DNA from: Acidobacteriota bacterium
Lineage (GTDB): Bacteria > Acidobacteriota > Holophagae > Holophagales > Holophagaceae
Reading direction: 5' to 3'
DNA length: 64,000 nucleotides
NCBI GenBank assembly: GCA_016195985.1
Contig: JACPYP010000011.1
Coordinates: forward strand, 558,001-622,000
Shown: piece by piece, positions 1 through 64,000 of the stretch
Layout of the letters: each line of letters starts with the position of its first letter
How positions within the stretch are numbered: the first letter of the stretch is position 1
Notes under the pieces: generated by a model
The model's database searches: none
Told to the model about the DNA's origin: nothing
Seen by the model: the letters and a program-made list of their open reading frames with translations, nothing else
Made by a program: the position numbers and the translations under genes

Positions 1-1
1 T

Positions 2-871
2 TTTTCGCGCGCCGCGGAACGCCTGTACCGCACCCAGCCCGCCATCAGCCTGGCCATCAAGCGGCTGGAAGACGAGCTGGGCGAGACGCTGCTGGACCGC
101 ACCACCAAGGGAGGCACCCTGACCGACGCTGGCGCCACGCTGCTGCCCATGGCCCAGCGGATGATGGACCTCCGCAAGCAGGTGCTCGACACGTTCGGCG
201 CCTTGAAGGGCCTTCAGCAGGGGCGCCTCAACATCGGAGCCAACGAGAGCGTGTCGGAGTTTCTGCTGCCCAGCGTCCTGCTGGCCTACCAGCAGACCCA
301 CCCGGCCATCCGCATCCAGGCCTATCGCCAGAGCTCCGAACGCATCCCCACCGAAGTGCTGGAGCGCCGCCTCGACATCGGCTTCGTCTCCTATGACCCC
401 CTGCATCCCGAACTCCAGAGCGAAGTCATCCTGCGCGACCACATGGTGCTGGTGGTGCCGCCGGGCCACCGCCTGGCCCGGAAGAAAGAAGTGAGCTTGC
501 AGGTTCTGGGCCAGGAGACCTTCGTGGCACACAACGCCATCACGCCCACCCGCAACGCCATCATCGATCTCTTCGCCAAGTGCGACACGCCCTTGCGCAT
601 CACCATGGAGCTGGGCTCCCTGGCCACCATCCAGGACTTTGTCGCCCTGGGCGCGGGCCTCGCCATCCTGCCCCGCATGACCGTGCAAGACGGCGTCCGC
701 GGCGGCAAGCTCGTGGAAGTCGCCGTGAAGGAGCTTCAGGTGGAGAAGCTCATCCGCATCGTCACCCGGAGGGAGGAGGCCATGTCCCATGCGGCCAAAG
801 CCTTCCTCCAGCTCATCCGCGCCACGGATTTCACCCGCCGCGCCGCTCCACCCAGGAGGAAGAATCCATGA
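2..871 (+). CDS. LysR-family transcriptional regulator (5' end cut by window)
   Basis: The reading frame is open from the first bases of the window, so the true start lies upstream; 289 residues are visible and roughly 10-20 are missing. The first 30 visible residues are the LysR winged helix-turn-helix ([20 protein letters not shown] followed by [12 protein letters not shown]), and the rest is the periplasmic-binding-like effector domain. The stop overlaps the leuC start as ATGA, so the regulator is co-translated with leuC. Regulation of leucine biosynthesis is inferred from that coupling; the effector is unknown. Confidence 0.9.
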
Positions 872-2277
872 ATCCCCGCACCCTCTACGACAAGATCTGG
901 GATGAGCACCTCGTCGCCACGCGCACCGACGGCACCAGCCTGCTCTACATCGACCGGCATCTCGTTCATGAGGTCACCAGCCCCCAGGCCTTCGAGGGGC
1001 TGCGGGAAGCGAAGCGCGCGCTGCGCCGGCCCCAGGCCATCCTTTCGGTGGCGGACCACAACGTGCCCACCCTCGATCGGGAGAAAGGCATCGCCGACGA
1101 GACCTGCCGCCTGCAGGTGGAGGCGCTGGAGCGCAACGTGCAAGCCTACGGCGTGCCCTACCTGCCTCTCCTGGACGAACGCCAGGGCATCGTCCACGTG
1201 GTGGGCCCCGAGCAGGGCTTCACGCTGCCTGGCACCACCATCGTCTGCGGCGACAGCCACACCAGCACCCACGGCGCCTTCGGAGCCTTGGCCTTCGGCA
1301 TCGGCACCAGCGAGGTGGAGCACGTCATGGCCACCCAGACCCTGCCCCAGCGCAAATCCCAGAACCTGCGCGTGCGCTTCGAGGGGGCTCTGCCTCCGGG
1401 CCTGGGCGCCAAGGACCTCGCCCTGACGCTCATCGGCCGCATCGGCACTGCCGGCGGCACGGGCAGCGTCATCGAATTCACCGGTGCGGCAGTGCGGGCC
1501 CTGAGCATGGAGGGCCGCATGACCCTCTGCAACATGAGCATCGAGGCAGGCGCCCGGTCGGGCCTCATCGCCCCCGACGAAACCACCTTCGCTTACTTGA
1601 AGGGCCGTCCGCTGGCGCCTCAGGAGGCGGTGTGGGAACAGGCCCTGGCCCACTGGCACACCCTGGCCTCGGACGAAGGCGCCCGCTTCGACGCGGAGGT
1701 GAGCATCGATGTCACCGGCCTGGCCCCCCAGGTGACCTGGGGCACCAGCCCCCAATGGGTGACCGACATCGGCGGCCGCGTGCCCGACCCCGAAGCCGCC
1801 GCCTCTGCCGAGGACCGTCAGGCCATCCAGCGGGCCCTGGATTACATGGGCCTGAAGCCGGGCACCCGGATCGCCGACATTCCTTTGGAGGCCGTATTCA
1901 TCGGGTCCTGCACCAACGGTCGCATCGAGGATCTGCGCGAAGCCGCCGCCGTGGCCCGGGGCCGCAAGGTGGCCTCCGGCATCCGCGCCCTGGTGGTGCC
2001 GGGCTCGGGCCTGGTGAAACGGCAGGCCGAGGCCGAAGGACTGGACCGCATCTTCCTGGAGGCGGGCTTCGAGTGGCGCCAGCCTGGTTGCAGCATGTGC
2101 CTGGGCATGAACGACGACCGCCTGGCCGAGGGCGTGCGCTGCGCGAGCACCAGCAACCGCAATTTCGAAGGCCGCCAAGGCCGGGGCAGCCGTACGCACC
2201 TGGTGAGCCCCGCCATGGCCGCCGCCGCCGCCGTGACCGGCCACTTCACCGATGTCCGCCAGCTGATGGAGGCTTGA
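868..2277 (+). CDS. leuC: 3-isopropylmalate dehydratase large subunit
   Basis: LeuC with LeuD isomerises 2-isopropylmalate to 3-isopropylmalate in leucine synthesis. The protein is 469 residues, the normal length. The aconitase-family motifs are present: [29 protein letters not shown], and the [4Fe-4S] cysteines in FIGSCTNGR and GCSMCLGMN. The ATG at 868 overlaps the LysR stop and is preceded by AGGAGGA. leuD begins one base after the stop, so the two subunits are made together. Neither leuA nor leuB is visible in the window. Confidence 0.97.
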
Positions 2278-2278
2278 A

Positions 2279-2881
2279 ATGGATCCATTCACCGTTCACA
2301 CGGGCATCGCCGCCCCGCTGCTCCGCGCCAACATCGACACGGACCTCATCATCCCCAAGCAGTTCCTGAAAACGCTGGTGCGCTCGGGCCTGGGGCGGAA
2401 CCTCTTCCACGAGATCCGCTACGACAACGCCGGCGCCGAACGCCCGGATTTCGTCCTCAACCAGGCGCCCTACCGTCAGGCTTCCATCCTGCTCGCCGGT
2501 CCCAATTTCGGCTGCGGATCGAGCCGCGAGCACGCGCCCTGGGCCCTGAAGGATTTCGGCATCCGCGCCATCCTCGCCCCCGGTTTCGCCGACATTTTCT
2601 TCAACAACTGCTTCGCCAACGGCCTGCTCCCGGTCGTCCTCCCCATGGAAGCCATCGAGGCCTTGTCCGAGGCCGCCGACCCGCTCACCGTGGATCTGCC
2701 TGCCCAGCAGGTGCGCGGCGGCGGCCTGTGCTACGGCTTTGACATCGAGGCCGCCCGCAAGGCCGTGCTGCTGGAAGGCCTCGACGAGATCAAGCGCACC
2801 GAAGCCAACCTCCAGGACATCGCCGCCTATGAAGCCCGCCGCCAAAAGGAGGCGCCCTGGCTGGAGATCCACAGGTCCTAG
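2279..2881 (+). CDS. leuD: 3-isopropylmalate dehydratase small subunit
   Basis: LeuD supplies the swivelling domain of isopropylmalate isomerase. The 200-residue protein carries the family motif FGCGSSREHAPWAL near residue 78 and the N-terminal TDLIIPKQFL segment. It follows leuC after one base, so translation is probably coupled. The next gene begins about 70 bp downstream and belongs to a different family, so the leu cluster appears to end here. Confidence 0.97.
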   Translation: MDPFTVHTGIAAPLLRANIDTDLIIPKQFLKTLVRSGLGRNLFHEIRYDNAGAERPDFVLNQAPYRQASILLAGPNFGCGSSREHAPWALKDFGIRAILAPGFADIFFNNCFANGLLPVVLPMEAIEALSEAADPLTVDLPAQQVRGGGLCYGFDIEAARKAVLLEGLDEIKRTEANLQDIAAYEARRQKEAPWLEIHRS

Positions 2882-2950
2882 ACCGGTTGAGGCATTGAAA
2901 ACCATCTGCCTGTCCGCGATACCCTGGTGAACTTGCATCAGGATCGCCCC

Positions 2951-3826
2951 ATGAAATCCATGACCGCTTTCGCCGAGATTGTCCGCCCCCTGGAGGCCGG
3001 ACAACTGCGGCTCACCCTTCGCAGCGTGAATTCGAAAACGCTGGACCTGAGCCTGCGCCTGCCCCCGGCCCTCTTCCCGCTGGAGGCGAGTCTCCGGGCC
3101 CGGGTGCGCGAGGCCGCCCAGCGCGGAAAATTGGACCTCAGCATCGAGGTGCAGGACGAACCTTCCCTCGAACCGCGCATGAACCGGGCCCTGCTGCGGG
3201 CCGTGGCCAAAGGCTGGCAGGAGGATGCGGAATGGTTGAACCTCCCGCCCCTCACCGCCGAGGCCTTCTTCCGCTTGCCCGGGGCTTTCCAGGCCCCGGC
3301 CTCGGATCTGGGAGAGCGACTTGAAGGCCCCGTTCACGAGGCCCTCAAGGCCCTGCTGGAGAGCTGGAATAAGGGACGCAGCCTGGAGGCAGAACGCCTC
3401 CGCCCTTTTTTCGAGGACGGGCTGGCGCGGCTCCAGGCGCTGCGGGAGAGGCTGAAGGCTGGGGCCGAAGCCCAGTCCGCGGAGCTGCCCGGCCTCTACC
3501 GCCAGCGCATCGAACAGATCCTTGAAGAGGCCCGGCTCGCGGGGGCATTACCTGCAGAGCGGCTGCTGGCGGAGGCCGGGGTGCTGGCCGAGCGGCAGGA
3601 TGTGCGCGAGGAACTGATCCGCCTGGGCGCCCACCTGGAGGATTTCTCCGAGCGCCTGGCCAAAGGAAGGCTGGAAGGCAAGGCCGTGGACGTGTGGTGC
3701 CAGGAAGTGCTCCGCGAGCTCAACACCACCGGCAGCAAGTGCAAGCGCATCGACATGACCCGCGCCGTCATGGAGGCGAAGGGCGTGCTGGATCAGATCC
3801 GCGAGCAGTCTGCCAACCTGGAATGA
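2951..3826 (+). CDS. yicC: YicC/YloC-family endoribonuclease
   Basis: The 291-residue protein starts with MKSMTAFA, the hallmark N-terminus of YicC/YloC proteins (N-terminal YicC domain plus C-terminal DUF1732). The C-terminal end contains NTTGSKCKRIDMTRAVMEAK, the strongly conserved family block. Members are RNases implicated in RNA turnover and stationary-phase survival. An in-frame GTG 24 bp upstream would extend the protein, but the ATG at 2951 gives the family-standard start and length. Confidence 0.93.
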   Translation: MKSMTAFAEIVRPLEAGQLRLTLRSVNSKTLDLSLRLPPALFPLEASLRARVREAAQRGKLDLSIEVQDEPSLEPRMNRALLRAVAKGWQEDAEWLNLPPLTAEAFFRLPGAFQAPASDLGERLEGPVHEALKALLESWNKGRSLEAERLRPFFEDGLARLQALRERLKAGAEAQSAELPGLYRQRIEQILEEARLAGALPAERLLAEAGVLAERQDVREELIRLGAHLEDFSERLAKGRLEGKAVDVWCQEVLRELNTTGSKCKRIDMTRAVMEAKGVLDQIREQSANLE

Positions 3827-3859
3827 GGTGCCGGGAACCCTTCCCGGCCCGGAGGACCC

Positions 3860-4645
3860 ATGCGCCTGCCACTGCACCAGATCGATGCCTTCGCCTCGCG
3901 CCCCTTCGAGGGCAACCCCGCCGCCGTCATGCCCCTTGAGGCCTGGCTTCCCGACGCGCTCCTGCAAAGCATCGCCACGGAGAACAACCTGTCGGAAACG
4001 GCCTTCCTGGTGAAGGAGCCCTCGGGCTGGCGGGTCCGCTGGTTCACGCCTGCCCATGAAGTGGATCTTTGCGGCCACGCCACCCTGGCCAGCGCCTGGC
4101 TCATCTTGAACGAGCTGGAGCCGGGCTCACCCCGCGTCACGTTCCAAAGCCAAAGCGGAACCTTGGTGGTGGATCGCTCAGGCCAGGCTCTTGTGCTGGA
4201 CTTCCCTTCCAGACCCGGCCGCCCGGCGCCGGAGCTGTCGGACCAGGTGGCCGGAGTCCTCGGTTGCCGCCCCAGGGAGGTGTGGCAGGCCCGGGACGTG
4301 ATGGCCGTCCTGGAAGACGAGGCCGCGGTCCGTGGTGCCGCGCCTGACTTTGAAGCCATGAAGGCCATCCCCGGCATGGGCCTCCTCATCACGGCGCCGG
4401 GCCTTGAGCACGACTTCGTGTCCCGGTGCTTCTTCCCGGCCGATGGGATTCCCGAAGATCCGGTCACGGGCAGCGCTCATTGCACCCTGATTCCCTACTG
4501 GGCCCAGCGCCTCGGAAAGCGCCAGCTGCTCGCCTGCCAGGCTTCTGCCCGGGGCGGGGAGCTGCACTGCGAGCTGGCCGGAGACCGGGTGCGCATCGGA
4601 GGCCGCGCCGTCAAGGTGCTGGAGGGACATTTCCTGCTGGACTGA
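3860..4645 (+). CDS. PhzF-family isomerase/epimerase-like protein
   Basis: The 261-residue protein has the PhzF fold signatures: HQIDAFASRPFEGNPAAV at the N-terminus, a conserved Glu in NNLSETAF, FTPAHEVDLCGHATLASA, and DPVTGSAHC near residue 200. PhzF itself isomerises a phenazine precursor, but most chromosomal members have no assigned substrate and no phenazine genes are near. It follows yicC by 33 bp in the same direction and ends 13 bp before a convergent gene. The family call is firm; the reaction is not known. Confidence 0.9.
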   Translation: MRLPLHQIDAFASRPFEGNPAAVMPLEAWLPDALLQSIATENNLSETAFLVKEPSGWRVRWFTPAHEVDLCGHATLASAWLILNELEPGSPRVTFQSQSGTLVVDRSGQALVLDFPSRPGRPAPELSDQVAGVLGCRPREVWQARDVMAVLEDEAAVRGAAPDFEAMKAIPGMGLLITAPGLEHDFVSRCFFPADGIPEDPVTGSAHCTLIPYWAQRLGKRQLLACQASARGGELHCELAGDRVRIGGRAVKVLEGHFLLD

Positions 4646-4658
4646 CCGCGCCCGTTCC

Positions 4659-5528
4659 TCAGAGCCCTAAAGGATCGTAGGGCAGATCCATGGCTCCCTT
4701 CCATGCGCCGAAGAGCCGCGTGCGGGTCCAATCTTCCACCTGGGGCCGGAAACGGCGCAGACGCCGGGACAGGAACCAGACGCGGCCGTCCTTCAGCCGC
4801 AGCTCGTCGTAGCCGGCCAGCCGGACCACGGCCATGTCCTCAGGCGCGACGCGCCCCGGGAAGGCCGCCCAGGCCCAGCGGCCCGAAGCCAGCCCCTGGG
4901 CCCAGGCATGGCTTTCCATGAGGGCCGGATCGGTGCTCACGGACAAACCGGCGATGCCGCTTTTCCCTGGCGTGAAGCCATCGAAGCGCGCGAGGACTTG
5001 GCCGCGTCTGAAGAAGGGGCCGCTTCCAGGAACGCGCCACCGCGCCAGAAGCTGCGGCACGTCGTCGCGGCGGCGCTTGAAACGGAGTTCGAGGGTGGCG
5101 GCATCGAGGATGCGGAGTCCGGCGCCTTCCCCAGCAACCTGCCAGGACAGGGCCTCGCCCACCCGGGAAGCCTGGAGCAGGCTGCCGTCCTGCAGGCGCC
5201 AGTCGGCCCGCAAGGTCAGGCGCCAGCGGCGGCCATGCCGGGACGCTTCCAGCCCGGCGACCAATTGGCCGGCCCAGGCCCCAGTTCCATCCTTCTCCAG
5301 CAGGGTGAGGTCCGACTGATTGGCGAGAAAGGCATCCAGCGCCGGACCCGCGGGCAGAAGCGCTTCCAGCTGGGCGCTGTCCTCGCCGAATTCCGGACGG
5401 GCCGGAACGAACAGCGCCTCTCCCGCCGCGAGGGGCACGGGCACGAGCGTGTCCTGGTAGAGCATGAATCCGCCCAGGCCCAGCAGGGCGGCCAGCAGAC
5501 AAGCGGCAAGGATCCAGCGGGGTTTCAT
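4659..5528 (-). CDS. membrane-anchored protein resembling a peptide-ABC solute-binding domain
   Basis: The 289-residue protein begins with a positively charged MKPR and one hydrophobic segment (about residues 5-24), so it is probably anchored facing the periplasm. Residues around 90-150 resemble family-5 solute-binding proteins: RRWRLTLRADWRLQDGSLLQ matches their 'LR.dvkf.DGtp' segment, and a GSGPFF follows. It is about half the normal length for that family, so it is either a divergent short relative or a truncated copy. It starts two bases after the threonine aldolase stop, so the two are coupled. The binding role is a weak inference. Confidence 0.6.
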   Translation of the reverse strand: MKPRWILAACLLAALLGLGGFMLYQDTLVPVPLAAGEALFVPARPEFGEDSAQLEALLPAGPALDAFLANQSDLTLLEKDGTGAWAGQLVAGLEASRHGRRWRLTLRADWRLQDGSLLQASRVGEALSWQVAGEGAGLRILDAATLELRFKRRRDDVPQLLARWRVPGSGPFFRRGQVLARFDGFTPGKSGIAGLSVSTDPALMESHAWAQGLASGRWAWAAFPGRVAPEDMAVVRLAGYDELRLKDGRVWFLSRRLRRFRPQVEDWTRTRLFGAWKGAMDLPYDPLGL

Positions 5529-5530
5529 GG

Positions 5531-6571
5531 TCAGGCGCTCCGCAGCAAGTGGGCCACGGACTCCATGCGGAGCAGGGACTCTTCGATGTCGGCCACGGAC
5601 AGATCCCGGTGGGCGATGAAGCGGATGGCCGCTCCCACGGGCAGGACGCGCACGCCCACGGACTCGAGGGCCCGGAGGGCCGCGCCAGCATCGGGCACCG
5701 ACACCAGCAGAATGTTGGTCTCGGGCGCCGGCGCCTGAACCCCCATGTTCCGGAGGCCCTCGGCCAGGCGCCGGGTCTTGGCGTGGTCCTCGGAAAGCCG
5801 CGGCAGGTAGTCCAGGGCCACGAGCCCCGCCGCGCCCATGACGCCGCCCTGGCGCACGCCGCCGCCCAGCATCTTGCGCAGGCGGCGGGCCTCGGCGACG
5901 GCGGGCTTCGAACCAGCGAGCAGGGATCCCATGGGCGCGCCCAGCCCCTTGCTCAGGCACACCTGCACGGTGTCCACCCCTTCGGTGAGGGCCGCCGGGG
6001 CCAGGCCCTGGGCCTCAGCCGCATGCCAGAGCCTGGCTCCGTCCAAATGCACGGCCAGCTTCGCCGCCTTGGCCGCTCCGACCAGGGCCCGGTGCTCGCT
6101 CAGCGGCGTCACGGCGCCGCCTGCGAAATTATGGGTGTTCTCCAGGCAGAGCAGCGTGGTGCGCAGGGTGTAGTAGGGGCCCGGCGAACCGGCCGCCGCG
6201 GCCACCTGCGCGGCCGTGGGTCGGCCCGGGCCGCCTTCCCAGGGCAGGGGTTCGGGCATGCCGCCCGCCAGCCAGGCGCCAGTGCCCAGTTCCGAGCCCA
6301 GCACGTGGGCCTGGGCGGGCGCCAGAAAACGGTCGCCGCGCTTCACATGCAGCATCAGGGCGATGAGGTTGCCCATGCAACCCGAGGGCACCCAGAGCGC
6401 GGCCTCCATGCCCAGCAGATCCGCCACCCGGGTTTCCAGGCGGGCGAGGGTCGGATCCTGCTCCAACACATCGTCGCCCACTTCCGCGGCGGCCATGGCG
6501 GCGCGCATCTCCGGAGAGGGCTGAGTGACGGTGTCGGAGCGGAGATCGATGGATCGCATGGGGAGATTCAA
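5531..6571 (-). CDS. ltaE: low-specificity L-threonine aldolase
   Basis: This PLP enzyme cleaves L-threonine or L-allo-threonine to glycine and acetaldehyde. The N-terminal block [19 protein letters not shown] and the PLP-binding lysine in [17 protein letters not shown] are typical of beta-eliminating lyase-fold threonine aldolases. Length is 346 residues with the ATG at 6571; a second in-frame ATG twelve bases in is also possible. The gene is divergent from uppP, only 36 bp away, and its stop is followed after two bases by the solute-binding-like gene. Confidence 0.93.
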
Positions 6572-6607
6572 TCATGCATGGCACACTCTTGGCACAAGGA
6601 GTGTTGA

Positions 6608-7489
6608 ATGAATCTGCTGCACGCCATCCTCCTGGGACTCATCCAGGGCCTGACGGAATTCCTGCCCGTGTCCTCGACGGCGCATCTCACGTTGGCCGAA
6701 CACCTGATGTTCGGCGGGCGTCCCATGCCCCTGGCCTTCGATGTGCTGCTCCATGTGGGCACGCTCGTGGCCCTCATGATCTACTTCCGGCGCGACCTCA
6801 TCCAGGTGGCCATGGGCTGCTTCGGCCGCGACAAGGAGGGCCGCCGGCTGGCCCTCTGGCTCTTCGTGGCCATGATCCCCACCGGCATCTTCGGCATGGC
6901 CACCCGCGGCGTGAAGGAGGCCGCCAAGGAGCACCTGTGGGTCTATGGCATCGGCCTGTTCTGCACGGCCGTGCTGCTCTTCATCGCGAACCACCTCAGC
7001 CGCGAGCGGGCGAACCTCAACCAGGAGGATCTGGCCGGCCGGGACATCCAGGATCTCCGCGCCGTGGACGCCCTGGCCGTGGGCACCATCCAGGGCATCG
7101 GCGGAGGGTTCGGCCTTTCCAGGTCCGGTTCCACCATTTCCATGGGCGTGTTCCGGGGCCTCAAGCTGCCCGCCTCGGCCCGTTTCAGCTTCCTGCTGGG
7201 CATGCCCACCATCGCCGCCGCCGCGGTGGTCGAACTGCGCGGCCTGTTGAAGCCCCTGCTCAAGCACCAGCCCCTGCCCGCGGACATGGCCTTCCCGGCC
7301 GGATCCGCCTCGCCGATGATCCTGTGCGCGGCGGGGGTCGCCGCCGCCGCCATTTCCGGCTACTTCGCCATCGGCCTCCTAGACCGCTTCACCCGGAAGC
7401 CGCGCCTCAACGGTTTCGCGATTTACTGCCTGGCCGCGAGCCTGGTGATGCTCGGACTGGGGCTGTCGGGAGTCCTGAACCACCATTAG
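6608..7489 (+). CDS. uppP: undecaprenyl-diphosphatase
   Basis: UppP (BacA) dephosphorylates undecaprenyl pyrophosphate in the inner membrane, recycling the lipid carrier for peptidoglycan synthesis. The first motif GLIQGLTEFLPVSSTAHL and the second motif GGGFGLSRSGSTIS, which carries the catalytic Ser/Arg, are present. The 293-residue protein is hydrophobic throughout with about eight membrane segments. The start is preceded by AAGGAG. Confidence 0.96.
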   Translation: MNLLHAILLGLIQGLTEFLPVSSTAHLTLAEHLMFGGRPMPLAFDVLLHVGTLVALMIYFRRDLIQVAMGCFGRDKEGRRLALWLFVAMIPTGIFGMATRGVKEAAKEHLWVYGIGLFCTAVLLFIANHLSRERANLNQEDLAGRDIQDLRAVDALAVGTIQGIGGGFGLSRSGSTISMGVFRGLKLPASARFSFLLGMPTIAAAAVVELRGLLKPLLKHQPLPADMAFPAGSASPMILCAAGVAAAAISGYFAIGLLDRFTRKPRLNGFAIYCLAASLVMLGLGLSGVLNHH

Positions 7490-7633
7490 GATCGGCCCGG
7501 ATCCCACGGCCTCCGGCAGCCTCTCGGTCCCCCTCGCTTCCCGTTCGCCGGTGCATCCCCTCCGTTCACCGATGGAAGGCGGGCTTCCTGCGGATGGATC
7601 CGTAAACTGTTGCCTTCCCACCCGGAGGTTCTG

Positions 7634-8395
7634 GTGATCCAGCTCAACGAGGTCCACAAATCCTTCACCGTGAAGGACCGCAAGACCCGCTCCGCCAAAC
7701 GCATCGACGCCGTGCGCGGCATCTCTCTCACCGTGAAGCCCGGGGAGATCTACGGCCTGCTCGGCCCCAACGGCGCCGGGAAGTCCACCACGCTGAGGAT
7801 GATCGCCAGCCTGATGGACCCCGATGCAGGCAGCATCCAGGTCTGCGGCCAGGACACCCGGCAGCAGCCCGAGGCGGTGCGCGGCTGCCTGGGCTACCTC
7901 AGCACGGACATGGGCGTCTACACGCGCTTCACGCCCCGCGAGCTCCTCCGCCTCTTCGGCGAATTCCAGGAAGTGGATCCCCTGGTGGCCGAGCGCCGCG
8001 GCCTGCACCTGCTGGAGAAGCTCCAGCTGGCGGATTTCGCCGACGTGAAGATGGACGGCTTCTCCTCGGGCCAGAAGCAGAAGGTGGGCATCGCCCGGGC
8101 GCTGTTGCACGATCCCAAGGTGGTGATCTTCGACGAGCCCACCACGGGGCTGGACGTGCTCACGGCCAAGACCGTGCTGGACCTGCTCCGCATCATGAAG
8201 GAAGAGGGCCGCACAGTGATCGTGTCCACCCACGTGATGCCCATGGTGGAAGACATCTGCGACCGCGTGGGCATCATCTTCGACGGCAAGCTGCACGGAG
8301 ACGCGCCGCCGCACCAGATCCTCGAATCCCGCCGGGCCAAGACTCTGGACGAGGTCTTCTTCCAACTTGCTGCTGAATCCGAAGGAGGCCACTGA
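7634..8395 (+). CDS. natA: ABC transporter ATP-binding protein, NatA-like
   Basis: This is an ABC nucleotide-binding subunit of 253 residues. Walker A GPNGAGKST lies near residue 47, the signature is a variant (FSSGQKQKVGIARAL), Walker B is KVVIFDEPTTGLD and the H-loop is VSTHVM. The GTG at 7634 is chosen because GGAGG lies six bases upstream. The stop overlaps the ATG of the permease as TGATG. With a NatB-like partner it is likely a Na+ or drug exporter; the substrate is inferred from family resemblance only. Confidence 0.9.
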   Translation: MIQLNEVHKSFTVKDRKTRSAKRIDAVRGISLTVKPGEIYGLLGPNGAGKSTTLRMIASLMDPDAGSIQVCGQDTRQQPEAVRGCLGYLSTDMGVYTRFTPRELLRLFGEFQEVDPLVAERRGLHLLEKLQLADFADVKMDGFSSGQKQKVGIARALLHDPKVVIFDEPTTGLDVLTAKTVLDLLRIMKEEGRTVIVSTHVMPMVEDICDRVGIIFDGKLHGDAPPHQILESRRAKTLDEVFFQLAAESEGGH

Positions 8396-9585
8396 TGCGC
8401 GGCGCCCTGCTCATCGCCAAAAAAGAGTTCCTGGAACTCTCCAAGGACCGGAAGACCCTGTTCATGGTCTTCGTGCTGCCCTTCCTCATCTATCCCGCCA
8501 TCTTCACGATGATGTCGAAACTGGGCAAGCGGAACGAGGCCCAGAACCGCAACAAGGCCAGCCGGATCTACCTCGTGGATCCTTCCAGCGCCCTGGCGCC
8601 CATGCTGAAAGCTGAGCCCAAGCTGTTCGAGCTGGTAGCCAAGCCCGAGGGCGATCTCAAGCAGGCCATCCGGGACCAGAAGCTGGAACTGGCCCTGGAA
8701 GTGGCTCCGGAGGCGGCGGCAGCCCTGGAGAAGCATGAGACCTTCAACGTCACTGCCACCATGGACGAAAGCGAACGCGTCTCGGAAATGGCCCTGAAGC
8801 GGTTGAAGGAGAAGCTCGAGCCCCAGAAGAAGGCCTGGGTCCAGGCCCGGCTCCAGAATCTGGGCGCCTCCGCCCAGCTGGCCGAACCCCTGAAACTGGA
8901 TGTGAAGAATGCCGCGGACACCGCCCTGGAGGTGGGCAAGGCCATCGGCATGATGCTTCCTTACCTGCTCATGATCATGATGTACACGGGTTCCATGCAG
9001 CATGGCATCTACGCCACGGCCGGGGAGAAAGAGCGCAACACCCTCCTGAGCCTCCTGGCAACACGCCTCCCGCGAATCCAGATCATCCTGGGCAAGCTGC
9101 TCTACATCTTCTGCATGGGCGTCATCGCCGCCCTGCTGAACCTGCTCAGCCTGGGGCTCTCGCTTTCCCTGATGAGCAGCGGCTCCGCCGGGTCCATGCA
9201 GGCGGTCACGGCCATCGCCAACCCCATGACCCTCGGCCTGACCTTCATGATCATGGTGCCCCTGGGCCTCTTCTTCGCCAATTTCATCCTGCTGCTGGGC
9301 ATTCAGGCCAAGAACACCATCGAGGCGGGCACGTCCATCACGCCGGGGATCTTCCTCGTGGTGTTCCTGGGTGTCTTCACCATGGCGCCCGGCGTCGACA
9401 AGATGGCCTTCCTCTCCTACGTGCCCGTGGTGAACGTCTGCATGGCCCTCAGGAAGCTCTTCAGCCAGCAGTTCAGCTGGCTCGAATACCTGGTGGCCTT
9501 CGGGATGACCGTGGGCCTGGCCGGGATCATGACCCTGATCTCCGCCCGCATCCTCAACCAGGAAAAGGCCCTGTTCAAGATGTGA
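8395..9585 (+). CDS. natB: ABC transporter permease, NatB-like
   Basis: The 396-residue permease has one membrane segment near residues 18-40 (KEFLELSKDRKTLFMVFVLP), a soluble extracytoplasmic domain to about residue 180, then five or six membrane segments. That architecture and the 'KDRKTLF' start are typical of NatB/ABC-2 permeases. It overlaps natA by one base and completes a two-gene exporter. The soluble region is rich in Lys and Glu and probably helical. Confidence 0.88.
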   Translation: MRGALLIAKKEFLELSKDRKTLFMVFVLPFLIYPAIFTMMSKLGKRNEAQNRNKASRIYLVDPSSALAPMLKAEPKLFELVAKPEGDLKQAIRDQKLELALEVAPEAAAALEKHETFNVTATMDESERVSEMALKRLKEKLEPQKKAWVQARLQNLGASAQLAEPLKLDVKNAADTALEVGKAIGMMLPYLLMIMMYTGSMQHGIYATAGEKERNTLLSLLATRLPRIQIILGKLLYIFCMGVIAALLNLLSLGLSLSLMSSGSAGSMQAVTAIANPMTLGLTFMIMVPLGLFFANFILLLGIQAKNTIEAGTSITPGIFLVVFLGVFTMAPGVDKMAFLSYVPVVNVCMALRKLFSQQFSWLEYLVAFGMTVGLAGIMTLISARILNQEKALFKM

Positions 9586-9616
9586 TAATCGTCCCCGCCG
9601 CCATGCGGACCCGGAT

Positions 9617-9645
9617 TTGCGGGAGAAACCCTGTCACTCTATAGT
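9617..9645 (+). promoter_or_regulatory. sigma70-like promoter for the TPR protein gene
   Basis: TTGCGG and TATAGT are separated by 17 bases, with the predicted transcript starting about 20 bases before the ATG-proximal AGAGGA. The match was found by eye. Confidence 0.55.
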
Positions 9646-9672
9646 TTCTCAAAAGCATCTAGAGGATCCCGC

Positions 9673-10206
9673 ATGGCGACGAAGGCCAAGACCGAACCCG
9701 CATCCAAATCCGCCCCAGCGCCCGCCCAGCCTGCGCCTTCCCCGCTGGCCCTGGCTTTCGGCAAGGCAGTGAAGCTCGTGGATTCCGGCAAGCATGCCGA
9801 GGCGGCCGCCGCCCTGGAAGCCCTGATGAAGGACGCCGAAGCCGCCAATGACTGGACCATGAAGCGCAGGGCCCAGGTCTACCTCTCCTTCACCGACGCC
9901 AAGCTCCACCCGGCCAAGGCCGCGGTCGCCGACCCCGTCACAGAGATCCAGGCCTGCCTGAACCGCAACGAGACCGAGGAAGCCCTCAAGCTCAGCGAGA
10001 AGGCCATCAAGAGCCACCCGGGCATGGGATCGCTCCACTACCTCCGCGCCGTGGCCTTCGCCCAGGTCGAGAACGTGGAGGGCGCCGCCGAAAGCCTCAA
10101 GAAGGCCGTGGAACTGGACGGCGATTTCGTCTACCAGTGGCACATGGAGCCCGATTTCAACTCCATCCGCAAGTCGCCCCTCTTCGCCTTCACTGAAGGC
10201 CGCTGA
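9673..10206 (+). CDS. tetratricopeptide-repeat protein
   Basis: The 177-residue protein has an Ala/Pro-rich N-terminal tail and then helical repeats of TPR type. The clearest repeat is SLHYLRAVAFAQVENVEGAA followed by ESLKKAVELD, and an earlier one lies in ALKLSEKAIKSHPGMG. The final segment places the last helix before FNSIRKSPLFAF, a motif seen at the C-terminus of many small TPR proteins. There is no signal peptide. A scaffolding role is inferred; the partner is unknown. It has its own promoter and sits 14 bp before yvcK. Confidence 0.8.
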   Translation: MATKAKTEPASKSAPAPAQPAPSPLALAFGKAVKLVDSGKHAEAAAALEALMKDAEAANDWTMKRRAQVYLSFTDAKLHPAKAAVADPVTEIQACLNRNETEEALKLSEKAIKSHPGMGSLHYLRAVAFAQVENVEGAAESLKKAVELDGDFVYQWHMEPDFNSIRKSPLFAFTEGR

Positions 10207-10220
10207 GCGAAGGGCTCGCC

Positions 10221-11222
10221 GTGGCCGCCCAAGCAGGTCCCGGCGCTGGCCTGGACGCGGACCAGCCCCTGCGGGTGGTGGCCCTCGGCGGGGGCACAGG
10301 GCTTGCTGCCCTCCTTCGCGCTCTCAAGAGAGAGGCCGGGCGGGGCCGCGATCCATGGAAGCTCACCGGCATCGTCACCGTATCCGATAATGGGGGCTCT
10401 TCCGGCCGGCTGCGGGAGGAACTGGGCGGCATCCCCCCCGGCGACCTGCGCAACTGCCTCTCCGCGCTCACGCTGGAAGATTCGGCCCTCTCCGACCTGC
10501 TGAGCTATCGCTTCCAGGGCGAGGGCAGCCTGGCGGGGCACTCCCTGGGCAACCTCATGCTCTGGGCCCTGGCGGATCTCACCGGTGACTGGGTGCGGGC
10601 CATCCGCCAGCTCTCGGGCATCCTGGTGACCCTGGGGCGCCTCTTCCCCTCCACGGTGGTGCCCGTCACCCTTTGCGCCGAGGACATGGAAGGGAAGCGG
10701 TACGTGGGCGAAACCTCGGTGGGCTCATGCAAGCCCCCCCTGGCCAAGCTTTGGCTGGAGCCCCGGGACGCGGATCCCCTGCCCGAGGCCGTGCTCGCCA
10801 TCCTGCGCTCGGATCTCATCCTGCTCGCACCGGGCAGCCTTTACACCTCCACCATCTCCAACCTGCTGCTGCAGGATCTGCAGGAGGCCATCGAATCCTC
10901 CCGGTCGCCGGTGGTCTACGTGGCCAACCTCATGACCGAGCCGGGAGAAACCTCCGGCCTGGACTTGGAAAACCATCTGGCCGCCATCTCCGCCTTCGGC
11001 CGGACCCGGATTTCCGCCGTCATCGCCAACGCGGCCCCCCTGCATCCCGACATCCTCGCCAGGTACCGGGCTGAAGGCGGGGAGCCGCTCCTCACGGAAG
11101 CCCACCAGCTGCTGGGCATCCCGGTCTACCGGTTCCCCCTGCTGGATCCGGAAGAACCGAATGCCCGGCACCACCCCGACCTTCTGAATCAGGCCATCCG
11201 GGAAGTGCTGCCCAAGCTGTGA
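10221..11222 (+). CDS. yvcK: YvcK/CofD-like UDP-GlcNAc-binding cell-shape factor
   Basis: The 333-residue protein shows the YvcK/CofD nucleotide-binding motif VVALGGGTGLAALLRAL, followed by TVSDNGGSSGRLREELGG and DLRNCLSAL. YvcK/GlmR proteins bind UDP-N-acetylglucosamine and tune peptidoglycan precursor supply and growth on gluconeogenic carbon. A CofD (2-phospho-lactate transferase) role is unlikely because no F420 genes are near. The GTG start at 10221 is the first available and lies 14 bp after the TPR gene. Confidence 0.9.
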   Translation: MAAQAGPGAGLDADQPLRVVALGGGTGLAALLRALKREAGRGRDPWKLTGIVTVSDNGGSSGRLREELGGIPPGDLRNCLSALTLEDSALSDLLSYRFQGEGSLAGHSLGNLMLWALADLTGDWVRAIRQLSGILVTLGRLFPSTVVPVTLCAEDMEGKRYVGETSVGSCKPPLAKLWLEPRDADPLPEAVLAILRSDLILLAPGSLYTSTISNLLLQDLQEAIESSRSPVVYVANLMTEPGETSGLDLENHLAAISAFGRTRISAVIANAAPLHPDILARYRAEGGEPLLTEAHQLLGIPVYRFPLLDPEEPNARHHPDLLNQAIREVLPKL

Positions 11223-11395
11223 GGCCCCTCTCTGTCCGTCCCCCTCTCCGCCTCAAGAAGGTTCGGCCACGAGCTACAGAAGCCTCCTCCCGGTGCCGAT
11301 AGAGTGCCCAGAGTGGTCTGATCAATTGTATTTTTATGAGCATCTGGCATTCATAACAAGGATCGGGTTAGGCTTGATCTTAGGGGAGGCGGCAC

Positions 11396-12520
11396 TTGGC
11401 GCTGAGCGGCGATCTGGGCACCATGGGCTTGGAAGACATCTTCCAATGGCTTGCCGTGGGCAAAAAGACCGGCGTGCTGGAACTCAAGGGCCCCTTGCAC
11501 ACCAAGCGCGTGGCCTTCCATGAAGGGCGCATCACCAGCATTTGGTCTTCCGACCCGCGCGAGTATCTGGGCCAGTATCTGCTCGCCTTCAACCGCATCA
11601 GCGAGGAACAGCTGCGGGACGCCCTGGCCACCCAGGAGGATGAGCAGCAGCTGCTCGGCCGGATCCTCATCAACCGGCAGCTGGTCACCGAGGCTGAGAT
11701 TCGCCGCATCGTCCAGCTGAAGGTCGAGGAGAGCATCTTCGACACCTTCCTGTGGAACGTGGGCAGCTTCGAATTCCACGATGGCGCGGCCTCCCACCAG
11801 AAATCCATGCTGCTGAGCCTCGACGTCACCGGCATCGTCCTCGAGGGCGCGCGACGGCTGGACGACTGGAAGCGCATCCGCCGGGTCATCAAGGGCGGAG
11901 ATGCCGTGCTGTCCGCCATTTCGGAGGCCATCGCCGAGCGCCTGCCCCTGGCCCCGGAGGACGCGGACATCCTGGCGCGCCTCGATGGGGCCAAGCGCGT
12001 GGACCAGCTGGTCATCGACATGCGCCTGCCGGAATACAAGATCAACAAGCTGCTTTTCGATCTCCACGAGAAGGGCCTTGTGCGCATCGTGAACGCCGGC
12101 GGCAACCTGGGCGAGAACCCCAGCCTGCAGCTCCAGCGGGCCCGGGCCCTCGTGGAAAAGCAGAAGCTGCAGGAAGCCCAGGAGGAACTGCGGCGCATTC
12201 TCAAGGACCAGCCGCGCCACCTCGACGCCAACAAGATGATGGCCGTGGTCCAGGACATGCTCGAGGAGAAGAAGCTGGACCAGGATCTGGTGCCCGACCT
12301 GGCCGTGAGCCTGGACGAGCTCATGACCACCAACCTGGGACCCAACGAGGCCTTCCTGGCCAGCCGCGTGAACGGCCTCTGGACCATCCGCGACATCCTG
12401 ACCATCGCGCCTTTCGAACCCGCCGAGTGCCTCGCCATCTTCTCCCGCCTGCTGAAGCGTGGGATTCTCAAGGCCTCGAAACCCGCCCAGGGAGGCGAAC
12501 AGCCCATGGCTCTGCGCTGA
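11396..12520 (+). CDS. DUF4388 (PatA N-terminal-like) protein
   Basis: The first 130 residues match DUF4388: LSGDLGTMGLEDIFQWLAVG, the conserved KKTGVLELKG, and GSFEFHDG. The rest is helical, with a TPR-like stretch near residues 240-280 and a winged-helix-like segment. DUF4388 proteins in Acidobacteriota, Myxococcota and Deltaproteobacteria are tied to gliding and signalling regulators, with no known reaction. The TTG start is supported by GGGGAGG seven to eight bases upstream. It precedes the coiled-coil gene by 23 bp. Confidence 0.85.
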   Translation: MALSGDLGTMGLEDIFQWLAVGKKTGVLELKGPLHTKRVAFHEGRITSIWSSDPREYLGQYLLAFNRISEEQLRDALATQEDEQQLLGRILINRQLVTEAEIRRIVQLKVEESIFDTFLWNVGSFEFHDGAASHQKSMLLSLDVTGIVLEGARRLDDWKRIRRVIKGGDAVLSAISEAIAERLPLAPEDADILARLDGAKRVDQLVIDMRLPEYKINKLLFDLHEKGLVRIVNAGGNLGENPSLQLQRARALVEKQKLQEAQEELRRILKDQPRHLDANKMMAVVQDMLEEKKLDQDLVPDLAVSLDELMTTNLGPNEAFLASRVNGLWTIRDILTIAPFEPAECLAIFSRLLKRGILKASKPAQGGEQPMALR

Positions 12521-12543
12521 AACCTCCCTTTTCCGGAGGTCTC

Positions 12544-13257
12544 ATGCGCATCGCCCTGTCCATGCTTCTGGTGGCCCTGCCCTTGGCTGCGGCAGCCCAG
12601 AAAAAACCCACCGCCGCCCAGCTTCAGGCCCAGGTCAAACGGCTCACGGAGGAGCGGGACGAACTCAAGCTGCGGCTGGCCTCCACCGAGGAACTCCAGC
12701 AGGAAACCGCCAGCGCCAAGAAGGCCAGGGACCTGGCCCGCTCCGAAAGCGAGGCCGCTCGCAAGGAGATCGATCAGCTCCGCGCCGCCCTGAAGGAAAA
12801 CCAAGGGGGCAGCGACACCATCCTCAAGGAACTGCACGAGGCCAAGCAGGCCGCCGAGGGCGCCAAGACCGAGGCGACTCGGCTGCGCACGGAAAACGAG
12901 GCGCTGCAGCAAAAGGCCAGTGCCGTGCCCGGCGAGGGCGACCTGGTGCAGCTGGGCGAGGACATCGTCCCGGCCCGGGCCATCAACCTCAACCGCGCCA
13001 CCCCGCGGCTCAAGTCCGGCAGTTTCCTCGGCGGGCGGCCCAAGGGCGCGGTGGTGGTCCACGTCCTCATCAGCGAGAAAGGCGATGTCCTCGCCGCCCG
13101 CCTCATCCAGGGCCTGGCCGGCGATTCCGCCGAGGCCAAGGAGGCCGGAGAAGCCTGCGTGGAAGCCGCCAAGCGCCTCGTTTTCGATCCCGCCACCTCC
13201 AAGGACGGCAAGACCAAGTTCAAGGTTTGGCAGGGGGTTGGGTTCTATCTCGATTAA
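12544..13257 (+). CDS. exported coiled-coil protein with TonB-like C-terminal domain
   Basis: The 237-residue protein has a signal peptide (MRIALSMLLVALPLAAAAQ, cleavage after AAA). A long heptad-type coiled coil runs over residues 22-125 (LQAQVKRLTEERDELKLRL and onward). The last 90 residues resemble TonB C-terminal folds: VVVHVLISEKGDVLAARLIQ, then AAKRLVFDPA and a final VWQGVGFYL. No proline-rich span or membrane anchor typical of true TonB is present, so this is more likely a periplasmic envelope protein. Start ATG at 12544 has GGAGG upstream. Confidence 0.75.
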   Translation: MRIALSMLLVALPLAAAAQKKPTAAQLQAQVKRLTEERDELKLRLASTEELQQETASAKKARDLARSESEAARKEIDQLRAALKENQGGSDTILKELHEAKQAAEGAKTEATRLRTENEALQQKASAVPGEGDLVQLGEDIVPARAINLNRATPRLKSGSFLGGRPKGAVVVHVLISEKGDVLAARLIQGLAGDSAEAKEAGEACVEAAKRLVFDPATSKDGKTKFKVWQGVGFYLD

Positions 13258-13263
13258 AGAAGA

Positions 13264-13308
13264 ACCCCACCCATCCCCTGCAAGAGCACCTGGGGAATGG
13301 GTGGGGGT
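13264..13308. terminator. GC-rich hairpin between convergent genes
   Basis: A stem formed by ACCCCACCCATCCCC and its near-complement, with a one-base bulge and a 13-base loop, lies between the stops of two convergent genes. It can serve both strands but has no clear T-run. Confidence 0.5.
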
Positions 13309-13368
13309 CGTGCGAATCACGAGACCGCGCCACTCGCGGGCGGAAGCGCCCGGGGTGGCAGGAACGGC

Positions 13369-16300
13369 CTAGGGAAGCTGCAGCACCAGGCGGAAGCCGG
13401 TGTTGAAATCACGGAACGTCTTCGCGTAAGGCCCGCGGATCTTGGTCTGGCCGTACCGAACACTGACGTCAACCGCGCCGCCCCTGTAGGAGCACTGGAG
13501 GTTGTTCGCCGAGACATCGTCCACCCAGCCGGTACCGTTGACTGGAAGCGCCGGGATGCCAGCGCCGGTCACACCGTAGTTGGCGTGCCAATCATCCTGC
13601 ACGGCCTGCCAGACCTGGCCCGCCATGTCATACAGGCCCCAGGCATTGGGCAGCTTCTGGGCGACGGGCTGGGTGGTCACGCCGTCCGTGTTGTGGTTGG
13701 ACCAGATGTAGGAGTCGATGGCGGCATAGGCAGCCGTGGGATCGGCGCCGCCCGGATCGAAGGAGCCGAAGAAGTAGTTGTCCGCTCCCGCGCTTCCCGA
13801 CCGGAGGGCGTATTCAAACTCAGCCTCCGTGGGAAGCCGGAAGGCGCTCCCCGACGGCTTGGCGGTGGCCGCGGCATTCAACATGGCGACGAAGCCCGTC
13901 GAAGCCGTGGTGATGTCGTTGAAGGACACCGTTTCCACCGGCCGCGTCAAATCATCAGTAGCGGCTCCGTTGACCACGCTGTTGGCAGAGGGATTGATCC
14001 CCATGACGGCCAGCCACTGGGCCTGGGTGGTCAACGTCTTGGCCACATAGAAGGCCTTGGCGATCGTCACACCGTGCGCGGGCAACGCGTTGGTCTCGGA
14101 GACGATGGTCGTTTCCTGTTCGCCCAAGGTGAAGGCTCCAGCGGGCACAAGAACCAGATCGATGGGCACGCCGTTGGCCATCACGGAAAGGGTCGCGGGA
14201 GGATAGTTCGCCGTCACCGTGCCCGTCGGCGTGGCCGCGGCGGTGAGGGAGATGGTCTGCACGGGCACTTCCGGATAACGCTGCAGGTTCGCCGCGCCCA
14301 GAGTGCCGCCACCCGCGCGCCCCAGACCGGGCTGACCGGCGTCGGTGACCGTGGCGGAGGTGATGGTGTAGGTGCCGTCCGCCAAACCGTTGAAGGTCTG
14401 GTTGGCGGTCAGGTGCTGGTTGAAGGAATTGGGACCAGTGACGGTCACATCTCCGGTCAGGCTGCCGAGCCCGGTGATGTTCACGGTCAGGTCGTTGCCC
14501 ACGGTCACAGTCGTGGTCAGACTATCGGTATCCATCGCAGCATTGGTAACTGTCAGGGTGAAGACGGTCGTGGTCGAAAGAGCGAGGGTCGACGCGGGAG
14601 TGGCATCACCCAGAATAGTTCCGACACTTTGATTCACGGAGCCGGTCCCACCGGTGAAGGTGGCAGTCAGCGAAGCGGTGCCGCCCAAAACGATCCGTGA
14701 AGCGACCGGGCTGAAACTGGTGATGTGCGGCGCAGCCACCACGGTGCTGTCGGCTGTTCCGGCAGCCGCCGCGTCACCCGCGACATTGGCCACGGTGCAG
14801 CTGGCCGTCACGGTGCCACTGGCGGGAGCCGTCCAGGTGATGGCGTCGGTGCCCTGGCCAGCGGTGATGATGCCGCCGTTGGAAAGGCTCCAGGTATAAG
14901 TGGAGCCGGCGGCCTGGGCCACCACGGAGGCTGTCAGGCCCGGCTTGGAGGCGGTCACGTTGGCGGGAACCGTCACAGTGGGCTGGGTGGCTGCTGCCAC
15001 CACGGTGCTGTTGGCCGTTCCAGCCGCCGCGGCATCGCCTGCGACGTTGGCCACGGTGCAGCTGGCGGTCACGGTGCCGCTGGCAGGGGCCGTCCAGGTG
15101 ATGGTGCGGGTGCCCTGGCCAGCGGTGATGCTGCCGCCGGAAAGGCTCCAGGTGTAGGTGGAGCCGGCGGCCTGGGCCACCACGGAGGCGGTCAGGCCCG
15201 GCTTGGAGGCGGTCACGTTGGCAGGAACCGTCACAGTGGGCTGGGTGGCGGCGGCCACCACGGTGCTGTTGGCCGTTCCGGCTGGCGCGGCATCTCCCAA
15301 AGCGTTTGCCACGGTGCAGCTGGCGGTCACGGTGCCGCTGGCGGGAGCCGTCCAGGTGATGGTGCGGGTGCCCTGGCCAGCGGTGATGGTGCCGCCGTTG
15401 GAAAGGGTCCAGGTGTAGGTGGAGCCGGTGCCCTGGGCCACCACGGAGGCGGTCAGGCCCGCCTTGGAGGCGGTCACGTTAGCGGGAACCGTCACCACGG
15501 GCTGGGTGGCGGCTGCCACCACGGTGCTGGTGGCCGTTCCGGCCGCTGCGGCATCGCCGGCGACGTTGGCCACGGTGCAGCTGGCGGTCACGGTGCCGCT
15601 GGCGGGGGCCGTCCAGGTGATGGCGCGGGTGCCTTGGCCGGCGGTGATGGTACCGCCGTTGGTGAGAGACCAGGTGTAGGTGGAGCCGGTGCCCTGGGCC
15701 ACCACGGAGGCGGTCAGGCCTGTCTTAGAGGCGGTCACGTTGGCGGGAACGGTCACCACGGGCTGGGTGGCGGCTGCCACCACGGTGCTGTTGGCCGTTC
15801 CAGCCGCCGCGGCATCGCCTGCGACATTGGCCACAGTGCAGCTGGCGGTCACGGTGCCGCTGGCGGGGGCCGTCCAGGTGATGACGGGGGTGCCTTGGCC
15901 GGCGGTGATGGTGCCGCCAGAAAGGCTCCAGGTATAGGTGGAGCCGATGGCCTGGGCCACCACGGAGGCGGTCAGGCCCGTCTTGGAGGCGGTCACGTTG
16001 GCGGGAACCGTCACCACGGGCTGGGTGGCGGCTGCCACCACAGTGCTGGTGGCCGTTCCGGCCGCCGCAGCATCGCCCGCGACGTTGGCCACGGTGCAGC
16101 TGGCGGTCACGGTGCCGCTGGCGGGAGCCGTCCAGGTGATGGTGCGGGTGCCCTGGCCGGCGGTGATGGTGCCGCCGTTGGTGAGAGACCAGGTGTAGGT
16201 GGAACCGGCAGCCTGGGCCACCACGGAGGCCGTCAGGCCCGTCTTGGAGGCGGTCACGTTAGCGGGAACCGTCACCACGGGCTGGGTGGCGGCGGCCACC

Positions 16301-17193
16301 ACGGTGCTGGTGGCCGTTCCAGGCGTGGCGGAAACATTGGCTGAATTGGTCACCGTGCAGCTGAGCGTCACCGAGCCGCTGGCCGGCGCCGTCCAGACGA
16401 TGCCAGTGGTGCCCTGGCCAGAGGTGATCGTTCCGCTGGAGATGGTCCAGTTGTAGCTGCAACCGGTTTGGGCGGGAATGGAGGCCGCGAGTCCCGTTTT
16501 GGAGGCCGTCACGTTCGCGGGCGCGGTCACGGTCGGCTGAGTGGGAGGAGGCACAGCGGCGGCCACGGTCACCGTCGTGGTGACCTTCTTGGAGGTGTCG
16601 TCCGCCGAGGTCGCCGTAATGGTCACGGGCCCGGGAGTGGCCGGAGCCGTCCAGACATTGCCCGACCAGGTCCCCGCGGTCGAAGACCAGGTCACAGTGT
16701 TGGTTGCGCCACCGGTGGCCGTAGCGGTGAAGGTCTTCGTGGTGGAGGCGGTGACCGTGGGTGCCGCCGGGCTAATGGCGCCGACGCTGACCACCTGCGG
16801 CGTCACCACCGCGGTGGCTGTCGCGCTGACATTGGCCGAGTTCGTCACCGTCAGCGTGAAAGTCTTGGCTCCAGACCAGTTGGCGGTGACCGGTGCGGAG
16901 GCCACGGACGTGGCAGGGCAGGTCACGCCGTTATCGATGGTGCCGGTTCCGGCGCTGTAGACAGGGGTGAGGGTGAAGGTGCCCCCGTAGGGCGGGGCAG
17001 CCACGCTGGCCGTCAGGCTCGTTGCCACCGGCGGCGGCACCGGCGGGGGGGTGCTGCCCCCACCACCGCCACCACCGCAGGCCAGGGCCAGGATCAGGGT
17101 CGAGACCCCAAAAAAGGCCTGTGCGAACCGCGAGCGCGGGGTGGCCGGACCACTCCTGATGGACAAAGGTGGGGCGAGTACTGCCAGACTCAT
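13369..17193 (-). CDS. giant lipoprotein with tandem Ig-like repeats and C-terminal FGE/sulfatase-modifying-factor-type domain
   Basis: The 1274-residue protein has a lipoprotein signal (STLILALAC lipobox followed by polyglycine and a Thr/Pro linker) and is probably surface exposed. Residues about 45-230 hold Ig-like domains. Residues about 230-825 are near-identical 86/87-residue repeats, each containing a VTVPANVTASK strand and an ITWTAPASGTVTASCTVAN strand. The last 260 residues are an FGE-sulfatase fold (LVLVPAGAFTLGE, FRLPTEAEFEYALRSG, WGLYDMAGQVWQ, SYRGGAVD, NTGFRLVL). The two FGE active-site cysteines before the final GFR are not present (VRYGQTKIRG instead), so it is probably a binding rather than catalytic domain. 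An adhesin-like role is inferred. GGAG lies ahead of the ATG. Confidence 0.88.
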   Translation of the reverse strand: MSLAVLAPPLSIRSGPATPRSRFAQAFFGVSTLILALACGGGGGGGSTPPPVPPPVATSLTASVAAPPYGGTFTLTPVYSAGTGTIDNGVTCPATSVASAPVTANWSGAKTFTLTVTNSANVSATATAVVTPQVVSVGAISPAAPTVTASTTKTFTATATGGATNTVTWSSTAGTWSGNVWTAPATPGPVTITATSADDTSKKVTTTVTVAAAVPPPTQPTVTAPANVTASKTGLAASIPAQTGCSYNWTISSGTITSGQGTTGIVWTAPASGSVTLSCTVTNSANVSATPGTATSTVVAAATQPVVTVPANVTASKTGLTASVVAQAAGSTYTWSLTNGGTITAGQGTRTITWTAPASGTVTASCTVANVAGDAAAAGTATSTVVAAATQPVVTVPANVTASKTGLTASVVAQAIGSTYTWSLSGGTITAGQGTPVITWTAPASGTVTASCTVANVAGDAAAAGTANSTVVAAATQPVVTVPANVTASKTGLTASVVAQGTGSTYTWSLTNGGTITAGQGTRAITWTAPASGTVTASCTVANVAGDAAAAGTATSTVVAAATQPVVTVPANVTASKAGLTASVVAQGTGSTYTWTLSNGGTITAGQGTRTITWTAPASGTVTASCTVANALGDAAPAGTANSTVVAAATQPTVTVPANVTASKPGLTASVVAQAAGSTYTWSLSGGSITAGQGTRTITWTAPASGTVTASCTVANVAGDAAAAGTANSTVVAAATQPTVTVPANVTASKPGLTASVVAQAAGSTYTWSLSNGGIITAGQGTDAITWTAPASGTVTASCTVANVAGDAAAAGTADSTVVAAPHITSFSPVASRIVLGGTASLTATFTGGTGSVNQSVGTILGDATPASTLALSTTTVFTLTVTNAAMDTDSLTTTVTVGNDLTVNITGLGSLTGDVTVTGPNSFNQHLTANQTFNGLADGTYTITSATVTDAGQPGLGRAGGGTLGAANLQRYPEVPVQTISLTAAATPTGTVTANYPPATLSVMANGVPIDLVLVPAGAFTLGEQETTIVSETNALPAHGVTIAKAFYVAKTLTTQAQWLAVMGINPSANSVVNGAATDDLTRPVETVSFNDITTASTGFVAMLNAAATAKPSGSAFRLPTEAEFEYALRSGSAGADNYFFGSFDPGGADPTAAYAAIDSYIWSNHNTDGVTTQPVAQKLPNAWGLYDMAGQVWQAVQDDWHANYGVTGAGIPALPVNGTGWVDDVSANNLQCSYRGGAVDVSVRYGQTKIRGPYAKTFRDFNTGFRLVLQLP
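14642..16456 (-). repeat. tandem 258/261-bp coding repeats (Ig-like modules)
   Basis: About seven direct repeats with boundaries near 14900, 15158, 15419, 15680, 15938 and 16199. Units alternate between 258 and 261 bp by presence or absence of one codon in the S(L/N)GG loop. Inner units are almost identical at the DNA level; the outermost copies are diverged. The high identity suggests recent duplication or gene conversion. Confidence 0.9.
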
Positions 17194-17560
17194 AAGTGTC
17201 TCCTTGACCTTGTGTATAACAGTGATGAGCGCCCCGATGTCGTGTCAAGAAGTGTTAATAAAATTAATAAGTTATCGATGGCACAAAAATTCCTTGCGCG
17301 ACAATAAATCATTCAGCAGTATTTTGTAATTCATCGACCTAAAACCTTCTGCATCCGGATTTTAAGCCTTCGCCACCAGGTCAGGAATGCCGCCCTCACG
17401 CCTCGTTTAAGACAAAGCAGTCCGCATTAATTTCCGCACCGCCGCAGGCCATGACCCCCTCCCAAACCCTGGGGACCTTCCCCAAATGGGTCCCACCCCT
17501 CATTGACAGGGGTGGAGGTTCCTGAGGATTCTGACGCCACACATGAAGGAAGGCGGTTTT
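17194..17560. other. divergent intergenic region, AT-rich in its left half
   Basis: The 367-bp gap between the giant lipoprotein and the PaaK-like gene has an AT-rich part (17230-17345) unlike the surroundings. On the minus strand TTGACA (17243-17248) and TTATAC (17214-17219) precede the lipoprotein gene, but the 23-base spacing is too long for a standard promoter. On the plus strand TTGACA at 17503-17508 precedes the PaaK-like gene with only a weak -10. No gene was seen. Confidence 0.4.
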
Positions 17561-18886
17561 ATGCTTGGGGCAAGGTTGCGCAACTGGGGATTCTGGGCTC
17601 GGGACCGGTTTCATGGTTCTCCCGTCCAAAGGCACTGCCAGGACATCGAAACCCGCCAGACCTCGGCCCGCCCCTCAACCGATCTCCTGGAAGGGATCCT
17701 CGGCTTCGCCGTCGAACACGCGCCGTTCTACGCCCCGTTCAAGGGGTTCGGTTCGCTTCAAGACTTCCCCGTCATCAACAAGAACGTCATCAAGGCGAAC
17801 TACGACGGTTTCCGCTCGAACGCCTTTCCCGGCGTCCGCCTGCACAGCATGCACACCAGCGGATCCACGGGAACGCCTTTCGCGGTGCTGCAGGACCCGG
17901 ACAAGCGCCGCCGCGTCCAGGCGGAGGTGATTTTTTTCGGGCAAAAGGCGGGCTACAAGCTTGGAGACCGTTTTGTCTACACCCGCGTCTGGACCGACCT
18001 CAACCGCAAGTCCCGAGCCTCAGCCCTGCGGGACAACATGATCCCCGTCGACATCTCCTCCATGGATGACGCGCACATGGAATCGCTGAGATCCCTGTTG
18101 AAACGGGACAAGAGCCTCAAAGGCATGTTGGGCTACCCCTCAACCTACGGCCCCCTGGCCTGGTACCTGGAGCGCATGGGCGATCAGCCGGGCGACTTCC
18201 ACCTGGAAACCATCATCGCCATTTCCGAGAAACTCCCCCCGCCCACCCGGGAATCCCTTCGCGCGCGCTTCGGCTGCAACGTGGTGGCCCGGTATTCCAA
18301 CCAGGAAAACGGCGTCCTCGCGCAGCAGTGCCTGCACCACGACGAGTACCACCTCAACACCGCCAGCTATGCCTTCGAGTTCCTCCAGCTGGACTCGGAT
18401 CTGCCGGCCGCCGTGGGCGAACCCGCGCGGATGGTGGTCACGGATCTCTTCAACCGCGCCATGCCGATGATCCGGTACGACACGGGGGACGTGGTGATCC
18501 GCCAGGCCGCCTCCGCCTGCGGGTGGGCGACCGAAACCCTGAGCGACATCGAGGGCCGCCGGGAGGACTTCATCTACGACACCCAGGACCGTCTTCTGTC
18601 CCCATCGGTGCCGGGCCTTTATTTCTGGGGCTTCACGCAGCTGAAGCAGATCCAGTTCATCCAGGAGGGCAAGGGACAGTACCGGATCGTCCTGAACGGA
18701 GCCAGCGAGCACTACCGGGACCAGGCGTTCATCGACCTCGCCAAGGGATTCCTGGGCGAAGACGCCGCCGTGTCCGTGAGCCATGTCGACGAGATCCCCA
18801 TGCTCGCCTCAGGGAAGTTCAAGGCGATCATGAGCCTCTACAAGCCAGCGGCGGAACCGCCCGCCCTGGCGGCGGCGTCCAAGTAA
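17561..18886 (+). CDS. PaaK/CapK-like adenylate-forming enzyme
   Basis: The 441-residue protein belongs to the phenylacetate-CoA ligase/CapK branch of adenylate-forming enzymes. It carries the phosphate-binding motif HTSGSTGTPFAV near residue 100, the ARYSNQENGV block, and the YDTGD(V) ATP-binding aspartate, then a small C-terminal domain with the conserved lysine of ASGKFKAI. Such genes occur in capsule or exopolysaccharide and coenzyme-A thioester pathways; none is adjacent, so the substrate is unknown. The ATG at 17561 is preferred because AAGGAAGG precedes it; an ATG at 17543 lacks a ribosome site. Confidence 0.82.
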   Translation: MLGARLRNWGFWARDRFHGSPVQRHCQDIETRQTSARPSTDLLEGILGFAVEHAPFYAPFKGFGSLQDFPVINKNVIKANYDGFRSNAFPGVRLHSMHTSGSTGTPFAVLQDPDKRRRVQAEVIFFGQKAGYKLGDRFVYTRVWTDLNRKSRASALRDNMIPVDISSMDDAHMESLRSLLKRDKSLKGMLGYPSTYGPLAWYLERMGDQPGDFHLETIIAISEKLPPPTRESLRARFGCNVVARYSNQENGVLAQQCLHHDEYHLNTASYAFEFLQLDSDLPAAVGEPARMVVTDLFNRAMPMIRYDTGDVVIRQAASACGWATETLSDIEGRREDFIYDTQDRLLSPSVPGLYFWGFTQLKQIQFIQEGKGQYRIVLNGASEHYRDQAFIDLAKGFLGEDAAVSVSHVDEIPMLASGKFKAIMSLYKPAAEPPALAAASK

Positions 18887-18894
18887 GCGCGGCT

Positions 18895-19686
18895 TCAGAT
18901 CCGTCCGCCAAACGGGGAGGGTTCTCCCAGGCTCCATTTCGCCTCGTACCAGACCTTTTCCAGGCACAGCCCGTGCGGAGGCGCCGTGAGGCCTGCCAGG
19001 CGCCTGTCCCGGGCCTCCAGCAGGGCAGCCATCGAATCCGCAGCCCGGCGGCCGCGGCCCACCTCTACCAAGGTCCCGGCCATGATGCGCACCTGGTGCA
19101 TGAGGAAGCTGCTGCCTTCAAAGACCAGGTCCACCCCGCCCTGCCCTTCCACGATCCCCACGCCGTGGAGGCTGCGGACCGGCGTTTTGGCGACGCACTC
19201 CGCGCACCGGAAGCTGGAGAAATCGTGGGTGCCAACGAGGGGTTGGACCGCCGAGGCCATGGCCTTCAGGTCCAAGGGCAACGCCTGGTAGATGTGCCAA
19301 CGGAAGGCCGCCTGCAGCGGATCTGCGCCAGCGCCCAATCCAAGCCGGTAGACATAGCGCTTGGCCACCGCATGCTGGCGGGGGAAGAACCCAGCCGGGG
19401 CCGGCCGGGCCTCCAAGACCCGGATGTCGTGGGGAAGATGGGCGTTCAGGGCGGCCAGCAGGCGATAGGGTTCCCAGGCCTTGGCAACATGCACCAGAAC
19501 GCCCTGGGCCCGGGCGTGGACCCCCGCATCCGTGCGGCCGGTGCCCTGGGGAAGGGGAGCTTCGGGATCCAACCGGCGCAGGGCCTCCCACAGCACCCCT
19601 TGCCCGCTGCGCAGCGTGGTCTGGATCTGCCAGCCGTGAAAACCCGCCCCGGCATAGGCGACGGTAAGGAAGAAGGGGTTCGACAT
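18895..19686 (-). CDS. truA: tRNA pseudouridine(38-40) synthase
   Basis: TruA isomerises uridines 38-40 in the anticodon stem-loop. The catalytic aspartate lies in GRTDAGVHA near residue 52, FHGW is at the N-terminus, and FLMHQVRIMAGTLVEVGRGR is the conserved C-terminal block. Length 263 residues is normal. It is convergent with the PaaK-like gene, nine bases apart, with no obvious terminator between. Confidence 0.96.
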   Translation of the reverse strand: MSNPFFLTVAYAGAGFHGWQIQTTLRSGQGVLWEALRRLDPEAPLPQGTGRTDAGVHARAQGVLVHVAKAWEPYRLLAALNAHLPHDIRVLEARPAPAGFFPRQHAVAKRYVYRLGLGAGADPLQAAFRWHIYQALPLDLKAMASAVQPLVGTHDFSSFRCAECVAKTPVRSLHGVGIVEGQGGVDLVFEGSSFLMHQVRIMAGTLVEVGRGRRAADSMAALLEARDRRLAGLTAPPHGLCLEKVWYEAKWSLGEPSPFGGRI

Positions 19687-20045
19687 GCTCCCATCTTAGA
19701 ACCCACAGGCCCAGACAGGCCCGGGAGCTCGGCGGGCCACCCAAGCCCACGTTCTACGAGGATCTGAGACATTCATGGGACTTACAAGCGAGATTCCACG
19801 GCCATTTTCATGTTCCATGGCACCTCAAATACCCTGGCGGCGGGAGTCCGCATTTTTTTCTGAAAGAAAACCCTTGACCGTGCTGGATCTGCGGCGTAGT
19901 TTCTTGGCAGTTTAGAAAACATCAGGATTTATGGGCTTTCCGGTTGCCCGCTTGGACTGAAACCCTTAAGTGATGGTCATTTTCATTGAGGGCTTTTTCA
20001 TTTCTCATCCCACGGGGAATCAATTCCCCTTTTTTGGAGGTTTCC
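19687..20045. other. upstream region of the HU gene
   Basis: The 359-bp gap between truA and HU contains the HU promoter at 19874-19902 and a roughly 135-base leader with a T-rich run before the AGG-rich ribosome site. No further gene was recognised in its first 180 bp. Confidence 0.5.
19874..19902 (+). promoter_or_regulatory. sigma70-like promoter of the HU gene
   Basis: TTGACC and TAGTTT are separated by 17 bases. The predicted start leaves a leader of about 135 bases before the HU ATG. Confidence 0.55.
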
Positions 20046-20342
20046 ATGAACAAGGCTGAACTGGTCAGCGCCGTCGCCGACAAAGCGGGCATCACCAAGG
20101 CCCAGGCCGCCGCGGCCCTGGATCAGGTGCTGAACGGCATTTCCTACGCGCTCCGCTCCGGCGACAAGGTCACCCTCGTGGGCTTCGGCACGTTCTCCGT
20201 GGCCAGCCGCGGGGCCCGCACGGGTCGCAATCCCCGTGACAACAAGCCCATCAAAATCGCCGCCAAGAAAGTCGCCAAGTTCAAGCCCGGCAAGAAGCTC
20301 GCCGATGAAGTCAACGGCAAGGGCGGCAAGAAGCGCAAGTAG
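20046..20342 (+). CDS. hup: HU-family nucleoid DNA-binding protein
   Basis: The 98-residue protein matches HU/IHF over its full length: MNKAELVSAVADKAG, the beta-arm signature GFGTFSVASRGARTGRNPR, and a Lys-rich tail. It bends and compacts DNA as a dimer. The Lys/Gly-rich final residues extend slightly past the usual 90-residue HU. The ATG at 20046 follows GGAGG, and a strong terminator lies 33 bp after the stop. Confidence 0.96.
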   Translation: MNKAELVSAVADKAGITKAQAAAALDQVLNGISYALRSGDKVTLVGFGTFSVASRGARTGRNPRDNKPIKIAAKKVAKFKPGKKLADEVNGKGGKKRK

Positions 20343-20374
20343 CTTCAATCGCAGGATAGGCCGATCAGCAAGCG

Positions 20375-20412
20375 AAAGAAGGGGGTCCATGCGGATGGGC
20401 CCCCTTCTTTAT
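20375..20412 (+). terminator. rho-independent terminator of the HU gene
   Basis: Perfect 11-bp stem AAAGAAGGGGG with CCCCCTTCTTT, a 14-base loop and a short AT-rich tail. Confidence 0.85.
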
Positions 20413-20605
20413 TCCAGGGGGCTCATTTATTGAATTACTTGGGAATCTATCCGGAATCTCCGAATGGCTCTGCTGGAAGGTTCTCAAGACATCCAGCTCT
20501 GATAAACCGCATGCTTCCTGGGACTGAAGGCCGCTCTCCCGCCACAATCCACGATTCAGGCTCTTCTGCTAGCCTTCCGATGAAGCAGCATCCAGCGAGG
20601 TTGCC

Positions 20606-21247
20606 ATGTCTGACGAAGCCGGTCCGAAGAAGAGCCCGATGAAGCTGATCATCATCGTTGTCGCGGCCTTGGTGGTCCTGGGCGGTGGCGGAACCGGGGC
20701 CATGGTGTTCATGAAGAAGAGGGCCGCCGCCAAGGCCGCCGAGGAGGAGAAAGCCAAGGCAGCCGACGGCAAGCCCCAGGAAGCCGCCTCGGAAACCCCT
20801 GGCCATGGAAACGAAGATTCCGAAGACTGCGAGGATACCGGCGAGAAGCATGAAAGCGGCGGCCACGGCGGACCGGAGGCCGCGCCTGTCATGGTGCTGA
20901 CGCGCACCGTGAACCTCACGGGCCCCCGCCGCAATGCCTTCCTCCGTTGCGAATTGAACATCCTCTTCTGCGACAACGAGCTGGGCAAACTCGTGTCCGG
21001 GGACAAGCCCTCGCCGGAAAAGAGCCTCATCCAGTCCATCGTGCTGGGCACCCTGTCGGGCAAGAGCGTGGAGGAAGCCACCGATGCTGAATCCCGCGAG
21101 GCCCTCAGGAAAGAGATGCGGGACAAGCTGAACGAGCAGTTCAAGCCCCACCCCCCCAAGCCCGGGGAAAAGGAAGACCCCAAGCACAAGAAGCCCAAGA
21201 AACCCATCAAGAGCGTGCTCATCGTGGACTGGGCCATTCAGCAGTAG
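20606..21247 (+). CDS. fliL: FliL-like flagellar basal-body-associated protein
   Basis: The 213-residue protein has a short cytoplasmic tail, one membrane helix (residues 13-35, KLIIIVVAALVVLGGGGTGA), an acidic/Lys linker and a periplasmic domain ending in VLIVDWAIQQ, typical of FliL. FliL sits around the stator and modulates torque. The linker is unusually long and charged, and a second KHKKPKKP basic stretch interrupts the domain. It lies next to a FliN-like gene, but no other flagellar genes are visible, so assignment to flagella over another secretion-linked complex is inferred. Confidence 0.75.
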   Translation: MSDEAGPKKSPMKLIIIVVAALVVLGGGGTGAMVFMKKRAAAKAAEEEKAKAADGKPQEAASETPGHGNEDSEDCEDTGEKHESGGHGGPEAAPVMVLTRTVNLTGPRRNAFLRCELNILFCDNELGKLVSGDKPSPEKSLIQSIVLGTLSGKSVEEATDAESREALRKEMRDKLNEQFKPHPPKPGEKEDPKHKKPKKPIKSVLIVDWAIQQ

Positions 21248-21257
21248 ACGAACGGAT

Positions 21258-21296
21258 TCAGGGGATGGCACGCCCATTGCCGTGCCACCCCCCTGA
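21258..21296 (+). terminator. hairpin between fliL-like and fliN-like genes
   Basis: TTCAGGGG-TGGCACG pairs with CGTGCCA-CCCCTGA with a small internal mismatch and an 8-base loop. There is no T-run, so it may reduce rather than end transcription into the FliN-like gene. Confidence 0.45.
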
Positions 21297-21328
21297 GTCC
21301 ATGCTTTGACGGGACCGGCGGGAGAAAC

Positions 21329-21637
21329 ATGGCCATCAAGCGGGGGGATCGAATCGAGAGCGACCGCGTGCTCAGTTTCGAGCAGGTGGTGGCCGAGGTC
21401 ATGCCCTTCATCGACACGCCCCTCAAGCTGGAGATCCAGCTGGGCCAGGCCCGCATGACCATCCGCGACCTGCTGGAACTGGAGCCGGGTTCCCTGGTGG
21501 AGCTCAAGAAGAGCGCCGGCGAACCCATGGATGTCCTGTGCAAGGAGCGGGTCCTCATCCGCGGCGAGGTGACCGTGCTGGAAGACAGCCTGGGCCTTCG
21601 CGTCACCGAGATCGTGGATTCGGACCGGAGGGTCTAG
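21329..21637 (+). CDS. fliN: FliN-like (SpoA domain) flagellar motor switch protein
   Basis: The 102-residue protein is essentially one SpoA/surface-presentation-of-antigens domain: DTPLKLEIQLGQARMTIRDL, LLELEPGSLVEL, and VLIRGEVTVLEDSLGLRVTE. FliN forms part of the flagellar C-ring; SctQ of type III secretion is the other possibility. The pairing with a FliL-like gene favours flagella. GGAGAAAC precedes the ATG. It is followed 30 bp later by thiD. Confidence 0.85.
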   Translation: MAIKRGDRIESDRVLSFEQVVAEVMPFIDTPLKLEIQLGQARMTIRDLLELEPGSLVELKKSAGEPMDVLCKERVLIRGEVTVLEDSLGLRVTEIVDSDRRV

Positions 21638-21667
21638 GCCGCAACCTATGGCATTCTGGGAGTTCCC

Positions 21668-22525
21668 ATGAGTGCCACCCGTCCCGACGCCCCGCCGCTC
21701 GCTCCCCCGCTTGCTCCCCCGCTTGCTCTCTGCCTGGGCGGCATGGATCCGTCCGCAGGAGCCGGCCTGCTCCGCGATGTCCTGGCCCTGTCGGAACTGG
21801 GCTGCCAGCCCATGGCCGTCAGCCTGGCTGAAACGCTCCAGAATGGCCTGGCCTGCACGCGCATCGACCCCCCGGCCATGGATCCCGTGGCGCGGGTGGA
21901 AACCCTGGCCCCCCACCTGGCGGGCCGCTGGGGCCTCAAGCTGAGCCTGTGCGCCCTGGAGACGGCCGCTTTCCGCCGTCTCTGCGCCACCCTCCGCCAC
22001 CTGGCCCCGCCCATCTGCATCTGGGATCCCATCCTGGCGCCCAGTGCTGGCGTGGGCCTCCACGATGGCAAGGATCTCCAGCGCATGGCCGCGGACCTTC
22101 TTCCTTCCGGCCGATGGGTGGTCAGCCCCAACCGGGGCGAGGCCGCTGCCTTCGCGGGATTGCCCCCAGAAGCCATCCACCTCGCCCCGGTCGAGGATCT
22201 CGCGGCTCCTTGGCTTGAGGCCGGGGCCGAGGCCGTCTGGCTCAAGGGCGGCCATGCCGCCGGGGACCAGGTACAGGACGTCTGGATCACCCGCCAGGGG
22301 GTCCGGCCCCTTCCCCCGGCCCCCAGGCTTCCGGGAGAGCGCCGCGGCACGGGATGCCTCCTGTCCGCCACCTGGCTTGGACTGCGGCTTCTGGGGCGGG
22401 ACGACCTTCAGGCGGCCGCCGAATCCGCTCATCGCCTGAGGCAGCGCTGGGATCAAGCCTTCTGCCCCGGAGGCATCGGGCGGCCCATGTTCGCGCCCCC
22501 CTGCGCCCTTGTGGAGCCCTCGTGA
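21668..22525 (+). CDS. thiD: hydroxymethylpyrimidine/phosphomethylpyrimidine kinase-like protein
   Basis: ThiD phosphorylates HMP and HMP-P in thiamine synthesis. The 285-residue protein has the ribokinase-like motifs GGMDPSAGAGLLRD near residue 24, WDPILAPSAG, SPNRGEA and the GTG anion hole in RRGTGC. The N-terminus has a small APPL repeat arising from a tandem GCTCCCCCGCTT-type duplication, probably untranslated or neutral. No TPP riboswitch or other thiamine genes are visible. The stop overlaps the next start as GTGA. Confidence 0.85.
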   Translation: MSATRPDAPPLAPPLAPPLALCLGGMDPSAGAGLLRDVLALSELGCQPMAVSLAETLQNGLACTRIDPPAMDPVARVETLAPHLAGRWGLKLSLCALETAAFRRLCATLRHLAPPICIWDPILAPSAGVGLHDGKDLQRMAADLLPSGRWVVSPNRGEAAAFAGLPPEAIHLAPVEDLAAPWLEAGAEAVWLKGGHAAGDQVQDVWITRQGVRPLPPAPRLPGERRGTGCLLSATWLGLRLLGRDDLQAAAESAHRLRQRWDQAFCPGGIGRPMFAPPCALVEPS

Positions 22526-23709
22526 TCACACAGGAGGGACGGGGTTTCGTGCTGCGCGCCGCCCAGGACAGCCCCTGGGCGGGTTGGGCTGGATCCCGCT
22601 TCCTGGAAGAGGGCCTCGCCTCGGTGCATGCCGCGCCGGGCCGGGCCCTGGCCAGGCTCATGAACCTGGCCGCCCTGCTGCCCGGCGGCTTCGGGCTCGT
22701 CTGGGACCACCCCCCCGCCTGGATGCAGGCCCTGCCCCCGGAATCCCGCCAGGGTTGGTGGGAGGCCATCACGGCCATTCCTGGCCTCAGCCTCCACCTG
22801 GGACCCGAGGCCGTCCAGCATCTGCCCGGAGGCGCCTTCCGCGGCTGGGTGCACGCGCCGGAGATGCCCGATGGCAACCTGGGCGAACACTGGCGGCAGG
22901 GCGTGTTGGGATGGGTGCCCGCCACGGGAAAAACCTGGCAACTGCCCGACCTGGGCGTGACGGCTCCCGGCGAGGAGGCGCCTCCGGGCTGGCTCTGGGG
23001 GGAAGTCTCCCTTCCACTCGTCGCCCTCCCCGCCCTGGCTTCGGGAGAAGCCCTGGTGGCGGCCATGTCTGAGGCCCAGGGCCTCGCGGAGAGGGGCCTT
23101 GCCCAGCGGCTGTCCTCCGGAGCCTGGGTGGATCTGCCCTTCTCCCGCAGGGCCGTGGGATGGCGGGTCGCCCTGGCGGGAGGCGCCGAATTCCTGCGGG
23201 CCGGTGGCGCCTGGCCCCAGGCCCTGGGACAGCTGCGAGCCCTCAAGGCCCTGCTCCAGGAGCGGCTTCGCACCCCCATCCATCTCGGCGCCTGCGGCTC
23301 TTTCCAGGTGGCGGCCCTCCTGGGGCGCCAAGCCCTCCGCGAAGGCCTGCCCTGGCGCGCCAGCCTCCCCCTTCCGCCGGCGCCGGGCGCCTTCACCCCG
23401 GGACTGGCGGCGGATCCCCGGGACCCAGTGCCCCTGGAAGCCCGGGCCATGCAGCCGGCGGCTTGGCCCTCGACCTTCGACCACCCGCCGGTGGCCCTGC
23501 TGCGGGTGCCGGCCGTCCCCTCAGAGGCGGGCGTGCAGGCCCTGCTGGGCCAGATCCAGCCCCCCCCGGCCTGGCGGTGGCTGCCGCCGGACCTGGCGCC
23601 GCCGGGCCCCTTCGATCCCGACCGGCCCTGGGCTTCCGCCACGGCCTTTCCCTTCCCGGCCGATCCCGGCAACGGCGTCCAGCGCGGCCTCTTCGAGGAC
23701 TTCGGCTGA
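22522..23709 (+). CDS. unknown protein coupled to thiD
   Basis: A 395-residue protein that I do not recognise. Its GTG start overlaps the thiD stop, so it is co-translated. It is rich in Trp, Pro, Ala and Gly (for example QGWWEAITAIPG and PPAWRWLPPDL), with no clear signal peptide or membrane segment. The middle section GAWVDLPFSRRAVGWRVALA is well formed as alternating strands. High codon bias matching neighbours argues it is a real gene and not a shadow. Confidence 0.7.
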   Translation: MITQEGRGFVLRAAQDSPWAGWAGSRFLEEGLASVHAAPGRALARLMNLAALLPGGFGLVWDHPPAWMQALPPESRQGWWEAITAIPGLSLHLGPEAVQHLPGGAFRGWVHAPEMPDGNLGEHWRQGVLGWVPATGKTWQLPDLGVTAPGEEAPPGWLWGEVSLPLVALPALASGEALVAAMSEAQGLAERGLAQRLSSGAWVDLPFSRRAVGWRVALAGGAEFLRAGGAWPQALGQLRALKALLQERLRTPIHLGACGSFQVAALLGRQALREGLPWRASLPLPPAPGAFTPGLAADPRDPVPLEARAMQPAAWPSTFDHPPVALLRVPAVPSEAGVQALLGQIQPPPAWRWLPPDLAPPGPFDPDRPWASATAFPFPADPGNGVQRGLFEDFG

Positions 23710-23732
23710 TAACCTCTAGGTGAGGAACTGCC

Positions 23733-24725
23733 ATGTCGTCCGCCGAACACGCCGAACAGAGATCCCGGATCCGTCTCGCCCTGCTGTCCATCACGGCCGG
23801 CGTCGTCGTCCTCGGCCTCAAGTACCTGGCCTTTGCGCTGTCCGGCTCCGTGGCCCTGAAATCCGATGCCATCGAAAGCATCGTGAACGTGGTGGCCGCC
23901 GTCTTCGCATTGGGAGCGGTGATCTTCGCGGGCCGCCCCGCGGATAAGGAACACCCCTACGGACACGGAAAGATCGAGCATTTCAGCGCCGCATTCGAGG
24001 GCGGGCTCATTTCCCTGGCCGCGGCGTTCATCCTGCTGGAAGCGGCCCGCGGGCTCTTCTACGGCGTCGAACTGAAGGACCTGGGCAAGGGCCTGCTGGT
24101 GAACCTCGCTGCGGGCGGCCTCAACGGCCTGCTGGGCTGGCTCCTGCTCTCCCAGGGGCGCAAGAAGCGCTCGAAGGCCCTGGAGGCCGACGGCCACCAC
24201 ATCCTGTCGGATTTCTGGACCACCGTGGGCATCGCCGCGGGCCTGCTGGCCGTCAAGCTGACCGGCCTCCGCTGGCTCGATCCCGCCATGGCCCTGGTGG
24301 TGGGCCTGCTGCTGGCCCGCACCGGCTTCCGCCTGGTGAAGGAATCCTCCCAGGCTTTGTTGGACATGGAAGATCCGGACGTGCTCCGAAAGGTGCTCGC
24401 GGCCATGAACGGAGTCCGCTCCTGGGACATCATCGCGGTCCACGAGATGCGCACCTTCCGCAGCGGGCGCTACACCCACGTGGATGTGCACATCGTGGTG
24501 CCCGAATTCTATCCGGTGCGCCAGGCCCACGACCTCTGCGAAGCCTTCGGCGAAAGCGCCCTGGAAGCGGCGACCATCGAAGGGGAAGTCCACACCCACG
24601 TGGATCCCTGCGGGCGCCTCTACTGCTCGCGTTGCCCCGCCAAATCCTGCGCCATCCGCGTGGCGCCCCAATCCTCGGAAACGGCCTTCACCCTGGAAGA
24701 GGCCACGGCCGCAGGGCCAGCCTGA
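23733..24725 (+). CDS. cation diffusion facilitator (zinc/iron efflux)
   Basis: The 330-residue protein is a CDF-family proton-coupled exporter of divalent metals. It shows the metal-site aspartates in LKSDAIESIVN (TM2) and DGHHILSDFWTT (TM5), and HPYGHGKIE between them. About six membrane segments are followed by a cytoplasmic ferredoxin-like domain with HVDVHIVV. The tail carries a four-cysteine motif CGRLYCSRCPAKSC, suggesting an extra metal site. The gene is 23 bp after the unknown gene and stops 7 bp before a convergent dus gene. Confidence 0.92.
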   Translation: MSSAEHAEQRSRIRLALLSITAGVVVLGLKYLAFALSGSVALKSDAIESIVNVVAAVFALGAVIFAGRPADKEHPYGHGKIEHFSAAFEGGLISLAAAFILLEAARGLFYGVELKDLGKGLLVNLAAGGLNGLLGWLLLSQGRKKRSKALEADGHHILSDFWTTVGIAAGLLAVKLTGLRWLDPAMALVVGLLLARTGFRLVKESSQALLDMEDPDVLRKVLAAMNGVRSWDIIAVHEMRTFRSGRYTHVDVHIVVPEFYPVRQAHDLCEAFGESALEAATIEGEVHTHVDPCGRLYCSRCPAKSCAIRVAPQSSETAFTLEEATAAGPA

Positions 24726-24732
24726 TCTAGAC

Positions 24733-25716
24733 TCAGGCGGCGCCTTGGTGCCGCAGGGCATCGATGGCGGCCAGGAGAGCCTGGGCATCGCTGGCGGCAT
24801 GCAGGTTCTGGCGGAAACCACTGCCGCCGGGCACCCCCTTGGTGAACCATGCCCCGATCTTCTTGATCTTGTGAAGGGCCTCCCGGGGCTCAAGCAGGTC
24901 CAGCAGGATCTGGAAGAGCCGCAGGGTGGCGTCGATGCGCATGTCCGTGGTCACGGTGAATTCGGGGTCCAGGATCTGCCGGAAGAGGAAGGGGTTGTAC
25001 AGGGCGCCCCGGCCGATCATCACGGCAGCGCAGTTGGTTTCCTCCACCATGCGGAAGGCGTCGGCGGGCGTGTTCACATCGCCGTTGCCGATGATGGGGT
25101 ACGAGGTGCCCGCATCGACCGCGCGGGTGATGATGCTCCAGTCGGCATTCCCCTCGTACTGCTGGGCGCGGGTGCGGGGGTGGATGGCCAGGGCACGGAC
25201 GCCTGCGGCCTCGAACATGCGCAGGAAGTCCAGGAATTCGCCGCGTTCCTTCTGCGAGGCGTCCCAGCCGGCGCGCATCTTCACCGTCACTGGAATCTTC
25301 ACGGCCTTCACCATGCCCGACACGCAGCGCTCGGCCAGGCGGATGTCGCGCAACAGCGCCGACCCGGCTCCGCCCTTCGTGACGTTGCTGGCGGGGCAAC
25401 CCATGTTGAGATCCACCAGGTCCGCGCCCGCGGCCTCGCAAAGCGCCGCCCCTTCGGCCAGGGCCTCCGGGCGGCCTCCGGAGATCTGCATGGACATCGG
25501 CCGCTCTCCCGTGGCGGCCATCATCCGCTCGGCCTTCACGGCGTGGCGGATCAGCGCCTCGCTGCTGATCATTTCCGACACCACCAAGCCCACCCCGCCC
25601 ACTTCGCGGATGAATTTGCGGAAGGGCTGGTCGGTGATTTCGTGCAGCGGCGCCATGACGAGGCGATTGGGCACCTCGACATCGCGGATCTGGAAAGGCG
25701 TGTGGGGAAAGGTCAT
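24733..25716 (-). CDS. dusB: tRNA-dihydrouridine synthase, DusB-like
   Basis: This flavoenzyme reduces uridines in tRNA D-loops. The 327-residue protein begins with the TIM-barrel block VPNRLVMAPLHEITDQPFR and contains the catalytic cysteine in LNMGCPASNVTKGGAGSALL, KMRAGW, the HPRTRAQQYEG block and IGNGDVNTP. ATG at 25716. It faces away from lanB across about 70 bp. Confidence 0.94.
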   Translation of the reverse strand: MTFPHTPFQIRDVEVPNRLVMAPLHEITDQPFRKFIREVGGVGLVVSEMISSEALIRHAVKAERMMAATGERPMSMQISGGRPEALAEGAALCEAAGADLVDLNMGCPASNVTKGGAGSALLRDIRLAERCVSGMVKAVKIPVTVKMRAGWDASQKERGEFLDFLRMFEAAGVRALAIHPRTRAQQYEGNADWSIITRAVDAGTSYPIIGNGDVNTPADAFRMVEETNCAAVMIGRGALYNPFLFRQILDPEFTVTTDMRIDATLRLFQILLDLLEPREALHKIKKIGAWFTKGVPGGSGFRQNLHAASDAQALLAAIDALRHQGAA

Positions 25717-25785
25717 GGTTCGGTCCGACCTTCCAGTTTAACCGCTGGCCTGGAATCGGCCCGCGGTCATTTCACCGGGCCGGGA

Positions 25786-28700
25786 TCACTGGCCGCCCCT
25801 CGCCAGGCGGGATTCATAGAGGCGTACCAGGAATTCCATGAGCACCCACTCGGTTTCCCGCTGGTCCCTCCTCAGCATCCGGTTGAGATGCATGTGAGCC
25901 AGACTTCCCGCCAAGCTGGGCCATGCCACGGAGAGACGCCCCTGATCGAAGGCAGCGCGGATCCGGGACAGGGCCGGGATATCAGGTGTCCCAGCCAGAA
26001 GGAGCGGTGCCAGCTCCCTCCGCAATGGCCGGAAGGTCCCGCCGATCTGCACGGCCCCCTCGCCGACATCTCCGAATTCTTTCCGGAAGGCTTCGCGGGA
26101 GGCATGGGCCAAGCCCTTGCGCGCCTCCAGATCCAGTCCCAGCGCCGCCCATATGGCGTCCACTTCCACCATGCCGGCCTTCCAGCGCTCCTCTTCAGAG
26201 ATGCCGGCCGCCAAGCGATCGAGCACCCGTTGACTGTCCTCATGGAACCAGGCCTCCGCCAGGGAGAATCCGAGTTCTCCGCCGTAGCGCTCCAGTTCAG
26301 GCATGAAGGTATCCACCTGCCATTTCCAGAGCGCCCCCTGGACGAGGCCTTGCTCCAGATGCCGGGCCACACGGGGCAGCAGCTCCATGACGAGGCGCCC
26401 GGGATGACCATGGAAACGCAGGCGGAGGTGGTGGCCCGGATCGCGGTAGCGGACGAAATGCCAGCGGTCCCACAGCCCCTCCTCACCCGTTGCGCGAAGG
26501 AGCGGCGCCAACTCTGTGAGGATCCGGTCCGCGCTGGCAGGGCCTGTGTAGATTTTGAGGTAGAGCCATTCTGAACCGGGGGCATGGGCCCGAATCGATG
26601 GCGGCGCGCTCAGCAGGGCGACTGGAGCCGCCTCGGGCGGTTCGGGCGCGATGGCCTCGAAGGGAATCACCAGCTCATGGGCGAAGCACCCTTCCGGCCC
26701 CGTGACCAGGGCCTGGCCCGGATCCGGAAAACATTCCGTCAGCGCGAAAGCCTGCCGGCCCGATACGAGGTGATGCAAGGCCTCCACCCAGAGGGCCTGG
26801 TCCAGGTCCACCAGGAGGCTGTTGTCCGCATCGGCCAGCATCACGAACCTGGGCAGGTTCCGCTGTTCCCGCAGCCGCTGGAAAGCGCCCCAGGCATCCT
26901 TGCCGGAGGCCGACGAAGCTCCCGCCAATTCCCCCATTTCGATCCGCCACCGGGCCTTGCAGAGCACCTGGCGCCCATGGGCCACCCGCGGCAGGAAGGG
27001 CTGCTCTTCCAGGGCGCCCCATGACCAGCCCCCCGGACGGCCGTCCTGATCCTGCAGATGGGCCAAAAACCGGTAGACCGCGGGCCCATGGGCGAAATTG
27101 TGGGCCGAGGACAGCCGCGGCACCACTTCGCGTCCCAGGCTCGCGGAGGCCAGGTGGATGCGGCCGCCTCTCACGGTCACATGCAGGTCCGAGGGCCGGA
27201 TGGTCTTGTCCGGCACCACGCCGGAGGCGGCGAGGAAGGGAATGTTGTAGTCCCGGAGCGAGGGCCGGGCGAGCACATTGCCCATGCGCCCTTCAGGCAC
27301 GTGCAGCACTTCGGCGAACACCGCCTCCGGGCGCGCGGCCTCTTCCTTCATCAGGTGCCGCCGGAGGGAATCCCTGAGATCCGCGTCCCCTGAGGCGAAG
27401 CGTCCCAACCACCGCGCGGCCGTGGGGCCTGAGTGGTGCTCCATCCAGAAGCGGAAATCGCCCCCATCCAAGGCCGCGGCGCTATCAGCGGCCAGCATCA
27501 CCAGGGCGGCGAAGGAATGAGGGAAAGGCCGGGGTTGGGGATGCGTCATGGCTGCGAGGTCCGCCTCATCCAGCTCCCAGACCGGAGCGCCCTGCCACTT
27601 CGAAACGCGTGCCAGCAGGGCCCGGTCCCGCTCTGTCAGCTGGCGCTGATCCGGGAGGCCGGCGAAAGCCAGGCCTTCGAGCAAAGGCGATTCTCTGGCC
27701 GCTCCGCCGTCGAATCCGATGCCGCTCTCCTCGTCCAGCACTTCCAGAAGCGGCATCCATCGAGCCTCATGGCGCTCCATGAAAGCGGCGCGGAAACGGT
27801 CGAGAGGCCCCTCCGGCGAGGCAGGCGTCAAGAGGCGGAGCGTCTCCGCGCCATCCTCCAAAGCCCGGCGAGCGCCTGCGGAGAGCGCCAGCTCTGGGCC
27901 CGGGCGGAAGAGATCCACCTGGAGGACATTCTGAGTGCCAGACGGAAATCCCGCGCCCGCCAGTGGGGGCAACAGCTCTAGGTACCCCTCCGGATGGGCC
28001 CCGAGCGGCGCGGCCTGAACCGCCTTCATGGCCCGGTCCAGATCCGCGAGGGCCTCAGCCCTTGACGCCGTGTCCGGGTGGGATCGAAGCGACGTGATCA
28101 CGCCATCCAACGGATCGGGATGAGTCAACGGCGGGGCCAGGTCCCCGCAAAGCAGCTGGGAATCGATCACCTGATCCAGGAAAGCCTCCGCTTCGGATGG
28201 CTCGACCCCTGCTTTTGCGGCCAGGCCCGAGCAAAGGACGTCGAAGGCCGCCCCCTGCTGCGACTGGCGAAGCACCCAATCGAGATGGGGCGTGGCTTCC
28301 ACCGCCTCCAGATGGTAGGTCCGCGCCTGGGTTCCAACCTGCCTGCGCCGCTCCATGTACCGGTACCAACCGCAGCGGGCATAGGCGCTGTCATTGGGCC
28401 GGTAGATCCGCGTGGTCCGGACCTGGGGCTCCCGCTCGAAGCGGTCCACCAGCTCTTCCAGCACGCCCCAATCCAGGCGCACCGCCTTGCGGCTGTCCCG
28501 CCAGGGACCCAGGGAAAGGTGGCTGGCCGCGCCCCATTTCCCCGTGGAAACGCCCGCGAAGAGGCCAAAGGGCGTCGATCGGCTGCTCATCCGGCTGAGA
28601 TACTTCAGCAGGGCGCGCTCCATGTTCTGGGCCGCAGCGGCGGCCAAGGAGCCTTCAAGCCAAGCGTCGATCCGCGCGGCCAGATCCGGCGAGGCCAGGG

Positions 28701-28896
28701 CCAAAGCTTCCCGCACCACCGCGTCCTGGACCAGGTCGCGCACGCGCTGCCGGGTGGCCTCCGGATCTCCCGGAGCTTCTGTCCCGGGGAGCGACGTATT
28801 TATCCGAGCACATCGTTGAAAGAGTGCGGCCTGCGGCAGGCCGGGGCTGCGGAGCACAAAAAAATCAGCGGTCTGACAGGTGGGCCGGCGGAACAT
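25786..28896 (-). CDS. lanB: class I lanthipeptide dehydratase (LanB), full length, orphan
   Basis: LanB enzymes dehydrate Ser and Thr of a ribosomal precursor peptide by glutamyl-tRNA-dependent glutamylation and elimination. This 1036-residue protein is full length. The glutamylation domain has the family block SSRSTPFGLFAGVS near residue 105, and the elimination (SpaB_C) domain begins at about residue 775 (EWLYLKIYTGPASADRILTE, then WHFVRYRDPGHHLRLRFHG). The ATG at 28896 (MFRRPTCQTADFFVLRSPG) gives the expected N-terminus; a TTG at 28938 is possible. No lanC, transporter or protease gene is visible on either side, so it is an orphan unless its precursor is one of the small ORFs noted nearby. 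A LytTR-type operator and a TATGCT -10 precede it. Confidence 0.93.
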   Translation of the reverse strand: MFRRPTCQTADFFVLRSPGLPQAALFQRCARINTSLPGTEAPGDPEATRQRVRDLVQDAVVREALALASPDLAARIDAWLEGSLAAAAAQNMERALLKYLSRMSSRSTPFGLFAGVSTGKWGAASHLSLGPWRDSRKAVRLDWGVLEELVDRFEREPQVRTTRIYRPNDSAYARCGWYRYMERRRQVGTQARTYHLEAVEATPHLDWVLRQSQQGAAFDVLCSGLAAKAGVEPSEAEAFLDQVIDSQLLCGDLAPPLTHPDPLDGVITSLRSHPDTASRAEALADLDRAMKAVQAAPLGAHPEGYLELLPPLAGAGFPSGTQNVLQVDLFRPGPELALSAGARRALEDGAETLRLLTPASPEGPLDRFRAAFMERHEARWMPLLEVLDEESGIGFDGGAARESPLLEGLAFAGLPDQRQLTERDRALLARVSKWQGAPVWELDEADLAAMTHPQPRPFPHSFAALVMLAADSAAALDGGDFRFWMEHHSGPTAARWLGRFASGDADLRDSLRRHLMKEEAARPEAVFAEVLHVPEGRMGNVLARPSLRDYNIPFLAASGVVPDKTIRPSDLHVTVRGGRIHLASASLGREVVPRLSSAHNFAHGPAVYRFLAHLQDQDGRPGGWSWGALEEQPFLPRVAHGRQVLCKARWRIEMGELAGASSASGKDAWGAFQRLREQRNLPRFVMLADADNSLLVDLDQALWVEALHHLVSGRQAFALTECFPDPGQALVTGPEGCFAHELVIPFEAIAPEPPEAAPVALLSAPPSIRAHAPGSEWLYLKIYTGPASADRILTELAPLLRATGEEGLWDRWHFVRYRDPGHHLRLRFHGHPGRLVMELLPRVARHLEQGLVQGALWKWQVDTFMPELERYGGELGFSLAEAWFHEDSQRVLDRLAAGISEEERWKAGMVEVDAIWAALGLDLEARKGLAHASREAFRKEFGDVGEGAVQIGGTFRPLRRELAPLLLAGTPDIPALSRIRAAFDQGRLSVAWPSLAGSLAHMHLNRMLRRDQRETEWVLMEFLVRLYESRLARGGQ

Positions 28897-28923
28897 GGCA
28901 GTGGCTTCATCCTTGAATGCTGA

Positions 28924-28929
28924 AGCATA
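28924..28929 (-). promoter_or_regulatory. -10 element of the lanB promoter
   Basis: On the minus strand TATGCT lies about 28 bases upstream of the chosen lanB ATG, with no recognisable -35 at the expected distance. This fits an activator-dependent promoter served by the operator at 28972-29002. Confidence 0.4.
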
Positions 28930-28971
28930 ACAAACCAAACATTCCCCAGCCCTTGCGCCGCGCAGAAACCC

Positions 28972-29002
28972 CCGAACGGTATCAGAAATGGGGTTTAACG
29001 GT
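28972..29002 (-). promoter_or_regulatory. LytTR-type direct-repeat operator upstream of lanB
   Basis: Reading toward lanB, ACCGTTAAA and ACCGTTCGG are direct repeats whose starts are 22 bp apart (13-bp gap), the geometry of LytTR-domain sites. ACCGTTCGG fits the published consensus [TA][AC][CA]GTTN[AG][TG] fully; the distal site has one mismatch. The matching pair at 31116-31146 has exactly the same spacing. Confidence 0.7.
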
Positions 29003-29028
29003 TGAAGCTGTGTTTAGATACCGTTCAT
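28998..29028 (+). promoter_or_regulatory. weaker LytTR-type pair facing the LytS-type kinase gene
   Basis: ACGGTTGAA (two mismatches) and ACCGTTCAT (full consensus match) are direct repeats 22 bp apart on the plus strand. They overlap the lanB operator, so one protein could act on both divergent units. Confidence 0.45.
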
Positions 29029-29102
29029 GGAAAGAAGTTGGCTTTCAACCCGGCAGGCCTCAAAACCGGTGTCGCGCCTTGTGGCGCTACCTGGGAGCCC
29101 CC

Positions 29103-29258
29103 GTGAACAGCAGCCTCTCCTTCCGCAAAGAAGCCATTCAGCGTTCCAGCAGCGCAAGCGAAACCATGAACCGCGCGCTACAGGCCCAGAACGCCAGGGC
29201 CACCCATGAGCAGAGGCCCATCTCACTTACCATTACTGTCACGGCCACCATCCGCTGA
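29103..29258 (+). CDS. candidate 51-residue peptide with alternating Ser/Thr tail
   Basis: A GTG start preceded by GGGAG five bases upstream opens a 51-residue frame. The peptide has a Ser/Arg/Gln-rich front part and ends in ISLTITVTATIR, in which Ser or Thr occupies every second position. It has no cysteine, so it could not form lanthionine rings, but it lies between lanB and the kinase in the shared control region. It overlaps the annotated kinase start by 53 bases. Codon use is not distinctive. It may be chance. Confidence 0.25.
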   Translation: MNSSLSFRKEAIQRSSSASETMNRALQAQNARATHEQRPISLTITVTATIR

Positions 29259-30348
29259 GCGCCGATACCGGCTCCACGAATCTGGGGATTTCAGTGGCCT
29301 GGAATTGGTGAATCCTTGGACTTCTTGGTTCCCGCTGGTCAAAAACTGGCGATCCATAGGGGTTTGCTATGTCCTCTGGGTCCTTTCTGGCTTTTATGAA
29401 TATGGGATTGCCCATCGTCTGGGTAATGGGTGGACTTGGGCGATTATATTCACCTCTCCATTCACGCACATCAGTGCATTTGCCTTCTTCGCCCCTTTGC
29501 CATGGATTTTACCCCGTCGCCTCCGTTCACCTTGGAACATCATTATTGGATTTGTTATATCGGTGGTCGCTTGCGAAGCGGTCTCAGCGATTTTGCCTGC
29601 CATTGATGCTTGGCTTGCGGGACAGGTGGGTCTCCGGGTCAATCTGGGCAAACTTGTGGAGCTCTACATTGCTTACGCAGGTCCAACCATGATGCTGGTC
29701 GGCGGATTGGTCGCTTCCCGGGCTCATTCCGATGAGCTTCGGGAAGCGTCTGAAACGGAAGCCCAGATCGCCAAGAACCGGCTGCTCCAAAGCCAGATCC
29801 ACCCTCATGTGCTCTTCAACGCGCTCAACGGACTGGCGGAACTCGTCTACAAGAACCCCAAGGCCGCCGAGCGCGCCATCCGGCATCTCTCCGACCTGCT
29901 CAGGCGCATCATGCGGGCTTCGGAGCATATGCGGCTGCCTCTCGGGGAAGAACGGAAGATCATCTCCGATTTCCTGGCACTGGAGGCCATCCGGCTGGAG
30001 GGACGGCTCCGGGTGATCTGGGAGTGGGACGAGGGGCTGGATGCCATTGAGGTCCCCCCCCTTCTCCTGCAACCCCTCGTGGAGAACGCCATCAAGCATG
30101 GCATCGCGCCGAGCATCCCTGGCGGCGACCTGGTGCTCCGGGCCCGGGCCGAAGGTGGGGTGATCCTTCTGGAAGTGTGGAATTCCGGCGAACCGTACCA
30201 CGAAAACCAGCCATCGAGCGGCATCGGCGTGAAGAACCTGTGCCTGCGGCTGGCCCTGCATTTCGGCAGCGGGGCCTCTTTCTCGGTGGGCCCGCATGAG
30301 CATGGAACCCTCGCATCCATCCGGCTTGAGGCAATGCAAGTAGAATGA
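29206..30348 (+). CDS. LytS-type sensor histidine kinase
   Basis: The 380-residue protein has an N-terminal membrane part with about four hydrophobic segments (residues 45-185) and a C-terminal His_kinase/HATPase core of the LytS class. The phosphoacceptor block is KNRLLQSQIHPHVLFNALNG, and the N-box is LLLQPLVENAIKHGIAP, with GIGVKNLCLRL as the G-box. The start is uncertain: ATG 29206 lacks a strong ribosome site and a GTG at 29308 would still include all membrane segments. The membrane part is AT-richer than neighbours. It is four bases upstream of a LytTR regulator, its likely partner. Confidence 0.87.
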   Translation: MSRGPSHLPLLSRPPSAERRYRLHESGDFSGLELVNPWTSWFPLVKNWRSIGVCYVLWVLSGFYEYGIAHRLGNGWTWAIIFTSPFTHISAFAFFAPLPWILPRRLRSPWNIIIGFVISVVACEAVSAILPAIDAWLAGQVGLRVNLGKLVELYIAYAGPTMMLVGGLVASRAHSDELREASETEAQIAKNRLLQSQIHPHVLFNALNGLAELVYKNPKAAERAIRHLSDLLRRIMRASEHMRLPLGEERKIISDFLALEAIRLEGRLRVIWEWDEGLDAIEVPPLLLQPLVENAIKHGIAPSIPGGDLVLRARAEGGVILLEVWNSGEPYHENQPSSGIGVKNLCLRLALHFGSGASFSVGPHEHGTLASIRLEAMQVE

Positions 30349-30352
30349 GGCT

Positions 30353-31099
30353 ATGAAAGTCCTCAAAGCCCTGGTGGTAGACGACGAACCCCTCGCACGG
30401 GAACGGCTGTCGCGGTTGCTCCAGGAGGCTGGCTGCGAAGTGGTCGGCGAACTCGGAGATGGGCTGTCCCTTCTGCAATGGCTGAGGGAGCCTCATGAGG
30501 TGGATGTCATTTTCCTGGATATCCAGATGCCAGGGCCCAATGGCATGGAAATCCTGGCAGAGGTGCCGGAATGCCCGCCGGTGGTATTCGTCACGGCCCA
30601 CGCCACCTATGCCGTGCGGGCCTTTGAACTCGCCGCGGTGGACTACCTGCTCAAGCCCGTATTTGACGACCGCCTGGCCAAATGCCTGCAGCGCCTACAG
30701 CAGCAGCTGGTCCGCAGGCTCAGCCCCACGGAGCTGAAAGCGCTCCTGCCGCCGCCGGCGCGCTTCCCCATTCGCGCCGGGGATGGAGAGATCTTCATGG
30801 AGCTGGAACTCATCACGCACTTCGAGCTGCAGAACGAGCGCGTGTGGGCCTGCCGGGGCCTGAACCGCTATGTCACCCGCTGGAACTCGCTGGCGGAGGT
30901 CGAACAGGCCTTTCCCGAAGACGGCATGATCCGGATCCAGCGCCACCTCCTGCTCAGGCCCCAGATGGTCAAGGGGATCCGCCCCACCAGCGTGGGACGG
31001 ATCAAAGTCATGATCGCCCCCAAGGTGGAACTGACCGTCAGCCGCGCCATGACTCCCCGGACCAGGGACTGCCTCCGGGCCCACAGCATCCCCATCTGA
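30353..31099 (+). CDS. LytTR-family response regulator
   Basis: The 248-residue protein has a receiver domain (residues 4-120: ALVVDDEPLARERLSRLLQE, phosphoacceptor Asp in VIFLDIQMPGPNGMEIL, VFVTAHATYAV, and the lysine in YLLKPV). It is followed by a C-terminal LytTR DNA-binding domain (IFMELELITHFELQNERVWA, LNRYVTRWNSLAEVEQAFP, MIRIQRHLLLRPQMVKGIRP). LytTR domains bind 9-mer direct repeats, and such repeats occur both before lanB and right after this gene. It follows the kinase by four bases, forming a two-component operon. Confidence 0.93.
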   Translation: MKVLKALVVDDEPLARERLSRLLQEAGCEVVGELGDGLSLLQWLREPHEVDVIFLDIQMPGPNGMEILAEVPECPPVVFVTAHATYAVRAFELAAVDYLLKPVFDDRLAKCLQRLQQQLVRRLSPTELKALLPPPARFPIRAGDGEIFMELELITHFELQNERVWACRGLNRYVTRWNSLAEVEQAFPEDGMIRIQRHLLLRPQMVKGIRPTSVGRIKVMIAPKVELTVSRAMTPRTRDCLRAHSIPI

Positions 31100-31115
31100 G
31101 TTCAAGGCACCTTTA

Positions 31116-31146
31116 ACCGTTCGGGGGTGGAAATACCACCGTTCGG
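31116..31146 (+). promoter_or_regulatory. perfect LytTR-type direct-repeat operator
   Basis: ACCGTTCGG occurs twice, starts 22 bp apart with a 13-bp gap. Both copies fit the LytTR consensus and equal one half-site of the lanB operator. It lies 17 bp after the LytTR regulator stop and upstream of the PAS-kinase unit. Confidence 0.75.
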
Positions 31147-31178
31147 CGGAAATTGAAACCAGAAGGCCCCGCCACACC

Positions 31179-31184
31179 TATGAT
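31179..31184 (+). promoter_or_regulatory. -10 element downstream of the perfect operator
   Basis: TATGAT lies 32 bases after the operator; at lanB the gap is 42 bases, a difference of about one helical turn. A good -35 at 17 bases is absent, as expected for an activated promoter. Confidence 0.4.
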
Positions 31185-31242
31185 CCCTTGGTCTGGCCCC
31201 ATGCCAGTCCATCCGCGGAATGCCGGGATCCAGGAGCCTTTG

Positions 31243-31380
31243 ATGGAATCGTTTACATTCATCAGCTGTCCGGACATCGGGTCTTTGCTTTCTGCGGCCG
31301 GCCGGGATGCCTCTCTGGGTCTGCAAGGCCTGTCCACTCTCTGCGCCAGGAGGCTGAAACCATGGGATCCCACTGCATGA
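31243..31380 (+). CDS. candidate 45-residue leader peptide ORF
   Basis: ATG at 31243 has AGGAG six bases upstream and opens a 45-residue frame in the leader of the PAS-kinase transcript. The peptide is Ser/Thr-rich and has two cysteines (FISCPDIG and LSTLCARR), features a LanB substrate would need, but it lacks a recognisable class I leader. The DNA just upstream (31201-31232) looks like a decayed 'CCGCGGAATGCCGGGATCC' repeat. It overlaps the kinase start by 19 bases. Treat as unproven. Confidence 0.2.
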   Translation: MESFTFISCPDIGSLLSAAGRDASLGLQGLSTLCARRLKPWDPTA

Positions 31381-32516
31381 GCGTCGCCAGGCTGCCCCAG
31401 CCTCTTCAATCGGAACGGTGGCTCGCGGTCGCCCTGGACCAGGCCCTGGAGGCCATCGCCCTCCTGGACGTGGAAGATGGGGCCATCCTCTACTCCAACG
31501 CCGCCTTTACCCAAACCTTTGGCGGTCTGGCCCAGATGGCCCCAGGACAACGGCTGGTGGATTTGTTCAGGCCCGACGGAGAAGGCCGGGTCCTGTCCGC
31601 GGCCCTTCAGCAGGCCCGCTCAGGCCAGGCATGGATGGGGTGCATCCTCCTCATGACCGCCAGTGGCCAACCAGTCCGCTTCGAACTGGCCATCTCCCCT
31701 GTCCGCGATGACGACGGCCTCATCCAATCGCTGGTGGTGAGGCTCCGGGACATCACGTCGGATGTCGAGAGGGACCGCAACCTCCGCCTGGCCCAAAAAA
31801 TGAACAGCCTTGGCGCCCTGGCCGGAGGCGTGGCGCACGATTTCAACAACCTGATCGGCGCCATCCTCATCACGGCCGAACAGATCGAGATGCAGGTCGA
31901 ACCTGACAGTCCCGTGAGGCGGAAACTGGAGATCATCCAGCGGATCGGCGACCGGGCGAAGGGGCTGACCTCGCAGATCCTGAATTTCAGCCGCCGTTCC
32001 GAGGGCAAGTGGTCCCTCATCGACTTCTCCGATCTGATCATCGAAGTGACCAGCGTTCTCAAGACCACTTTCCCTGAAAACGTGAAAATCCGGACGGACC
32101 TGACCAAGGGAATCAAGATCTACGGCGATCCTTCGCAGCTGCACCAGGTGATCATGAACCTCGGCATCAACGCCAGCCAGGCCATGCAACCCGGGGGAGG
32201 AACACTCTCCATCCACCTCCAGCCGGCGGCCCACGATCACGGCGGCACCTTGCGAGGCTCCGTGGAACCCTGCGTCCTGCTCACGGTGGAGGATTCCGGT
32301 TGCGGCATGGACTCCCACACCCTGGAACGGATCTTCGAGCCCTTCTTCACCACCAAAAATGCAGGCCATGGCACGGGGCTGGGCCTGTCGGTGGTTTACG
32401 ACATCGTCCACGGGCATGGAGGCAGTCTCCAGGTCTCAAGCAAACCGGGACAGGGGAGCTCCTTCCAGATCCTGCTTCCTCTGAATCACGGCAAGGTCAA
32501 GGTGTGGGCGAGTTGA
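31362..32516 (+). CDS. PAS-domain sensor histidine kinase
   Basis: The 384-residue cytoplasmic kinase has a PAS domain (residues 25-130, with ILYSNAAFTQTFGG), a HisKA domain with the phosphoacceptor in LGALAGGVAHDFNNLIG near residue 150, and an HATPase domain (QVIMNLGINASQAM, DSGCGMD, FEPFFTTK, GTGLGLSVVYDIVHGHGG). No receiver domain is fused and no regulator is adjacent downstream. AGGAGG is eight bases before the ATG at 31362. It is the first sizable gene after the perfect LytTR operator, so the upstream two-component system probably controls it. Confidence 0.9.
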   Translation: MGSHCMSVARLPQPLQSERWLAVALDQALEAIALLDVEDGAILYSNAAFTQTFGGLAQMAPGQRLVDLFRPDGEGRVLSAALQQARSGQAWMGCILLMTASGQPVRFELAISPVRDDDGLIQSLVVRLRDITSDVERDRNLRLAQKMNSLGALAGGVAHDFNNLIGAILITAEQIEMQVEPDSPVRRKLEIIQRIGDRAKGLTSQILNFSRRSEGKWSLIDFSDLIIEVTSVLKTTFPENVKIRTDLTKGIKIYGDPSQLHQVIMNLGINASQAMQPGGGTLSIHLQPAAHDHGGTLRGSVEPCVLLTVEDSGCGMDSHTLERIFEPFFTTKNAGHGTGLGLSVVYDIVHGHGGSLQVSSKPGQGSSFQILLPLNHGKVKVWAS

Positions 32517-32804
32517 GGGGGATGGGCCGCCATCGTGCCCTGCCCTTCTTTTTCGTATTTTTCGTGGAAGTCATGAAGTCCCTGCACCCGGCTGAAACCC
32601 GCCGATAGGCAATGGCTCCAACCATTTCTCATTGGACCCGCCAGCACGAACTTCTACTTCCACTCAAGCAAGTTCAAATCCAAGTGGGCCGGACCTTCGA
32701 GGCGCTCCTGCTTGGGGTTTAGCCTTACCTTACACTCGACTCGGCCTATTGTTACCCATTTGGGTACGCTCTTAATGGTTGGGCCATCGTTTCGCACGCC
32801 TTCG

Positions 32805-32828
32805 CAAGTGCTTAATATACAGCACTTG
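32805..32828. repeat. 8-bp inverted repeat
   Basis: CAAGTGCT and AGCACTTG flank an AT-rich 8-base centre (TAATATAC). It resembles an operator or a small hairpin; no adjacent gene clearly uses it. Confidence 0.4.
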
Positions 32829-33045
32829 TGTTTGCATTTTTGTAAGAGCAACTCGAAAAATCCACAGGCACAATGATATGAATCTCATTGTTGAAATCGG
32901 TTTTGACGTTCGCAATGACAACAACTGGACCTTTAAAAATCTTCAAAGTGGATCTTTTCACGTCAATCGGTGAGGGCCATGCTTCTGAGCAAGCTGGCCA
33001 GCCTTTTCCTATCACGTTTTTGCGGAATAAGCGTGAGCAAGGCCT

Positions 33046-33074
33046 TTGAAGGCTGCGTCACGACTAAATATAGA
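33046..33074 (+). promoter_or_regulatory. sigma70-like promoter of the small membrane-peptide gene
   Basis: TTGAAG and TATAGA are separated by 17 bases. The predicted start is about 30 bases before the AAGGAG ribosome site. Confidence 0.6.
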
Positions 33075-33124
33075 AACCCCTATAACTGGCCCTTTCCAGG
33101 GCGTCCTTTATCAAGGAGAATGCC

Positions 33125-33268
33125 ATAAAAGCATTTAAGAATAAAATATTTAAATGCGTCGAAGGAGGCGCAATCAGCATTCTGATGGCTGTCGGGATCA
33201 CTGTCGTTGGTTTCGGCATCCTGGCTTATGCTGCGTATGAGAGTCGACAACTCAGCCGTATTCCTTGA
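33125..33268 (+). CDS. 47-residue single-span membrane peptide, apparent ATA start
   Basis: A frame of 47 codons encodes a Lys-rich front (KAFKNKIFK), then CVEGGAISILMAVGITVVGF and further hydrophobic residues, and a short polar end. AAGGAG lies six bases before an ATA codon that would start translation; the only ATG nearby (33120) is one base past the ribosome site and hits a stop after two codons. A 17-spaced promoter and a strong terminator bracket the gene. The GGAISIL...GF pattern is reminiscent of TadG/TadE or Flp-type pilin N-termini, and a prepilin peptidase gene follows, but homology is not established. Confidence 0.55.
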   Translation: MKAFKNKIFKCVEGGAISILMAVGITVVGFGILAYAAYESRQLSRIP

Positions 33269-33285
33269 GTCAGTCCAATGTAGCA

Positions 33286-33318
33286 AAAAGAGCCCCCGGT
33301 CGTTTCGGGGGCTCTTTT
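33286..33318 (+). terminator. strong rho-independent terminator
   Basis: Perfect 13-bp stem AAAAGAGCCCCCG with CGGGGGCTCTTTT and a 7-base loop, ending in a T-run, 17 bp after the small peptide stop. Confidence 0.9.
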
Positions 33319-33441
33319 GTGGCCCAAAACCTCAAAAACCATCTATACCAGATTGCATATCGTGAGGCATGGGCTGAATGTTTATGAGATTTCTTCAACG
33401 CACCTAAGACGTTCCTGCCCAGACAACGATAGGATATACAA

Positions 33442-34479
33442 ATGCCCTTTGTCGACATCTCCCCATGGATACTCTCCTTACTACTGGCCCCATTCGGATT
33501 AATCTTGGGGTCTTTCGGCAATGTGCTGATCCACCGACTGCCCCAAGAGGACCCTGCCGAGCGAAATCTCAATAAGGCTAGCCATTGTCCAAGCTGCAAG
33601 ATGAGGATTAGTCGCTGGCACAACCTACCCATCTTTGCTTGGCTGTGGCTGCGCGGGAGGTGCGCTGCTTGTGGTTGGCGGATTCCTGTGCGTTATCCGG
33701 TGGTAGAGCTACTGACAGGATTATTGTTGACCACCTCGCCGTGGATCTTCCCTTTCGGGTCGCTAATCTGGCTTAAGGGCATCATCTGTGGCTACGCATT
33801 GATTATGCTGTTCTTCACGGACCTCACAACAATGATACTGCCGGACGTGATTCAGTTTCCGCTCATGGCCCTGGGCGTATCGTTTACCCTGCCCCAAATC
33901 TTCTACCCCGAGGCCTTGATGAAGGTTTGGACCAGTTCCGGCGATATTCTTCAAGTTCTAGCCTTCCACAATGGTCTGCAGCCAGCAGCCGCTTACCATC
34001 ACTTTGAACCCACTGTCACATGGCAGCAAAGTCTCGCCGGATTAATCATGGGTTACGGAGGCCCCTGGGCATTCGAGCGTATATATGTGTTTGTTCGCAA
34101 CGCAATCGTGGCAAATATTGGTGGTAGGTCCATCGAAGCAGGTATGGGCATGGGCGATTTCAAGATGCTCGCTTGGCTCGGTGCGTTCTGGGGTTGCGGT
34201 CCAATGCTTCAAATTCTTGGAATCGGGGCCGCATTGGGACTCTTTCTTGGGGTACCGCTGTCTATTGCATCCAGGGCTATCAAACTACCCAGAGTTTGTA
34301 GAACGCTGAATGCATGGAAGAAACCAATGCAGGGCGTTTATTGCTGGTGGTTCCGAGCCGGAATTTTGAACCAGATGCTTCCCTTTGGCTGCTTCTTGGC
34401 TCTTGCGACACTCGTTGTCGTGTTCTTTGGGCGGACCCTGTGGCTAGGATATCTAGGGCATTTGGTGTGGGCCGGGTAG
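33442..34479 (+). CDS. pilD: type IV prepilin peptidase (A24 family)
   Basis: This membrane aspartic protease cleaves and may N-methylate type IV prepilins. The 345-residue protein has the N-terminal zinc module of four cysteines (CPSCKMRISR and RCAACGWRIP), the first catalytic Asp in FFTDLTTMILPD, and the second in GMGMGDFKMLAWLGAFWG. It has about eight membrane segments and an unusually long loop between the two catalytic sites. Composition is less GC-rich than the rest of the window, and no other pilus gene is adjacent apart from the small peptide, so it looks like a separately acquired or rearranged gene. Confidence 0.93.
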   Translation: MPFVDISPWILSLLLAPFGLILGSFGNVLIHRLPQEDPAERNLNKASHCPSCKMRISRWHNLPIFAWLWLRGRCAACGWRIPVRYPVVELLTGLLLTTSPWIFPFGSLIWLKGIICGYALIMLFFTDLTTMILPDVIQFPLMALGVSFTLPQIFYPEALMKVWTSSGDILQVLAFHNGLQPAAAYHHFEPTVTWQQSLAGLIMGYGGPWAFERIYVFVRNAIVANIGGRSIEAGMGMGDFKMLAWLGAFWGCGPMLQILGIGAALGLFLGVPLSIASRAIKLPRVCRTLNAWKKPMQGVYCWWFRAGILNQMLPFGCFLALATLVVVFFGRTLWLGYLGHLVWAG

Positions 34480-34537
34480 TTGGGCTGTCACACGCTGAAG
34501 GTACGAATGAAACGAGTCGAACGCCCCTCGGACCTTC

Positions 34538-34753
34538 AGCGCTCGCGTCCCTGGCCCTGACCCACTCCTGCCTGATAGCCGCCCCATCGTCGCTCCCATG
34601 TGACGCTGACTTAGCAGCGCCACATGGGGCTCCGCGCGGCGCTTTAGCGCTCGCGTCCGGCTCCCTGACCCACTCCTGCCTGATAGCCGCCCCATCGTCG
34701 CTCCCATGTGACGCTGCCTTAGCAGCGCCACATGGGGCTCCGCGCGGCGCTTT
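34538..34753. repeat. 108-bp tandem duplication with internal hairpins
   Basis: Two almost identical 108-bp units (about 34538-34645 and 34646-34753). Each contains a hairpin in which CCCATGTG pairs with CACATGGG and CGCTG with CAGCG (34595-34628 and 34703-34736). The right unit reaches the last codon of rho. The left end of the first unit is diverged. This could be a REP-like element that also serves as the rho terminator. Confidence 0.8.
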
Positions 34754-36044
34754 AGCGCCGCGGGGGCGGCTCCTGCAGGTTGGCTAGGAATTCGTCGTTG
34801 GTTTTGGCTTTGCCGAGGCGGTCCACGAGCAGTTCCATGCTTTCGCTGGGGCCGCTGGCGGTGAGGATCTTGCGCAGCACCCAGATCTTGGCGAGCTTGG
34901 CAGGTTCGATGAGCAGGTCTTCCTTGCGGGTGCCGGATTTCTGGATGTCCATGGCCGGGAAGATGCGCTTGTCACTGAGCTTGCGATCCAGCACGATCTC
35001 GCTGTTGCCGGTGCCCTTGAACTCCTCGAAGATCACGTCATCCATGCGGCTGCCGGTTTCGATGAGGGCGGTGGCGATGATGGTGAGGCTACCGCCCGCT
35101 TCGATGTTGCGCGCGGCGCCGAAGAAACGCTTCGGCCTTTGCAGCGCATTGGAATCGACGCCGCCGGACAGCACCTTGCCGCTGGGCGGAACCACGGTGT
35201 TGTAGGCGCGCCCCAGCCGGGTGATGGAATCCAGGAGGATCACCACGTCCTTCTTGTGCTCCACCAGCCTCTTGGCCTTTTCGATGACCATCTCGGCCAC
35301 CTGGACGTGCCGGGTGGCGGGCTCGTCGAAGGTGCTCGACACCACTTCGCCCTTCACGCTGCGTTCCATATCCGTGACTTCTTCAGGGCGCTCGTCGATC
35401 AGCAACACGATGAGGAAGACTTCCGGATGGTTGGCCGTGATGGAGTTCGCGATGTTCTGCAGGAGCACAGTCTTGCCGGTGCGAGGCGGCGCCACGATGA
35501 GGGCGCGCTGCCCCTTGCCCAGCGGCGTCATCAGGTCCATGACGCGGGTGCTCAGCTCCTGAGTGTCCCGCTCCATGCGCAGGTGGTGCTTGGGATACAG
35601 GGGCACCAAATCGTCGAAGTGGGCGCGCTCCTTGGCCGTGGCGGGCGGATCGAAATTCACGGCGTCCACCCGCAGCATGGCGAAGAAATTCTCGTTTCCC
35701 TTGGGGGCCCGGATCATGCCGGAGAGCGTGTCGCCGGTGCGCAGGTTGAACTTGCGGATCTGGCTCGGCGAAATGTAGATGTCTTCGGGTCCCGCGAGGT
35801 AGTTCTGGTCGGGGCTCCGCAGAAAGCCGAAGCCTTCCGGAAGCACTTCCAGCACGCCTTCAGAGAAGAATTGTCCTTCGCGCTCTGCCTGTGCCTGCAG
35901 CACTCTGAAGGTCAGCTCCTGTTTCCGCATGCCGAGCGGATTCTCTATCGCGAGTTCCTTCGCCAATTCGGCGAGCCTCCCAATAGAGAATTCCTTGAGC
36001 TCTTGCAAGCTCAAAACGGTCTGAGACTGAGAAGGGGTGGCCAT
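34752..36044 (-). CDS. rho: transcription termination factor Rho
   Basis: Rho is the hexameric RNA helicase that ends transcription. The 430-residue protein has an N-terminal helical part and a cold-shock RNA-binding domain ([20 protein letters not shown]). The RecA core follows with Walker [25 protein letters not shown], the Q-loop [14 protein letters not shown], and the R-loop. The ATG at 36044 gives the usual family start. The final residues EPPPRR coincide with the start of a tandem DNA repeat, so the C-terminus may have been reshaped by it. Confidence 0.97.
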
Positions 36045-36101
36045 AGGTCACCTCAGGGGCAGGGCGAGTCAGGAGTGGCTCGGGGATTCAGAAAGGATAG
36101 G

Positions 36102-36944
36102 TCAGTTTGCCTTATCGGCCAAATCCTGGCTGGCTTCAGATGTGAATTCGCGCACCCGGGCCACGAACCGCTTGGGCGCCTCCACCGGGAAGGCGTGGCC
36201 GATGCCCTGGACCACTTCAAAGCGGCTGTGAGAAATCCGCCTCGCCGTTTCAAGACATTTCCAGGGGGGCGTCAGCAGATCCTCGGCGCCGCACAGAAGC
36301 AGCACGGGGGCCTTGATGCGACCCAACTGGTGGCGGATGTCCCAGCCTTTCGTGCCCCGGATCTGGTGGAGGTTCCCGTGCTGGGGACGGTCCGCGCCTG
36401 TCACCACCTGGTGGTAGGCGCGCAATACGCCATGCCGGGCCTCCAGGAAGGCATCGCCCCACAGGAAAGGCGCCACCGCATCGAACTGCATGAGGGGTCC
36501 TCCCAGTTCCAGGCAGTGGGCCCAGTGCTCGGCCTTGAGGTTCAGGGCGAAGTCGAAACAGGGCATGGCGCTGGTGAGCACGGCGCCCGCGAAGGCGTCC
36601 GGGCGGCCGCTCAGCAGCTCCAGGCTCATGGCGCTGCCGTTGGAAAGGCCCACGAGCCAGGGCCTGGCGACACCCAATATCTGGAACAACTCCCACGCCT
36701 CCTCGGCCAGAAGCGCTGTGGCGTAGGGCCCCTCCAGGGGCGCGTCCGAGCGGCCCTGGCCTCGGCTATCGAAGGTGAGGACGCGGAAACGGTCCGTGAG
36801 GCCGGGAAGGACGCCCGCCCACATGGTGGTGTCGGAGAGCAGCCCGTTGAGCAGCACCATCCAGGGCCCTCCGGGATTGCCCTGCACCCGGTAGTGCAGC
36901 TTCACGCCGGAAGCGAGCGTGGCGTAGGTGGGTTGGGCGCGCAT
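36102..36944 (-). CDS. alpha/beta-hydrolase
   Basis: The 280-residue protein is an alpha/beta-hydrolase fold enzyme. The oxyanion-region block WMVLLNGLLSDTTMWAG, the FDSRGQGRSD turn, the nucleophile elbow GLSNGSAM, the acid segment LLCGAEDLLTP and the late GIGHAFP histidine are all seen. It resembles 3-oxoadipate enol-lactonase and related esterases, but the substrate cannot be told. It ends one base before sixA in the same strand, so the two genes are probably co-transcribed. Confidence 0.85.
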   Translation of the reverse strand: MRAQPTYATLASGVKLHYRVQGNPGGPWMVLLNGLLSDTTMWAGVLPGLTDRFRVLTFDSRGQGRSDAPLEGPYATALLAEEAWELFQILGVARPWLVGLSNGSAMSLELLSGRPDAFAGAVLTSAMPCFDFALNLKAEHWAHCLELGGPLMQFDAVAPFLWGDAFLEARHGVLRAYHQVVTGADRPQHGNLHQIRGTKGWDIRHQLGRIKAPVLLLCGAEDLLTPPWKCLETARRISHSRFEVVQGIGHAFPVEAPKRFVARVREFTSEASQDLADKAN

Positions 36945-36945
36945 G

Positions 36946-37422
36946 TCAGGCCCTCAGATCCGAAGGCCGGTACTGCCGCTCGAAGCGCCAGCCCTTTCCG
37001 TCCCAGCGGATCACCGTGCAGCTGGCCTTCTTCACATCCATGTCCCGGCCTGTGAGGTGGCAGATCAGGTCGCTGAGGAAGGGCTGGTGGCTGACGATGG
37101 CCAGAACCTCACCGGCTCCCGCTTCAGCCACGAGGCCGCGCAGCCAAAGGTCCGCCTGGGGCGCATGGCCTCCGGGCACCAGTTCCAGGCTGGGTTCCAT
37201 GGGGAAGGCGCCTGCCGCCTCCTGCAGGCAAGTCATGGTTTCAGCGGCGCGCCGGTAGGGGCTGCTGTAGCCGCGCGTGGGCGCCCAGCCCATCGCCACC
37301 AGTCCCTTCATGGCCGCCCGCGTCCGGATCCAGCCTTCTTCCGTGAGGGCGCGGTCCATGTCCTTCTGGCCGGGTCTGGGATCCTCGGCGATGCCATGGC
37401 GGATGAGGAGCAGCGTTGTCAT
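36946..37422 (-). CDS. sixA: SixA-like phosphohistidine phosphatase
   Basis: A 158-residue histidine phosphatase with the RHG motif at residues 8-10 (LLLIRHGIAEDPRPGQKDMD), SSPYRRAAET, and the second catalytic histidine in IVSHQPFLSDL. This is the short SixA type, which removes phosphate from histidines of phosphotransfer proteins such as NPr. The partner is unknown. It lies one base upstream of the hydrolase stop. Confidence 0.9.
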   Translation of the reverse strand: MTTLLLIRHGIAEDPRPGQKDMDRALTEEGWIRTRAAMKGLVAMGWAPTRGYSSPYRRAAETMTCLQEAAGAFPMEPSLELVPGGHAPQADLWLRGLVAEAGAGEVLAIVSHQPFLSDLICHLTGRDMDVKKASCTVIRWDGKGWRFERQYRPSDLRA

Positions 37423-37480
37423 GCCTCGATGTTACCCCTGGCGGAATGAAACCGGCATGCAACGGCCTCAGCAATTTCCC

Positions 37481-37509
37481 TTGTATTTCAAGGACTTCCG
37501 CGCGATACT
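37481..37509 (+). promoter_or_regulatory. sigma70-like promoter of the helicase gene
   Basis: TTGTAT and GATACT are separated by 17 bases, leaving a leader of about 80 bases before the GTG start. Confidence 0.4.
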
Positions 37510-37598
37510 ATGCGTTTGGGCCCTTCCCGGCTGGCGCTGTTCGCCACATCGAGACGCCGCTTCGGCACACTCGCGCAGGGACAGCCCCGGGAGACACA

Positions 37599-39293
37599 GT
37601 GAGTAATACGACCTTCGCAGCCCTCGGCTGCAGCGAAGCCTTGCTGGCCGCCCTGGCCAAGCGCGGCTTCGAATCCCCCATGCCCGTCCAGGAACAGACC
37701 TTCAGGCCCGGTCTCGAAGGACGCGATCTGCTGGTGCAAAGCCGCACGGGCTCAGGAAAGACACTGGCCTTCGGCCTGCCCCTGCTGCACCGCTTGTCGG
37801 AGGAACGCCATCCCCAGGCCCTGATCCTGGCCCCGACGCGGGAGCTGGCGCAGCAGGTGGGCGCGGAGCTGCACAGCCTCGTTCCCAAGCTGCCCATCGC
37901 CTCGCTGGTGGGCGGCGTGGCCTATCCACCCCAGATCCGCTCGCTGCAGATGGGCTCGCCCGTGGTGGTGGGCACGCCCGGCCGCATCATGGACCACCTG
38001 GAGCGGGGCACGCTGGATCTCGGCAAGGTGAGCATGATCGTCCTCGACGAATGCGACGAGATGCTCAACATGGGCTTTCTCGAAGATGTGGAGAAGATCC
38101 TCTCCAAGGTGCCCGCGGGGCCGCAGACCTACCTGTTCTCGGCCACCCTGCCCGCCCCCATCGCCAAGCTGGCCAAGCGCTTCCTCAAGAACCCCGTCCA
38201 GATTTCGCTGGCGGAGGCCGGCGAGCAGGCCGTGCACGCCGACATCGCCCACACGCCCGTGCTGGTGCCCGACCATCAGCAGGTGCGGGCGCTTGTGAAC
38301 ATCCTCCTGAGGGATCAGCCCAGCTCCGCCCTTATCTTCACCAAGACCAAGGCCCAGACCGAGGAAGTGGCTGAGGAGCTCACGGTGTCCGGCCTGCCCG
38401 CGGCCTTCCTGCACGGCGACCTGGCCCAGGCCACCCGCACCCGCATCCTCGGGCAGTTCAAGGAAGGCAAGCTGCGCTACCTGGTGGCCACGGATGTCGC
38501 CGCCCGGGGCCTCGACATCAGCGGGCTGCCCCTCGTCGTCCACATGGGCATTCCCACCCAGCTGGAAAGCTACATCCACCGCAGCGGCCGCACCGGGCGT
38601 GCAGGCGCCAAGGGCAGCAGCATGGCCCTCGTCGGCTGGAAGGAAAGCCGCATCCTGCTGGCCTGGAGCCGCCGCGGCGGCCTCAAGCTCGAGTGGCGCT
38701 CCGTGCCCACCCCGGCCGAAATCCGCGAGACCCAGTCAGCCAAGCTGCTGGAAAGCATCCAGGGCGGGGCCAGCGCGGCCCTCATTGGCCAGGCCACCCA
38801 GATGCTGGCCGGCGCCGACCCGGTGCGCCTGGTGGCCGGCCTGCTGGGCCTGGTCCAGGCGGATCAGGTCTCCGGATTCGACCTGCCCAACGAGCCGGAG
38901 AAGAAATCCAAACCCCGCTTCGATTCTCCTCGCGAGCGCAAGGAAGGCGGGCCCCGCCCCCAGCGCAGTTATGCTGAACGCGCTGCCGCGCGAGGGGCTG
39001 AACGCGCCGCCCCACGAGGGGCTGAACGCGCCGCCCCACGAGGGGCAGATCGTCCCGATTCCGCCTTCTCCAAAACCCGTCCCGACGGCAGCTTCAAGCC
39101 CCGGAGCGAATTCGAGGACCGGCCCCGGCCCTACGCCAAGCCGCGCCCTGACAGCGCCGAACGGCCCCGCAAGACCTGGGAGGACCGCCCCGCCAAGCCC
39201 GAAGCGAAGGACACGCCGCGCCCCTGGAAACCCGGCAAACCCGCGGGCAAACAGGCCGACGAGCGCCCTGCGAGGACCTGGAAGAAGAAGTAG
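37599..39293 (+). CDS. DEAD-box-type RNA helicase (DECD variant)
   Basis: The 564-residue protein is a superfamily 2 RNA helicase. Motif I is SRTGSGKT, Ia PTRELA, Ib GTPGRI, motif II reads DECD in place of DEAD (VLDECDEMLNMGF), motif III SAT, V ATDVAARGLD and VI HRSGRTGR. It resembles the CshA/DbpA group. The C-terminal 120 residues are basic and low complexity, with a repeated AERAAPRG unit, fitting an RNA-binding tail. The GTG at 37599 is chosen because GGGAG precedes it; longer upstream frames lack a ribosome site. Confidence 0.93.
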   Translation: MSNTTFAALGCSEALLAALAKRGFESPMPVQEQTFRPGLEGRDLLVQSRTGSGKTLAFGLPLLHRLSEERHPQALILAPTRELAQQVGAELHSLVPKLPIASLVGGVAYPPQIRSLQMGSPVVVGTPGRIMDHLERGTLDLGKVSMIVLDECDEMLNMGFLEDVEKILSKVPAGPQTYLFSATLPAPIAKLAKRFLKNPVQISLAEAGEQAVHADIAHTPVLVPDHQQVRALVNILLRDQPSSALIFTKTKAQTEEVAEELTVSGLPAAFLHGDLAQATRTRILGQFKEGKLRYLVATDVAARGLDISGLPLVVHMGIPTQLESYIHRSGRTGRAGAKGSSMALVGWKESRILLAWSRRGGLKLEWRSVPTPAEIRETQSAKLLESIQGGASAALIGQATQMLAGADPVRLVAGLLGLVQADQVSGFDLPNEPEKKSKPRFDSPRERKEGGPRPQRSYAERAAARGAERAAPRGAERAAPRGADRPDSAFSKTRPDGSFKPRSEFEDRPRPYAKPRPDSAERPRKTWEDRPAKPEAKDTPRPWKPGKPAGKQADERPARTWKKK

Positions 39294-39307
39294 CGCAGCT
39301 TTCCGCC

Positions 39308-39347
39308 TCCAAAGCGAAGGGCGCCCCTGGGCGCCCTTCGCTTTGGA
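39308..39347. terminator. perfect 19-bp bidirectional terminator
   Basis: TCCAAAGCGAAGGGCGCCC pairs with its exact complement across a two-base loop, between the convergent helicase and penicillin-binding-protein genes. Confidence 0.85.
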
Positions 39348-39380
39348 GCAATCAATCATCAACGCCAGCTGCAAAGCCGT

Positions 39381-41876
39381 TCAGGCATTCGGATCCGTGG
39401 CATTCAGGTCCACGGGCTTGGGCTCTTCCACCTGCTTGGGCCGGCCCCACACCTTGTTCTCCACGGGCTGGCCGGCGGCCTTGTCCCGGGCCTCTTTCAC
39501 CTTCTGGATGGCCTCGGCGTCGCTGCCTGACTTGGGCACCGTGCCGGGTTTGAAGGCGAGGTGCAGAACCCGGTCCGCTGTGGCGGAGGTGGCCAGCAGT
39601 CCGGTGTAGCGGTCGATGTCCGCCCATTCCATGCCCTCCGGCGCCTTGAACTCCTCCTTCTCTCCAGTGGTGGGCAGGGCCACCTTCATGAAATCGATCC
39701 AGATGGGAAGGGCCACCTTGGCGCCATCGGCGCCGCGGAAGATGGTCTTCTTCTCGTCGAGCCCCACCCACACGCCGCAGACCACCTTGGTGGAGAAGCC
39801 GATGAACCAGCCATCGGTGTGATCGTCGGTGGTGCCTGTCTTGCCTGCGATAGGCCACTGCAGTTCCGCGCCGGCCCTGGCGCCGGTCCCCGCGTAGGCG
39901 ACTCCCTGCAGGCACTGGATGAGCTGGTAGTTGCTCATGGGATCCAGCACCTGCTCCGTGGCAGCGCCGCCGTGGCTCTCCAGCACGCGGCCATTGCGGT
40001 CCGCCACCTTCTTGATGAAGAAAGGCACGGGCGCCTGCAGCCCGCCATTGGCGATGGTGGCGTAGCCCCGGACCATTTCCCGCAGCGTGAAATCGCCGGA
40101 TCCCAAGGCCATGCTTGGATAGGGCGGAATGCTGCCCGTGATGCCGCACTTCCGGGCGAAGTCGATGACGTTCAGCACGCCGGTTTCCTCGAGGGTGCGC
40201 ACCGCGGGCACGTTGCGGGAATCGCGCAGCGCCTCCCAGATGGGGATGGGACCCCAGAAATCCCGCTCGTAGTTCTTGGGCTCGTAAGGCTTCACGCCGG
40301 CCCTCAACGGTTTGAAATCCATGGTGCCGTCTGGATGGGCGACGGTCATGTAGTCCACGGTGTCCAGGAAACGGGTGGGCACGTCCTCGACCATGGTCGC
40401 GGGCGTCTTCCCGGCGGTGAAGGCCGCGCCGTAGACGAAGGCCTTCATCGTCGACCCCACCTGGCGCAGGGCCTGGGTGGCGCGGTTGAACTTCGAGCGG
40501 TTGAAATCGTAGCCGCCCACCATGGCGCGGATCTCGCCCGACCGGGGGTCCACGGCCATCAGGGCCCCTTCCACGGAAGGATCCTGGTCGAGCTCGAGGG
40601 TTTTCGGCGTGCCGTCGTCGGTCGTCTTCACGCTGAACAACGGCGCCGCGCCCCGGGGCAGCAGCTTCTGGATGTCCTTCCCGGCCCAGCCGAAGGCGCT
40701 CTCGGGCACGTCCAGCTGGACCTTGCCGATGCGCACTTGGGCCTTGCCGCCCTTCCATCCGAGGATCACGCCCCGCACGGAATCGCCCGTCTCGAAATAG
40801 CGCTTCCAGCCGTTGAGCTGGGTGGTTTCGGGATCGCTGACGAACTGCACCGCATCCTTGCGGAAGCCCCGGCGGCGGTCGACGGCTTTCACGCCGTTGC
40901 GCACCGCTTCGTTGGCGGCTTCCTGCCAGTAACTGTCCACGGTGGTGGTCACTTCGAGTCCGCCGTTCAGCACCTGCTCGCGGCCATACTTCTCGTAGAG
41001 GTACTTCCGCACCTCTTCCACGACGTAGGGCGCCACGGCTTCTTCTTGGGCGTTCTCCCGGGCCAGGCGGATGGGTTTCTCCACAAGCAGGCTGGCCTCG
41101 GCAGCCTTGAGATAGCCCTCTTTCACCATGCGGATGAGCACGTGGTTGCGCCGCGCCTTGGCCGCGGCCCGGGCCTTGGGATCGGGATTGTAGGGGTTGT
41201 ACCAGTTGGGATTCTGCACGAGGCCCGCCAGCATCGCGCATTCCTCCGTGTTGAGCTGGGGAGCGCTCTTGCCGAAGTAGAACTCCGCCGCGGCCTCGAT
41301 GCCGTAGCGGCCGCCGCCGAAATACACCTCGTTGGCATACATCTCGATGATCTGCTTCTTGGAGTAGGCCTTCTCGATCTTGCGGGCGAGGATGATCTCC
41401 TTCAGCTTGCGGTCGAGACGCTTCTGCCGCTTGGCCGTGACGGTCCGGATGAGCTGCATCGTAAGGGTGGAAAAGCCTTCGCGCCGGCGGCCGAAGCTCG
41501 TCACCAGGTTCTTCACCGACCGCAGGGCGCCCCAGGCCGAAACCCCGCCGTGCTCCCAGAAATCCGCATCTTCCGTGGCCACCAGCCCGTTGATGTAGGC
41601 CTTGGGGATGTCGCCGTAGGGGATCACCACCCGGTGCTCCTCCGCGAAGATGCCGATGACGTTGCCGTTCTGATCCAGCACCTTGGTGATGGTTTTGGGC
41701 ACCCGCATGGCGAACAGGGTGAGGAAGCTGTCTGCGTCCCGCGACAGCACCGACCAGGACACGGCGAGGGTGGCGCCCCCCAGGACCACCAGGGCCAGAA
41801 GGCCCCATGCGGCGCGGCGGAACCAGCTGCGGCGGAACCAACTGCGGGTGGGTGAGGAAGCCGTCTTGGAAGCCAT
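39381..41876 (-). CDS. mrcA: class A penicillin-binding protein (PBP1A)
   Basis: The 831-residue protein polymerises and cross-links peptidoglycan. After one membrane helix (residues 22-44) comes the GT51 glycosyltransferase domain with ATEDADFWEHGG, FSTLTMQLIRT and RKLKEIILARKIEKAYSK, then an insert and the transpeptidase domain with the catalytic SxxK in GSTMKAFVYG, SRN, and KTG in GKTGTTDDHTDGW. The N-terminal RRSWFRRSWFRR has a small internal duplication. ATG at 41876. It is divergent from nadK, separated by 94 bp. Confidence 0.95.
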   Translation of the reverse strand: MASKTASSPTRSWFRRSWFRRAAWGLLALVVLGGATLAVSWSVLSRDADSFLTLFAMRVPKTITKVLDQNGNVIGIFAEEHRVVIPYGDIPKAYINGLVATEDADFWEHGGVSAWGALRSVKNLVTSFGRRREGFSTLTMQLIRTVTAKRQKRLDRKLKEIILARKIEKAYSKKQIIEMYANEVYFGGGRYGIEAAAEFYFGKSAPQLNTEECAMLAGLVQNPNWYNPYNPDPKARAAAKARRNHVLIRMVKEGYLKAAEASLLVEKPIRLARENAQEEAVAPYVVEEVRKYLYEKYGREQVLNGGLEVTTTVDSYWQEAANEAVRNGVKAVDRRRGFRKDAVQFVSDPETTQLNGWKRYFETGDSVRGVILGWKGGKAQVRIGKVQLDVPESAFGWAGKDIQKLLPRGAAPLFSVKTTDDGTPKTLELDQDPSVEGALMAVDPRSGEIRAMVGGYDFNRSKFNRATQALRQVGSTMKAFVYGAAFTAGKTPATMVEDVPTRFLDTVDYMTVAHPDGTMDFKPLRAGVKPYEPKNYERDFWGPIPIWEALRDSRNVPAVRTLEETGVLNVIDFARKCGITGSIPPYPSMALGSGDFTLREMVRGYATIANGGLQAPVPFFIKKVADRNGRVLESHGGAATEQVLDPMSNYQLIQCLQGVAYAGTGARAGAELQWPIAGKTGTTDDHTDGWFIGFSTKVVCGVWVGLDEKKTIFRGADGAKVALPIWIDFMKVALPTTGEKEEFKAPEGMEWADIDRYTGLLATSATADRVLHLAFKPGTVPKSGSDAEAIQKVKEARDKAAGQPVENKVWGRPKQVEEPKPVDLNATDPNA

Positions 41877-41970
41877 GGTCCTAGGATAAGCGGTCAGCCC
41901 CGGACAACCCTTCCCGAAAATCAGAGGCGCCCGCTGCCGGTCCATGGGCCGGTGGCTGTAGAGTGGTGCC

Positions 41971-42849
41971 ATGCCCCAGCGATTGATTCTCGTGGCCAAG
42001 GTCAAATCCCCGCACCTGGGTTCCACCCTGCGGGAAGTCGTGCCCCTGTTCCTGGACCGCGGCTGGACCGTCACCGGAGAACCGGTCCTGGAAGAGGCCT
42101 GGCGGATGGCCCGGCTGGATCCCTCGCGGCTGAATCCCGATCCAGACCTGGGCATGTCCGAGGACCGGGCCGATCTCTGTCTGGTGCTGGGCGGCGACGG
42201 CACCCTGCTCTATGCCGCCCGCCGGGTGGGCCAGCGCGGGACGCCCATCCTCGGCATCAACCTGGGCTCCCTGGGCTTCCTCACGGCCCACCCGGTCTCC
42301 GGCGCCCGCCTGGCCGTGGAGGCCTTCCTGGCGGGAACCCTCGTGCCGGATGCGCGGCCCTTGCTCGAGGTGGAACTGTGGCGCCAGGGCCTGCTGCTCG
42401 CCCGCCAGAACGTGCTCAACGACGCGGTCCTGGCCAAGGGCGCCCTGGCCCGCATCATGGACATGCGGCTGTCCATCGGCGATCAGCAGGCCGGCCCCAT
42501 CAAGGCGGACGGGCTCATCGTCTCCACGCCCACCGGCTCCACGGCCTACGCTCTGTCCGCGGGCGGGCCCATCATGCATCCCAGCCTGGAGGCCTTCGTC
42601 ATCGCCCCCATCTGTCCGCATACGCTCACCCTGCGCCCATCGGTCGTCCCCTCGGCCATGCCCGTCACCATCACCCTCATGGATGCGGAAGACGCCCACC
42701 TGACGCTGGATGGCCAGGTGGGCCACCGCGTGGTCCCCGGCGACGAGGTGAAGCTGCGGCAGGCGCAGACCCGCATCACACTGCTTCAGAGGCCGGGTCT
42801 GGATTTCTTCGCGCTGCTGCAGCAGAAGCTGCACTGGGGTGACCGCTGA
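41971..42849 (+). CDS. nadK: NAD kinase
   Basis: NadK phosphorylates NAD to NADP. The 292-residue protein has the diacylglycerol-kinase-like motifs VLGGDGTLLYAAR (GGDG) near residue 74, GINLGSLGFL, NDAVLAKGALA, and the substrate-binding TPTGSTAYALSAGGPI. Start ATG at 41971. A 169-bp gap before the oxidoreductase operon includes no recognised element. Confidence 0.95.
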   Translation: MPQRLILVAKVKSPHLGSTLREVVPLFLDRGWTVTGEPVLEEAWRMARLDPSRLNPDPDLGMSEDRADLCLVLGGDGTLLYAARRVGQRGTPILGINLGSLGFLTAHPVSGARLAVEAFLAGTLVPDARPLLEVELWRQGLLLARQNVLNDAVLAKGALARIMDMRLSIGDQQAGPIKADGLIVSTPTGSTAYALSAGGPIMHPSLEAFVIAPICPHTLTLRPSVVPSAMPVTITLMDAEDAHLTLDGQVGHRVVPGDEVKLRQAQTRITLLQRPGLDFFALLQQKLHWGDR

Positions 42850-43018
42850 AGGCCTGAAAGCGCGAAACCCGCCGGATGACAGACTGCCCATCCCGCAGAC
42901 CATTCCAGACCTATTGGTCGGCGGCGGTCTGCGCCAATCCCCGCTTGTGACCCCAGGCACATGGGGCCAGGGCGACACTTCAGCGCAAGTAGGACTTGTG
43001 TCCCTTCATGGAGGCCCC

Positions 43019-44419
43019 ATGGCCCTCAAAGAACGACCGAAACCGTTTTTGCTGCCGGATTACTGCAAGGGCTGCGGCCGGTGCCTGGATGCCTGCGCCA
43101 AGGACTGCATCACGCTCAGCGATCAGATCAACCCCACCACGGGTCTGGTTCCCGTGGAGCTGGATCTAGCCAACTGCAATGCCTGCGGCATGTGCATGGA
43201 CGCCTGCCCCGAGCCCTACGGCCTGCGCCCCGCCCACGAAGGCGAGATCCAGGACTTCGAGCTGGAGGATCCCGCCAAGCTCTTCGGCGTCAAGCCCAGC
43301 GACGCGCCGGAGCCCACGGACATCCCCAATGAGACCCTGCCCCTGCCCCGCACGGAGCCCCTGGTCATCAAGGGCACCTACGCCTCGGCCGTGGGCGCCA
43401 TCCTGGCCGGCTGCCGCCACGTCTACGGCTACCCCATCACGCCTTCCACCGAAGGCGCCGAGCTCATGGCCAAGTTCCTGCCCAAGCTCGACGGCACCTT
43501 CATCCAGGCCGTGAGCGAAGTGGCCGCCGTGAACATGATGTACGGCACCGCCGGCGCGGGCCTGCCCACCATGACCTTCACGTCGTCGCCGGGCTTCAGC
43601 CTCATGCTGGAAGGCGTCTCCTACATGATCGGCGCCGAGCTACCCGGTGTGTTCGTGGACGTCATGCGCGGCGGGCCGGGCCTCGGCAACATCGCCCCCG
43701 AACAGTCCGACATCAAGCTGGCCTGCCACGGCCTCGGCCATGGCAACACCCAGGCCATCACCCTGGCGCCCTCCACGCCCCAGGAAATGCTGGATCTCAC
43801 CATCCTGGCCTTCGAACTGACCTTCAAGTACCGCAGCCCCGTGATCCTGCTGGGCGACGGCTACCTGGGCCAGATGACCGGCAAGGTGCAGCTTCCCGAG
43901 ACCATGATCAAGCCCGGCATTCCCAAGTGGGCGGTCTACGGCGACGCCATGCACCGCAAGAACCTCATCTCCTCGATCTTCCTCACTGAGACCGAACTCG
44001 AGGCCCACAACATCCACCTGAACGCCAAGTACGAAGCCATGCAGGTCGAAGTCCGTTCCGAAACCTTCCTGTGCGACGACGCCGAGGTGGTGCTCATCGC
44101 CTGCAACACGCCCGCCCGCACCGCCAAGGGCGCCGTGCAGGCGCTGCGCAACCAGGGCATCAAGGCCGGCCTCTTCCGGCCCATCACCCTCTGGCCCTTC
44201 CCCGTGGAAGCGCTCAAGAAGGCCATCAAGACCGCCAAGCGCATCGTGGTGGTCGAAGCCAGCGCCGGACAGCTGGAGGATGAAGTCCGCCTCGCCCTCA
44301 GCAAGGCCGGTGTCTACCAGTTCCCCGAACTCGAAAACGTTCGCCGCATGGGCGGCGTGCTGCCCCAGCAGACGGAAATCATGACCCGGGTCCTGGGCCA
44401 GAAGGAGGTGATGGCATGA
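43019..44419 (+). CDS. vorB: 2-oxoacid:ferredoxin oxidoreductase, fused ferredoxin and alpha subunit
   Basis: The 466-residue protein begins with a dicluster ferredoxin domain (CKGCGRCLDAC near residue 15 and CNACGMCMDAC near residue 53) fused to the alpha (pyrimidine-binding) subunit: YGYPITPSTEGAELMAK, TSSPGFSLMLEG, RGGPGLGNIAPEQSD. This resembles VorB/KorA-type enzymes, which oxidise branched-chain 2-oxoacids or 2-oxoglutarate to acyl-CoA and reduce ferredoxin. The substrate cannot be told apart from sequence alone. GGAGG lies four bases before the ATG. The stop overlaps the next gene as ATGA. Confidence 0.92.
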   Translation: MALKERPKPFLLPDYCKGCGRCLDACAKDCITLSDQINPTTGLVPVELDLANCNACGMCMDACPEPYGLRPAHEGEIQDFELEDPAKLFGVKPSDAPEPTDIPNETLPLPRTEPLVIKGTYASAVGAILAGCRHVYGYPITPSTEGAELMAKFLPKLDGTFIQAVSEVAAVNMMYGTAGAGLPTMTFTSSPGFSLMLEGVSYMIGAELPGVFVDVMRGGPGLGNIAPEQSDIKLACHGLGHGNTQAITLAPSTPQEMLDLTILAFELTFKYRSPVILLGDGYLGQMTGKVQLPETMIKPGIPKWAVYGDAMHRKNLISSIFLTETELEAHNIHLNAKYEAMQVEVRSETFLCDDAEVVLIACNTPARTAKGAVQALRNQGIKAGLFRPITLWPFPVEALKKAIKTAKRIVVVEASAGQLEDEVRLALSKAGVYQFPELENVRRMGGVLPQQTEIMTRVLGQKEVMA

Positions 44420-45846
44420 GCAAGACCAGCGTCATCTACGACAAGTTCGAGCGCCATTCCCAGGGCCAGGGCCTGAAGGGCCATGCCACCCACTACTGCC
44501 CCGGCTGCGGCCACGGCCTGGCCCACAAGTTCCTGGCCGAAGCCATCGACGCCCTGGGCATCCAGGACCGCACGGTGGCCGTGAGCCCCGTGGGCTGCTC
44601 CGTGTTCCTCTACTACTACTTCGATGTGGGCAACACTCAGGCTGCTCATGGTCGGGCCCCCGTGGTGGCCCTGGGCCACAAGTTCGCCAACCCCGATAGC
44701 GTCGTCATCAGCTACCAGGGCGACGGCGACCTGGCCTCCATCGGCCTGGCGGAAACGGTCGCCACGGCCCAGCTCGGCGCCCCCATCACCGTCATCTTCA
44801 TCAACAACGCCATCTATGGCATGACCGGCGGCCAGATGGCTCCCACCACGCTCATGGGCCAGCAGAGCTCCACCAGCCCCGCGGGCCGCGACCAGTACAA
44901 CGGCCAGCCCATGAAGATGGCCGAGCTCATCGCGGGCCTCGACGGCCCCGTCTACGTGGAACGCGTGGCCCTCTTCGACGCCAAGCAGCGCATCAAGGCC
45001 AAGAAGGCCATCCAGAAGGCCATCAAGCTGCAGGTGGAAGGCCGCGGCTACTCCTTCATCGAAGTGCTGGCCGAGTGCCCCACCCACCTGAAGATGAGTC
45101 CCGAGGAAACCGAGAAGTGGGTCAAGGAATGCATGGAGCCCGTCTATCCCCTCGGCGTGAAGAAGGATCTCACCGTCGAGCCCTGGTTCCACCGCAACGC
45201 CCCCTGCTTCAAGGGCGAGAAGATCCTGGCCCTCACCGGCGCCAGCACCGAGCGTCCCGAGCGCTTCTGCAAGGGCTTCCCCACCCAGCTCGACAAGAAT
45301 GACGTCTCCCTGAAGCTGGCCGGCAGCGGCGGCGACGGCGCCCAGACGGCCGCCATGCTCATCGCCCGCGCCGCCATCAGCGAGGGCTTCGACGCCACCC
45401 ACATCCCCAGCTACGGCCCTGAAAGCCGCGGCGGTACTTCCTACGCGGACGTACACGTGGCTGAAGACGAAGTGCTGAACCCCGGCTCGCCCGATCCTCA
45501 GATCCTGCTGGCCTTCAACGCCCCCAGCCTGGCCAAGTTCGGCCCCACCGTGCGCAAGGGCGGCTACGTGATCTACGACAGTTCTGTGGTGACGGAAGCT
45601 CCCGTGCTGGATCCCAGCATCAAGGTCTTCCCCGTGCCCTTCACCGGCATCGCCACGGACCTGGGCAAGGCAGTGGTGAAGAACATCGTGGCCCTGGGCG
45701 CCCTCCAGGCCGCCACGAACATCTTCCCCAAGGAGACCCTCCTCAGTGCCATCGGCGTGGCCCTGAAGGACAAGTGCGCCCTCATCCCCCTCAATGAGGA
45801 AGCTTTCGCCTGGGGCATCAAGTCGGTGGAAGCGCTCAACAGCTAA
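44416..45846 (+). CDS. 2-oxoacid:ferredoxin oxidoreductase, fused beta and gamma subunits
   Basis: The 476-residue protein joins the TPP-binding beta subunit (YCPGCGHGLAHKF, SYQGDGDLASIGLAE, FINNAIYGMTGGQ) to a C-terminal gamma domain (from about residue 288: LKLAGSGGDGAQTAAMLI, IPSYGPESRGGTSYADV). With the preceding gene this makes a complete two-polypeptide enzyme where many organisms use three or four. It is translationally coupled to the alpha-subunit gene. Ferredoxin reduced here could feed anaerobic metabolism. Confidence 0.93.
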   Translation: MSKTSVIYDKFERHSQGQGLKGHATHYCPGCGHGLAHKFLAEAIDALGIQDRTVAVSPVGCSVFLYYYFDVGNTQAAHGRAPVVALGHKFANPDSVVISYQGDGDLASIGLAETVATAQLGAPITVIFINNAIYGMTGGQMAPTTLMGQQSSTSPAGRDQYNGQPMKMAELIAGLDGPVYVERVALFDAKQRIKAKKAIQKAIKLQVEGRGYSFIEVLAECPTHLKMSPEETEKWVKECMEPVYPLGVKKDLTVEPWFHRNAPCFKGEKILALTGASTERPERFCKGFPTQLDKNDVSLKLAGSGGDGAQTAAMLIARAAISEGFDATHIPSYGPESRGGTSYADVHVAEDEVLNPGSPDPQILLAFNAPSLAKFGPTVRKGGYVIYDSSVVTEAPVLDPSIKVFPVPFTGIATDLGKAVVKNIVALGALQAATNIFPKETLLSAIGVALKDKCALIPLNEEAFAWGIKSVEALNS

Positions 45847-45872
45847 TCCACAACCAGATTCCAGCAGAAAGA

Positions 45873-45962
45873 TCACCACCAAGACACCAAGTCACCAAGT
45901 CACCAAGAAAGGCTGAGTCCGCAACCCACGCAGTTCTTGGTGTCTTTGTGTCTTGGTGGTGA
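45873..45962. repeat. CACCAAG-type intergenic palindrome, copy 1
   Basis: TCACCACCAAGACACCAAG and extra CACCAAGT units on the left pair with TTCTTGGTGTCTTTGTGTCTTGGTGGTGA on the right. A second copy is at 63321-63401. Confidence 0.75.
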
Positions 45963-46014
45963 ATCCTTTTTTGACGATGAAGCCAAGCCCCATCCCAGGA
46001 ATCAGGAGGAAACC

Positions 46015-46278
46015 ATGACGGACACCGCCATCCAGACCACCCTCAATGCCGAGGAATGGAAAATCGTCATGGCCCTCCGAGAGATCCCCGACAGCCCGCT
46101 TCGCAAGAAGGTCTCGGGCCTGTTGGGCGAGCTGGCCCGTTTCATCCAGCAGCCCCGCTGCCTGGGCATGCAGGGCGACGGGTTCCCTTGCGGCACGCCC
46201 CACACCAGCTGCGAGGAATGCCAGCACATGCTGAAGGTGCTGGACGATCTCGCGGCCCGTCTGCCCGCGCAGGACTAA
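46015..46278 (+). CDS. small cysteine-containing protein of unknown function
   Basis: The 87-residue protein has a helical first half and four cysteines in the second (CLGMQGDGFPC, then CEECQHML), spaced like a metal-binding site. There is no signal peptide. AGGAGGA precedes the ATG and a terminator follows, so it is a single-gene unit. It sits downstream of the oxidoreductase but across an intergenic repeat, so a functional link is unsure. Confidence 0.75.
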   Translation: MTDTAIQTTLNAEEWKIVMALREIPDSPLRKKVSGLLGELARFIQQPRCLGMQGDGFPCGTPHTSCEECQHMLKVLDDLAARLPAQD

Positions 46279-46313
46279 AGCCCGCGGGATTCCGCTCCAA
46301 CTCCGTTAGGCTG

Positions 46314-46347
46314 AAGGCGGCCGCCCCTCCCGGGCGGCCGCCTTTCT
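46314..46347 (+). terminator. rho-independent terminator
   Basis: 13-bp stem AAGGCGGCCGCCC with GGGCGGCCGCCTT, five-base loop, followed by TTCT, after the small Cys protein gene. Confidence 0.8.
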
Positions 46348-46361
46348 GTCCAGGAACCGGC

Positions 46362-47264
46362 GTGACACGATCCATCCGCGACATGGCCGGGGCCGACGGC
46401 CTGCTGGTGCTGGTGGCCCTTATCTGGGGCTTCGCCTTCGTGGCCCAGCGCAGCGGCATGGAGGTGATCGGGCCCTTCGCCTTCGGCGCCGCGCGCTTCG
46501 CCCTGGGCGCGTTCTCCCTCATGCCCCTGCTCCTGCTGCAGCGCAGGCGGGAAGCGCGGAAAGGGCTGCGCCCCGTCCGCCTCGGCCTGTCGCGCCGGAT
46601 TTCCTGGGCGCTCGGGGCCGGGACGGTGCTCTTCGTGGCGGCCTCCCTTCAGCAGATCGGCCTCGTCCACACCACGGCGGGCAATGCGGGCTTCATCACC
46701 TGCCTCTACGTGGTGCTCGTGCCGCTGGCGGGGCGACTCCTGGGCCGGCCCGCGGGCGCGCGGATCTGGGCCGGGGCCGGGCTCGCCCTGGCCGGCCTCT
46801 ACATCCTCAGCATCGGCGCGGGCTTCAGCCTTGCTCCAGGCGACTCGCTGGAGCTGCTGGGCGCCTTCTTCTGGACGGCGCACATCCTGATCATCGCCCA
46901 GGCCGCCGCCCGCATCGACATCCTGGAACTGTCCATCGGACAGTTCCTCACCTGCGCCGCGCTCAGCCTCGCGGCCGCCCTGGTCCGCGAACCGGCCCCT
47001 TTCCGGGGCCTGGGCGCGGCGGCGCCGAACATCCTCTACGGCGGCCTGCTCTCGGTGGGCGTGGCCTACACCCTCCAGGTGGCCGCCCAGCGCAAGGCCC
47101 ATCCGGCCCACGCCTCGATCATCATGTCGCTGGAATCCCTGTTCGCCGCCGTGGGAGGGGTGCTCCTCCTCCACGAGCCCCTGACGACCCGCCTGTTCCT
47201 GGGCGGTACGCTCATGCTGGCGGGCATGGTCGTCTCCCAGCTGCAGCCCCGGAAAACGCCCTAG
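46362..47264 (+). CDS. EamA/DMT-family transporter
   Basis: The 300-residue protein has about ten membrane segments in two EamA halves: LIWGFAFVAQRSGMEVIGPF at the start and TAGNAGFITCLYVVLVPL in the first half, then SLESLFAAVGGVLLLHEPLT in the second. Drug/metabolite transporters move amino acids or small metabolites; the substrate is unknown. GTG at 46362 has AGGA upstream; an ATG at 46383 is an alternative. Its stop overlaps the convergent DUF1003 gene by four bases. Confidence 0.9.
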   Translation: MTRSIRDMAGADGLLVLVALIWGFAFVAQRSGMEVIGPFAFGAARFALGAFSLMPLLLLQRRREARKGLRPVRLGLSRRISWALGAGTVLFVAASLQQIGLVHTTAGNAGFITCLYVVLVPLAGRLLGRPAGARIWAGAGLALAGLYILSIGAGFSLAPGDSLELLGAFFWTAHILIIAQAAARIDILELSIGQFLTCAALSLAAALVREPAPFRGLGAAAPNILYGGLLSVGVAYTLQVAAQRKAHPAHASIIMSLESLFAAVGGVLLLHEPLTTRLFLGGTLMLAGMVVSQLQPRKTP

Positions 47265-48112
47265 GAGCCCTTCTCCGCCGCGGCGATCAGCAGTGCCTCC
47301 ATGCGGTCCAGGCGCTGCCGGAACTGGCCGGAGAGTTCTTCCACCTTTTCGTGCAGGTGCGCGATCTCCAGTTCGGCCTTCACGTTGATTTCGTACTCCA
47401 CGTCGTCGCGGATATGGTCCTTGGCGGCCTGCCGGTTCTGGGCCAGCAGCACCAGGATGGACAGGATGATGGCTTCCAGCGACACCACCATGGTGAGGAA
47501 GCCGAAGGGATAGGGGTCGAAGGAGGTCCTTCCGCTCACGTTCAGGAAAATCCACAGGGCGAACCAGCCGGCGTTCAACAGGAGGAAGGTCATGCTGCCT
47601 GAGAACGCGGCGATCCAGTCCGTGAGCCGTTCCAGGATGGAGCGCTGGTCCTCGATCTCATCCTGGACGTTGCGGGCCACCCGGGTGCGCAGCAGGAGAT
47701 CCGCCTTGCGGGTCATGGCCCCCATGGCGCCCAGCAGATGCAGCGCCGCTTCGGGTTTCTGGGTGACCAGCAGCAGCAGGTCCGCCCGGTCGAGCTCCAG
47801 CAGCTCCGTGGGGACGAGGGCCGTGGCCGTGGCTGTCCGGGCGCCTTCATCCAGCATGGCCAGCTCGCCGAAGACATCGCCGCGGTGCCTTCCCGTGAGC
47901 ACGATCTTCTGCCCGGCCCGGTCCACGACCGAGATCTCGATTTCGCCGGAGGCGACGATGTACATGGCCTCGCCGGGATCTCCCGCCTTGAACAGCGCCT
48001 CTCCGGGCTGGAGGCACCGCAGATCCACCGCCTGGGCCAGGAGCTCCAGCTCCTCGGACCCCAGGGCCGCGAAAAGGGGAAGGTCGGCCAGCAGGGTGGC
48101 GTCGGCGGCCAT
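47261..48112 (-). CDS. cyclic-nucleotide-binding domain fused to DUF1003 membrane protein
   Basis: The 283-residue protein has an N-terminal cNMP-binding fold (residues 5-125: LRCLQPGEALFKAGDPGEAM, MYIVASGEIEISV, GDVFGELAMLDEGARTATAT). A C-terminal DUF1003 domain follows, with two membrane helices (MTFLLLNAGWFALWIFLNV and VSLEAIILSILVLLAQN) and a coiled tail. The nucleotide-binding residues are only partly conserved. The ATG at 48112 is preferred because GGAG is six bases upstream; ATG at 48118 would overlap it. It may sense a ligand or carry a regulatory signal to the membrane. Confidence 0.85.
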   Translation of the reverse strand: MAADATLLADLPLFAALGSEELELLAQAVDLRCLQPGEALFKAGDPGEAMYIVASGEIEISVVDRAGQKIVLTGRHRGDVFGELAMLDEGARTATATALVPTELLELDRADLLLLVTQKPEAALHLLGAMGAMTRKADLLLRTRVARNVQDEIEDQRSILERLTDWIAAFSGSMTFLLLNAGWFALWIFLNVSGRTSFDPYPFGFLTMVVSLEAIILSILVLLAQNRQAAKDHIRDDVEYEINVKAELEIAHLHEKVEELSGQFRQRLDRMEALLIAAAEKGS

Positions 48113-48174
48113 GGGCATCTCCGAAAGGGGTCGGAGCCAACCTATCGCACTCTTGGGCCGAATGCGAAATGCCA

Positions 48175-49863
48175 TCACTCCTGGGAGGCATAGAGGCCGA
48201 AGCTGACCTCGCTGCCGGTCTCGTTGAAGGCGAGATCCCGGCCCAGGGCCTGCAGCAGCAACAGGCCCCGCCCGGAAAGGGTGTCGGGGGTTTCCGCCAT
48301 GTGTGCCAGGTACCTGCGCCAGTCGAAGCCCTTGCCCGGGTCCGCCACGCGAACCAGCAGGCGGGAGCAGATCCCGTCTGGCCCGAGGCGGAGGCTGACC
48401 TGAAGCTCGATGGGCACCTGGCCGCAGGTCTCCAGCCGGGACCTCCGCTCCAGGTCGTAGCGCTCGAAGTCGTCCTCTTTGAGGGCCGAATCCAGCTCAA
48501 GCACGCCGTGATCCACCGCGTTGATGATGGCCTCCGACAGCAGCAGAGCCAGGTTCTGGGCCATGCTCTGGGACACGCCGTGGCGGCTCAGGAATCCCAC
48601 CAGCGTCGAACCCATCTCCTGGTAGGCCGGAATGCCGGGATGGAAGCGCAGACGCAGGTCCATGGCCTGCCCTTCATGGTTTTCCGGCGGCAACCTCGTC
48701 CCGGAGGAGGCCGGCGCCGCGTGGCCAGGCTGGAAGGGCCACAGGCACCAGCTGACGTCGTCGGCCAGGTCGAGGTTTCCGATCCGCTGTTCCACCAGGC
48801 CGCGCAGCCGGTCCGTGAAGCCGTCGAGCCCGCAGTCCCGGAAGATCCCGATGATCTGCCCTTCGTCCACGATGTCCGTGAGGCCGTCGCTGCAGGCGAA
48901 GAAACAGTCGCCCGGCGCCATCCTGGCGCGGCCCACCGCCGGAGAGCCGAGATCCTTCTGGATGCCCAGGGGAATGCCCGTAGAGGGGAACCTGGCCACG
49001 CTCCCATCGGCCCGGAGCACCAGGGCGTCGGGCATGGCCGAATTGATGACGAAGAATTCCCCCGAGTGCCAGTCCATGCGGAAAAGGACCGCGCAGGAGA
49101 ACCGCCCCACCGGAAGCAGGTGGATCAGTTTCTCGTTGATCTCCTCGAGGATGCTTGGCAGCGGGAAATTCCGGGCTGCGAGCGCGTTGAACACGTCCAG
49201 CGTCGGGATGCCGGAGATGCCCGCCATCAAGCCGTGGCCCATGGGATCGCAAACCATGCCGAAGTGGATGCCGGCCGCACCGCCCCGGTAGGTGCAGATG
49301 TCTCCGTTGATGCGGCGGGTGGCCATGGTTTCCATCACGAAACCCCTGGGCAGCGCGGCTTTCCCCGGCTCCAGCAGCCGGTTCAGCATGTGCTTCACCA
49401 CCGCGATCTCGTCCCTCTCCTCCGCCTCCCGCGCGGCCCGGCTGGCCTGGGCGGCCACCAGTTCCGCCGTGGCCCGGATGCGGAGGCGGAGCTCCTGGAT
49501 GGTGAAGGGTTTGATGAGGAAATCCACGGCCCCGGCTTCCAGGCACTCCTTCAACACCTCCGCCTCGCCATGCCCTGTGAACACCACCACGGGAACGGAT
49601 GGGCCCGCCGGGCCTTCGCTGGACAGGGCGCGGATCCTGCGCGTGAACTCGGCGCCGCTCATTCCCGGCATCGAGTAGTCGGTCAGCACCAAGTCCGGCG
49701 CCTGTTCCCGGAAGCGCTCCAGCCCTTCATTCCCATCCCGGACGGAGATCACTTCAAAGCCGTCCACTTCCAAGGCCGCGCGGACAAGCCGGCGGGTGAG
49801 GGGATCGTCATCCGCCACGAGGATCTTCAGATTGCCTGGGGAACCGTGCGGCGTGGCTGTCAC
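48175..49863 (-). CDS. response regulator with SpoIIE-type phosphatase and HATPase domains
   Basis: The 562-residue protein has a receiver domain (residues 12-130: ILVADDDPLTRRLVRAAL, DLVLTDYSMPGMSG, KPFTIQELRL), a PP2C/SpoIIE phosphatase domain (about 165-385: NGDICTYRGG, DPMGHGLMAG, FFACSDGLTDIVDEGQIIGI), and a C-terminal HATPase_c_2 domain (LLLSEAIINAVDHGV, SGRGLLLLQALG) like RsbW anti-sigma kinases. Phosphatase and kinase of a partner-switching loop in one polypeptide imply an on/off module acting on the STAS protein encoded next upstream. The output sigma factor is not in the window. Confidence 0.92.
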   Translation of the reverse strand: MTATPHGSPGNLKILVADDDPLTRRLVRAALEVDGFEVISVRDGNEGLERFREQAPDLVLTDYSMPGMSGAEFTRRIRALSSEGPAGPSVPVVVFTGHGEAEVLKECLEAGAVDFLIKPFTIQELRLRIRATAELVAAQASRAAREAEERDEIAVVKHMLNRLLEPGKAALPRGFVMETMATRRINGDICTYRGGAAGIHFGMVCDPMGHGLMAGISGIPTLDVFNALAARNFPLPSILEEINEKLIHLLPVGRFSCAVLFRMDWHSGEFFVINSAMPDALVLRADGSVARFPSTGIPLGIQKDLGSPAVGRARMAPGDCFFACSDGLTDIVDEGQIIGIFRDCGLDGFTDRLRGLVEQRIGNLDLADDVSWCLWPFQPGHAAPASSGTRLPPENHEGQAMDLRLRFHPGIPAYQEMGSTLVGFLSRHGVSQSMAQNLALLLSEAIINAVDHGVLELDSALKEDDFERYDLERRSRLETCGQVPIELQVSLRLGPDGICSRLLVRVADPGKGFDWRRYLAHMAETPDTLSGRGLLLLQALGRDLAFNETGSEVSFGLYASQE

Positions 49864-49897
49864 GAGGCGCCTTTCCTGAAGGGGGGCCTCCGGCTGT

Positions 49898-50206
49898 TCA
49901 AGGCAGGATGGGCACCAGCTTGCTGAAATTCACGATCTTGAGCACCTCGGCCACCTGGGCGGATGGCCGGACGATGGCCAGCTCCTTGTGGGCCGCCCGG
50001 GCCTTCTGATTGAAGTAGAGGATCATCCCCAGGACGCTGGAATCCAGAAAGGTCACACCGGACATGTCCAGCTGGATGCGGGTCGCTGCCGGGTGCTCAA
50101 GGGCGGCCAGGGTGGCGGCGCGGAAATCGGGATAGACCCCGTAGGCCAGCCGCCCGTCCAGGTGAACGGTGGCGCAGCCAGAATCCACCACGGTCTTGAA
50201 TTCCAC
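49898..50206 (-). CDS. STAS-domain anti-sigma factor antagonist
   Basis: The 102-residue protein is one STAS domain (VHLDGRLAYGVYPDFRAATL, LDMSGVTFLDSSVLGMILYF). The serine in FLDSS is the predicted phosphorylation site. It is encoded 34 bp upstream of the phosphatase-HATPase protein and likely switches partner according to phosphorylation. Here the first serine of the usual D-S-S/T-G motif is present and the glycine is replaced by Val. Confidence 0.9.
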   Translation of the reverse strand: MEFKTVVDSGCATVHLDGRLAYGVYPDFRAATLAALEHPAATRIQLDMSGVTFLDSSVLGMILYFNQKARAAHKELAIVRPSAQVAEVLKIVNFSKLVPILP

Positions 50207-50216
50207 GGGCCCCTCC

Positions 50217-51287
50217 TCAGAACAGCTCGACGTCTCCCGAATCCATGGAAGCGGCCTGGACCGAATTGTGGGCCGGTTCTCCGAAGGCCTCGAATTCCCT
50301 TGCCGCCTGGAGCATCAGCCCGGCCAGCGGCCTGCCGCCCAGGTCCACCTCGTGGGCGAGGGCCTGGAGCTTGGCCGAAAACGCCGCCAGGTGTCCCGAC
50401 CCCACCGTCACCCCCCGCAGGATCTGGCGGACCATGTCCTCGAATTGCAGGGCCTGGATGGATCGGCCGACCTGCGCCCTCACCGCCATGCCCACCTCTT
50501 CCATGCGGGCCACCAGGGCCTGGGCCCGGATCTCGCTCTCGCTGATGGCGGTCACCATGGTCTCAGCCGACTGCTTGGAATGGATGATCTCGTTGAAGTC
50601 ATTGGATGCGATGAGGCCCGCCTGGGTCTGGGCCCGGGCCAGAACCTCCCCGGTTTCCCGCATCTGGCTGGAAATCTGATCGCTGATCTTCCCGCTGCGG
50701 TCCGCCAGCTTCTGCACCTCGCCGGCCACCACCGAGAAACCCGCGCCGTACTTGCGGGCATGGGCGGCTTCGATGCTGGCGTTGAGGGCCAGCATGTGGG
50801 TGCGGGTGGCCACTTCCGCCAGTTCGCCCAGCGACTCGCCCATGGAGGCGGAGCGCACCTGGATGCTTTCCATTTCGTCCACCAGCTGGAAGCTGTATTT
50901 CCCGATCTCCATCATGGCCTGCACGAAGAGGTCCAGCGTCCCTCGGATGCTGCTGGCGAAAGCCTCCACGGACTGGGTTCCCGACTGGCCTTCGAGGCTC
51001 ACTTCCAGCACGCGGTGGAGTTCCATGGCCAGTTCGTACTGGTTCTTGGCCAGGACATCCAGTTCCTGGAGGGCTTCCCCGAAACCCCGGACAGCCTCGC
51101 CCATCAGCCCCTCGGCCTGCTGGAGCTTGAGCCCCTGCTCCCGGATCGCCTCCTCCAGGGCCCCGGCCTGGACCCTCAGGAAGGCCGCGAGGGCTCTGCG
51201 CACCTCTTCCGGAGGTTCCCCAGGCGAAGGAGCCGCTTCCATCTCCAGCGCCGCCCTGCCTGACCCCTTGCTGCGGAAAAGGCCCAC
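50217..51287 (-). CDS. soluble methyl-accepting chemotaxis-like protein
   Basis: The 356-residue protein has no membrane segment. An N-terminal helical region leads to the MCP signalling core, seen as ALNASIEAAHARKYGAGFSV followed by VVAGEVQKLADRSGKISDQI. Methylation helices are short, so it may be a cytoplasmic receptor. GTG at 51287 is chosen because GGAG lies six bases upstream; a GTG at 51350 is longer. It ends 10 bp before the STAS gene in the same direction, so receptor, STAS and phosphatase probably form one operon. Confidence 0.85.
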   Translation of the reverse strand: MGLFRSKGSGRAALEMEAAPSPGEPPEEVRRALAAFLRVQAGALEEAIREQGLKLQQAEGLMGEAVRGFGEALQELDVLAKNQYELAMELHRVLEVSLEGQSGTQSVEAFASSIRGTLDLFVQAMMEIGKYSFQLVDEMESIQVRSASMGESLGELAEVATRTHMLALNASIEAAHARKYGAGFSVVAGEVQKLADRSGKISDQISSQMRETGEVLARAQTQAGLIASNDFNEIIHSKQSAETMVTAISESEIRAQALVARMEEVGMAVRAQVGRSIQALQFEDMVRQILRGVTVGSGHLAAFSAKLQALAHEVDLGGRPLAGLMLQAAREFEAFGEPAHNSVQAASMDSGDVELF

Positions 51288-51464
51288 TCCAAACTCCAAG
51301 CTTTGCGGTTGGCGGCGCCCGGGTTGCTTCGGGCAGGGTCCACGGGCCACGCCGGTCCTTCTTCATCGGAGCCCCCCTCCCTCCGCATGAAGAAGGGAGG
51401 GGATGGAACCATTGACGCCGCCCGAAAGGCGGCCTCGCGCGCAAAATGGGGCCCTGGAGCACCC

Positions 51465-52442
51465 ATGACCCAGCCTGCCCCCCTACCCGTGGCGATCGTC
51501 CAGCATCCCCCGGTCTTCCTCAACCTGGAGGCAAGCCTGCAGCGGGCCGAGGCCCTCGTGGCAGAGGCCGCCCGGAACGGGGCGAAGCTGGTCGCCTTCC
51601 CCGAAACATGGCTGCCGGGTTATCCGGTATGGCTGGACGAGGCGCCCGATGCGGCCCGCTGGGACCACCCTGGCGCCAAGGAGCTCTATCAGGTGCTGAC
51701 CGGGCAATCCCTGTCGATTCCGGGTCCGCATGTCGACCGGCTGCGGGCCTTGGCCGCCCAGCACCAGGTGGACCTGGTCATGGGCGCCCATGAACGCCGG
51801 GGCGGCACCCTCTACAACGTGATGCTCTTCCTTTCCGCCGATGGGAACCGCCACGCCCTGCACCGCAAGCTCACGCCCACATACTCCGAGCGCCTCATCT
51901 GGGGCCAGGGGGACGGCAGCACCCTGGCCACCCTGGACACCGGCCACGGCACCGTGGGCGGGCTCATCTGCTGGGAGCACTGGATGCCACTCGCCCGCGC
52001 CGCCATGCACGCCAAGCAGGAACTGGTGCATGTGGCCCAATGGCCCGCCGTGGGCGAGCTGCACCAGTTGGCCAGCCGCGCCTACGCCTTCGAGGGCCAA
52101 TGCTTCGTCCTGGCGGCGGGCTGCGTCCTCAGCAAGGCCGACGTGCTCAACGGCCTGGCCAGCCTCGGCCACCGGTCGGGCCCCGCCTTCGAGATGCTGG
52201 CCAGCATGCCTGGGGATGCCGGCCACCTCTACAAGAACGGCGGCAGCGCCATCATCGCCCCGGATGCCAGTTACCTGGCGCTCCCCAGCCACGAGGCAAC
52301 CATCCTCTATGCGGATCTGGACCCCGGACTGGCCACCCAGGGGCACCTGGTGCTGGACACAGCTGGACACTACGCGCGTCCCGACGTGTTCCAGCTCAGC
52401 GTGGACACTCGGCCCAAAGAGGGCGTGGCCTTCACCGGCTAG
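51465..52442 (+). CDS. nitrilase-family carbon-nitrogen hydrolase
   Basis: The 325-residue protein carries the nitrilase catalytic triad: Glu in VAFPETWLPGYPVW, Lys in LHRKLTPTYSERLIWGQGDG, and Cys in GGLICWEHWMPLAR. The CWEHW block and length match true aliphatic nitrilases and cyanide hydratases rather than amidases. ATG at 51465; the long upstream frame overlaps non-coding sequence. It is convergent with the SnoaL-like gene, whose end overlaps it by 11 bp. Confidence 0.9.
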   Translation: MTQPAPLPVAIVQHPPVFLNLEASLQRAEALVAEAARNGAKLVAFPETWLPGYPVWLDEAPDAARWDHPGAKELYQVLTGQSLSIPGPHVDRLRALAAQHQVDLVMGAHERRGGTLYNVMLFLSADGNRHALHRKLTPTYSERLIWGQGDGSTLATLDTGHGTVGGLICWEHWMPLARAAMHAKQELVHVAQWPAVGELHQLASRAYAFEGQCFVLAAGCVLSKADVLNGLASLGHRSGPAFEMLASMPGDAGHLYKNGGSAIIAPDASYLALPSHEATILYADLDPGLATQGHLVLDTAGHYARPDVFQLSVDTRPKEGVAFTG

Positions 52443-52980
52443 TGGTGTCCGCTCGAAATACCAGGTGCGATCTCAACGCCCATGGACACCACGGGGCGGG
52501 GGTCTGGGGGCGTGGCAGCGCCCCCAGCGGGGTGACAGCATGGGCGCGGTCCCGCGCCCATGCGCCAGAGGGGCCATGTCCGCCGAAGCTCGGCACCGTG
52601 CGGATGTAGCTCCGCTTGGCCGCGACCAGGCCCTCGCGCAGCTGGATGTGGTCGATGCCGTGCCGCACCTCGCGGACCTCGGGGAGGTTTCCGGGCGGCA
52701 CCGGCCAATCCAGAGCCCACTCGAAGCTGAAGGCCTGGCGGGCAGGATCGACGCAAAGGCTTTTCAAGTCGAAGCGGAACTCCCCGTGCGCCTCGAACCA
52801 GGGCCCCCAGGCCTTCGCCAGGGCCTGCTTGCCCCTCACGACGCGGCCGTTCCAGTGCTCGAACACCGCGTCCTCGGCCATGCCCCGCAGCACGGCTTCC
52901 AGGTCGTGGCGGTTCCAGGCCTCCAGCCACCTGCGCAGGAAGGCTTCGATGCTGGCGGCGTCAAGCTCCTGACCTGCCAT
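52432..52980 (-). CDS. SnoaL/NTF2-like small protein with odd C-terminal tail
   Basis: Residues 1-130 form a SnoaL-like (NTF2) fold: IEAFLRRWLEAWNRHDLEAV, AVFEHWNGRVVRGKQALAKA. The last 50 residues have no family character and run through a strong DNA hairpin at 52504-52527 into the end of the nitrilase gene. The original stop may have been lost by a frameshift, or the tail is simply readthrough of a non-coding segment. Function unknown; many such proteins bind small hydrophobic ligands. Confidence 0.7.
   Translation of the reverse strand: MAGQELDAASIEAFLRRWLEAWNRHDLEAVLRGMAEDAVFEHWNGRVVRGKQALAKAWGPWFEAHGEFRFDLKSLCVDPARQAFSFEWALDWPVPPGNLPEVREVRHGIDHIQLREGLVAAKRSYIRTVPSFGGHGPSGAWARDRAHAVTPLGALPRPQTPAPWCPWALRSHLVFRADTTSR
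52504..52527. terminator. hairpin inside the SnoaL-like gene end
   Basis: CTGGGGGCG and CGCCCCCAG form a perfect 9-bp stem with a 6-base loop. It could be the terminator for the nitrilase gene, overlapped by an extended tail of the opposing gene. Confidence 0.5.
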
Positions 52981-53001
52981 GGGACCTCCCGGGTCGATGC
53001 G

Positions 53002-53898
53002 CTACAGCCCGCCCCGCAGGTTCGCGAAGGTGCGCCAGCCATTCTCGGCGGGCTTCAGCAGGGCCACCAGGCGCCCTTCGTGCAAGGCCCGCAGCGGCGC
53101 GCCAGGGTCAGGGAAGCCCTCCGGCAGGGTCCAGGCCGGGGGATGGGTGCCGCCCGCGCCGATGGTCCGGCCATGGCCCAGGTGATCCGCCTCCTCCTCC
53201 GTGAGGTCCCGGAAGGGGCACCAGGGCAGCAGATCCGCGCCCTTCAGAAGCTGTTCATGGCCTGCGCCGGGATCGGCCCAGGGACCGATGGCCGTGCGGC
53301 GCAGCGCCGAAAGATGGGCCCCGCACCCCAAGGCGCGGCCCAGGTCCCGGGCCAGGCTGCGCACGTAGAAACCGCCCCGGCAGGTGATCTCCAGCCGGCT
53401 GGCCCGTGGCAGATCATGGCTGAGCCACCGGGCCGACAACAGGAAGACACGGCTGGGCTTCATGAGGACGATCTCGCCGCGGTGGGCCTTCTTGTAGGCG
53501 GCCTCTCCATCGATCTTCTTGGCGCTGGTGGCCGGAGGCACCTGGTCGGTCCAGCCCAGGAAGGGCGCCAGGGCCGCGTCCAGGGCCGAGGGGGAGAGTT
53601 CCGCGACCACCCCATCGCCCAGGGGCAGGCCCAGGTGATCGCAGGTGTCCGTCTCCTGGCCCCAGGCCACTTCGGCCACATAGGTCTTGGGCAGGGGGTG
53701 CATCAGTTCCATGAGTCGCGTGGCCTGGCCCGCCAGCACCAGCAGCAGGCCGTCGGCAAAGGGATCCAAGGTGCCGCCGTGGCCCAGGGCCAGTTTCTTC
53801 TGCCCGGCCTCGAAGGCCCGCCGCTTGAAACCCCGGATCACGTCAAAACTGCTCTGCCCCACGGTTTTGTGGACGAGATGGATGCCCGATTCGACCAT
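53002..53898 (-). CDS. truB: tRNA pseudouridine(55) synthase
   Basis: TruB makes pseudouridine 55 in the T-loop. The 298-residue protein contains KLALGHGGTLDPFADGLLLV with the catalytic aspartate, ATRLMELMHPLPKTYVAEV, VPPATSAKKIDGEAAYKKA, and the CRGGFYVRSLARDLG block. Its ATG overlaps the rbfA stop as ATGA, the common rbfA-truB arrangement. Confidence 0.96.
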   Translation of the reverse strand: MVESGIHLVHKTVGQSSFDVIRGFKRRAFEAGQKKLALGHGGTLDPFADGLLLVLAGQATRLMELMHPLPKTYVAEVAWGQETDTCDHLGLPLGDGVVAELSPSALDAALAPFLGWTDQVPPATSAKKIDGEAAYKKAHRGEIVLMKPSRVFLLSARWLSHDLPRASRLEITCRGGFYVRSLARDLGRALGCGAHLSALRRTAIGPWADPGAGHEQLLKGADLLPWCPFRDLTEEEADHLGHGRTIGAGGTHPPAWTLPEGFPDPGAPLRALHEGRLVALLKPAENGWRTFANLRGGL

Positions 53899-54308
53899 CA
53901 GGCTTCCGGCGCGTCCGTTTCGGGCGCCGTCTCCGGCACCGCGGGCCGGGCGGCCCGCTCCTTCTCGATTTCCGAGAGGAGGGTCTCCATGTGGTTGCCC
54001 TCTTCCAGGGTGCCGTCGGGGAAGAAGCGCAGCTCCGGCACCCGCTTCATCTTGAGGCGCGAGGCCAGCTGGCTGCGGAGGAAGCCCGCCGCGCGGCCCA
54101 GGGCCTTTCGCGTAAGGCCGTCCTGGGCCTCCTGATCGCCGCCGTTGGCGGGCAGCACGGTGAAATACACCCGCGCCACACTGCGGTCCGGCGAGAGGCG
54201 CACCGCCGTGAGGGTGAGGAAACCCAGTTCTGGGTCGCGCAGCTCGCGCTGCACCAGCGTCGACAGGAGGAAGTGGATCTGGTCTTCAAGGCGTTCGGGG
54301 CGTTGCAT
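53898..54308 (-). CDS. rbfA: 30S ribosome-binding factor
   Basis: RbfA binds the 30S subunit late in maturation and matters in cold. The 136-residue protein has the KH-like fold: LVQRELRDPELGFLTLTAVR, DRSVARVYFTVL, RSQLASRLKMKRVPELRFFP. The ATG at 54308 follows AAGGA; the longer frame would start within the divergent gene's leader. A 30-residue acidic-Pro tail extends the usual length. nusA and infB are not in the window. Confidence 0.95.
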   Translation of the reverse strand: MQRPERLEDQIHFLLSTLVQRELRDPELGFLTLTAVRLSPDRSVARVYFTVLPANGGDQEAQDGLTRKALGRAAGFLRSQLASRLKMKRVPELRFFPDGTLEEGNHMETLLSEIEKERAARPAVPETAPETDAPEA

Positions 54309-54412
54309 GAGATTCCTTTTCAAGGTCCATTCTACCCGACCCGGCTCCCTCCCCTTCGGTGCAACGCCGGACCGCATCCCTGGATACCCTGGAGCATTCG
54401 AAGGGTAGTGAT

Positions 54413-55138
54413 TTGGCCGAGTGGTTTGAAGGATGGTTTGACGAGGATTACGCGCAGCTCTACGCCCACCGGGACGCCGAGGAGGCGCGGGTGGCCGTGA
54501 GCCGGGCCCTGCGTGTGGCCCCTGAACTGAATGAAGGCCCCGTGCTGGATCTGGCCTGCGGCGCGGGCCGCCACCTGGAAATCCTGCGCCGCGCGAACCC
54601 TCTGGCCTTCGGCATGGACCTTTCCCGCACGCTGCTCGGCATGGCGCCCAGCGGCCTCCGGCCCTGGCTGCTGCGGGGCGACATGCGGCGCCTGCCGTTG
54701 AAACCAGGCTCCCTCCGGGGCATCTGCCTCTGGTTTACCCCCTTCGGCTATTTCTCCGACGAGGAGAACCGGGCCCTCATGCTCAGCCTGGGGGCCACCC
54801 TGGGGAACGGGGGAGTCCTGATCATGGACTATTTCAACGCCGGCCTGCTGACGCGGACCCTGATCCCCGAAAACACCATCGAGCGGGGCGGCATCCGCGC
54901 CCAGAGCCGCCGGGCGCTGGAAGGCGACCGCCTGGTGAAACGCATGGTGCTCACCCACCTGGATACGGGGGAAGTCCGCGATGTCCAGGAGAGCGTTCGC
55001 CTCTACGCCCCGGATGAGCTCCAGGAAATGGCGGTCCGTGCAGGTCTGCGGCTGCGCCGCGTCCTGGGCACCTATGCAGGCGAAGCGTTCACGGAAGACA
55101 GCCCGCGCTGGATCGGCATTTTCGAAAAGGCCTGGTGA
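54413..55138 (+). CDS. class I SAM-dependent methyltransferase
   Basis: The 241-residue protein has the SAM motif VLDLACGAGRHLEIL near residue 47 and the downstream GDMRRLPLKPGSLRGI. The opening AEWFEGWFDEDYAQLYAHRD is typical of a group of uncharacterised methyltransferases. TTG at 54413 is chosen because AAGGG lies seven bases upstream and the start fits relatives; GTG at 54359 would extend it. The methyl acceptor is unknown. It is divergent from rbfA. Confidence 0.85.
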   Translation: MAEWFEGWFDEDYAQLYAHRDAEEARVAVSRALRVAPELNEGPVLDLACGAGRHLEILRRANPLAFGMDLSRTLLGMAPSGLRPWLLRGDMRRLPLKPGSLRGICLWFTPFGYFSDEENRALMLSLGATLGNGGVLIMDYFNAGLLTRTLIPENTIERGGIRAQSRRALEGDRLVKRMVLTHLDTGEVRDVQESVRLYAPDELQEMAVRAGLRLRRVLGTYAGEAFTEDSPRWIGIFEKAW

Positions 55139-55212
55139 TCCGCCGTCCCTGGCCATAGCCGACCCGCCGATCTTCCGTCAGAATGGAGCCAACCTCGAAC
55201 TCAGGAGCAGCC

Positions 55213-56409
55213 ATGGGCTTCCAATCGGTGCGCGATCTCAACGTCAAGGGCCACCGGGTCTTCCTCCGGGCGGATCTCAACGTGCCCTTGAAGGAGGGGA
55301 AGATCACCGATGCCACCCGCATCAAGGAGACCCTGCCCACCCTGAAGTGCCTGCTGGACGGTGGCGCCTCCGTGGTGATGGCCTCCCACCTGGGGCGGCC
55401 TGAGGGCAAGGGCTTCGAGGCCGCCTACAGCGCCGCCCCCGTGGCCGCCTGGCTGAAGGAGCAGGGCTTCGACTGCAAGCTCGCCAGCTACGTGAACGGA
55501 CCGGCGGTGGAAGCCGAAGCTGCGGCCCTGAAGCCCGGCCAGGTGCTGCTGCTGGAGAACCTGCGCTTCGAGAAGGGCGAGACCAAGAACAAGGAGGACT
55601 TCGCCGCGGATCTGGCGAAGCTCGCGGACACCTACGTGAACGATGCCTTCGGATCGGCCCATCGGGCCCACGCCTCCGTCAGCGGCATGGTGGGGCACTT
55701 CCCCAAGGACCGCGTGGCCGCGGGCTTCCTCATGGAGAAGGAGCTGAAAGCCCTGGGCCGCGTCACCGACAACCCCGACAAGCCCCTGGTGGTGATCTTC
55801 GGCGGCGCCAAGGTGAGCGACAAGATCGAACTCATCCAGAACTTCCTGGGCAGGGCCGACGCCATCCTCATCGGCGGCGCCATGAGCTACACCTTCCTCA
55901 AGGCCCAGGGCTTCCAGATCGGCAAGAGCCTCTGCGAGGACGACAAGCTGGAGATGTCCCTGGATCTGCTGAAACAGGCCCAGGCCAAGGGCACCCGCCT
56001 GCTGCTCCCCCTGGACCACGTGGCCGCCGCCGAATTCAAGGAGGATGCGGACTGCGCGATCACGACGGACCAGAACATTCCCTCCGACCGCATGGCCCTG
56101 GACATCGGCCCTGAAACCGTCGCCGTCTATGCCGCCGAGATCCGGGCCGCCAAGACGCTGCTCTGGAACGGCCCCATGGGCGTCTTCGAGATGGCCCCCT
56201 TCGCCAGCGGCACCCTCACCATGGCCGAGGAACTGGCCGAGGCCGCGGGCAAGGGCGCCTTCGTGCTGGTGGGCGGTGGCGACAGCGTGGCCGCCGTGAA
56301 CAAGGCCCAGGTGGCCGACCGCATGAGCCACGTATCCACGGGCGGAGGCGCCAGCCTGGAATTCCTCAGCGGCCTCGATCTGCCGGGCGTGGCCGCGCTA
56401 CAGCGCTGA
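55213..56409 (+). CDS. pgk: phosphoglycerate kinase
   Basis: Pgk transfers phosphate between 1,3-bisphosphoglycerate and ADP. The 398-residue protein has [47 protein letters not shown], the hinge [17 protein letters not shown] and the nucleotide block GPMGVFEM and [14 protein letters not shown] at 55213 preceded by AGGAG. tpiA lies 1.5 kb downstream with unrelated genes between, so glycolytic genes here are close but not a strict operon. Confidence 0.97.
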
Positions 56410-56436
56410 GCCCCGGCGCCGCCTTTCCATCTCCCG

Positions 56437-56961
56437 TCAGGGCGCCTCGGGCAGCGTGTATTCCATTGCATAGCTGTGCTGCCCGTCCCTGATGGTGATG
56501 GCCAGATGTCCGCTGAGGCCCTTCAGGCCCTCCGTGCCGGAATCGGGAATCACGACCACCCGCCATTCGCCGGGCACCCCGTTGGACATCAAGGCGCTGT
56601 GCTGGAGCAGGAAGGATCCGCTGCGGCCCTGCAATGTACCCCGCACCTGCTCGATGGCCGTGTAGCCGCCCGACCCCTTCACACCGGTCATGGCGGCCAG
56701 CATCTCCCCTTCGCTGACCGCCTCCAGATCGCCGTGGAACCGCTTGTCGATGGACATGCGGCCCGGGGCCCACACGCCCTTCCTGGCGCCTTCGGTGAGA
56801 GGCGACACCTTCACGTCGAAATGGCCTTTTGCCGTGGCCTTCATGGGAATCTCCTTGGTCGGGGCTGCGGGGATCGAAACAGGGGCAGGCTGCTGGCCGC
56901 GGGCCCAGCCGGAGCTGGTCAAGAGCGCGAGGACGGCCTGCCTGGCCAGATGGCGTGTCAT
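56437..56961 (-). CDS. DUF3224 protein, with possible signal peptide
   Basis: The last 135 residues match DUF3224: [46 protein letters not shown] and [11 protein letters not shown]. Two starts each have a ribosome site. The ATG at 56961 (after GGAG) adds a weak signal peptide [20 protein letters not shown], exporting the protein. The internal ATG at 56844 (after AAGGAG, six bases) gives the family-standard cytoplasmic form. Function unknown; the fold is related to small ligand-binding beta barrels. Confidence 0.8.
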
Positions 56962-57056
56962 GGAGTCTCCACGGGAAGGTGCCCGGATGCCAAGATGGGC
57001 TGCCAGTTCCTAGGCGTATTGTAGAAACGCGACATTCATTCAGGAGGGCGGCGCCG

Positions 57057-57866
57057 GTGGCGAAACCCGTGGCATGGCGCCCGAGGGGCGTGATCCAGGG
57101 CGAGGCCCTACGCCGTCAATCCCCGGCGGGACGCTTTCTGGCGGAGGGCCCCCTGGCCGAATTCGTCGAACATTTCTGGACCGTGGCCTGGGATCTGCGG
57201 GGACAGCCGGCCGCCACCCGGGAGACCCTGCCCCATCCTTCCGTCCATCTGGTGATCGAGCCGGGGCGGTCTGGCCTCGCGGGCGTTCAATCCAAGCGGT
57301 TCATCCGCACCCTGGAGGGCCGCGGCCGGGTGCTGGGCGTGAAATTCCATCCTGGCTGCTTCCGCCCTTTCTGGGGCCGCCCCATCCATGAATTGACCGA
57401 CCGGATTCTCCCCCTTGGAGAAGCTTTCGGGCGGGATGGAGAGGCGCTGGAAGACGCCGTGCTCGCCTGCGGTCCGGATACGGCGGCCGGACTGGCCCAG
57501 GTGGAAGCCTTCCTCCTGGCGCGCCTGCCGCCGCCGGATCCCAAAGCCCGGCTGGCCCGCCAGCTGGTGGCCCGCATCCTGGAAGACCGGGCCCTCACCC
57601 AGGCCGAAGCCGTGGCGCGGGAGGCGGGCATGAGCCTGCGCTCCCTGCAGCGGCTGTTTTCGGACCAGGTCGGCGTGAGCCCCAAATGGGTGATCCAGCG
57701 GTACCGGCTGCACGAGGCCATGGAGCGGCTGGAAACGGATCCCTCCGTGGACCTGCCGGCTCTGGCGCTCGCCTTGGGCTACTTCGACCAGGCCCATTTC
57801 ATCCGCGCCTTCAAGCGTTTCCTGGGAAGAACGCCCGGCGGGTATGCCAGGGCCTCCGAAGGCTGA
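57057..57866 (+). CDS. AraC-family transcriptional regulator
   Basis: The 269-residue protein has a C-terminal AraC/XylS double helix-turn-helix (MSLRSLQRLFSDQVGVSPKW and LPALALALGYFDQAHFIRAF). The N-terminal half begins with a DUF6597-like domain (AEFVEHFWTVAWDLRG, LPHPSVHLVIEPG) usual in regulators of transport or antioxidant genes. GTG at 57057 has AGGAGG upstream. It is divergent from the DUF3224 gene by 95 bp, so it may regulate it. Confidence 0.9.
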   Translation: MAKPVAWRPRGVIQGEALRRQSPAGRFLAEGPLAEFVEHFWTVAWDLRGQPAATRETLPHPSVHLVIEPGRSGLAGVQSKRFIRTLEGRGRVLGVKFHPGCFRPFWGRPIHELTDRILPLGEAFGRDGEALEDAVLACGPDTAAGLAQVEAFLLARLPPPDPKARLARQLVARILEDRALTQAEAVAREAGMSLRSLQRLFSDQVGVSPKWVIQRYRLHEAMERLETDPSVDLPALALALGYFDQAHFIRAFKRFLGRTPGGYARASEG

Positions 57867-57941
57867 TAGCCTCAAGGTTTCCGCCCCCGGGCCACGGGCC
57901 CTGCCAAAGGCAGGCGCTGGTGCGGCCCCTCAGGAGATTCC

Positions 57942-58676
57942 ATGCGCTGTGTCGTCGCCAACTGGAAGATGAACCTGGCCTCCGAAGAGGCCCGCTCCTT
58001 CTGCGAGGATCTGCTCGGGCGTTTCACGCCCAAGGCAGGCACCGAGGTCGGCATCGCCCCTCCCTTCACCCTCCTGCACCAGGTGAGCGGCCTCCTGCGT
58101 CCCAAGGGCGTCATGGTGTTCGGGCAGAACGGCCATGCGGAGGCCAAGGGCGCCTTCACGGGCGAGGTTTCCATGCCCCAGCTGCGGGATGCAGGCTGTT
58201 CCGGCGTCATTCTCGGCCACAGCGAACGCCGCCAGTTCTTCGGTGAAACCGACGCCGCCCTGGCCAAGAAGACCAAGGCCGCCTGGCAGTGGGACCTGCT
58301 GCCCCTGCTCTGCATCGGCGAGACGCTCGACCAGCGCGACGCGGGCCAGACCCTCCAGGTGCTTGGACAGCAGCTGTCCATCCTGGCCGAGACCGGCCCC
58401 GGGCCCCTGTGGGTGGCCTATGAGCCCGTGTGGGCCATCGGCACCGGCCGCCGCGCGGAAGCCCAGCAGGTGCGCGAAGCCCATGCCTTCATCCGCGGGG
58501 AGCTGGACCGGCTGCTCCCGGGTTCGGATTACGAAGTGCCCATCCTCTACGGCGGCAGCGTCACCCCTGAAAGCTTCCCCGAACTGCTGGGCATCCCCGA
58601 AGTGGCCGGCGGCCTGGTGGGCGGCGCCAGCCTGGATCCCCAGAAGTTCGCGCAGCTGGTGAAGCAGGCGAACTGA
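57942..58676 (+). CDS. tpiA: triosephosphate isomerase
   Basis: TpiA interconverts glyceraldehyde-3-phosphate and dihydroxyacetone phosphate. The 244-residue protein has the substrate lysine in VVANWKMN, the catalytic histidine in ILGHSERRQFFGET, the catalytic glutamate in VAYEPVWAIGTGRRA, and the phosphate-binding loop LYGGSVTPE. The stop is followed by a convergent zinc-ribbon gene. Confidence 0.97.
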   Translation: MRCVVANWKMNLASEEARSFCEDLLGRFTPKAGTEVGIAPPFTLLHQVSGLLRPKGVMVFGQNGHAEAKGAFTGEVSMPQLRDAGCSGVILGHSERRQFFGETDAALAKKTKAAWQWDLLPLLCIGETLDQRDAGQTLQVLGQQLSILAETGPGPLWVAYEPVWAIGTGRRAEAQQVREAHAFIRGELDRLLPGSDYEVPILYGGSVTPESFPELLGIPEVAGGLVGGASLDPQKFAQLVKQAN

Positions 58677-58687
58677 CCCCAGCGATT

Positions 58688-59440
58688 TTATTTCCGGTCC
58701 AGGAACAGCTCGGCCACTTCCACGGCCAGACCCAGCAAGCCCGCGCTGCTGAGCCAGTGGCCTTCCCCGTTCATCTGCTGCCGGAACTCATAGGAGGAGG
58801 CGGGATGCATGGGCACCGGCGCCGTAGCCTGGCGCTTGGCTTCTTTCAGTTCCTCGATCTCCAGCTCGCGGGCCCGGTCCAGGCCCCCGCCCGCGACAAA
58901 AGCCAGCACCCGGCGCAGCTCGTCCTTGTCGAACCAGACGCCGTGCGCTTTGCAGACATCCAGCACCACGCCGGACCGCCGGGCGTAGTTCACGCGGTTC
59001 ATGCGCTGGGCGCAGGCGGGACAAGGCCGGTACTGCACGGCCTCAAGCGAGGCCTTGGGCGGTGCGACCGGTGCGGCTGGCGCAGGCAGCGCCCCCAACA
59101 GGGCTCCCTGCCGTTCGCGGCTCGCGCCCAACTGCTCGAAGATGGCCCGGTCCAGCCAGAGGCCGCCGCAGGCCAGGCATTCCAGCAACTCCAGTTCACC
59201 CACCTTGGCGGCGGCCAGGGGCTTGGCGCAGGCGGGACAGGCGGCCCCGGCCTGACCTGCGCTGGCCCGAGGCGCCACCGCGGCGCCGCAGCCGGGGCAA
59301 TGGCTGGCCGAGACCGGCACCAGCGCGAAGCAGGCTGGACAGGCCACGGTGGCCAGCTGGGCCCGGCAATAGGGACACTGGACGGCGTCCGGGGGCACCG
59401 AAGCACCGCATCCGGAACAACGGAGGGGCCGGGCCTCCAT
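58688..59440 (-). CDS. multi-zinc-ribbon protein
   Basis: The 250-residue protein starts with four short zinc-ribbon CxxC pairs (LRCSGCGASVPPDAVQCPYC, CPACFALVPVSASHCPGC), a GAACPACAK pair and two zf-TFIIB type knuckles (CLACGGLWLDRAIFEQL and CKAHGVWFDKDELRRVL). Such proteins are widespread and of unknown role. The last 60 residues are helical and amphipathic. The start overlaps the stop of the lipoprotein gene as ATGA. Confidence 0.85.
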   Translation of the reverse strand: MEARPLRCSGCGASVPPDAVQCPYCRAQLATVACPACFALVPVSASHCPGCGAAVAPRASAGQAGAACPACAKPLAAAKVGELELLECLACGGLWLDRAIFEQLGASRERQGALLGALPAPAAPVAPPKASLEAVQYRPCPACAQRMNRVNYARRSGVVLDVCKAHGVWFDKDELRRVLAFVAGGGLDRARELEIEELKEAKRQATAPVPMHPASSYEFRQQMNGEGHWLSSAGLLGLAVEVAELFLDRK

Positions 59441-60285
59441 CAGTCGTTTTTCGATGGGGCCGGAGTTCCTGACGCAGGCGGTGGCGGCGGGTCCACCGGA
59501 GGGGGCGGAGGCGTCATGCTCGGGGCGGGCATGGGCGGTTCCGCGGGCCTGTCTGCGGGCCTGGCCGTGGACTCCGCTTCCCGCGCGGACGAGGCATCGC
59601 CGTAAAAGCGCTGTTCGGTGAACCGCGTCCACCGGAAGTAGGCGGACAGCTTCTGCACCACCACCCGGGCGAACCCCTTGGCTTCTTCCTCGCGGATACG
59701 CCCGTCATCGTCGTGATAGCCCCTCGGAAGGGGGTCCATGGCCTCCACCACCTCGATGGGCTCGATGGTCTCCACCCAAAGCGGCTCGGGATTGCCCTGC
59801 TGCCGCAGGCTCACTTCGGCCCGCACCACCTGGGGCCAGTAGCCCAGCCGGTCCCGGACCCGCTCCTGATGCATGGCGGCGTGGCTGCCCACCCAGAGCC
59901 CCCAGAAGAGGCCGTCCACGGCGCCCCAGCCCCGGTTGCCGGAAATGGCGCTGAGGGTTCCCACGGCGATGCCCGTGGCCACACCGATGGCGGCGGGAGA
60001 CGTCTCGCCCGGAGCCGGCGCGATTTCGCGGATGGCCACCTGGAGTTCGGCGGCGCCCACGGGAGGTGTCACCCCATCGGGCACCACCACCACGCGGGTG
60101 GCAAGCCGGGCCCGCAGCGCCGAGCCGTACTCCTTCTCGTAGCCATCCCGGCCCTGAAGCTGGGAAGGCATGGACACGGACACGCGGACGGGCACGGGTC
60201 TCTGGCGGAAGGCTTCCACGTCGGGCCTGGTGCAGCCGAAAGCGAAGAGAACTGGGATGGCAAGCAGCCAGGAAGCGCGCCTCAT
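59440..60285 (-). CDS. lipoprotein of unknown function
   Basis: The 281-residue protein has a lipoprotein signal (MRRASWLLAIPVLFAFGC). The middle contains a glycine-rich stretch (GVATGIAVGTLSAISGN), possibly membrane-inserting, and a domain ending in the block FARVVVQKLSAYFRWTRFTE. The C-terminus is Pro/Ala-rich and low complexity. I do not recognise the family. It is coupled to the zinc-ribbon gene. Confidence 0.7.
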   Translation of the reverse strand: MRRASWLLAIPVLFAFGCTRPDVEAFRQRPVPVRVSVSMPSQLQGRDGYEKEYGSALRARLATRVVVVPDGVTPPVGAAELQVAIREIAPAPGETSPAAIGVATGIAVGTLSAISGNRGWGAVDGLFWGLWVGSHAAMHQERVRDRLGYWPQVVRAEVSLRQQGNPEPLWVETIEPIEVVEAMDPLPRGYHDDDGRIREEEAKGFARVVVQKLSAYFRWTRFTEQRFYGDASSAREAESTARPADRPAEPPMPAPSMTPPPPPVDPPPPPASGTPAPSKND

Positions 60286-60377
60286 GGGAGACCTCCGGGG
60301 CCTAGTGTGCGGCCGGGAACACAGGGTGTCCAGAATCGTCCGCCGGGCCCCAGATAGAATGATGAACCGAGGCCCTC

Positions 60378-61409
60378 ATGCTGATTCTCATGGAACCCCA
60401 CGCCACGCCGGACCAGGTGCAGGAAGTCCTGGCCCTGATGGAGGCCGCGGGCATCCGCTGCCAGGTGAACGAGACTCCGGAATCGCTCAGCATCGTCGCG
60501 CCCAATGCCTCCAAGGCCCTCAAGCCCGACCGCATCGAACCGCTGGCGGGAGTGCGGCGCGTGGTCCCCATCACCAGCCCCTACAAGCTGGCCAGCGCCG
60601 ATGCGGTGACTGACCGCACCGTGGTGGACGTGGCAGGGGTGAAGATCGGCGGGCCGGAGCTGGCCCTGGTGGGTGGCCCCTGCGGCGTGGAAAGCCGGGA
60701 ACAGCTCTTCACCGTGGCCCGCTACGTGGCCGAGGCCGGCGTGAAGCTGCTGCGGGCCGGGGCCTACAAGCCGCGCACCAGCCCCTACGCCTTCCAGGGC
60801 CTGGGGCTCGAAGGGCTGCGCCTCCTGGAAGAAGCCCGCGCCGAGTTCGGCCTGGGCATCGTTACCGAGGCCACGGAGGTGGAGACCTTCGATGCCGTGG
60901 AGCGCAGCGCCGACATGGTGCAAATCGGCGCCCGCAACATGCAGAATTTCGCGCTGCTGCGCCGGGCGGGGCGCTGCGGCAAGCCGGTGCTGCTCAAGCG
61001 CGGCCCCTCGGCCACCTTGGAAGAGTGGCTGTACGCGGCCGAGTACGTGCTGGGCGAGGGGAACCGCAACCTGGTGCTGTGCGAGCGCGGCATCCGCACC
61101 TGGTCCGACCATGCCCGCAACACCCTGGACGTAAGCGTGGTCCCCGCAGCCAAAGCCCTCACCCACTTGCCCGTGATGGTGGATCCCAGCCACGCCACAG
61201 GGCGCCGGGATCTGGTCATCCCCTGCGGGCTTGCCGGCGTGGCCGCCGGTGCCGACGGCCTGCTGGTGGAGACCCACTGCCATCCGGAAAAGGCCCTCAG
61301 CGACGGGCCGCAGGCCCTGGTCCCTTCCGACTTCATCCGCCTGGTGGCCCAGGCAGGAGCCGTGCACCAGGCCCTGCGGACACCCAGTCCGACTGGGCTC
61401 TGGATGTAG
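60378..61409 (+). CDS. aroF: 3-deoxy-7-phosphoheptulonate synthase (AroF type)
   Basis: This enzyme joins phosphoenolpyruvate and erythrose-4-phosphate at the start of the shikimate pathway. The 343-residue protein has an N-terminal ferredoxin-like regulatory domain (LILMEPHATPDQVQEVLALM) and the TIM-barrel motifs LVGGPCGVESREQL, LRAGAYKPRTSPYAFQG, and MVDPSHATGRRDLV, VETHCHPEKALSDGPQAL. This is the Thermotoga-like form, regulated through the N-terminal domain by aromatic amino acids. ATG at 60378. It is divergent from the lipoprotein gene. Confidence 0.95.
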   Translation: MLILMEPHATPDQVQEVLALMEAAGIRCQVNETPESLSIVAPNASKALKPDRIEPLAGVRRVVPITSPYKLASADAVTDRTVVDVAGVKIGGPELALVGGPCGVESREQLFTVARYVAEAGVKLLRAGAYKPRTSPYAFQGLGLEGLRLLEEARAEFGLGIVTEATEVETFDAVERSADMVQIGARNMQNFALLRRAGRCGKPVLLKRGPSATLEEWLYAAEYVLGEGNRNLVLCERGIRTWSDHARNTLDVSVVPAAKALTHLPVMVDPSHATGRRDLVIPCGLAGVAAGADGLLVETHCHPEKALSDGPQALVPSDFIRLVAQAGAVHQALRTPSPTGLWM

Positions 61410-61447
61410 AACGCCGACCATGGCAGACTAAGTGGTTCGGAGTTTAC

Positions 61448-61795
61448 ATGAACGGCCTTGCCATCACGTTCCTCATTCTGTTCGGCGCCCTCCTCATCGG
61501 GACGGTCCTGCTGCAGCCCGGCACCAAGGGCGGCCTGGGAGCCTCCTTCGGCGGCGGCGGCGCCAATTCGGCCTTCGGCGCGCAGGGCGCCACGCCCTTC
61601 CTCTCCAAGGCCACCTATTGGCTGGCCGGCGGCTTCCTCGCCACCACCCTGATGATCGAAGTGCTGATCATCCGCCAGAACCGCTCCGTGCTGGAAAAGA
61701 CTGCCGACAAGCCCGCGGCCGCCGCCCCCGCGCCCTTGGTTCCTGCGCCCGCGCCTGCCACCACCGTTCCCGCTCCTGCTCCTGCGAAGAAGTAG
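61448..61795 (+). CDS. secG: preprotein translocase subunit SecG
   Basis: SecG is a small component of the SecYEG channel. The 115-residue protein has two membrane helices (FLILFGALLIGTVLLQP and YWLAGGFLATTLMIEVLII) separated by the typical Gly-rich loop GGLGASFGGGGANSAFG. The last 35 residues are an Ala/Pro repeat (PAPA) not seen in short SecG. It lies 38 bp after aroF and 61 bp before a tRNA gene, a common secG-tRNA-Leu arrangement. Confidence 0.93.
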   Translation: MNGLAITFLILFGALLIGTVLLQPGTKGGLGASFGGGGANSAFGAQGATPFLSKATYWLAGGFLATTLMIEVLIIRQNRSVLEKTADKPAAAAPAPLVPAPAPATTVPAPAPAKK

Positions 61796-61856
61796 CCGCC
61801 GCGAAACGAGTCATTGACCGGGTTCGCGCTTTGCGAGACACTTGGTATTCCACGTT

Positions 61857-61942
61857 GCCCGCGTGGTGAAATTGGTAGACACGCCATCTTGAGGGGGTGG
61901 TGGCCACAAGCCGTAGCAGTTCGAGTCTGCTCGCGGGCACCA
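61857..61942 (+). tRNA. tRNA-Leu (anticodon GAG)
   Basis: GCCCGCG at the 5' end pairs with CGCGGGC before A and an encoded CCA. The D arm starts with TGGTGAAATTGGTAGACACG. The anticodon arm CCATC-TTGAGGG-GGTGG carries GAG. A long variable arm (class II) and the TTCGAGTCT T-loop follow. Length 86 bases is normal for tRNA-Leu. Confidence 0.96.
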
Positions 61943-61946
61943 AACG

Positions 61947-61976
61947 AAAGAGCGCCGGAAACGGCGCTCTTTTTTG
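61947..61976 (+). terminator. rho-independent terminator after tRNA-Leu
   Basis: AAAGAGCGCCG pairs with CGGCGCTCTTT with a GAAA tetraloop and a T-run. Confidence 0.9.
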
Positions 61977-61986
61977 TCTCCAGTTG

Positions 61987-62105
61987 TGAAAACCGCAGGA
62001 ATGCAGAGGGCCAAGAGAGCCACAGAAGCCGCAGGAAACGCCCAGTCTTTCCCTCTGTGCCTTCTGCGTGAGCTCGGCGCCCTCTGTGTTCCGCTTGTTC
62101 TGCTT
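61987..62105. repeat. decayed intergenic palindrome of CAGAGG type
   Basis: AACCGCAGGAATGCAGAGGGCC and a later CCCTCTGTG-type arm are imperfect complements, as in intergenic 'CCACAGAGG' palindromes seen in many bacteria. It fills most of the gap between tRNA-Leu and mutY. Confidence 0.45.
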
Positions 62106-62127
62106 CGGGAACTGCTAGCGTCAAAGC

Positions 62128-63225
62128 ATGTCCTGGCCCGCCGCTTCCGATCTCCTGGTCCCTCTGGCCCCCTGGTTCGACCGCGTGCGCCGCGACCTGC
62201 CCTGGCGCGCGGCGGATCTGGACGCGCCCCATCCGGATCCCTACGCGGTGCTGGTCTCGGAGCTGATGCTCCAGCAGACCCAGGTGGCGACGGTGGTGCC
62301 CTACTTCAACCGGTGGATGGAGCGCTTTCCCACGGCGCACGCCCTCGCCGAGGCGGAGGAAGACACGGTGCACAAGGCCTGGGAAGGCCTCGGCTACTAC
62401 CGCCGGGCCCGCTTCCTGAAGGCCGCGGCAGGCTCCATCGCCGCCGAAGGCTGGCCCACCGACCTGGAAGGCCTGGCCGGACTGCCTGGACTCGGCCCCT
62501 ACACCGCTGCGGCGGTGGGTTCCATCGCCTTCCAATGGCCGACCCCTGCCCTGGATGGCAACGCCTTCCGCGTACTGGCCCGCCTGCTCCTTCTGGAAGG
62601 GGAACCCAAGGATCGCGCCACGGAACTGCGCGCCTGGCTCAGCCCCGCCCTGGCGGCCTTCGGCCCCTCCCGCCTCACCCAGGCCCTCATGGAACTGGGC
62701 GCCACGGCCTGCCTGCCTGCCCCCGCCTGTGCCCGGTGCCCCCTGAGCCTGTCCTGCGGGGCCCGGCTCGCGGGCCGCACCGCGGAAATCCCGCCTGTGG
62801 CCAAGCGGGCGAAGCCGAAGGCGTCGACGCTCTGGCTGCTGGCCCTGGAAGCCCAGGGCCGCTTCCTCCTACAGGCGCCAGCGGCCAAGGGGCTGCTGGC
62901 TGGCCTGTGGCGCTGGCCCACGGTGGAAGCCGCCGAGGCGCCCCCGGGGCCGCCTGCGCCCGGCAGCTCGCCGGTCCTCGCCTGGCCGGGCTGGACCCAG
63001 GTCTACACCCACCGGCGGGAGGCCGTCACCCCCCTGCGCCTGAGGCTGGAGCGCCCCTTTCCCGCGGCCGAAGGCCTGCACTGGGTTCCTGAATCCGATC
63101 TGCCCGCCCTGCCCCTGGGCAAGCGTGACCAGAGGCTGCGGAGCCTGCTGGACACTGCGGGAGAAACCCCCTTGGAGACTCCCACGCTGGAATCCCTCCT
63201 CAGCCCCTTTCGGGCCCCCCTATGA
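62128..63225 (+). CDS. mutY: A/G-specific adenine glycosylase
   Basis: MutY removes adenine opposite 8-oxoguanine. The 365-residue protein has the helix-hairpin-helix GLPGLGPYTAAAVGSIAF with the catalytic aspartate region LDGNAFRVLARL, the ELMLQQTQVATVVPYF block, the [4Fe-4S] cysteines in CLPAPACARCPLSLSC, and a C-terminal NUDIX-like domain. ATG at 62128. Confidence 0.95.
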   Translation: MSWPAASDLLVPLAPWFDRVRRDLPWRAADLDAPHPDPYAVLVSELMLQQTQVATVVPYFNRWMERFPTAHALAEAEEDTVHKAWEGLGYYRRARFLKAAAGSIAAEGWPTDLEGLAGLPGLGPYTAAAVGSIAFQWPTPALDGNAFRVLARLLLLEGEPKDRATELRAWLSPALAAFGPSRLTQALMELGATACLPAPACARCPLSLSCGARLAGRTAEIPPVAKRAKPKASTLWLLALEAQGRFLLQAPAAKGLLAGLWRWPTVEAAEAPPGPPAPGSSPVLAWPGWTQVYTHRREAVTPLRLRLERPFPAAEGLHWVPESDLPALPLGKRDQRLRSLLDTAGETPLETPTLESLLSPFRAPL

Positions 63226-63738
63226 CGAGACTCATGATCCATTTTTATTAATTTATTTATTTACAATATTTAAAACAGAATCATCAACCAGATTATGTCC
63301 AGTCGATCAAAAAAGGACTTTCACCACCAAGGCGCCAAGGCGCCAAGAACCGCCTGAACAGCGGCTTTGGCTTTTCTTGGCGTCTTGGTGCCTTGGTGGT
63401 GTTCCTTTTCTTTTTGAATTCAAATCCGCGTCATCCGTGTGAATCCGCGGCTAAAACATTTCTTCCGGACCCACCGATGGGGAAGGAATGGAATAACCGG
63501 AGGGTGGCCGAAGGGCGGAGAGCCGAGACCTGTATGATGTCTTTCCCTGCTTTCCTCCGGCCTTCTGCTCAGTTCCGCCTCCCACATTTCTTTTCTTTTG
63601 GCCACAGGTGAACACCGATCAAGCGCAAGCCTGATCCGAGCCAACCCGCCGATGAAAAGCCATGAGCCCCACAGAAGCTTCCGGGACGGCTCATATCCTT
63701 ACCCTTTATCCCTTCGTCATGGCTCTCGATCGTGGATG
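63226..63738. other. gene-free region rich in decayed repeats
   Basis: The 513-bp gap begins with an AT-rich stretch (63238-63300). It then holds the second CACCAAG palindrome (63321-63401), a 'CCGCGTCATCCGTGTGAATCCGCGG' type segment near 63426-63454, and a GGAGG-type palindrome near 63496-63590. Only short frames with no support occur. Confidence 0.55.
63321..63401. repeat. CACCAAG-type intergenic palindrome, copy 2
   Basis: TCACCACCAAGGCGCCAAGG on the left pairs with CTTGGCGTCTTGGTGCCTTG-type sequence and a final GTGGTG on the right. It shares its core with the element at 45873-45962. Confidence 0.75.
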
Positions 63739-64000
63739 TCAGAGCCCCAGGTCGCTGAGTTCCTGCTGGGCGGTGCGGGCCTCGGCGCTGCCGGAGAACC
63801 CGTCCACCAGTTCCCGGAAGGCCTTCACGGCCGCGGGCTTCAGGCCCAGCTTGAGCAGGCACTGGGCGCGCTTCAGCTTGGCGGGCAGGAACTGGGGCGA
63901 GGCCGCGTGTTCCTTGATGATGCGGTCGAAGGTCGACTGGGCCTTGTCGAAGGCGCGCAGGTTGTAGTGGCAGAGCCCCAGGAAGAACAGGGCGTCAGGG
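63739..64000 (-). CDS. YbgF/CpoB-like TPR protein (cut by the window end)
   Basis: The frame is open to the right edge, so the N-terminus is missing; 86 residues are visible. They are tetratricopeptide-type repeats (ALFFLGLCHYNLRAFDKAQ, AKLKRAQCLLKLGLKPAAV) ending in LVDGFSGSAEARTAQQ, as in the C-terminal domain of Tol-Pal system protein YbgF/CpoB. Identity as YbgF and not another TPR protein cannot be settled from this part. Confidence 0.7.
   Translation of the reverse strand, partial: PDALFFLGLCHYNLRAFDKAQSTFDRIIKEHAASPQFLPAKLKRAQCLLKLGLKPAAVKAFRELVDGFSGSAEARTAQQELSDLGL

Follow-up and report, generated by a model that had tools for sequence, protein, structure and literature searches.

Genes and repeats at the locus

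The window, a 64-kb stretch of DNA from an Acidobacteriota bacterium, carries a divergent locus in which a class I lanthipeptide dehydratase gene (lanB) stands on one side of an intergenic region and a LytS-type kinase, a LytTR regulator and a PAS-domain kinase follow on the other. Its features are as follows.

25786-28896, minus strand: lanB, encoding a full-length class I lanthipeptide dehydratase that has both the glutamylation and the elimination domain
28924-28929, minus strand: -10-like TATGCT, putative lanB promoter, read directly from the window sequence
28972-29002, minus strand: predicted lanB-facing LytTR operator, two ACCGTTNNN copies 22 bp apart, kept before lanB in relatives
28997-29003, no strand assigned: central half-site AACGGTT, common to both divergent operators, invariant in an alignment of the lanB-kinase intergenic region from ~23 genomes
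28998-29028, plus strand: predicted kinase/peptide-facing LytTR operator, ACGGTT-N16-ACCGTT, conserved together with its spacer
29069-29094, plus strand: conserved hairpin of the type AGGTYGCGCC..GGCGCYACCT that has one fixed internal mismatch; the ribosome-binding site TGGGAG follows directly
29103-29258, plus strand: candidate precursor peptide gene MNSSLSFRKEAIQRSSSASETMNRALQAQNARATHEQRPISLTITVTATIR, GTG start
29206-30348, plus strand: LytS-type sensor kinase (His_kinase PF06580, E=4.4e-18) with four N-terminal hydrophobic segments
30353-31099, plus strand: LytTR response regulator, receiver plus LytTR domain (Response_reg 1.9e-24, LytTR 5.8e-7)
31116-31146, plus strand: predicted PAS-kinase-facing LytTR operator, a perfect 9-bp direct repeat
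31179-31184, plus strand: -10-like TATGAT, putative PAS-kinase promoter, read directly from the window sequence
31362-32516, plus strand: PAS-domain histidine kinase (PAS, HisKA, HATPase_c), facultative locus member, reading frame open from TTG 31188

LanB contains both class I domains (Pfam Lant_dehydr_N, E=1.4e-154; Lant_dehydr_C, E=8.9e-54), and its best PDB matches are 5EHK, 9G04 and NisB (4WD9). Residues R784, R786, E823 and R826 of NisB, which act in glutamate elimination, align with identical residues in LanB. Translation of lanB likely begins at the ATG at 28896, the frame being open from a TTG at 28938. Across the intergenic region, the PF06580 kinase and the adjacent receiver-LytTR regulator have the composition of a LytS/LytTR two-component system, and the true kinase start probably lies downstream of the peptide stop.

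The lanB-facing pair of repeats consists of ACCGTTCGG (28972-28980) and ACCGTTAAA (28994-29002) on the minus strand, both with exact hexamers, while the PAS-kinase pair repeats ACCGTTCGG at 31116-31124 and 31138-31146 on the plus strand with a 13-bp gap. A sequence-only reading of this DNA had described these direct repeats, with starts 22 bp apart and 13-bp gaps, at two places, and had put TATGCT and TATGAT 42 and 32 bases beyond the operators; on re-reading, all coordinates proved correct, as did the distances, counted from the 9-mers. The kinase-facing pair, ACGGTTGAA (28998-29006) and ACCGTTCAT (29020-29028) on the plus strand, had been called weaker, which holds for its hexamers, with one mismatch, but this is the most conserved of the three operators, spacer included.

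Canonical LytTR operators are paired direct repeats with gaps of 10-13 bp (PMC4847170, PMC11347149), and for most LytTR activators the operator lies upstream of the promoter (PMC11347149). The window sites have this form, with two direct repeats of ~9 bp and a gap in that range, and they lie upstream of the -10-like elements, in the position given for most LytTR activators. These features support the view that the repeats are LytTR-type operators, and their architecture suggests binding by the regulator encoded in the window.

Conservation of the operators and their promoters

Both divergent operators are kept in ~25 Geothrix and Holophagaceae genomes, and lanB adjoins the operator in ~25 genomes. 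The TATGCT before lanB is retained in the closest relatives at 45-54 nt beyond the operator. Distances from operator to -10 element cluster near 35-36, 45 and 52-54 nt, which fits helical phasing of an activator placed upstream of its promoter. As a separate observation, sites whose spacer starts with CGC (or similar) have a common downstream YTGYCATCGTC ~30 nt beyond the operator (loci L009, L016, L033, L045, L130 and L131), unlike the TATGCT/TATGAT sites; this is possibly a second promoter type.

The PAS-kinase operator is exact in the related genomes G030, G029 and G024, has one mismatch in G031 and two in G033, and the PAS-kinase orthologues behind the equivalent operator are 60-80% identical. 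TATGAT occurs at equal distance in G030 (L125) and at another site in G029 (L134). Since the PAS kinase is kept in these five relatives whereas several other genomes showed none next to the regulator, we regard it as a facultative member. The proposal that the operators link the two-component system, lanB and the PAS kinase is thus borne out by conservation of the linkage, but the PAS kinase belongs to it only facultatively. A second short ORF past the PAS-kinase operator (~31208-31380, in another frame than the kinase), a possible precursor, had no Pfam match.

A candidate precursor peptide gene beside lanB

LanB had been considered an orphan enzyme. We found, between the operators and the kinase, a conserved small gene that the earlier reading had overlooked and that very likely encodes the precursor for the window LanB. 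The peptide is 48-55 residues long, with the leader LSFRKESIQRSS and a variable, Thr-rich, Cys-free core. In all 22 loci extracted, the ORF starts exactly 78 nt beyond the kinase-facing operator, the hairpin leader region being a constant 78 nt; the sequence of the hairpin hardly varies, and no covariation support for it was obtained. Leader residues L5, F7, K9, E10, I12, Q13, S16 and S19 are invariant, whereas the C-terminal 8-11 residues vary and are always Thr/Ser-rich, alternating with hydrophobic residues. None of the 22 cores contains the Cys that, together with Ser/Thr in the core, a lanthionine would take. In the leader, pS is 0.49 and pN is 0.13 per site, and the signal is gone in the other two frames; by this measure the leader is under purifying selection.

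A profile search of the 47 congeneric genomes detected the peptide in 25 (with two further near-threshold matches), and five genomes from two sister genera have it too, always beside lanB. It is single-copy save for one genome with two complete loci. Named carriers include Geothrix fermentans, limicola, oryzisoli, paludis, terrae, campi and fuzhouensis. Every one of the 25 peptide-bearing genomes has a lanB match. Two genomes have lanB only: in G026 the match lies at a contig end, and in G028 it is a distant partial match of 38%. Two others, G007 and G008, have neither peptide nor lanB, and in both of them the kinase, the regulator and the kinase-facing operator remain. Pfam and NCBIfam hold no family matching the peptide. 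An encoded precursor, a conserved leader with a variable core and an adjacent modifying enzyme, as expected of a RiPP locus, are all present. No LanC-like protein was recognised among the ORFs around lanB in a Pfam search and on reading the neighbours by eye.

Paired repeats across the host genome and the genus

Counted within the window alone and allowing at most two mismatches, there are 5 pairs against 1.73 expected. Because this excess within 64 kb is mild, testing was extended to the whole genome. The genome-wide motif scan that the sequence-only reading had proposed found exact ACCGTT-N16-ACCGTT 10 times in the host genome (4.26 Mb), compared with 0 occurrences of a reversed-pattern control, and the motif recurs across the genus, with sites in 29 of 47 congeneric genomes and the reversed control almost empty.

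Spacing was examined by varying the gap over 31 lengths (starts 12 to 42 bp apart) in eight genomes, which yielded 70 pairs. Of these, 53 are spaced 21 or 22 bp (37 at 22 bp and 16 at 21 bp), and any other spacing has at most three; 21 bp is therefore a second allowed geometry. With both spacings counted, exact sites in the host genome number at least 14 (10 at 22 bp and 4 at 21 bp), so the regulon is not the small, local one first envisaged. Nearly all sampled sites lie directly upstream of genes and, given also the spacing preference, equally good pairs are not scattered at random.

Which LytTR protein reads the sites

The window encodes one LytTR regulator (30353-31099), as had been noted, but the genome encodes 14 LytTR proteins, and being the only one in the window is therefore weak evidence by itself. 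A comparison across genomes is more informative. An orthologue of the window regulator, at 72-93% identity, is present in 28 of the 47 genomes, host included. These 28 genomes contain 60 exact 22-bp sites, compared with 7 in the 19 genomes that lack the orthologue (Mann-Whitney p ~8e-5 for site number against orthologue presence, with an unrelated element still included and with genomes that are related, so that events are not independent). Five of the 7 sites in orthologue-free genomes are one conserved element without the extended motif. The orthologue-free genomes do encode other LytTR proteins. Since site abundance tracks the orthologue notwithstanding these other proteins, the distribution suggests that the sites are read mainly by the window regulator.

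Some sites may belong to LytTR paralogues, given the 14 in the genome and a related ACCGTT direct repeat (the CAGGATCCCTGGTGA family), apparently of other LytTR systems, that is seen both with and without the orthologue. The single element behind five of the 7 sites in orthologue-free genomes, ATATCCTWCCGKGATC upstream of a substrate-binding-protein gene, was set aside as not part of the regulon. At L037, L048, L049, L050 and L054 (~position 1500), ACCGTTATATCCTWCCGKGATCACCGTT occurs in five genomes, mostly directly upstream of a tungstate/molybdate-type substrate-binding-protein gene, and resembles the site of another regulator. A 21-bp-spaced ACCGTT pair with the spacer CAGGAYCCCTGGTGA was seen at L183, L184, L190, L193 and L196 (~position 1500), upstream of conserved membrane-protein genes, also where the window regulator is absent; it is probably the operator of a different LytTR system.

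Genes behind the other sites

Downstream of the remaining sites lie mainly secreted or surface proteins, as judged by signal-peptide-like N-termini. Several of the downstream genes have low GC3 and were therefore probably acquired. Recognisable targets in the host are an S9 peptidase, a YcxB-like protein and a 4-fold beta flower protein; in relatives they are a RelA/SpoT-domain protein, a DUF4062 protein and a second PAS kinase. The RelA/SpoT-domain protein (L034:34-1305, minus strand, in G009) lies behind a regulon operator and matches the PADLOC candidate PDC-S33. Among ten targets tested against defence-system models, one had a match. Most of the tested targets had no match in Pfam, and the idea that the regulon forms one functional pathway was dropped on that account.

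A model of the circuit

We propose a LytTR-activated RiPP circuit with a regulon of accessory and secreted proteins as the best model, and give it a probability of about 0.68. In this model, the regulator (30353-31099) would bind direct repeats of ACCGTT(C[GA][CG]) spaced 21-22 bp apart upstream of Geothrix promoters. Three half-sites in the lanB-kinase intergenic region would form two back-to-back operators with the centre in common, from which the regulator would activate lanB to one side. To the other side it would activate an operon that encodes the precursor peptide, the membrane kinase and the regulator itself, giving positive autoregulation. LanB would recognise the conserved leader (LSFRKESIQRSS) and, using glutamyl-tRNA, dehydrate the Thr/Ser-rich, Cys-free core. 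The predicted product is a linear, dehydrobutyrine-rich peptide, because the core has no Cys and the locus no LanC. Further targets of the same regulator would be the neighbouring PAS kinase and about a dozen unlinked genes, most of them accessory, whose products are secreted, surface or effector-like proteins. Counting against the model, the window locus encodes neither a leader protease nor an exporter. The sequences themselves show the operators and their conservation, the co-occurrence of sites with the regulator and of the peptide with lanB, and the precursor ORF with the selection on it. Binding by the window regulator, activation, dehydration and the identity of the kinase signal are all inferred, and activation as the direction of control would follow from the architecture of the sites. 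For the reasons that predict a linear product, lanthionine rings are not expected, and the locus is better kept apart from lanthipeptide systems even though it would use a lanthipeptide dehydratase.

Alternative explanations

Several alternatives have to be set against this model, some concerning the sites and others the peptide. That the repeats arose by chance in a GC-rich genome would agree with the modest excess in the window taken alone, yet the count of 10 against 0 genome-wide, the spacing preference and the conservation across genomes leave practically no weight to it, and a chance origin was rejected on the genome and genus scans and the spacing distribution. A subtler possibility is that the sites are real LytTR operators read chiefly by paralogues, or by several LytTR proteins jointly, with the window regulator as one user. 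Several of the 14 LytTR proteins in the genome are 46-58% identical to the window regulator, and a similar ACCGTT direct repeat stands before genes of another system in orthologue-free genomes. We nevertheless consider this unlikely, given that genomes with other LytTR proteins but without the orthologue have almost no sites.

For the peptide, the small ORF could instead serve the kinase operon as an attenuator or a regulatory leader peptide, with LanB acting on some other peptide. In favour of this, the leader region of that operon contains a conserved hairpin, which the small ORF follows, and the small ORF overlaps the kinase ORF as this would be annotated. However, selection acts at the amino-acid level, the ORF disappears together with lanB in G007 and G008 while the kinase operon stays, and the leader/core layout and the Thr/Ser-rich core are those of a precursor, which makes an attenuator improbable. 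Harder to dismiss, but still doubtful in our estimation, is an auto-inducing pheromone: the LanB-modified peptide would leave the cell by export and be detected by the four-TM LytS-type kinase, with the LytTR regulator then amplifying lanB, the precursor, the kinase and the regulon, in the manner of an agr- or nisin-like quorum loop working with a dehydrated peptide, a likeness to which we attach the same doubt. Peptide, kinase and regulator share one operon, the modification enzyme uses the same operator, the core varies between species behind a fixed leader as in pheromone systems, and secreted and accessory proteins are overrepresented in the regulon. On the other hand, G007 and G008 keep the kinase and the regulator (63 and 73-74% identity) as well as the kinase-facing operator without lanB or peptide, and the locus has neither an exporter nor a GG-type cleavage site. 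In addition, PMC10653868 describes a small molecule, pyruvate, as the ligand sensed by a LytS-type kinase. The boldest form of the proposal, in which a Cys-free, LanB-dehydrated linear peptide is the autoinducer of a LytS/LytTR pair that controls its own synthesis, the PAS kinase and horizontally acquired surface and defence-like genes, would amount to new peptide signalling in Acidobacteriota, and seems to us slightly less probable again.

Relation to known systems

With LytS/LytTR systems of the AlgR, AgrA, VirR and BtsR/YpdB type, among the closest known systems, the proposed circuit shares the receiver-LytTR regulator and the PF06580 kinase, and with their operators the 9-bp direct-repeat pair, the 12-13-bp gap and the place upstream of the promoter (PMC4847170, PMC11347149). 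It differs from them in occurring in Acidobacteriota (Geothrix), in the half-site common to two divergent operators and in the RiPP precursor within the operon. The agr system (AgrD, AgrB, AgrC and the LytTR protein AgrA) likewise combines a precursor peptide, a modifying enzyme, a membrane kinase and LytTR autoregulation; here, however, the enzyme is LanB and not AgrB, the kinase is of the LytS type, and the putative ligand role of the peptide is partly contradicted by G007 and G008. Class I lanthipeptide loci (nisin with NisB/NisRK; MibB) resemble ours in the two-domain LanB, the leader/core precursor and the linked two-component system, and two-component control of class I lantibiotics is already known. 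In contrast to these loci, ours has no LanC, LanT or LanP, the core is Cys-free, the regulator is of the LytTR and not the OmpR type, and the precursor family is absent from Pfam and NCBIfam. The open-access literature searched contained no description of the locus, nor of a genus-wide regulon in Acidobacteriota in which LytTR autoregulation is combined with a LanB that lacks a LanC and with a Thr-rich precursor free of Cys.

A full-length "orphan" LanB thereby gains a concrete candidate substrate, a small unannotated peptide family of Geothrix and two sister genera. The model predicts a RiPP made only of dehydrated residues, and it defines a LytTR regulon testable in the cultured species Geothrix fermentans, G. 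limicola and G. oryzisoli. If the peptide were indeed a signal, the circuit would be a peptide quorum system in Acidobacteriota, where we know of none that has been established.

Two further observations concern the host genome. A second LanB cluster (G000:C18:127000-145000, L117), also found in G030 (L118), encodes a LanB2 47% identical to the window LanB, with a divergent LytS-type kinase and a LytTR paralogue; a precursor was not identified there. Unlike the window locus, this cluster includes an HlyD protein, a C39-peptidase ABC exporter and a second ABC protein, and the region upstream of lanB2 reads as a candidate LanC. Within the window, a 108-bp tandem repeat (34534-34762; 2.1 copies, 94% matches) lies downstream of a prepilin-peptidase-like gene.

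Follow-up and report, generated by a model that had tools for sequence, protein, structure and literature searches.

A 47-codon frame with ATA in the start position within an AT-rich block of an Acidobacteriota genome

Near-AUG start codons in described systems and in this genus

Translation from AUA has been shown experimentally in S. aureus for infC, ccpN and citZ, and that report gives near-AUG starts about 10% of the reporter activity of AUG, ccpN reaching as much as 30% when the medium is rich (PMC13009471). Extended ribosome-binding sites and footprints are described there for infC, cvfC1 and ccpN, and conservation is among the features of the S. aureus AUA sites (PMC13009471). The frame considered here begins with an ATA codon at position 33125 of the window, by which we mean the whole 64-kb stretch of DNA that was analysed. 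It resembles ccpN, infC and citZ of S. aureus in its AUA start, but differs from the cases with extended ribosome-binding sites and footprints in having a site of 6 bases that is predicted to be paired. By analogy, an AUA start would be mechanistically possible at this position, although the known cases carry features that are not seen there.

A precedent is also found in the window's own genome, where no standard start precedes the conserved domain of infC, and ATT stands after GGAGGAACC. Forty-seven genomes were searched for infC, of which 41 gave a match, and in all 30 loci of the genus that were examined (L068 and L093-L121) the start was ATT following a GGAGG-like site; one of these loci also had an in-frame GTG upstream. 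The constancy of ATT in 30/30 loci suggests that near-AUG starts are plausibly usable in this genus. The frame at 33125 and infC have in common an AUH start after a purine-rich ribosome-binding site, with a standard start upstream absent as a rule. However, infC is widespread and conserved, whereas relatives of the ATA frame were not found in the collections searched.

These precedents, namely the AUA starts demonstrated in S. aureus and the ATT of infC in this genus, would favor a real gene in which selection maintains the AUA start to keep translation low, as in infC and ccpN of S. aureus. Nevertheless, the S. aureus sites combine an extended ribosome-binding site with conservation (PMC13009471), in contrast to the 6-base, predicted-paired site at 33125. 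We found no evidence that the ATA is under selection, and we consider this explanation decidedly improbable; among the biological readings it has the least support.

Layout and signals of the frame at 33125

The frame and the signals around it are as follows.

33046-33074, plus strand: claimed promoter TTGAAG-17-TATAGA, 8/12 matches, no better than the background of the surrounding block
33104-33117, plus strand: predicted small hairpin UCCUU-UAUC-AAGGA, covering most of AAGGAG at 33113-33118
33125-33268, plus strand: 47-codon frame from ATA, with a lysine-rich start, one hydrophobic segment and a short polar tail
33185-33268, plus strand: alternative 27-codon frame from an in-frame ATG, with GAAGGAGG (33161-33168) upstream at 16 nt
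33286-33318, no strand assigned: strong hairpin, flanked by A and U, 14 pairs, -25.3 kcal/mol, present in a second fold too

The sequence-only reading had described a complete small gene with an apparent ATA start, and its core description of the layout is correct. The frame consists of ATA and 46 further codons and is closed by TGA at 33266-33268. AAGGAG is separated from ATA by 6 nt, in agreement with the distance claimed, and the single membrane span is likewise borne out, the peptide reaching a Kyte-Doolittle peak of 2.4 (19-residue mean). ATA does occupy the start position: the reading frame is open 5' of it as far as TAA at 33083-33085, and no ATG, GTG or TTG occurs in frame before codon 21 (ATG, 33185), so that no standard start lies upstream, as an AUA start would have it. 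ATA is one base from ATG, and a base-calling or assembly error at 33127 would thus account for the unusual codon; however, the frame is otherwise unbroken and the genome reads as one of good quality (98.3% complete, 33 contigs), and we regard such an error as extremely unlikely.

Composition is uneven within the frame, codons 1-20 having 33% GC and the remainder 52%, and the lysine-rich start may therefore merely reflect A-rich DNA. The first codons contain an operator-like inverted repeat, GCATTTAA / TTAAATGC (33131-33157), with an AT-rich center. In addition, the end of another frame (32970-33128), ATG CCA TAA at 33120-33128, overlaps the ATA. A frameshift fusing that frame to the ATA frame was considered and rejected, as no slippery site was seen by eye.

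Some of the signals proved weaker than described. The sigma70-like promoter with 17-base spacing has the boxes and the spacing ascribed to it, but it is weak: its 8/12 matches fall below the 9/12 threshold of the promoter scanner, and 26 sites in the 2009-bp block score at least 8/12 (spacers of 16-18, both strands). The scanner's sole plus-strand promoter in 32400-34000 was ATGCCA-16-TAAAAT (33120-33147, 9/12), which falls within the first part of the frame. For AAGGAG, pairing with the UCCUU just upstream is predicted with a probability of 0.68-1.0, and this 6-base site thus differs from the strong or extended, accessible sites of the S. aureus AUA cases. An anti-SD pattern matched no 16S end in the assembly. 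The terminator, which had been called perfect, is indeed represented by the 14-pair hairpin, 17 nt past TGA, but its U run lies inside the stem, which explains why the terminator scanner did not list it. Judged from the predicted folds, this hairpin is probably a terminator and may act in both directions.

The predicted pairing at AAGGAG allows the idea of a double lock, in which the AUA start and a ribosome-binding site held in a hairpin would together keep a real small membrane protein nearly silent on a lineage-specific island, the protein being made only when the balance of initiation factors or the folding of the RNA shifts. This model appears very improbable to us.

The ATA may also be irrelevant. 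On direct reading, GAAGGAGG inside the ATA frame is a stronger ribosome-binding site than AAGGAG, matching the consensus over a greater length, and it could serve a 27-aa membrane peptide starting at ATG 33185, with the AT-rich stretch 33120-33160 acting as promoter or operator. The position of the scanner's only plus-strand promoter and the 52% GC of the 27-codon part, as compared with 33% ahead of it, are in line with such a peptide. On the other hand, the 16 nt from GGAGG to ATG are a long spacing, and the fold prediction places ATG 33185 itself partly in pairs (0.35-0.96). We therefore judge the 27-aa peptide unlikely, while treating it as a serious rival to the orphan-gene reading given below.

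The AT-rich block and the search for relatives

The frame is located in a block whose composition differs from that of the window, together with the following features.

32522-34530 (right edge approximate), no strand assigned: AT-rich block from a histidine kinase gene to rho, 51% GC in a window of 66% GC
32606-32744, plus strand: degenerate copy of a non-coding piece from integron-like cassette arrays, 139 bp, 68-74% identity
33442-34479, plus strand: second prepilin peptidase gene (A24), 345 aa, Pfam A24_N_bact 3.2e-28 and Peptidase_A24 7.9e-8

We compared the block with the corresponding places in relatives, among which the kinase was present within the flank (up to 1.5 kb) in only 2 of the 29 other rho loci fetched, those of G020 and G064. 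In G020, the nearest relative by rho identity (98%), nothing aligned to 32522-34526; the kinase match ends at position 1038 of locus L023 and the rho-side repeats begin near 1099, about 60 bp further on. The kinase relative in G064 is more distant and stands about 100 bp from rho, and the block is missing there also. Since the block is missing in both genomes, it is most simply explained as an insertion in this lineage. At its left edge, the insertion has a 75-bp sequence (32533-32607) that occurs again, with 78% identity, on contig 30 of this genome, and two tandem 108-bp repeats (34524-34739) lie immediately beyond the 3' end of rho, where G020 has more, diverged copies. The peptidase gene in the block is 69% identical over residues 1-279 to the genome's other prepilin peptidase on contig 15 (G000:C15:30406).

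Copies of the 32606-32744 piece were found in the genus relatives G006, G007, G008, G031 and G063, and those of G006 and G063 sit in arrays with recurrent attC-like repeats. The G006 array is integron-like (L060, G006:C5:289500-298500), and that of G063 (L062, G063:C2:369000-384000) has 21 recurrent repeats of a 178-bp family in 15 kb, separating diverse small genes that lie mostly on one strand. The G063 repeats end in GCCTAAC and GTTAGGC, and we take them to be putative integron attC sites. Similar integron-like places number 28 in the window's genome, including G000:C18:59888-68256, 487824-490282 and 630476-631477. An attC-like profile built from G063 had no match in the window, and around the frame only the degenerate piece 32606-32744 was found, with no attC bounds of a cassette.

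Relatives of the frame were sought at several depths. The protein matched only itself among 93 genomes of the class, with none of the 92 others below E 0.05, and only itself in a phylum sample of 396 genomes (0/395 others at E 0.01). A DNA search over 60 genomes found none, and the window's own genome has no second copy of the protein. No relatives were found in viral contigs, plasmids, genome contigs or PDB sequences, the viral and genome contig scans being seeded by short peptide patterns and reaching close relatives only; a phage search with the frame protein gave only noise at E 7-10. Pfam, NCBIfam and PHROGs returned no family for the protein, that is, nothing or sub-threshold unrelated names, and Rfam had no match anywhere in the window.

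Small membrane peptides with a single span, type I toxins among them, are short and have one hydrophobic segment and their own terminator. The ATA frame is like them in size, in its one hydrophobic segment and in having a probable terminator of its own, but shows no sequence or family match: no type I toxin family rose above chance in Pfam, NCBIfam or PHROGs, nor did any appear with Rfam in the window. A glycine ahead of the hydrophobic stretch had suggested prepilin-like processing by the neighboring peptidase; this is no more than speculation, as the protein matched no type IV pilin or Flp family, giving one sub-threshold unrelated match in Pfam and none in NCBIfam.

A pattern search with 19 fixed bases at and around the start site returned 23 unrelated genome stretches, 18 of them carrying ATG at the start position; the remaining five (ATC or ATA) look, from their translations only, like the interior of longer genes. 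When the frame was compared with these 23 stretches by tblastn, nothing but short pieces with E values of 1.0 or higher was obtained. The 18/23 indicates the usual codon at such a site rather than the one that 33125 once had, and makes a poor stand-in for relatives.

Coding statistics and the preferred explanation

Chance was modeled with 2000 dinucleotide shuffles of 32522-33441, in which we counted a ribosome-binding hexamer 5-10 nt ahead of an ATA, ATC or ATT frame of at least 40 codons. Such frames occurred in 140/2000 shuffles, and in 9/2000 when a hydrophobic segment was also required; the same test with ATG, GTG or TTG frames gave 150/2000 and 7/2000, respectively. Across the window, 30 SD-plus-ATH frames with a length of 30 codons or more were present, 8 of them without an upstream standard start. 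Only two were hydrophobic, both sharing the ATA frame at 33125-33268. Another SD-plus-ATT frame of the window, at 17528, was dropped, a standard ATG lying five codons downstream. An ATA frame with a hydrophobic segment is thus uncommon by chance, but it was chosen post hoc.

The RNY share of the ATA frame (0.43) was the highest, as compared with 0.13 and 0.22 for the other forward frames, although this signal cannot separate it from the exact antisense frame. By codon score it was the best of the six frames (-5.1), followed by the exact antisense frame (-6.1) and the other four (-15.9 to -24.6). Codon statistics therefore favor the ATA frame over the other frames, but the absolute score is poor: it is negative over the 47 codons (-5.7) and is exceeded by 214 of the 1558 segments from this intergenic stretch.

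These figures bear on a second serious rival, that of a spurious open stretch in foreign intergenic DNA that looks like a gene because an AAGGAG arose by chance and a real terminator hairpin follows. The absence of relatives in every search, the 140/2000 shuffles, the 8 comparable frames in the window, the weak promoter and the poor absolute codon score all agree with a spurious frame. The hydrophobic segment, which lowers the chance expectation to 9/2000, the frame-specific codon bias and the terminator 17 nt past the stop argue against it, and we hold it to be somewhat unlikely.

We tentatively prefer, with a probability of about 0.4, a weakly expressed or decaying orphan gene for a small membrane peptide on a lineage-specific insertion. 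It starts from what is observed, namely how the unit is laid out, the inserted block and the absence of any relative from the searched collections. Support comes from AAGGAG with its 6-nt spacer and the strong hydrophobic segment, from an RNY share above that of the other forward frames and a codon score above that of the other five, together with the 9/2000 shuffles, and from the ATG in 18/23 same-site matches, the missing block in G020 and G064 and the ATT of infC. The orphan-gene reading is weakened by the lack of relatives, the absolute codon score of -5.7, the 33%/52% GC split, a promoter at background level and an RNY signal that cannot exclude the antisense frame. As for the complete gene originally proposed, the unit-like layout and the ATA stand, whereas its promoter is ordinary for the region, its ribosome-binding site is predicted to be paired, an internal ATG offers an alternative start and relatives were not found.

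Under the orphan-gene reading, the AT-rich, lineage-specific insertion would carry a small frame for a membrane peptide that has no relatives, with initiation now or formerly at 33125, and this frame may be translated now or have been so in the past. In the most economical history, a single substitution would have turned a standard start into AUA while the gene was under weak selection or none. Any product would presumably be made at a low level, through mispairing of fMet-tRNA on AUA, and the likeliest guess at its role is a membrane-inserted accessory peptide.

Taken together, the observation is sound, and the thing itself is probably ordinary. As a single unconserved site, it serves mainly as a caution that a tidy unit in foreign DNA, without relatives or expression data, does not count as evidence for an unusual start. 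Automatic gene finding misses AUA starts, and a proven AUA case, if true, would add to the short list of natural near-AUG starts.
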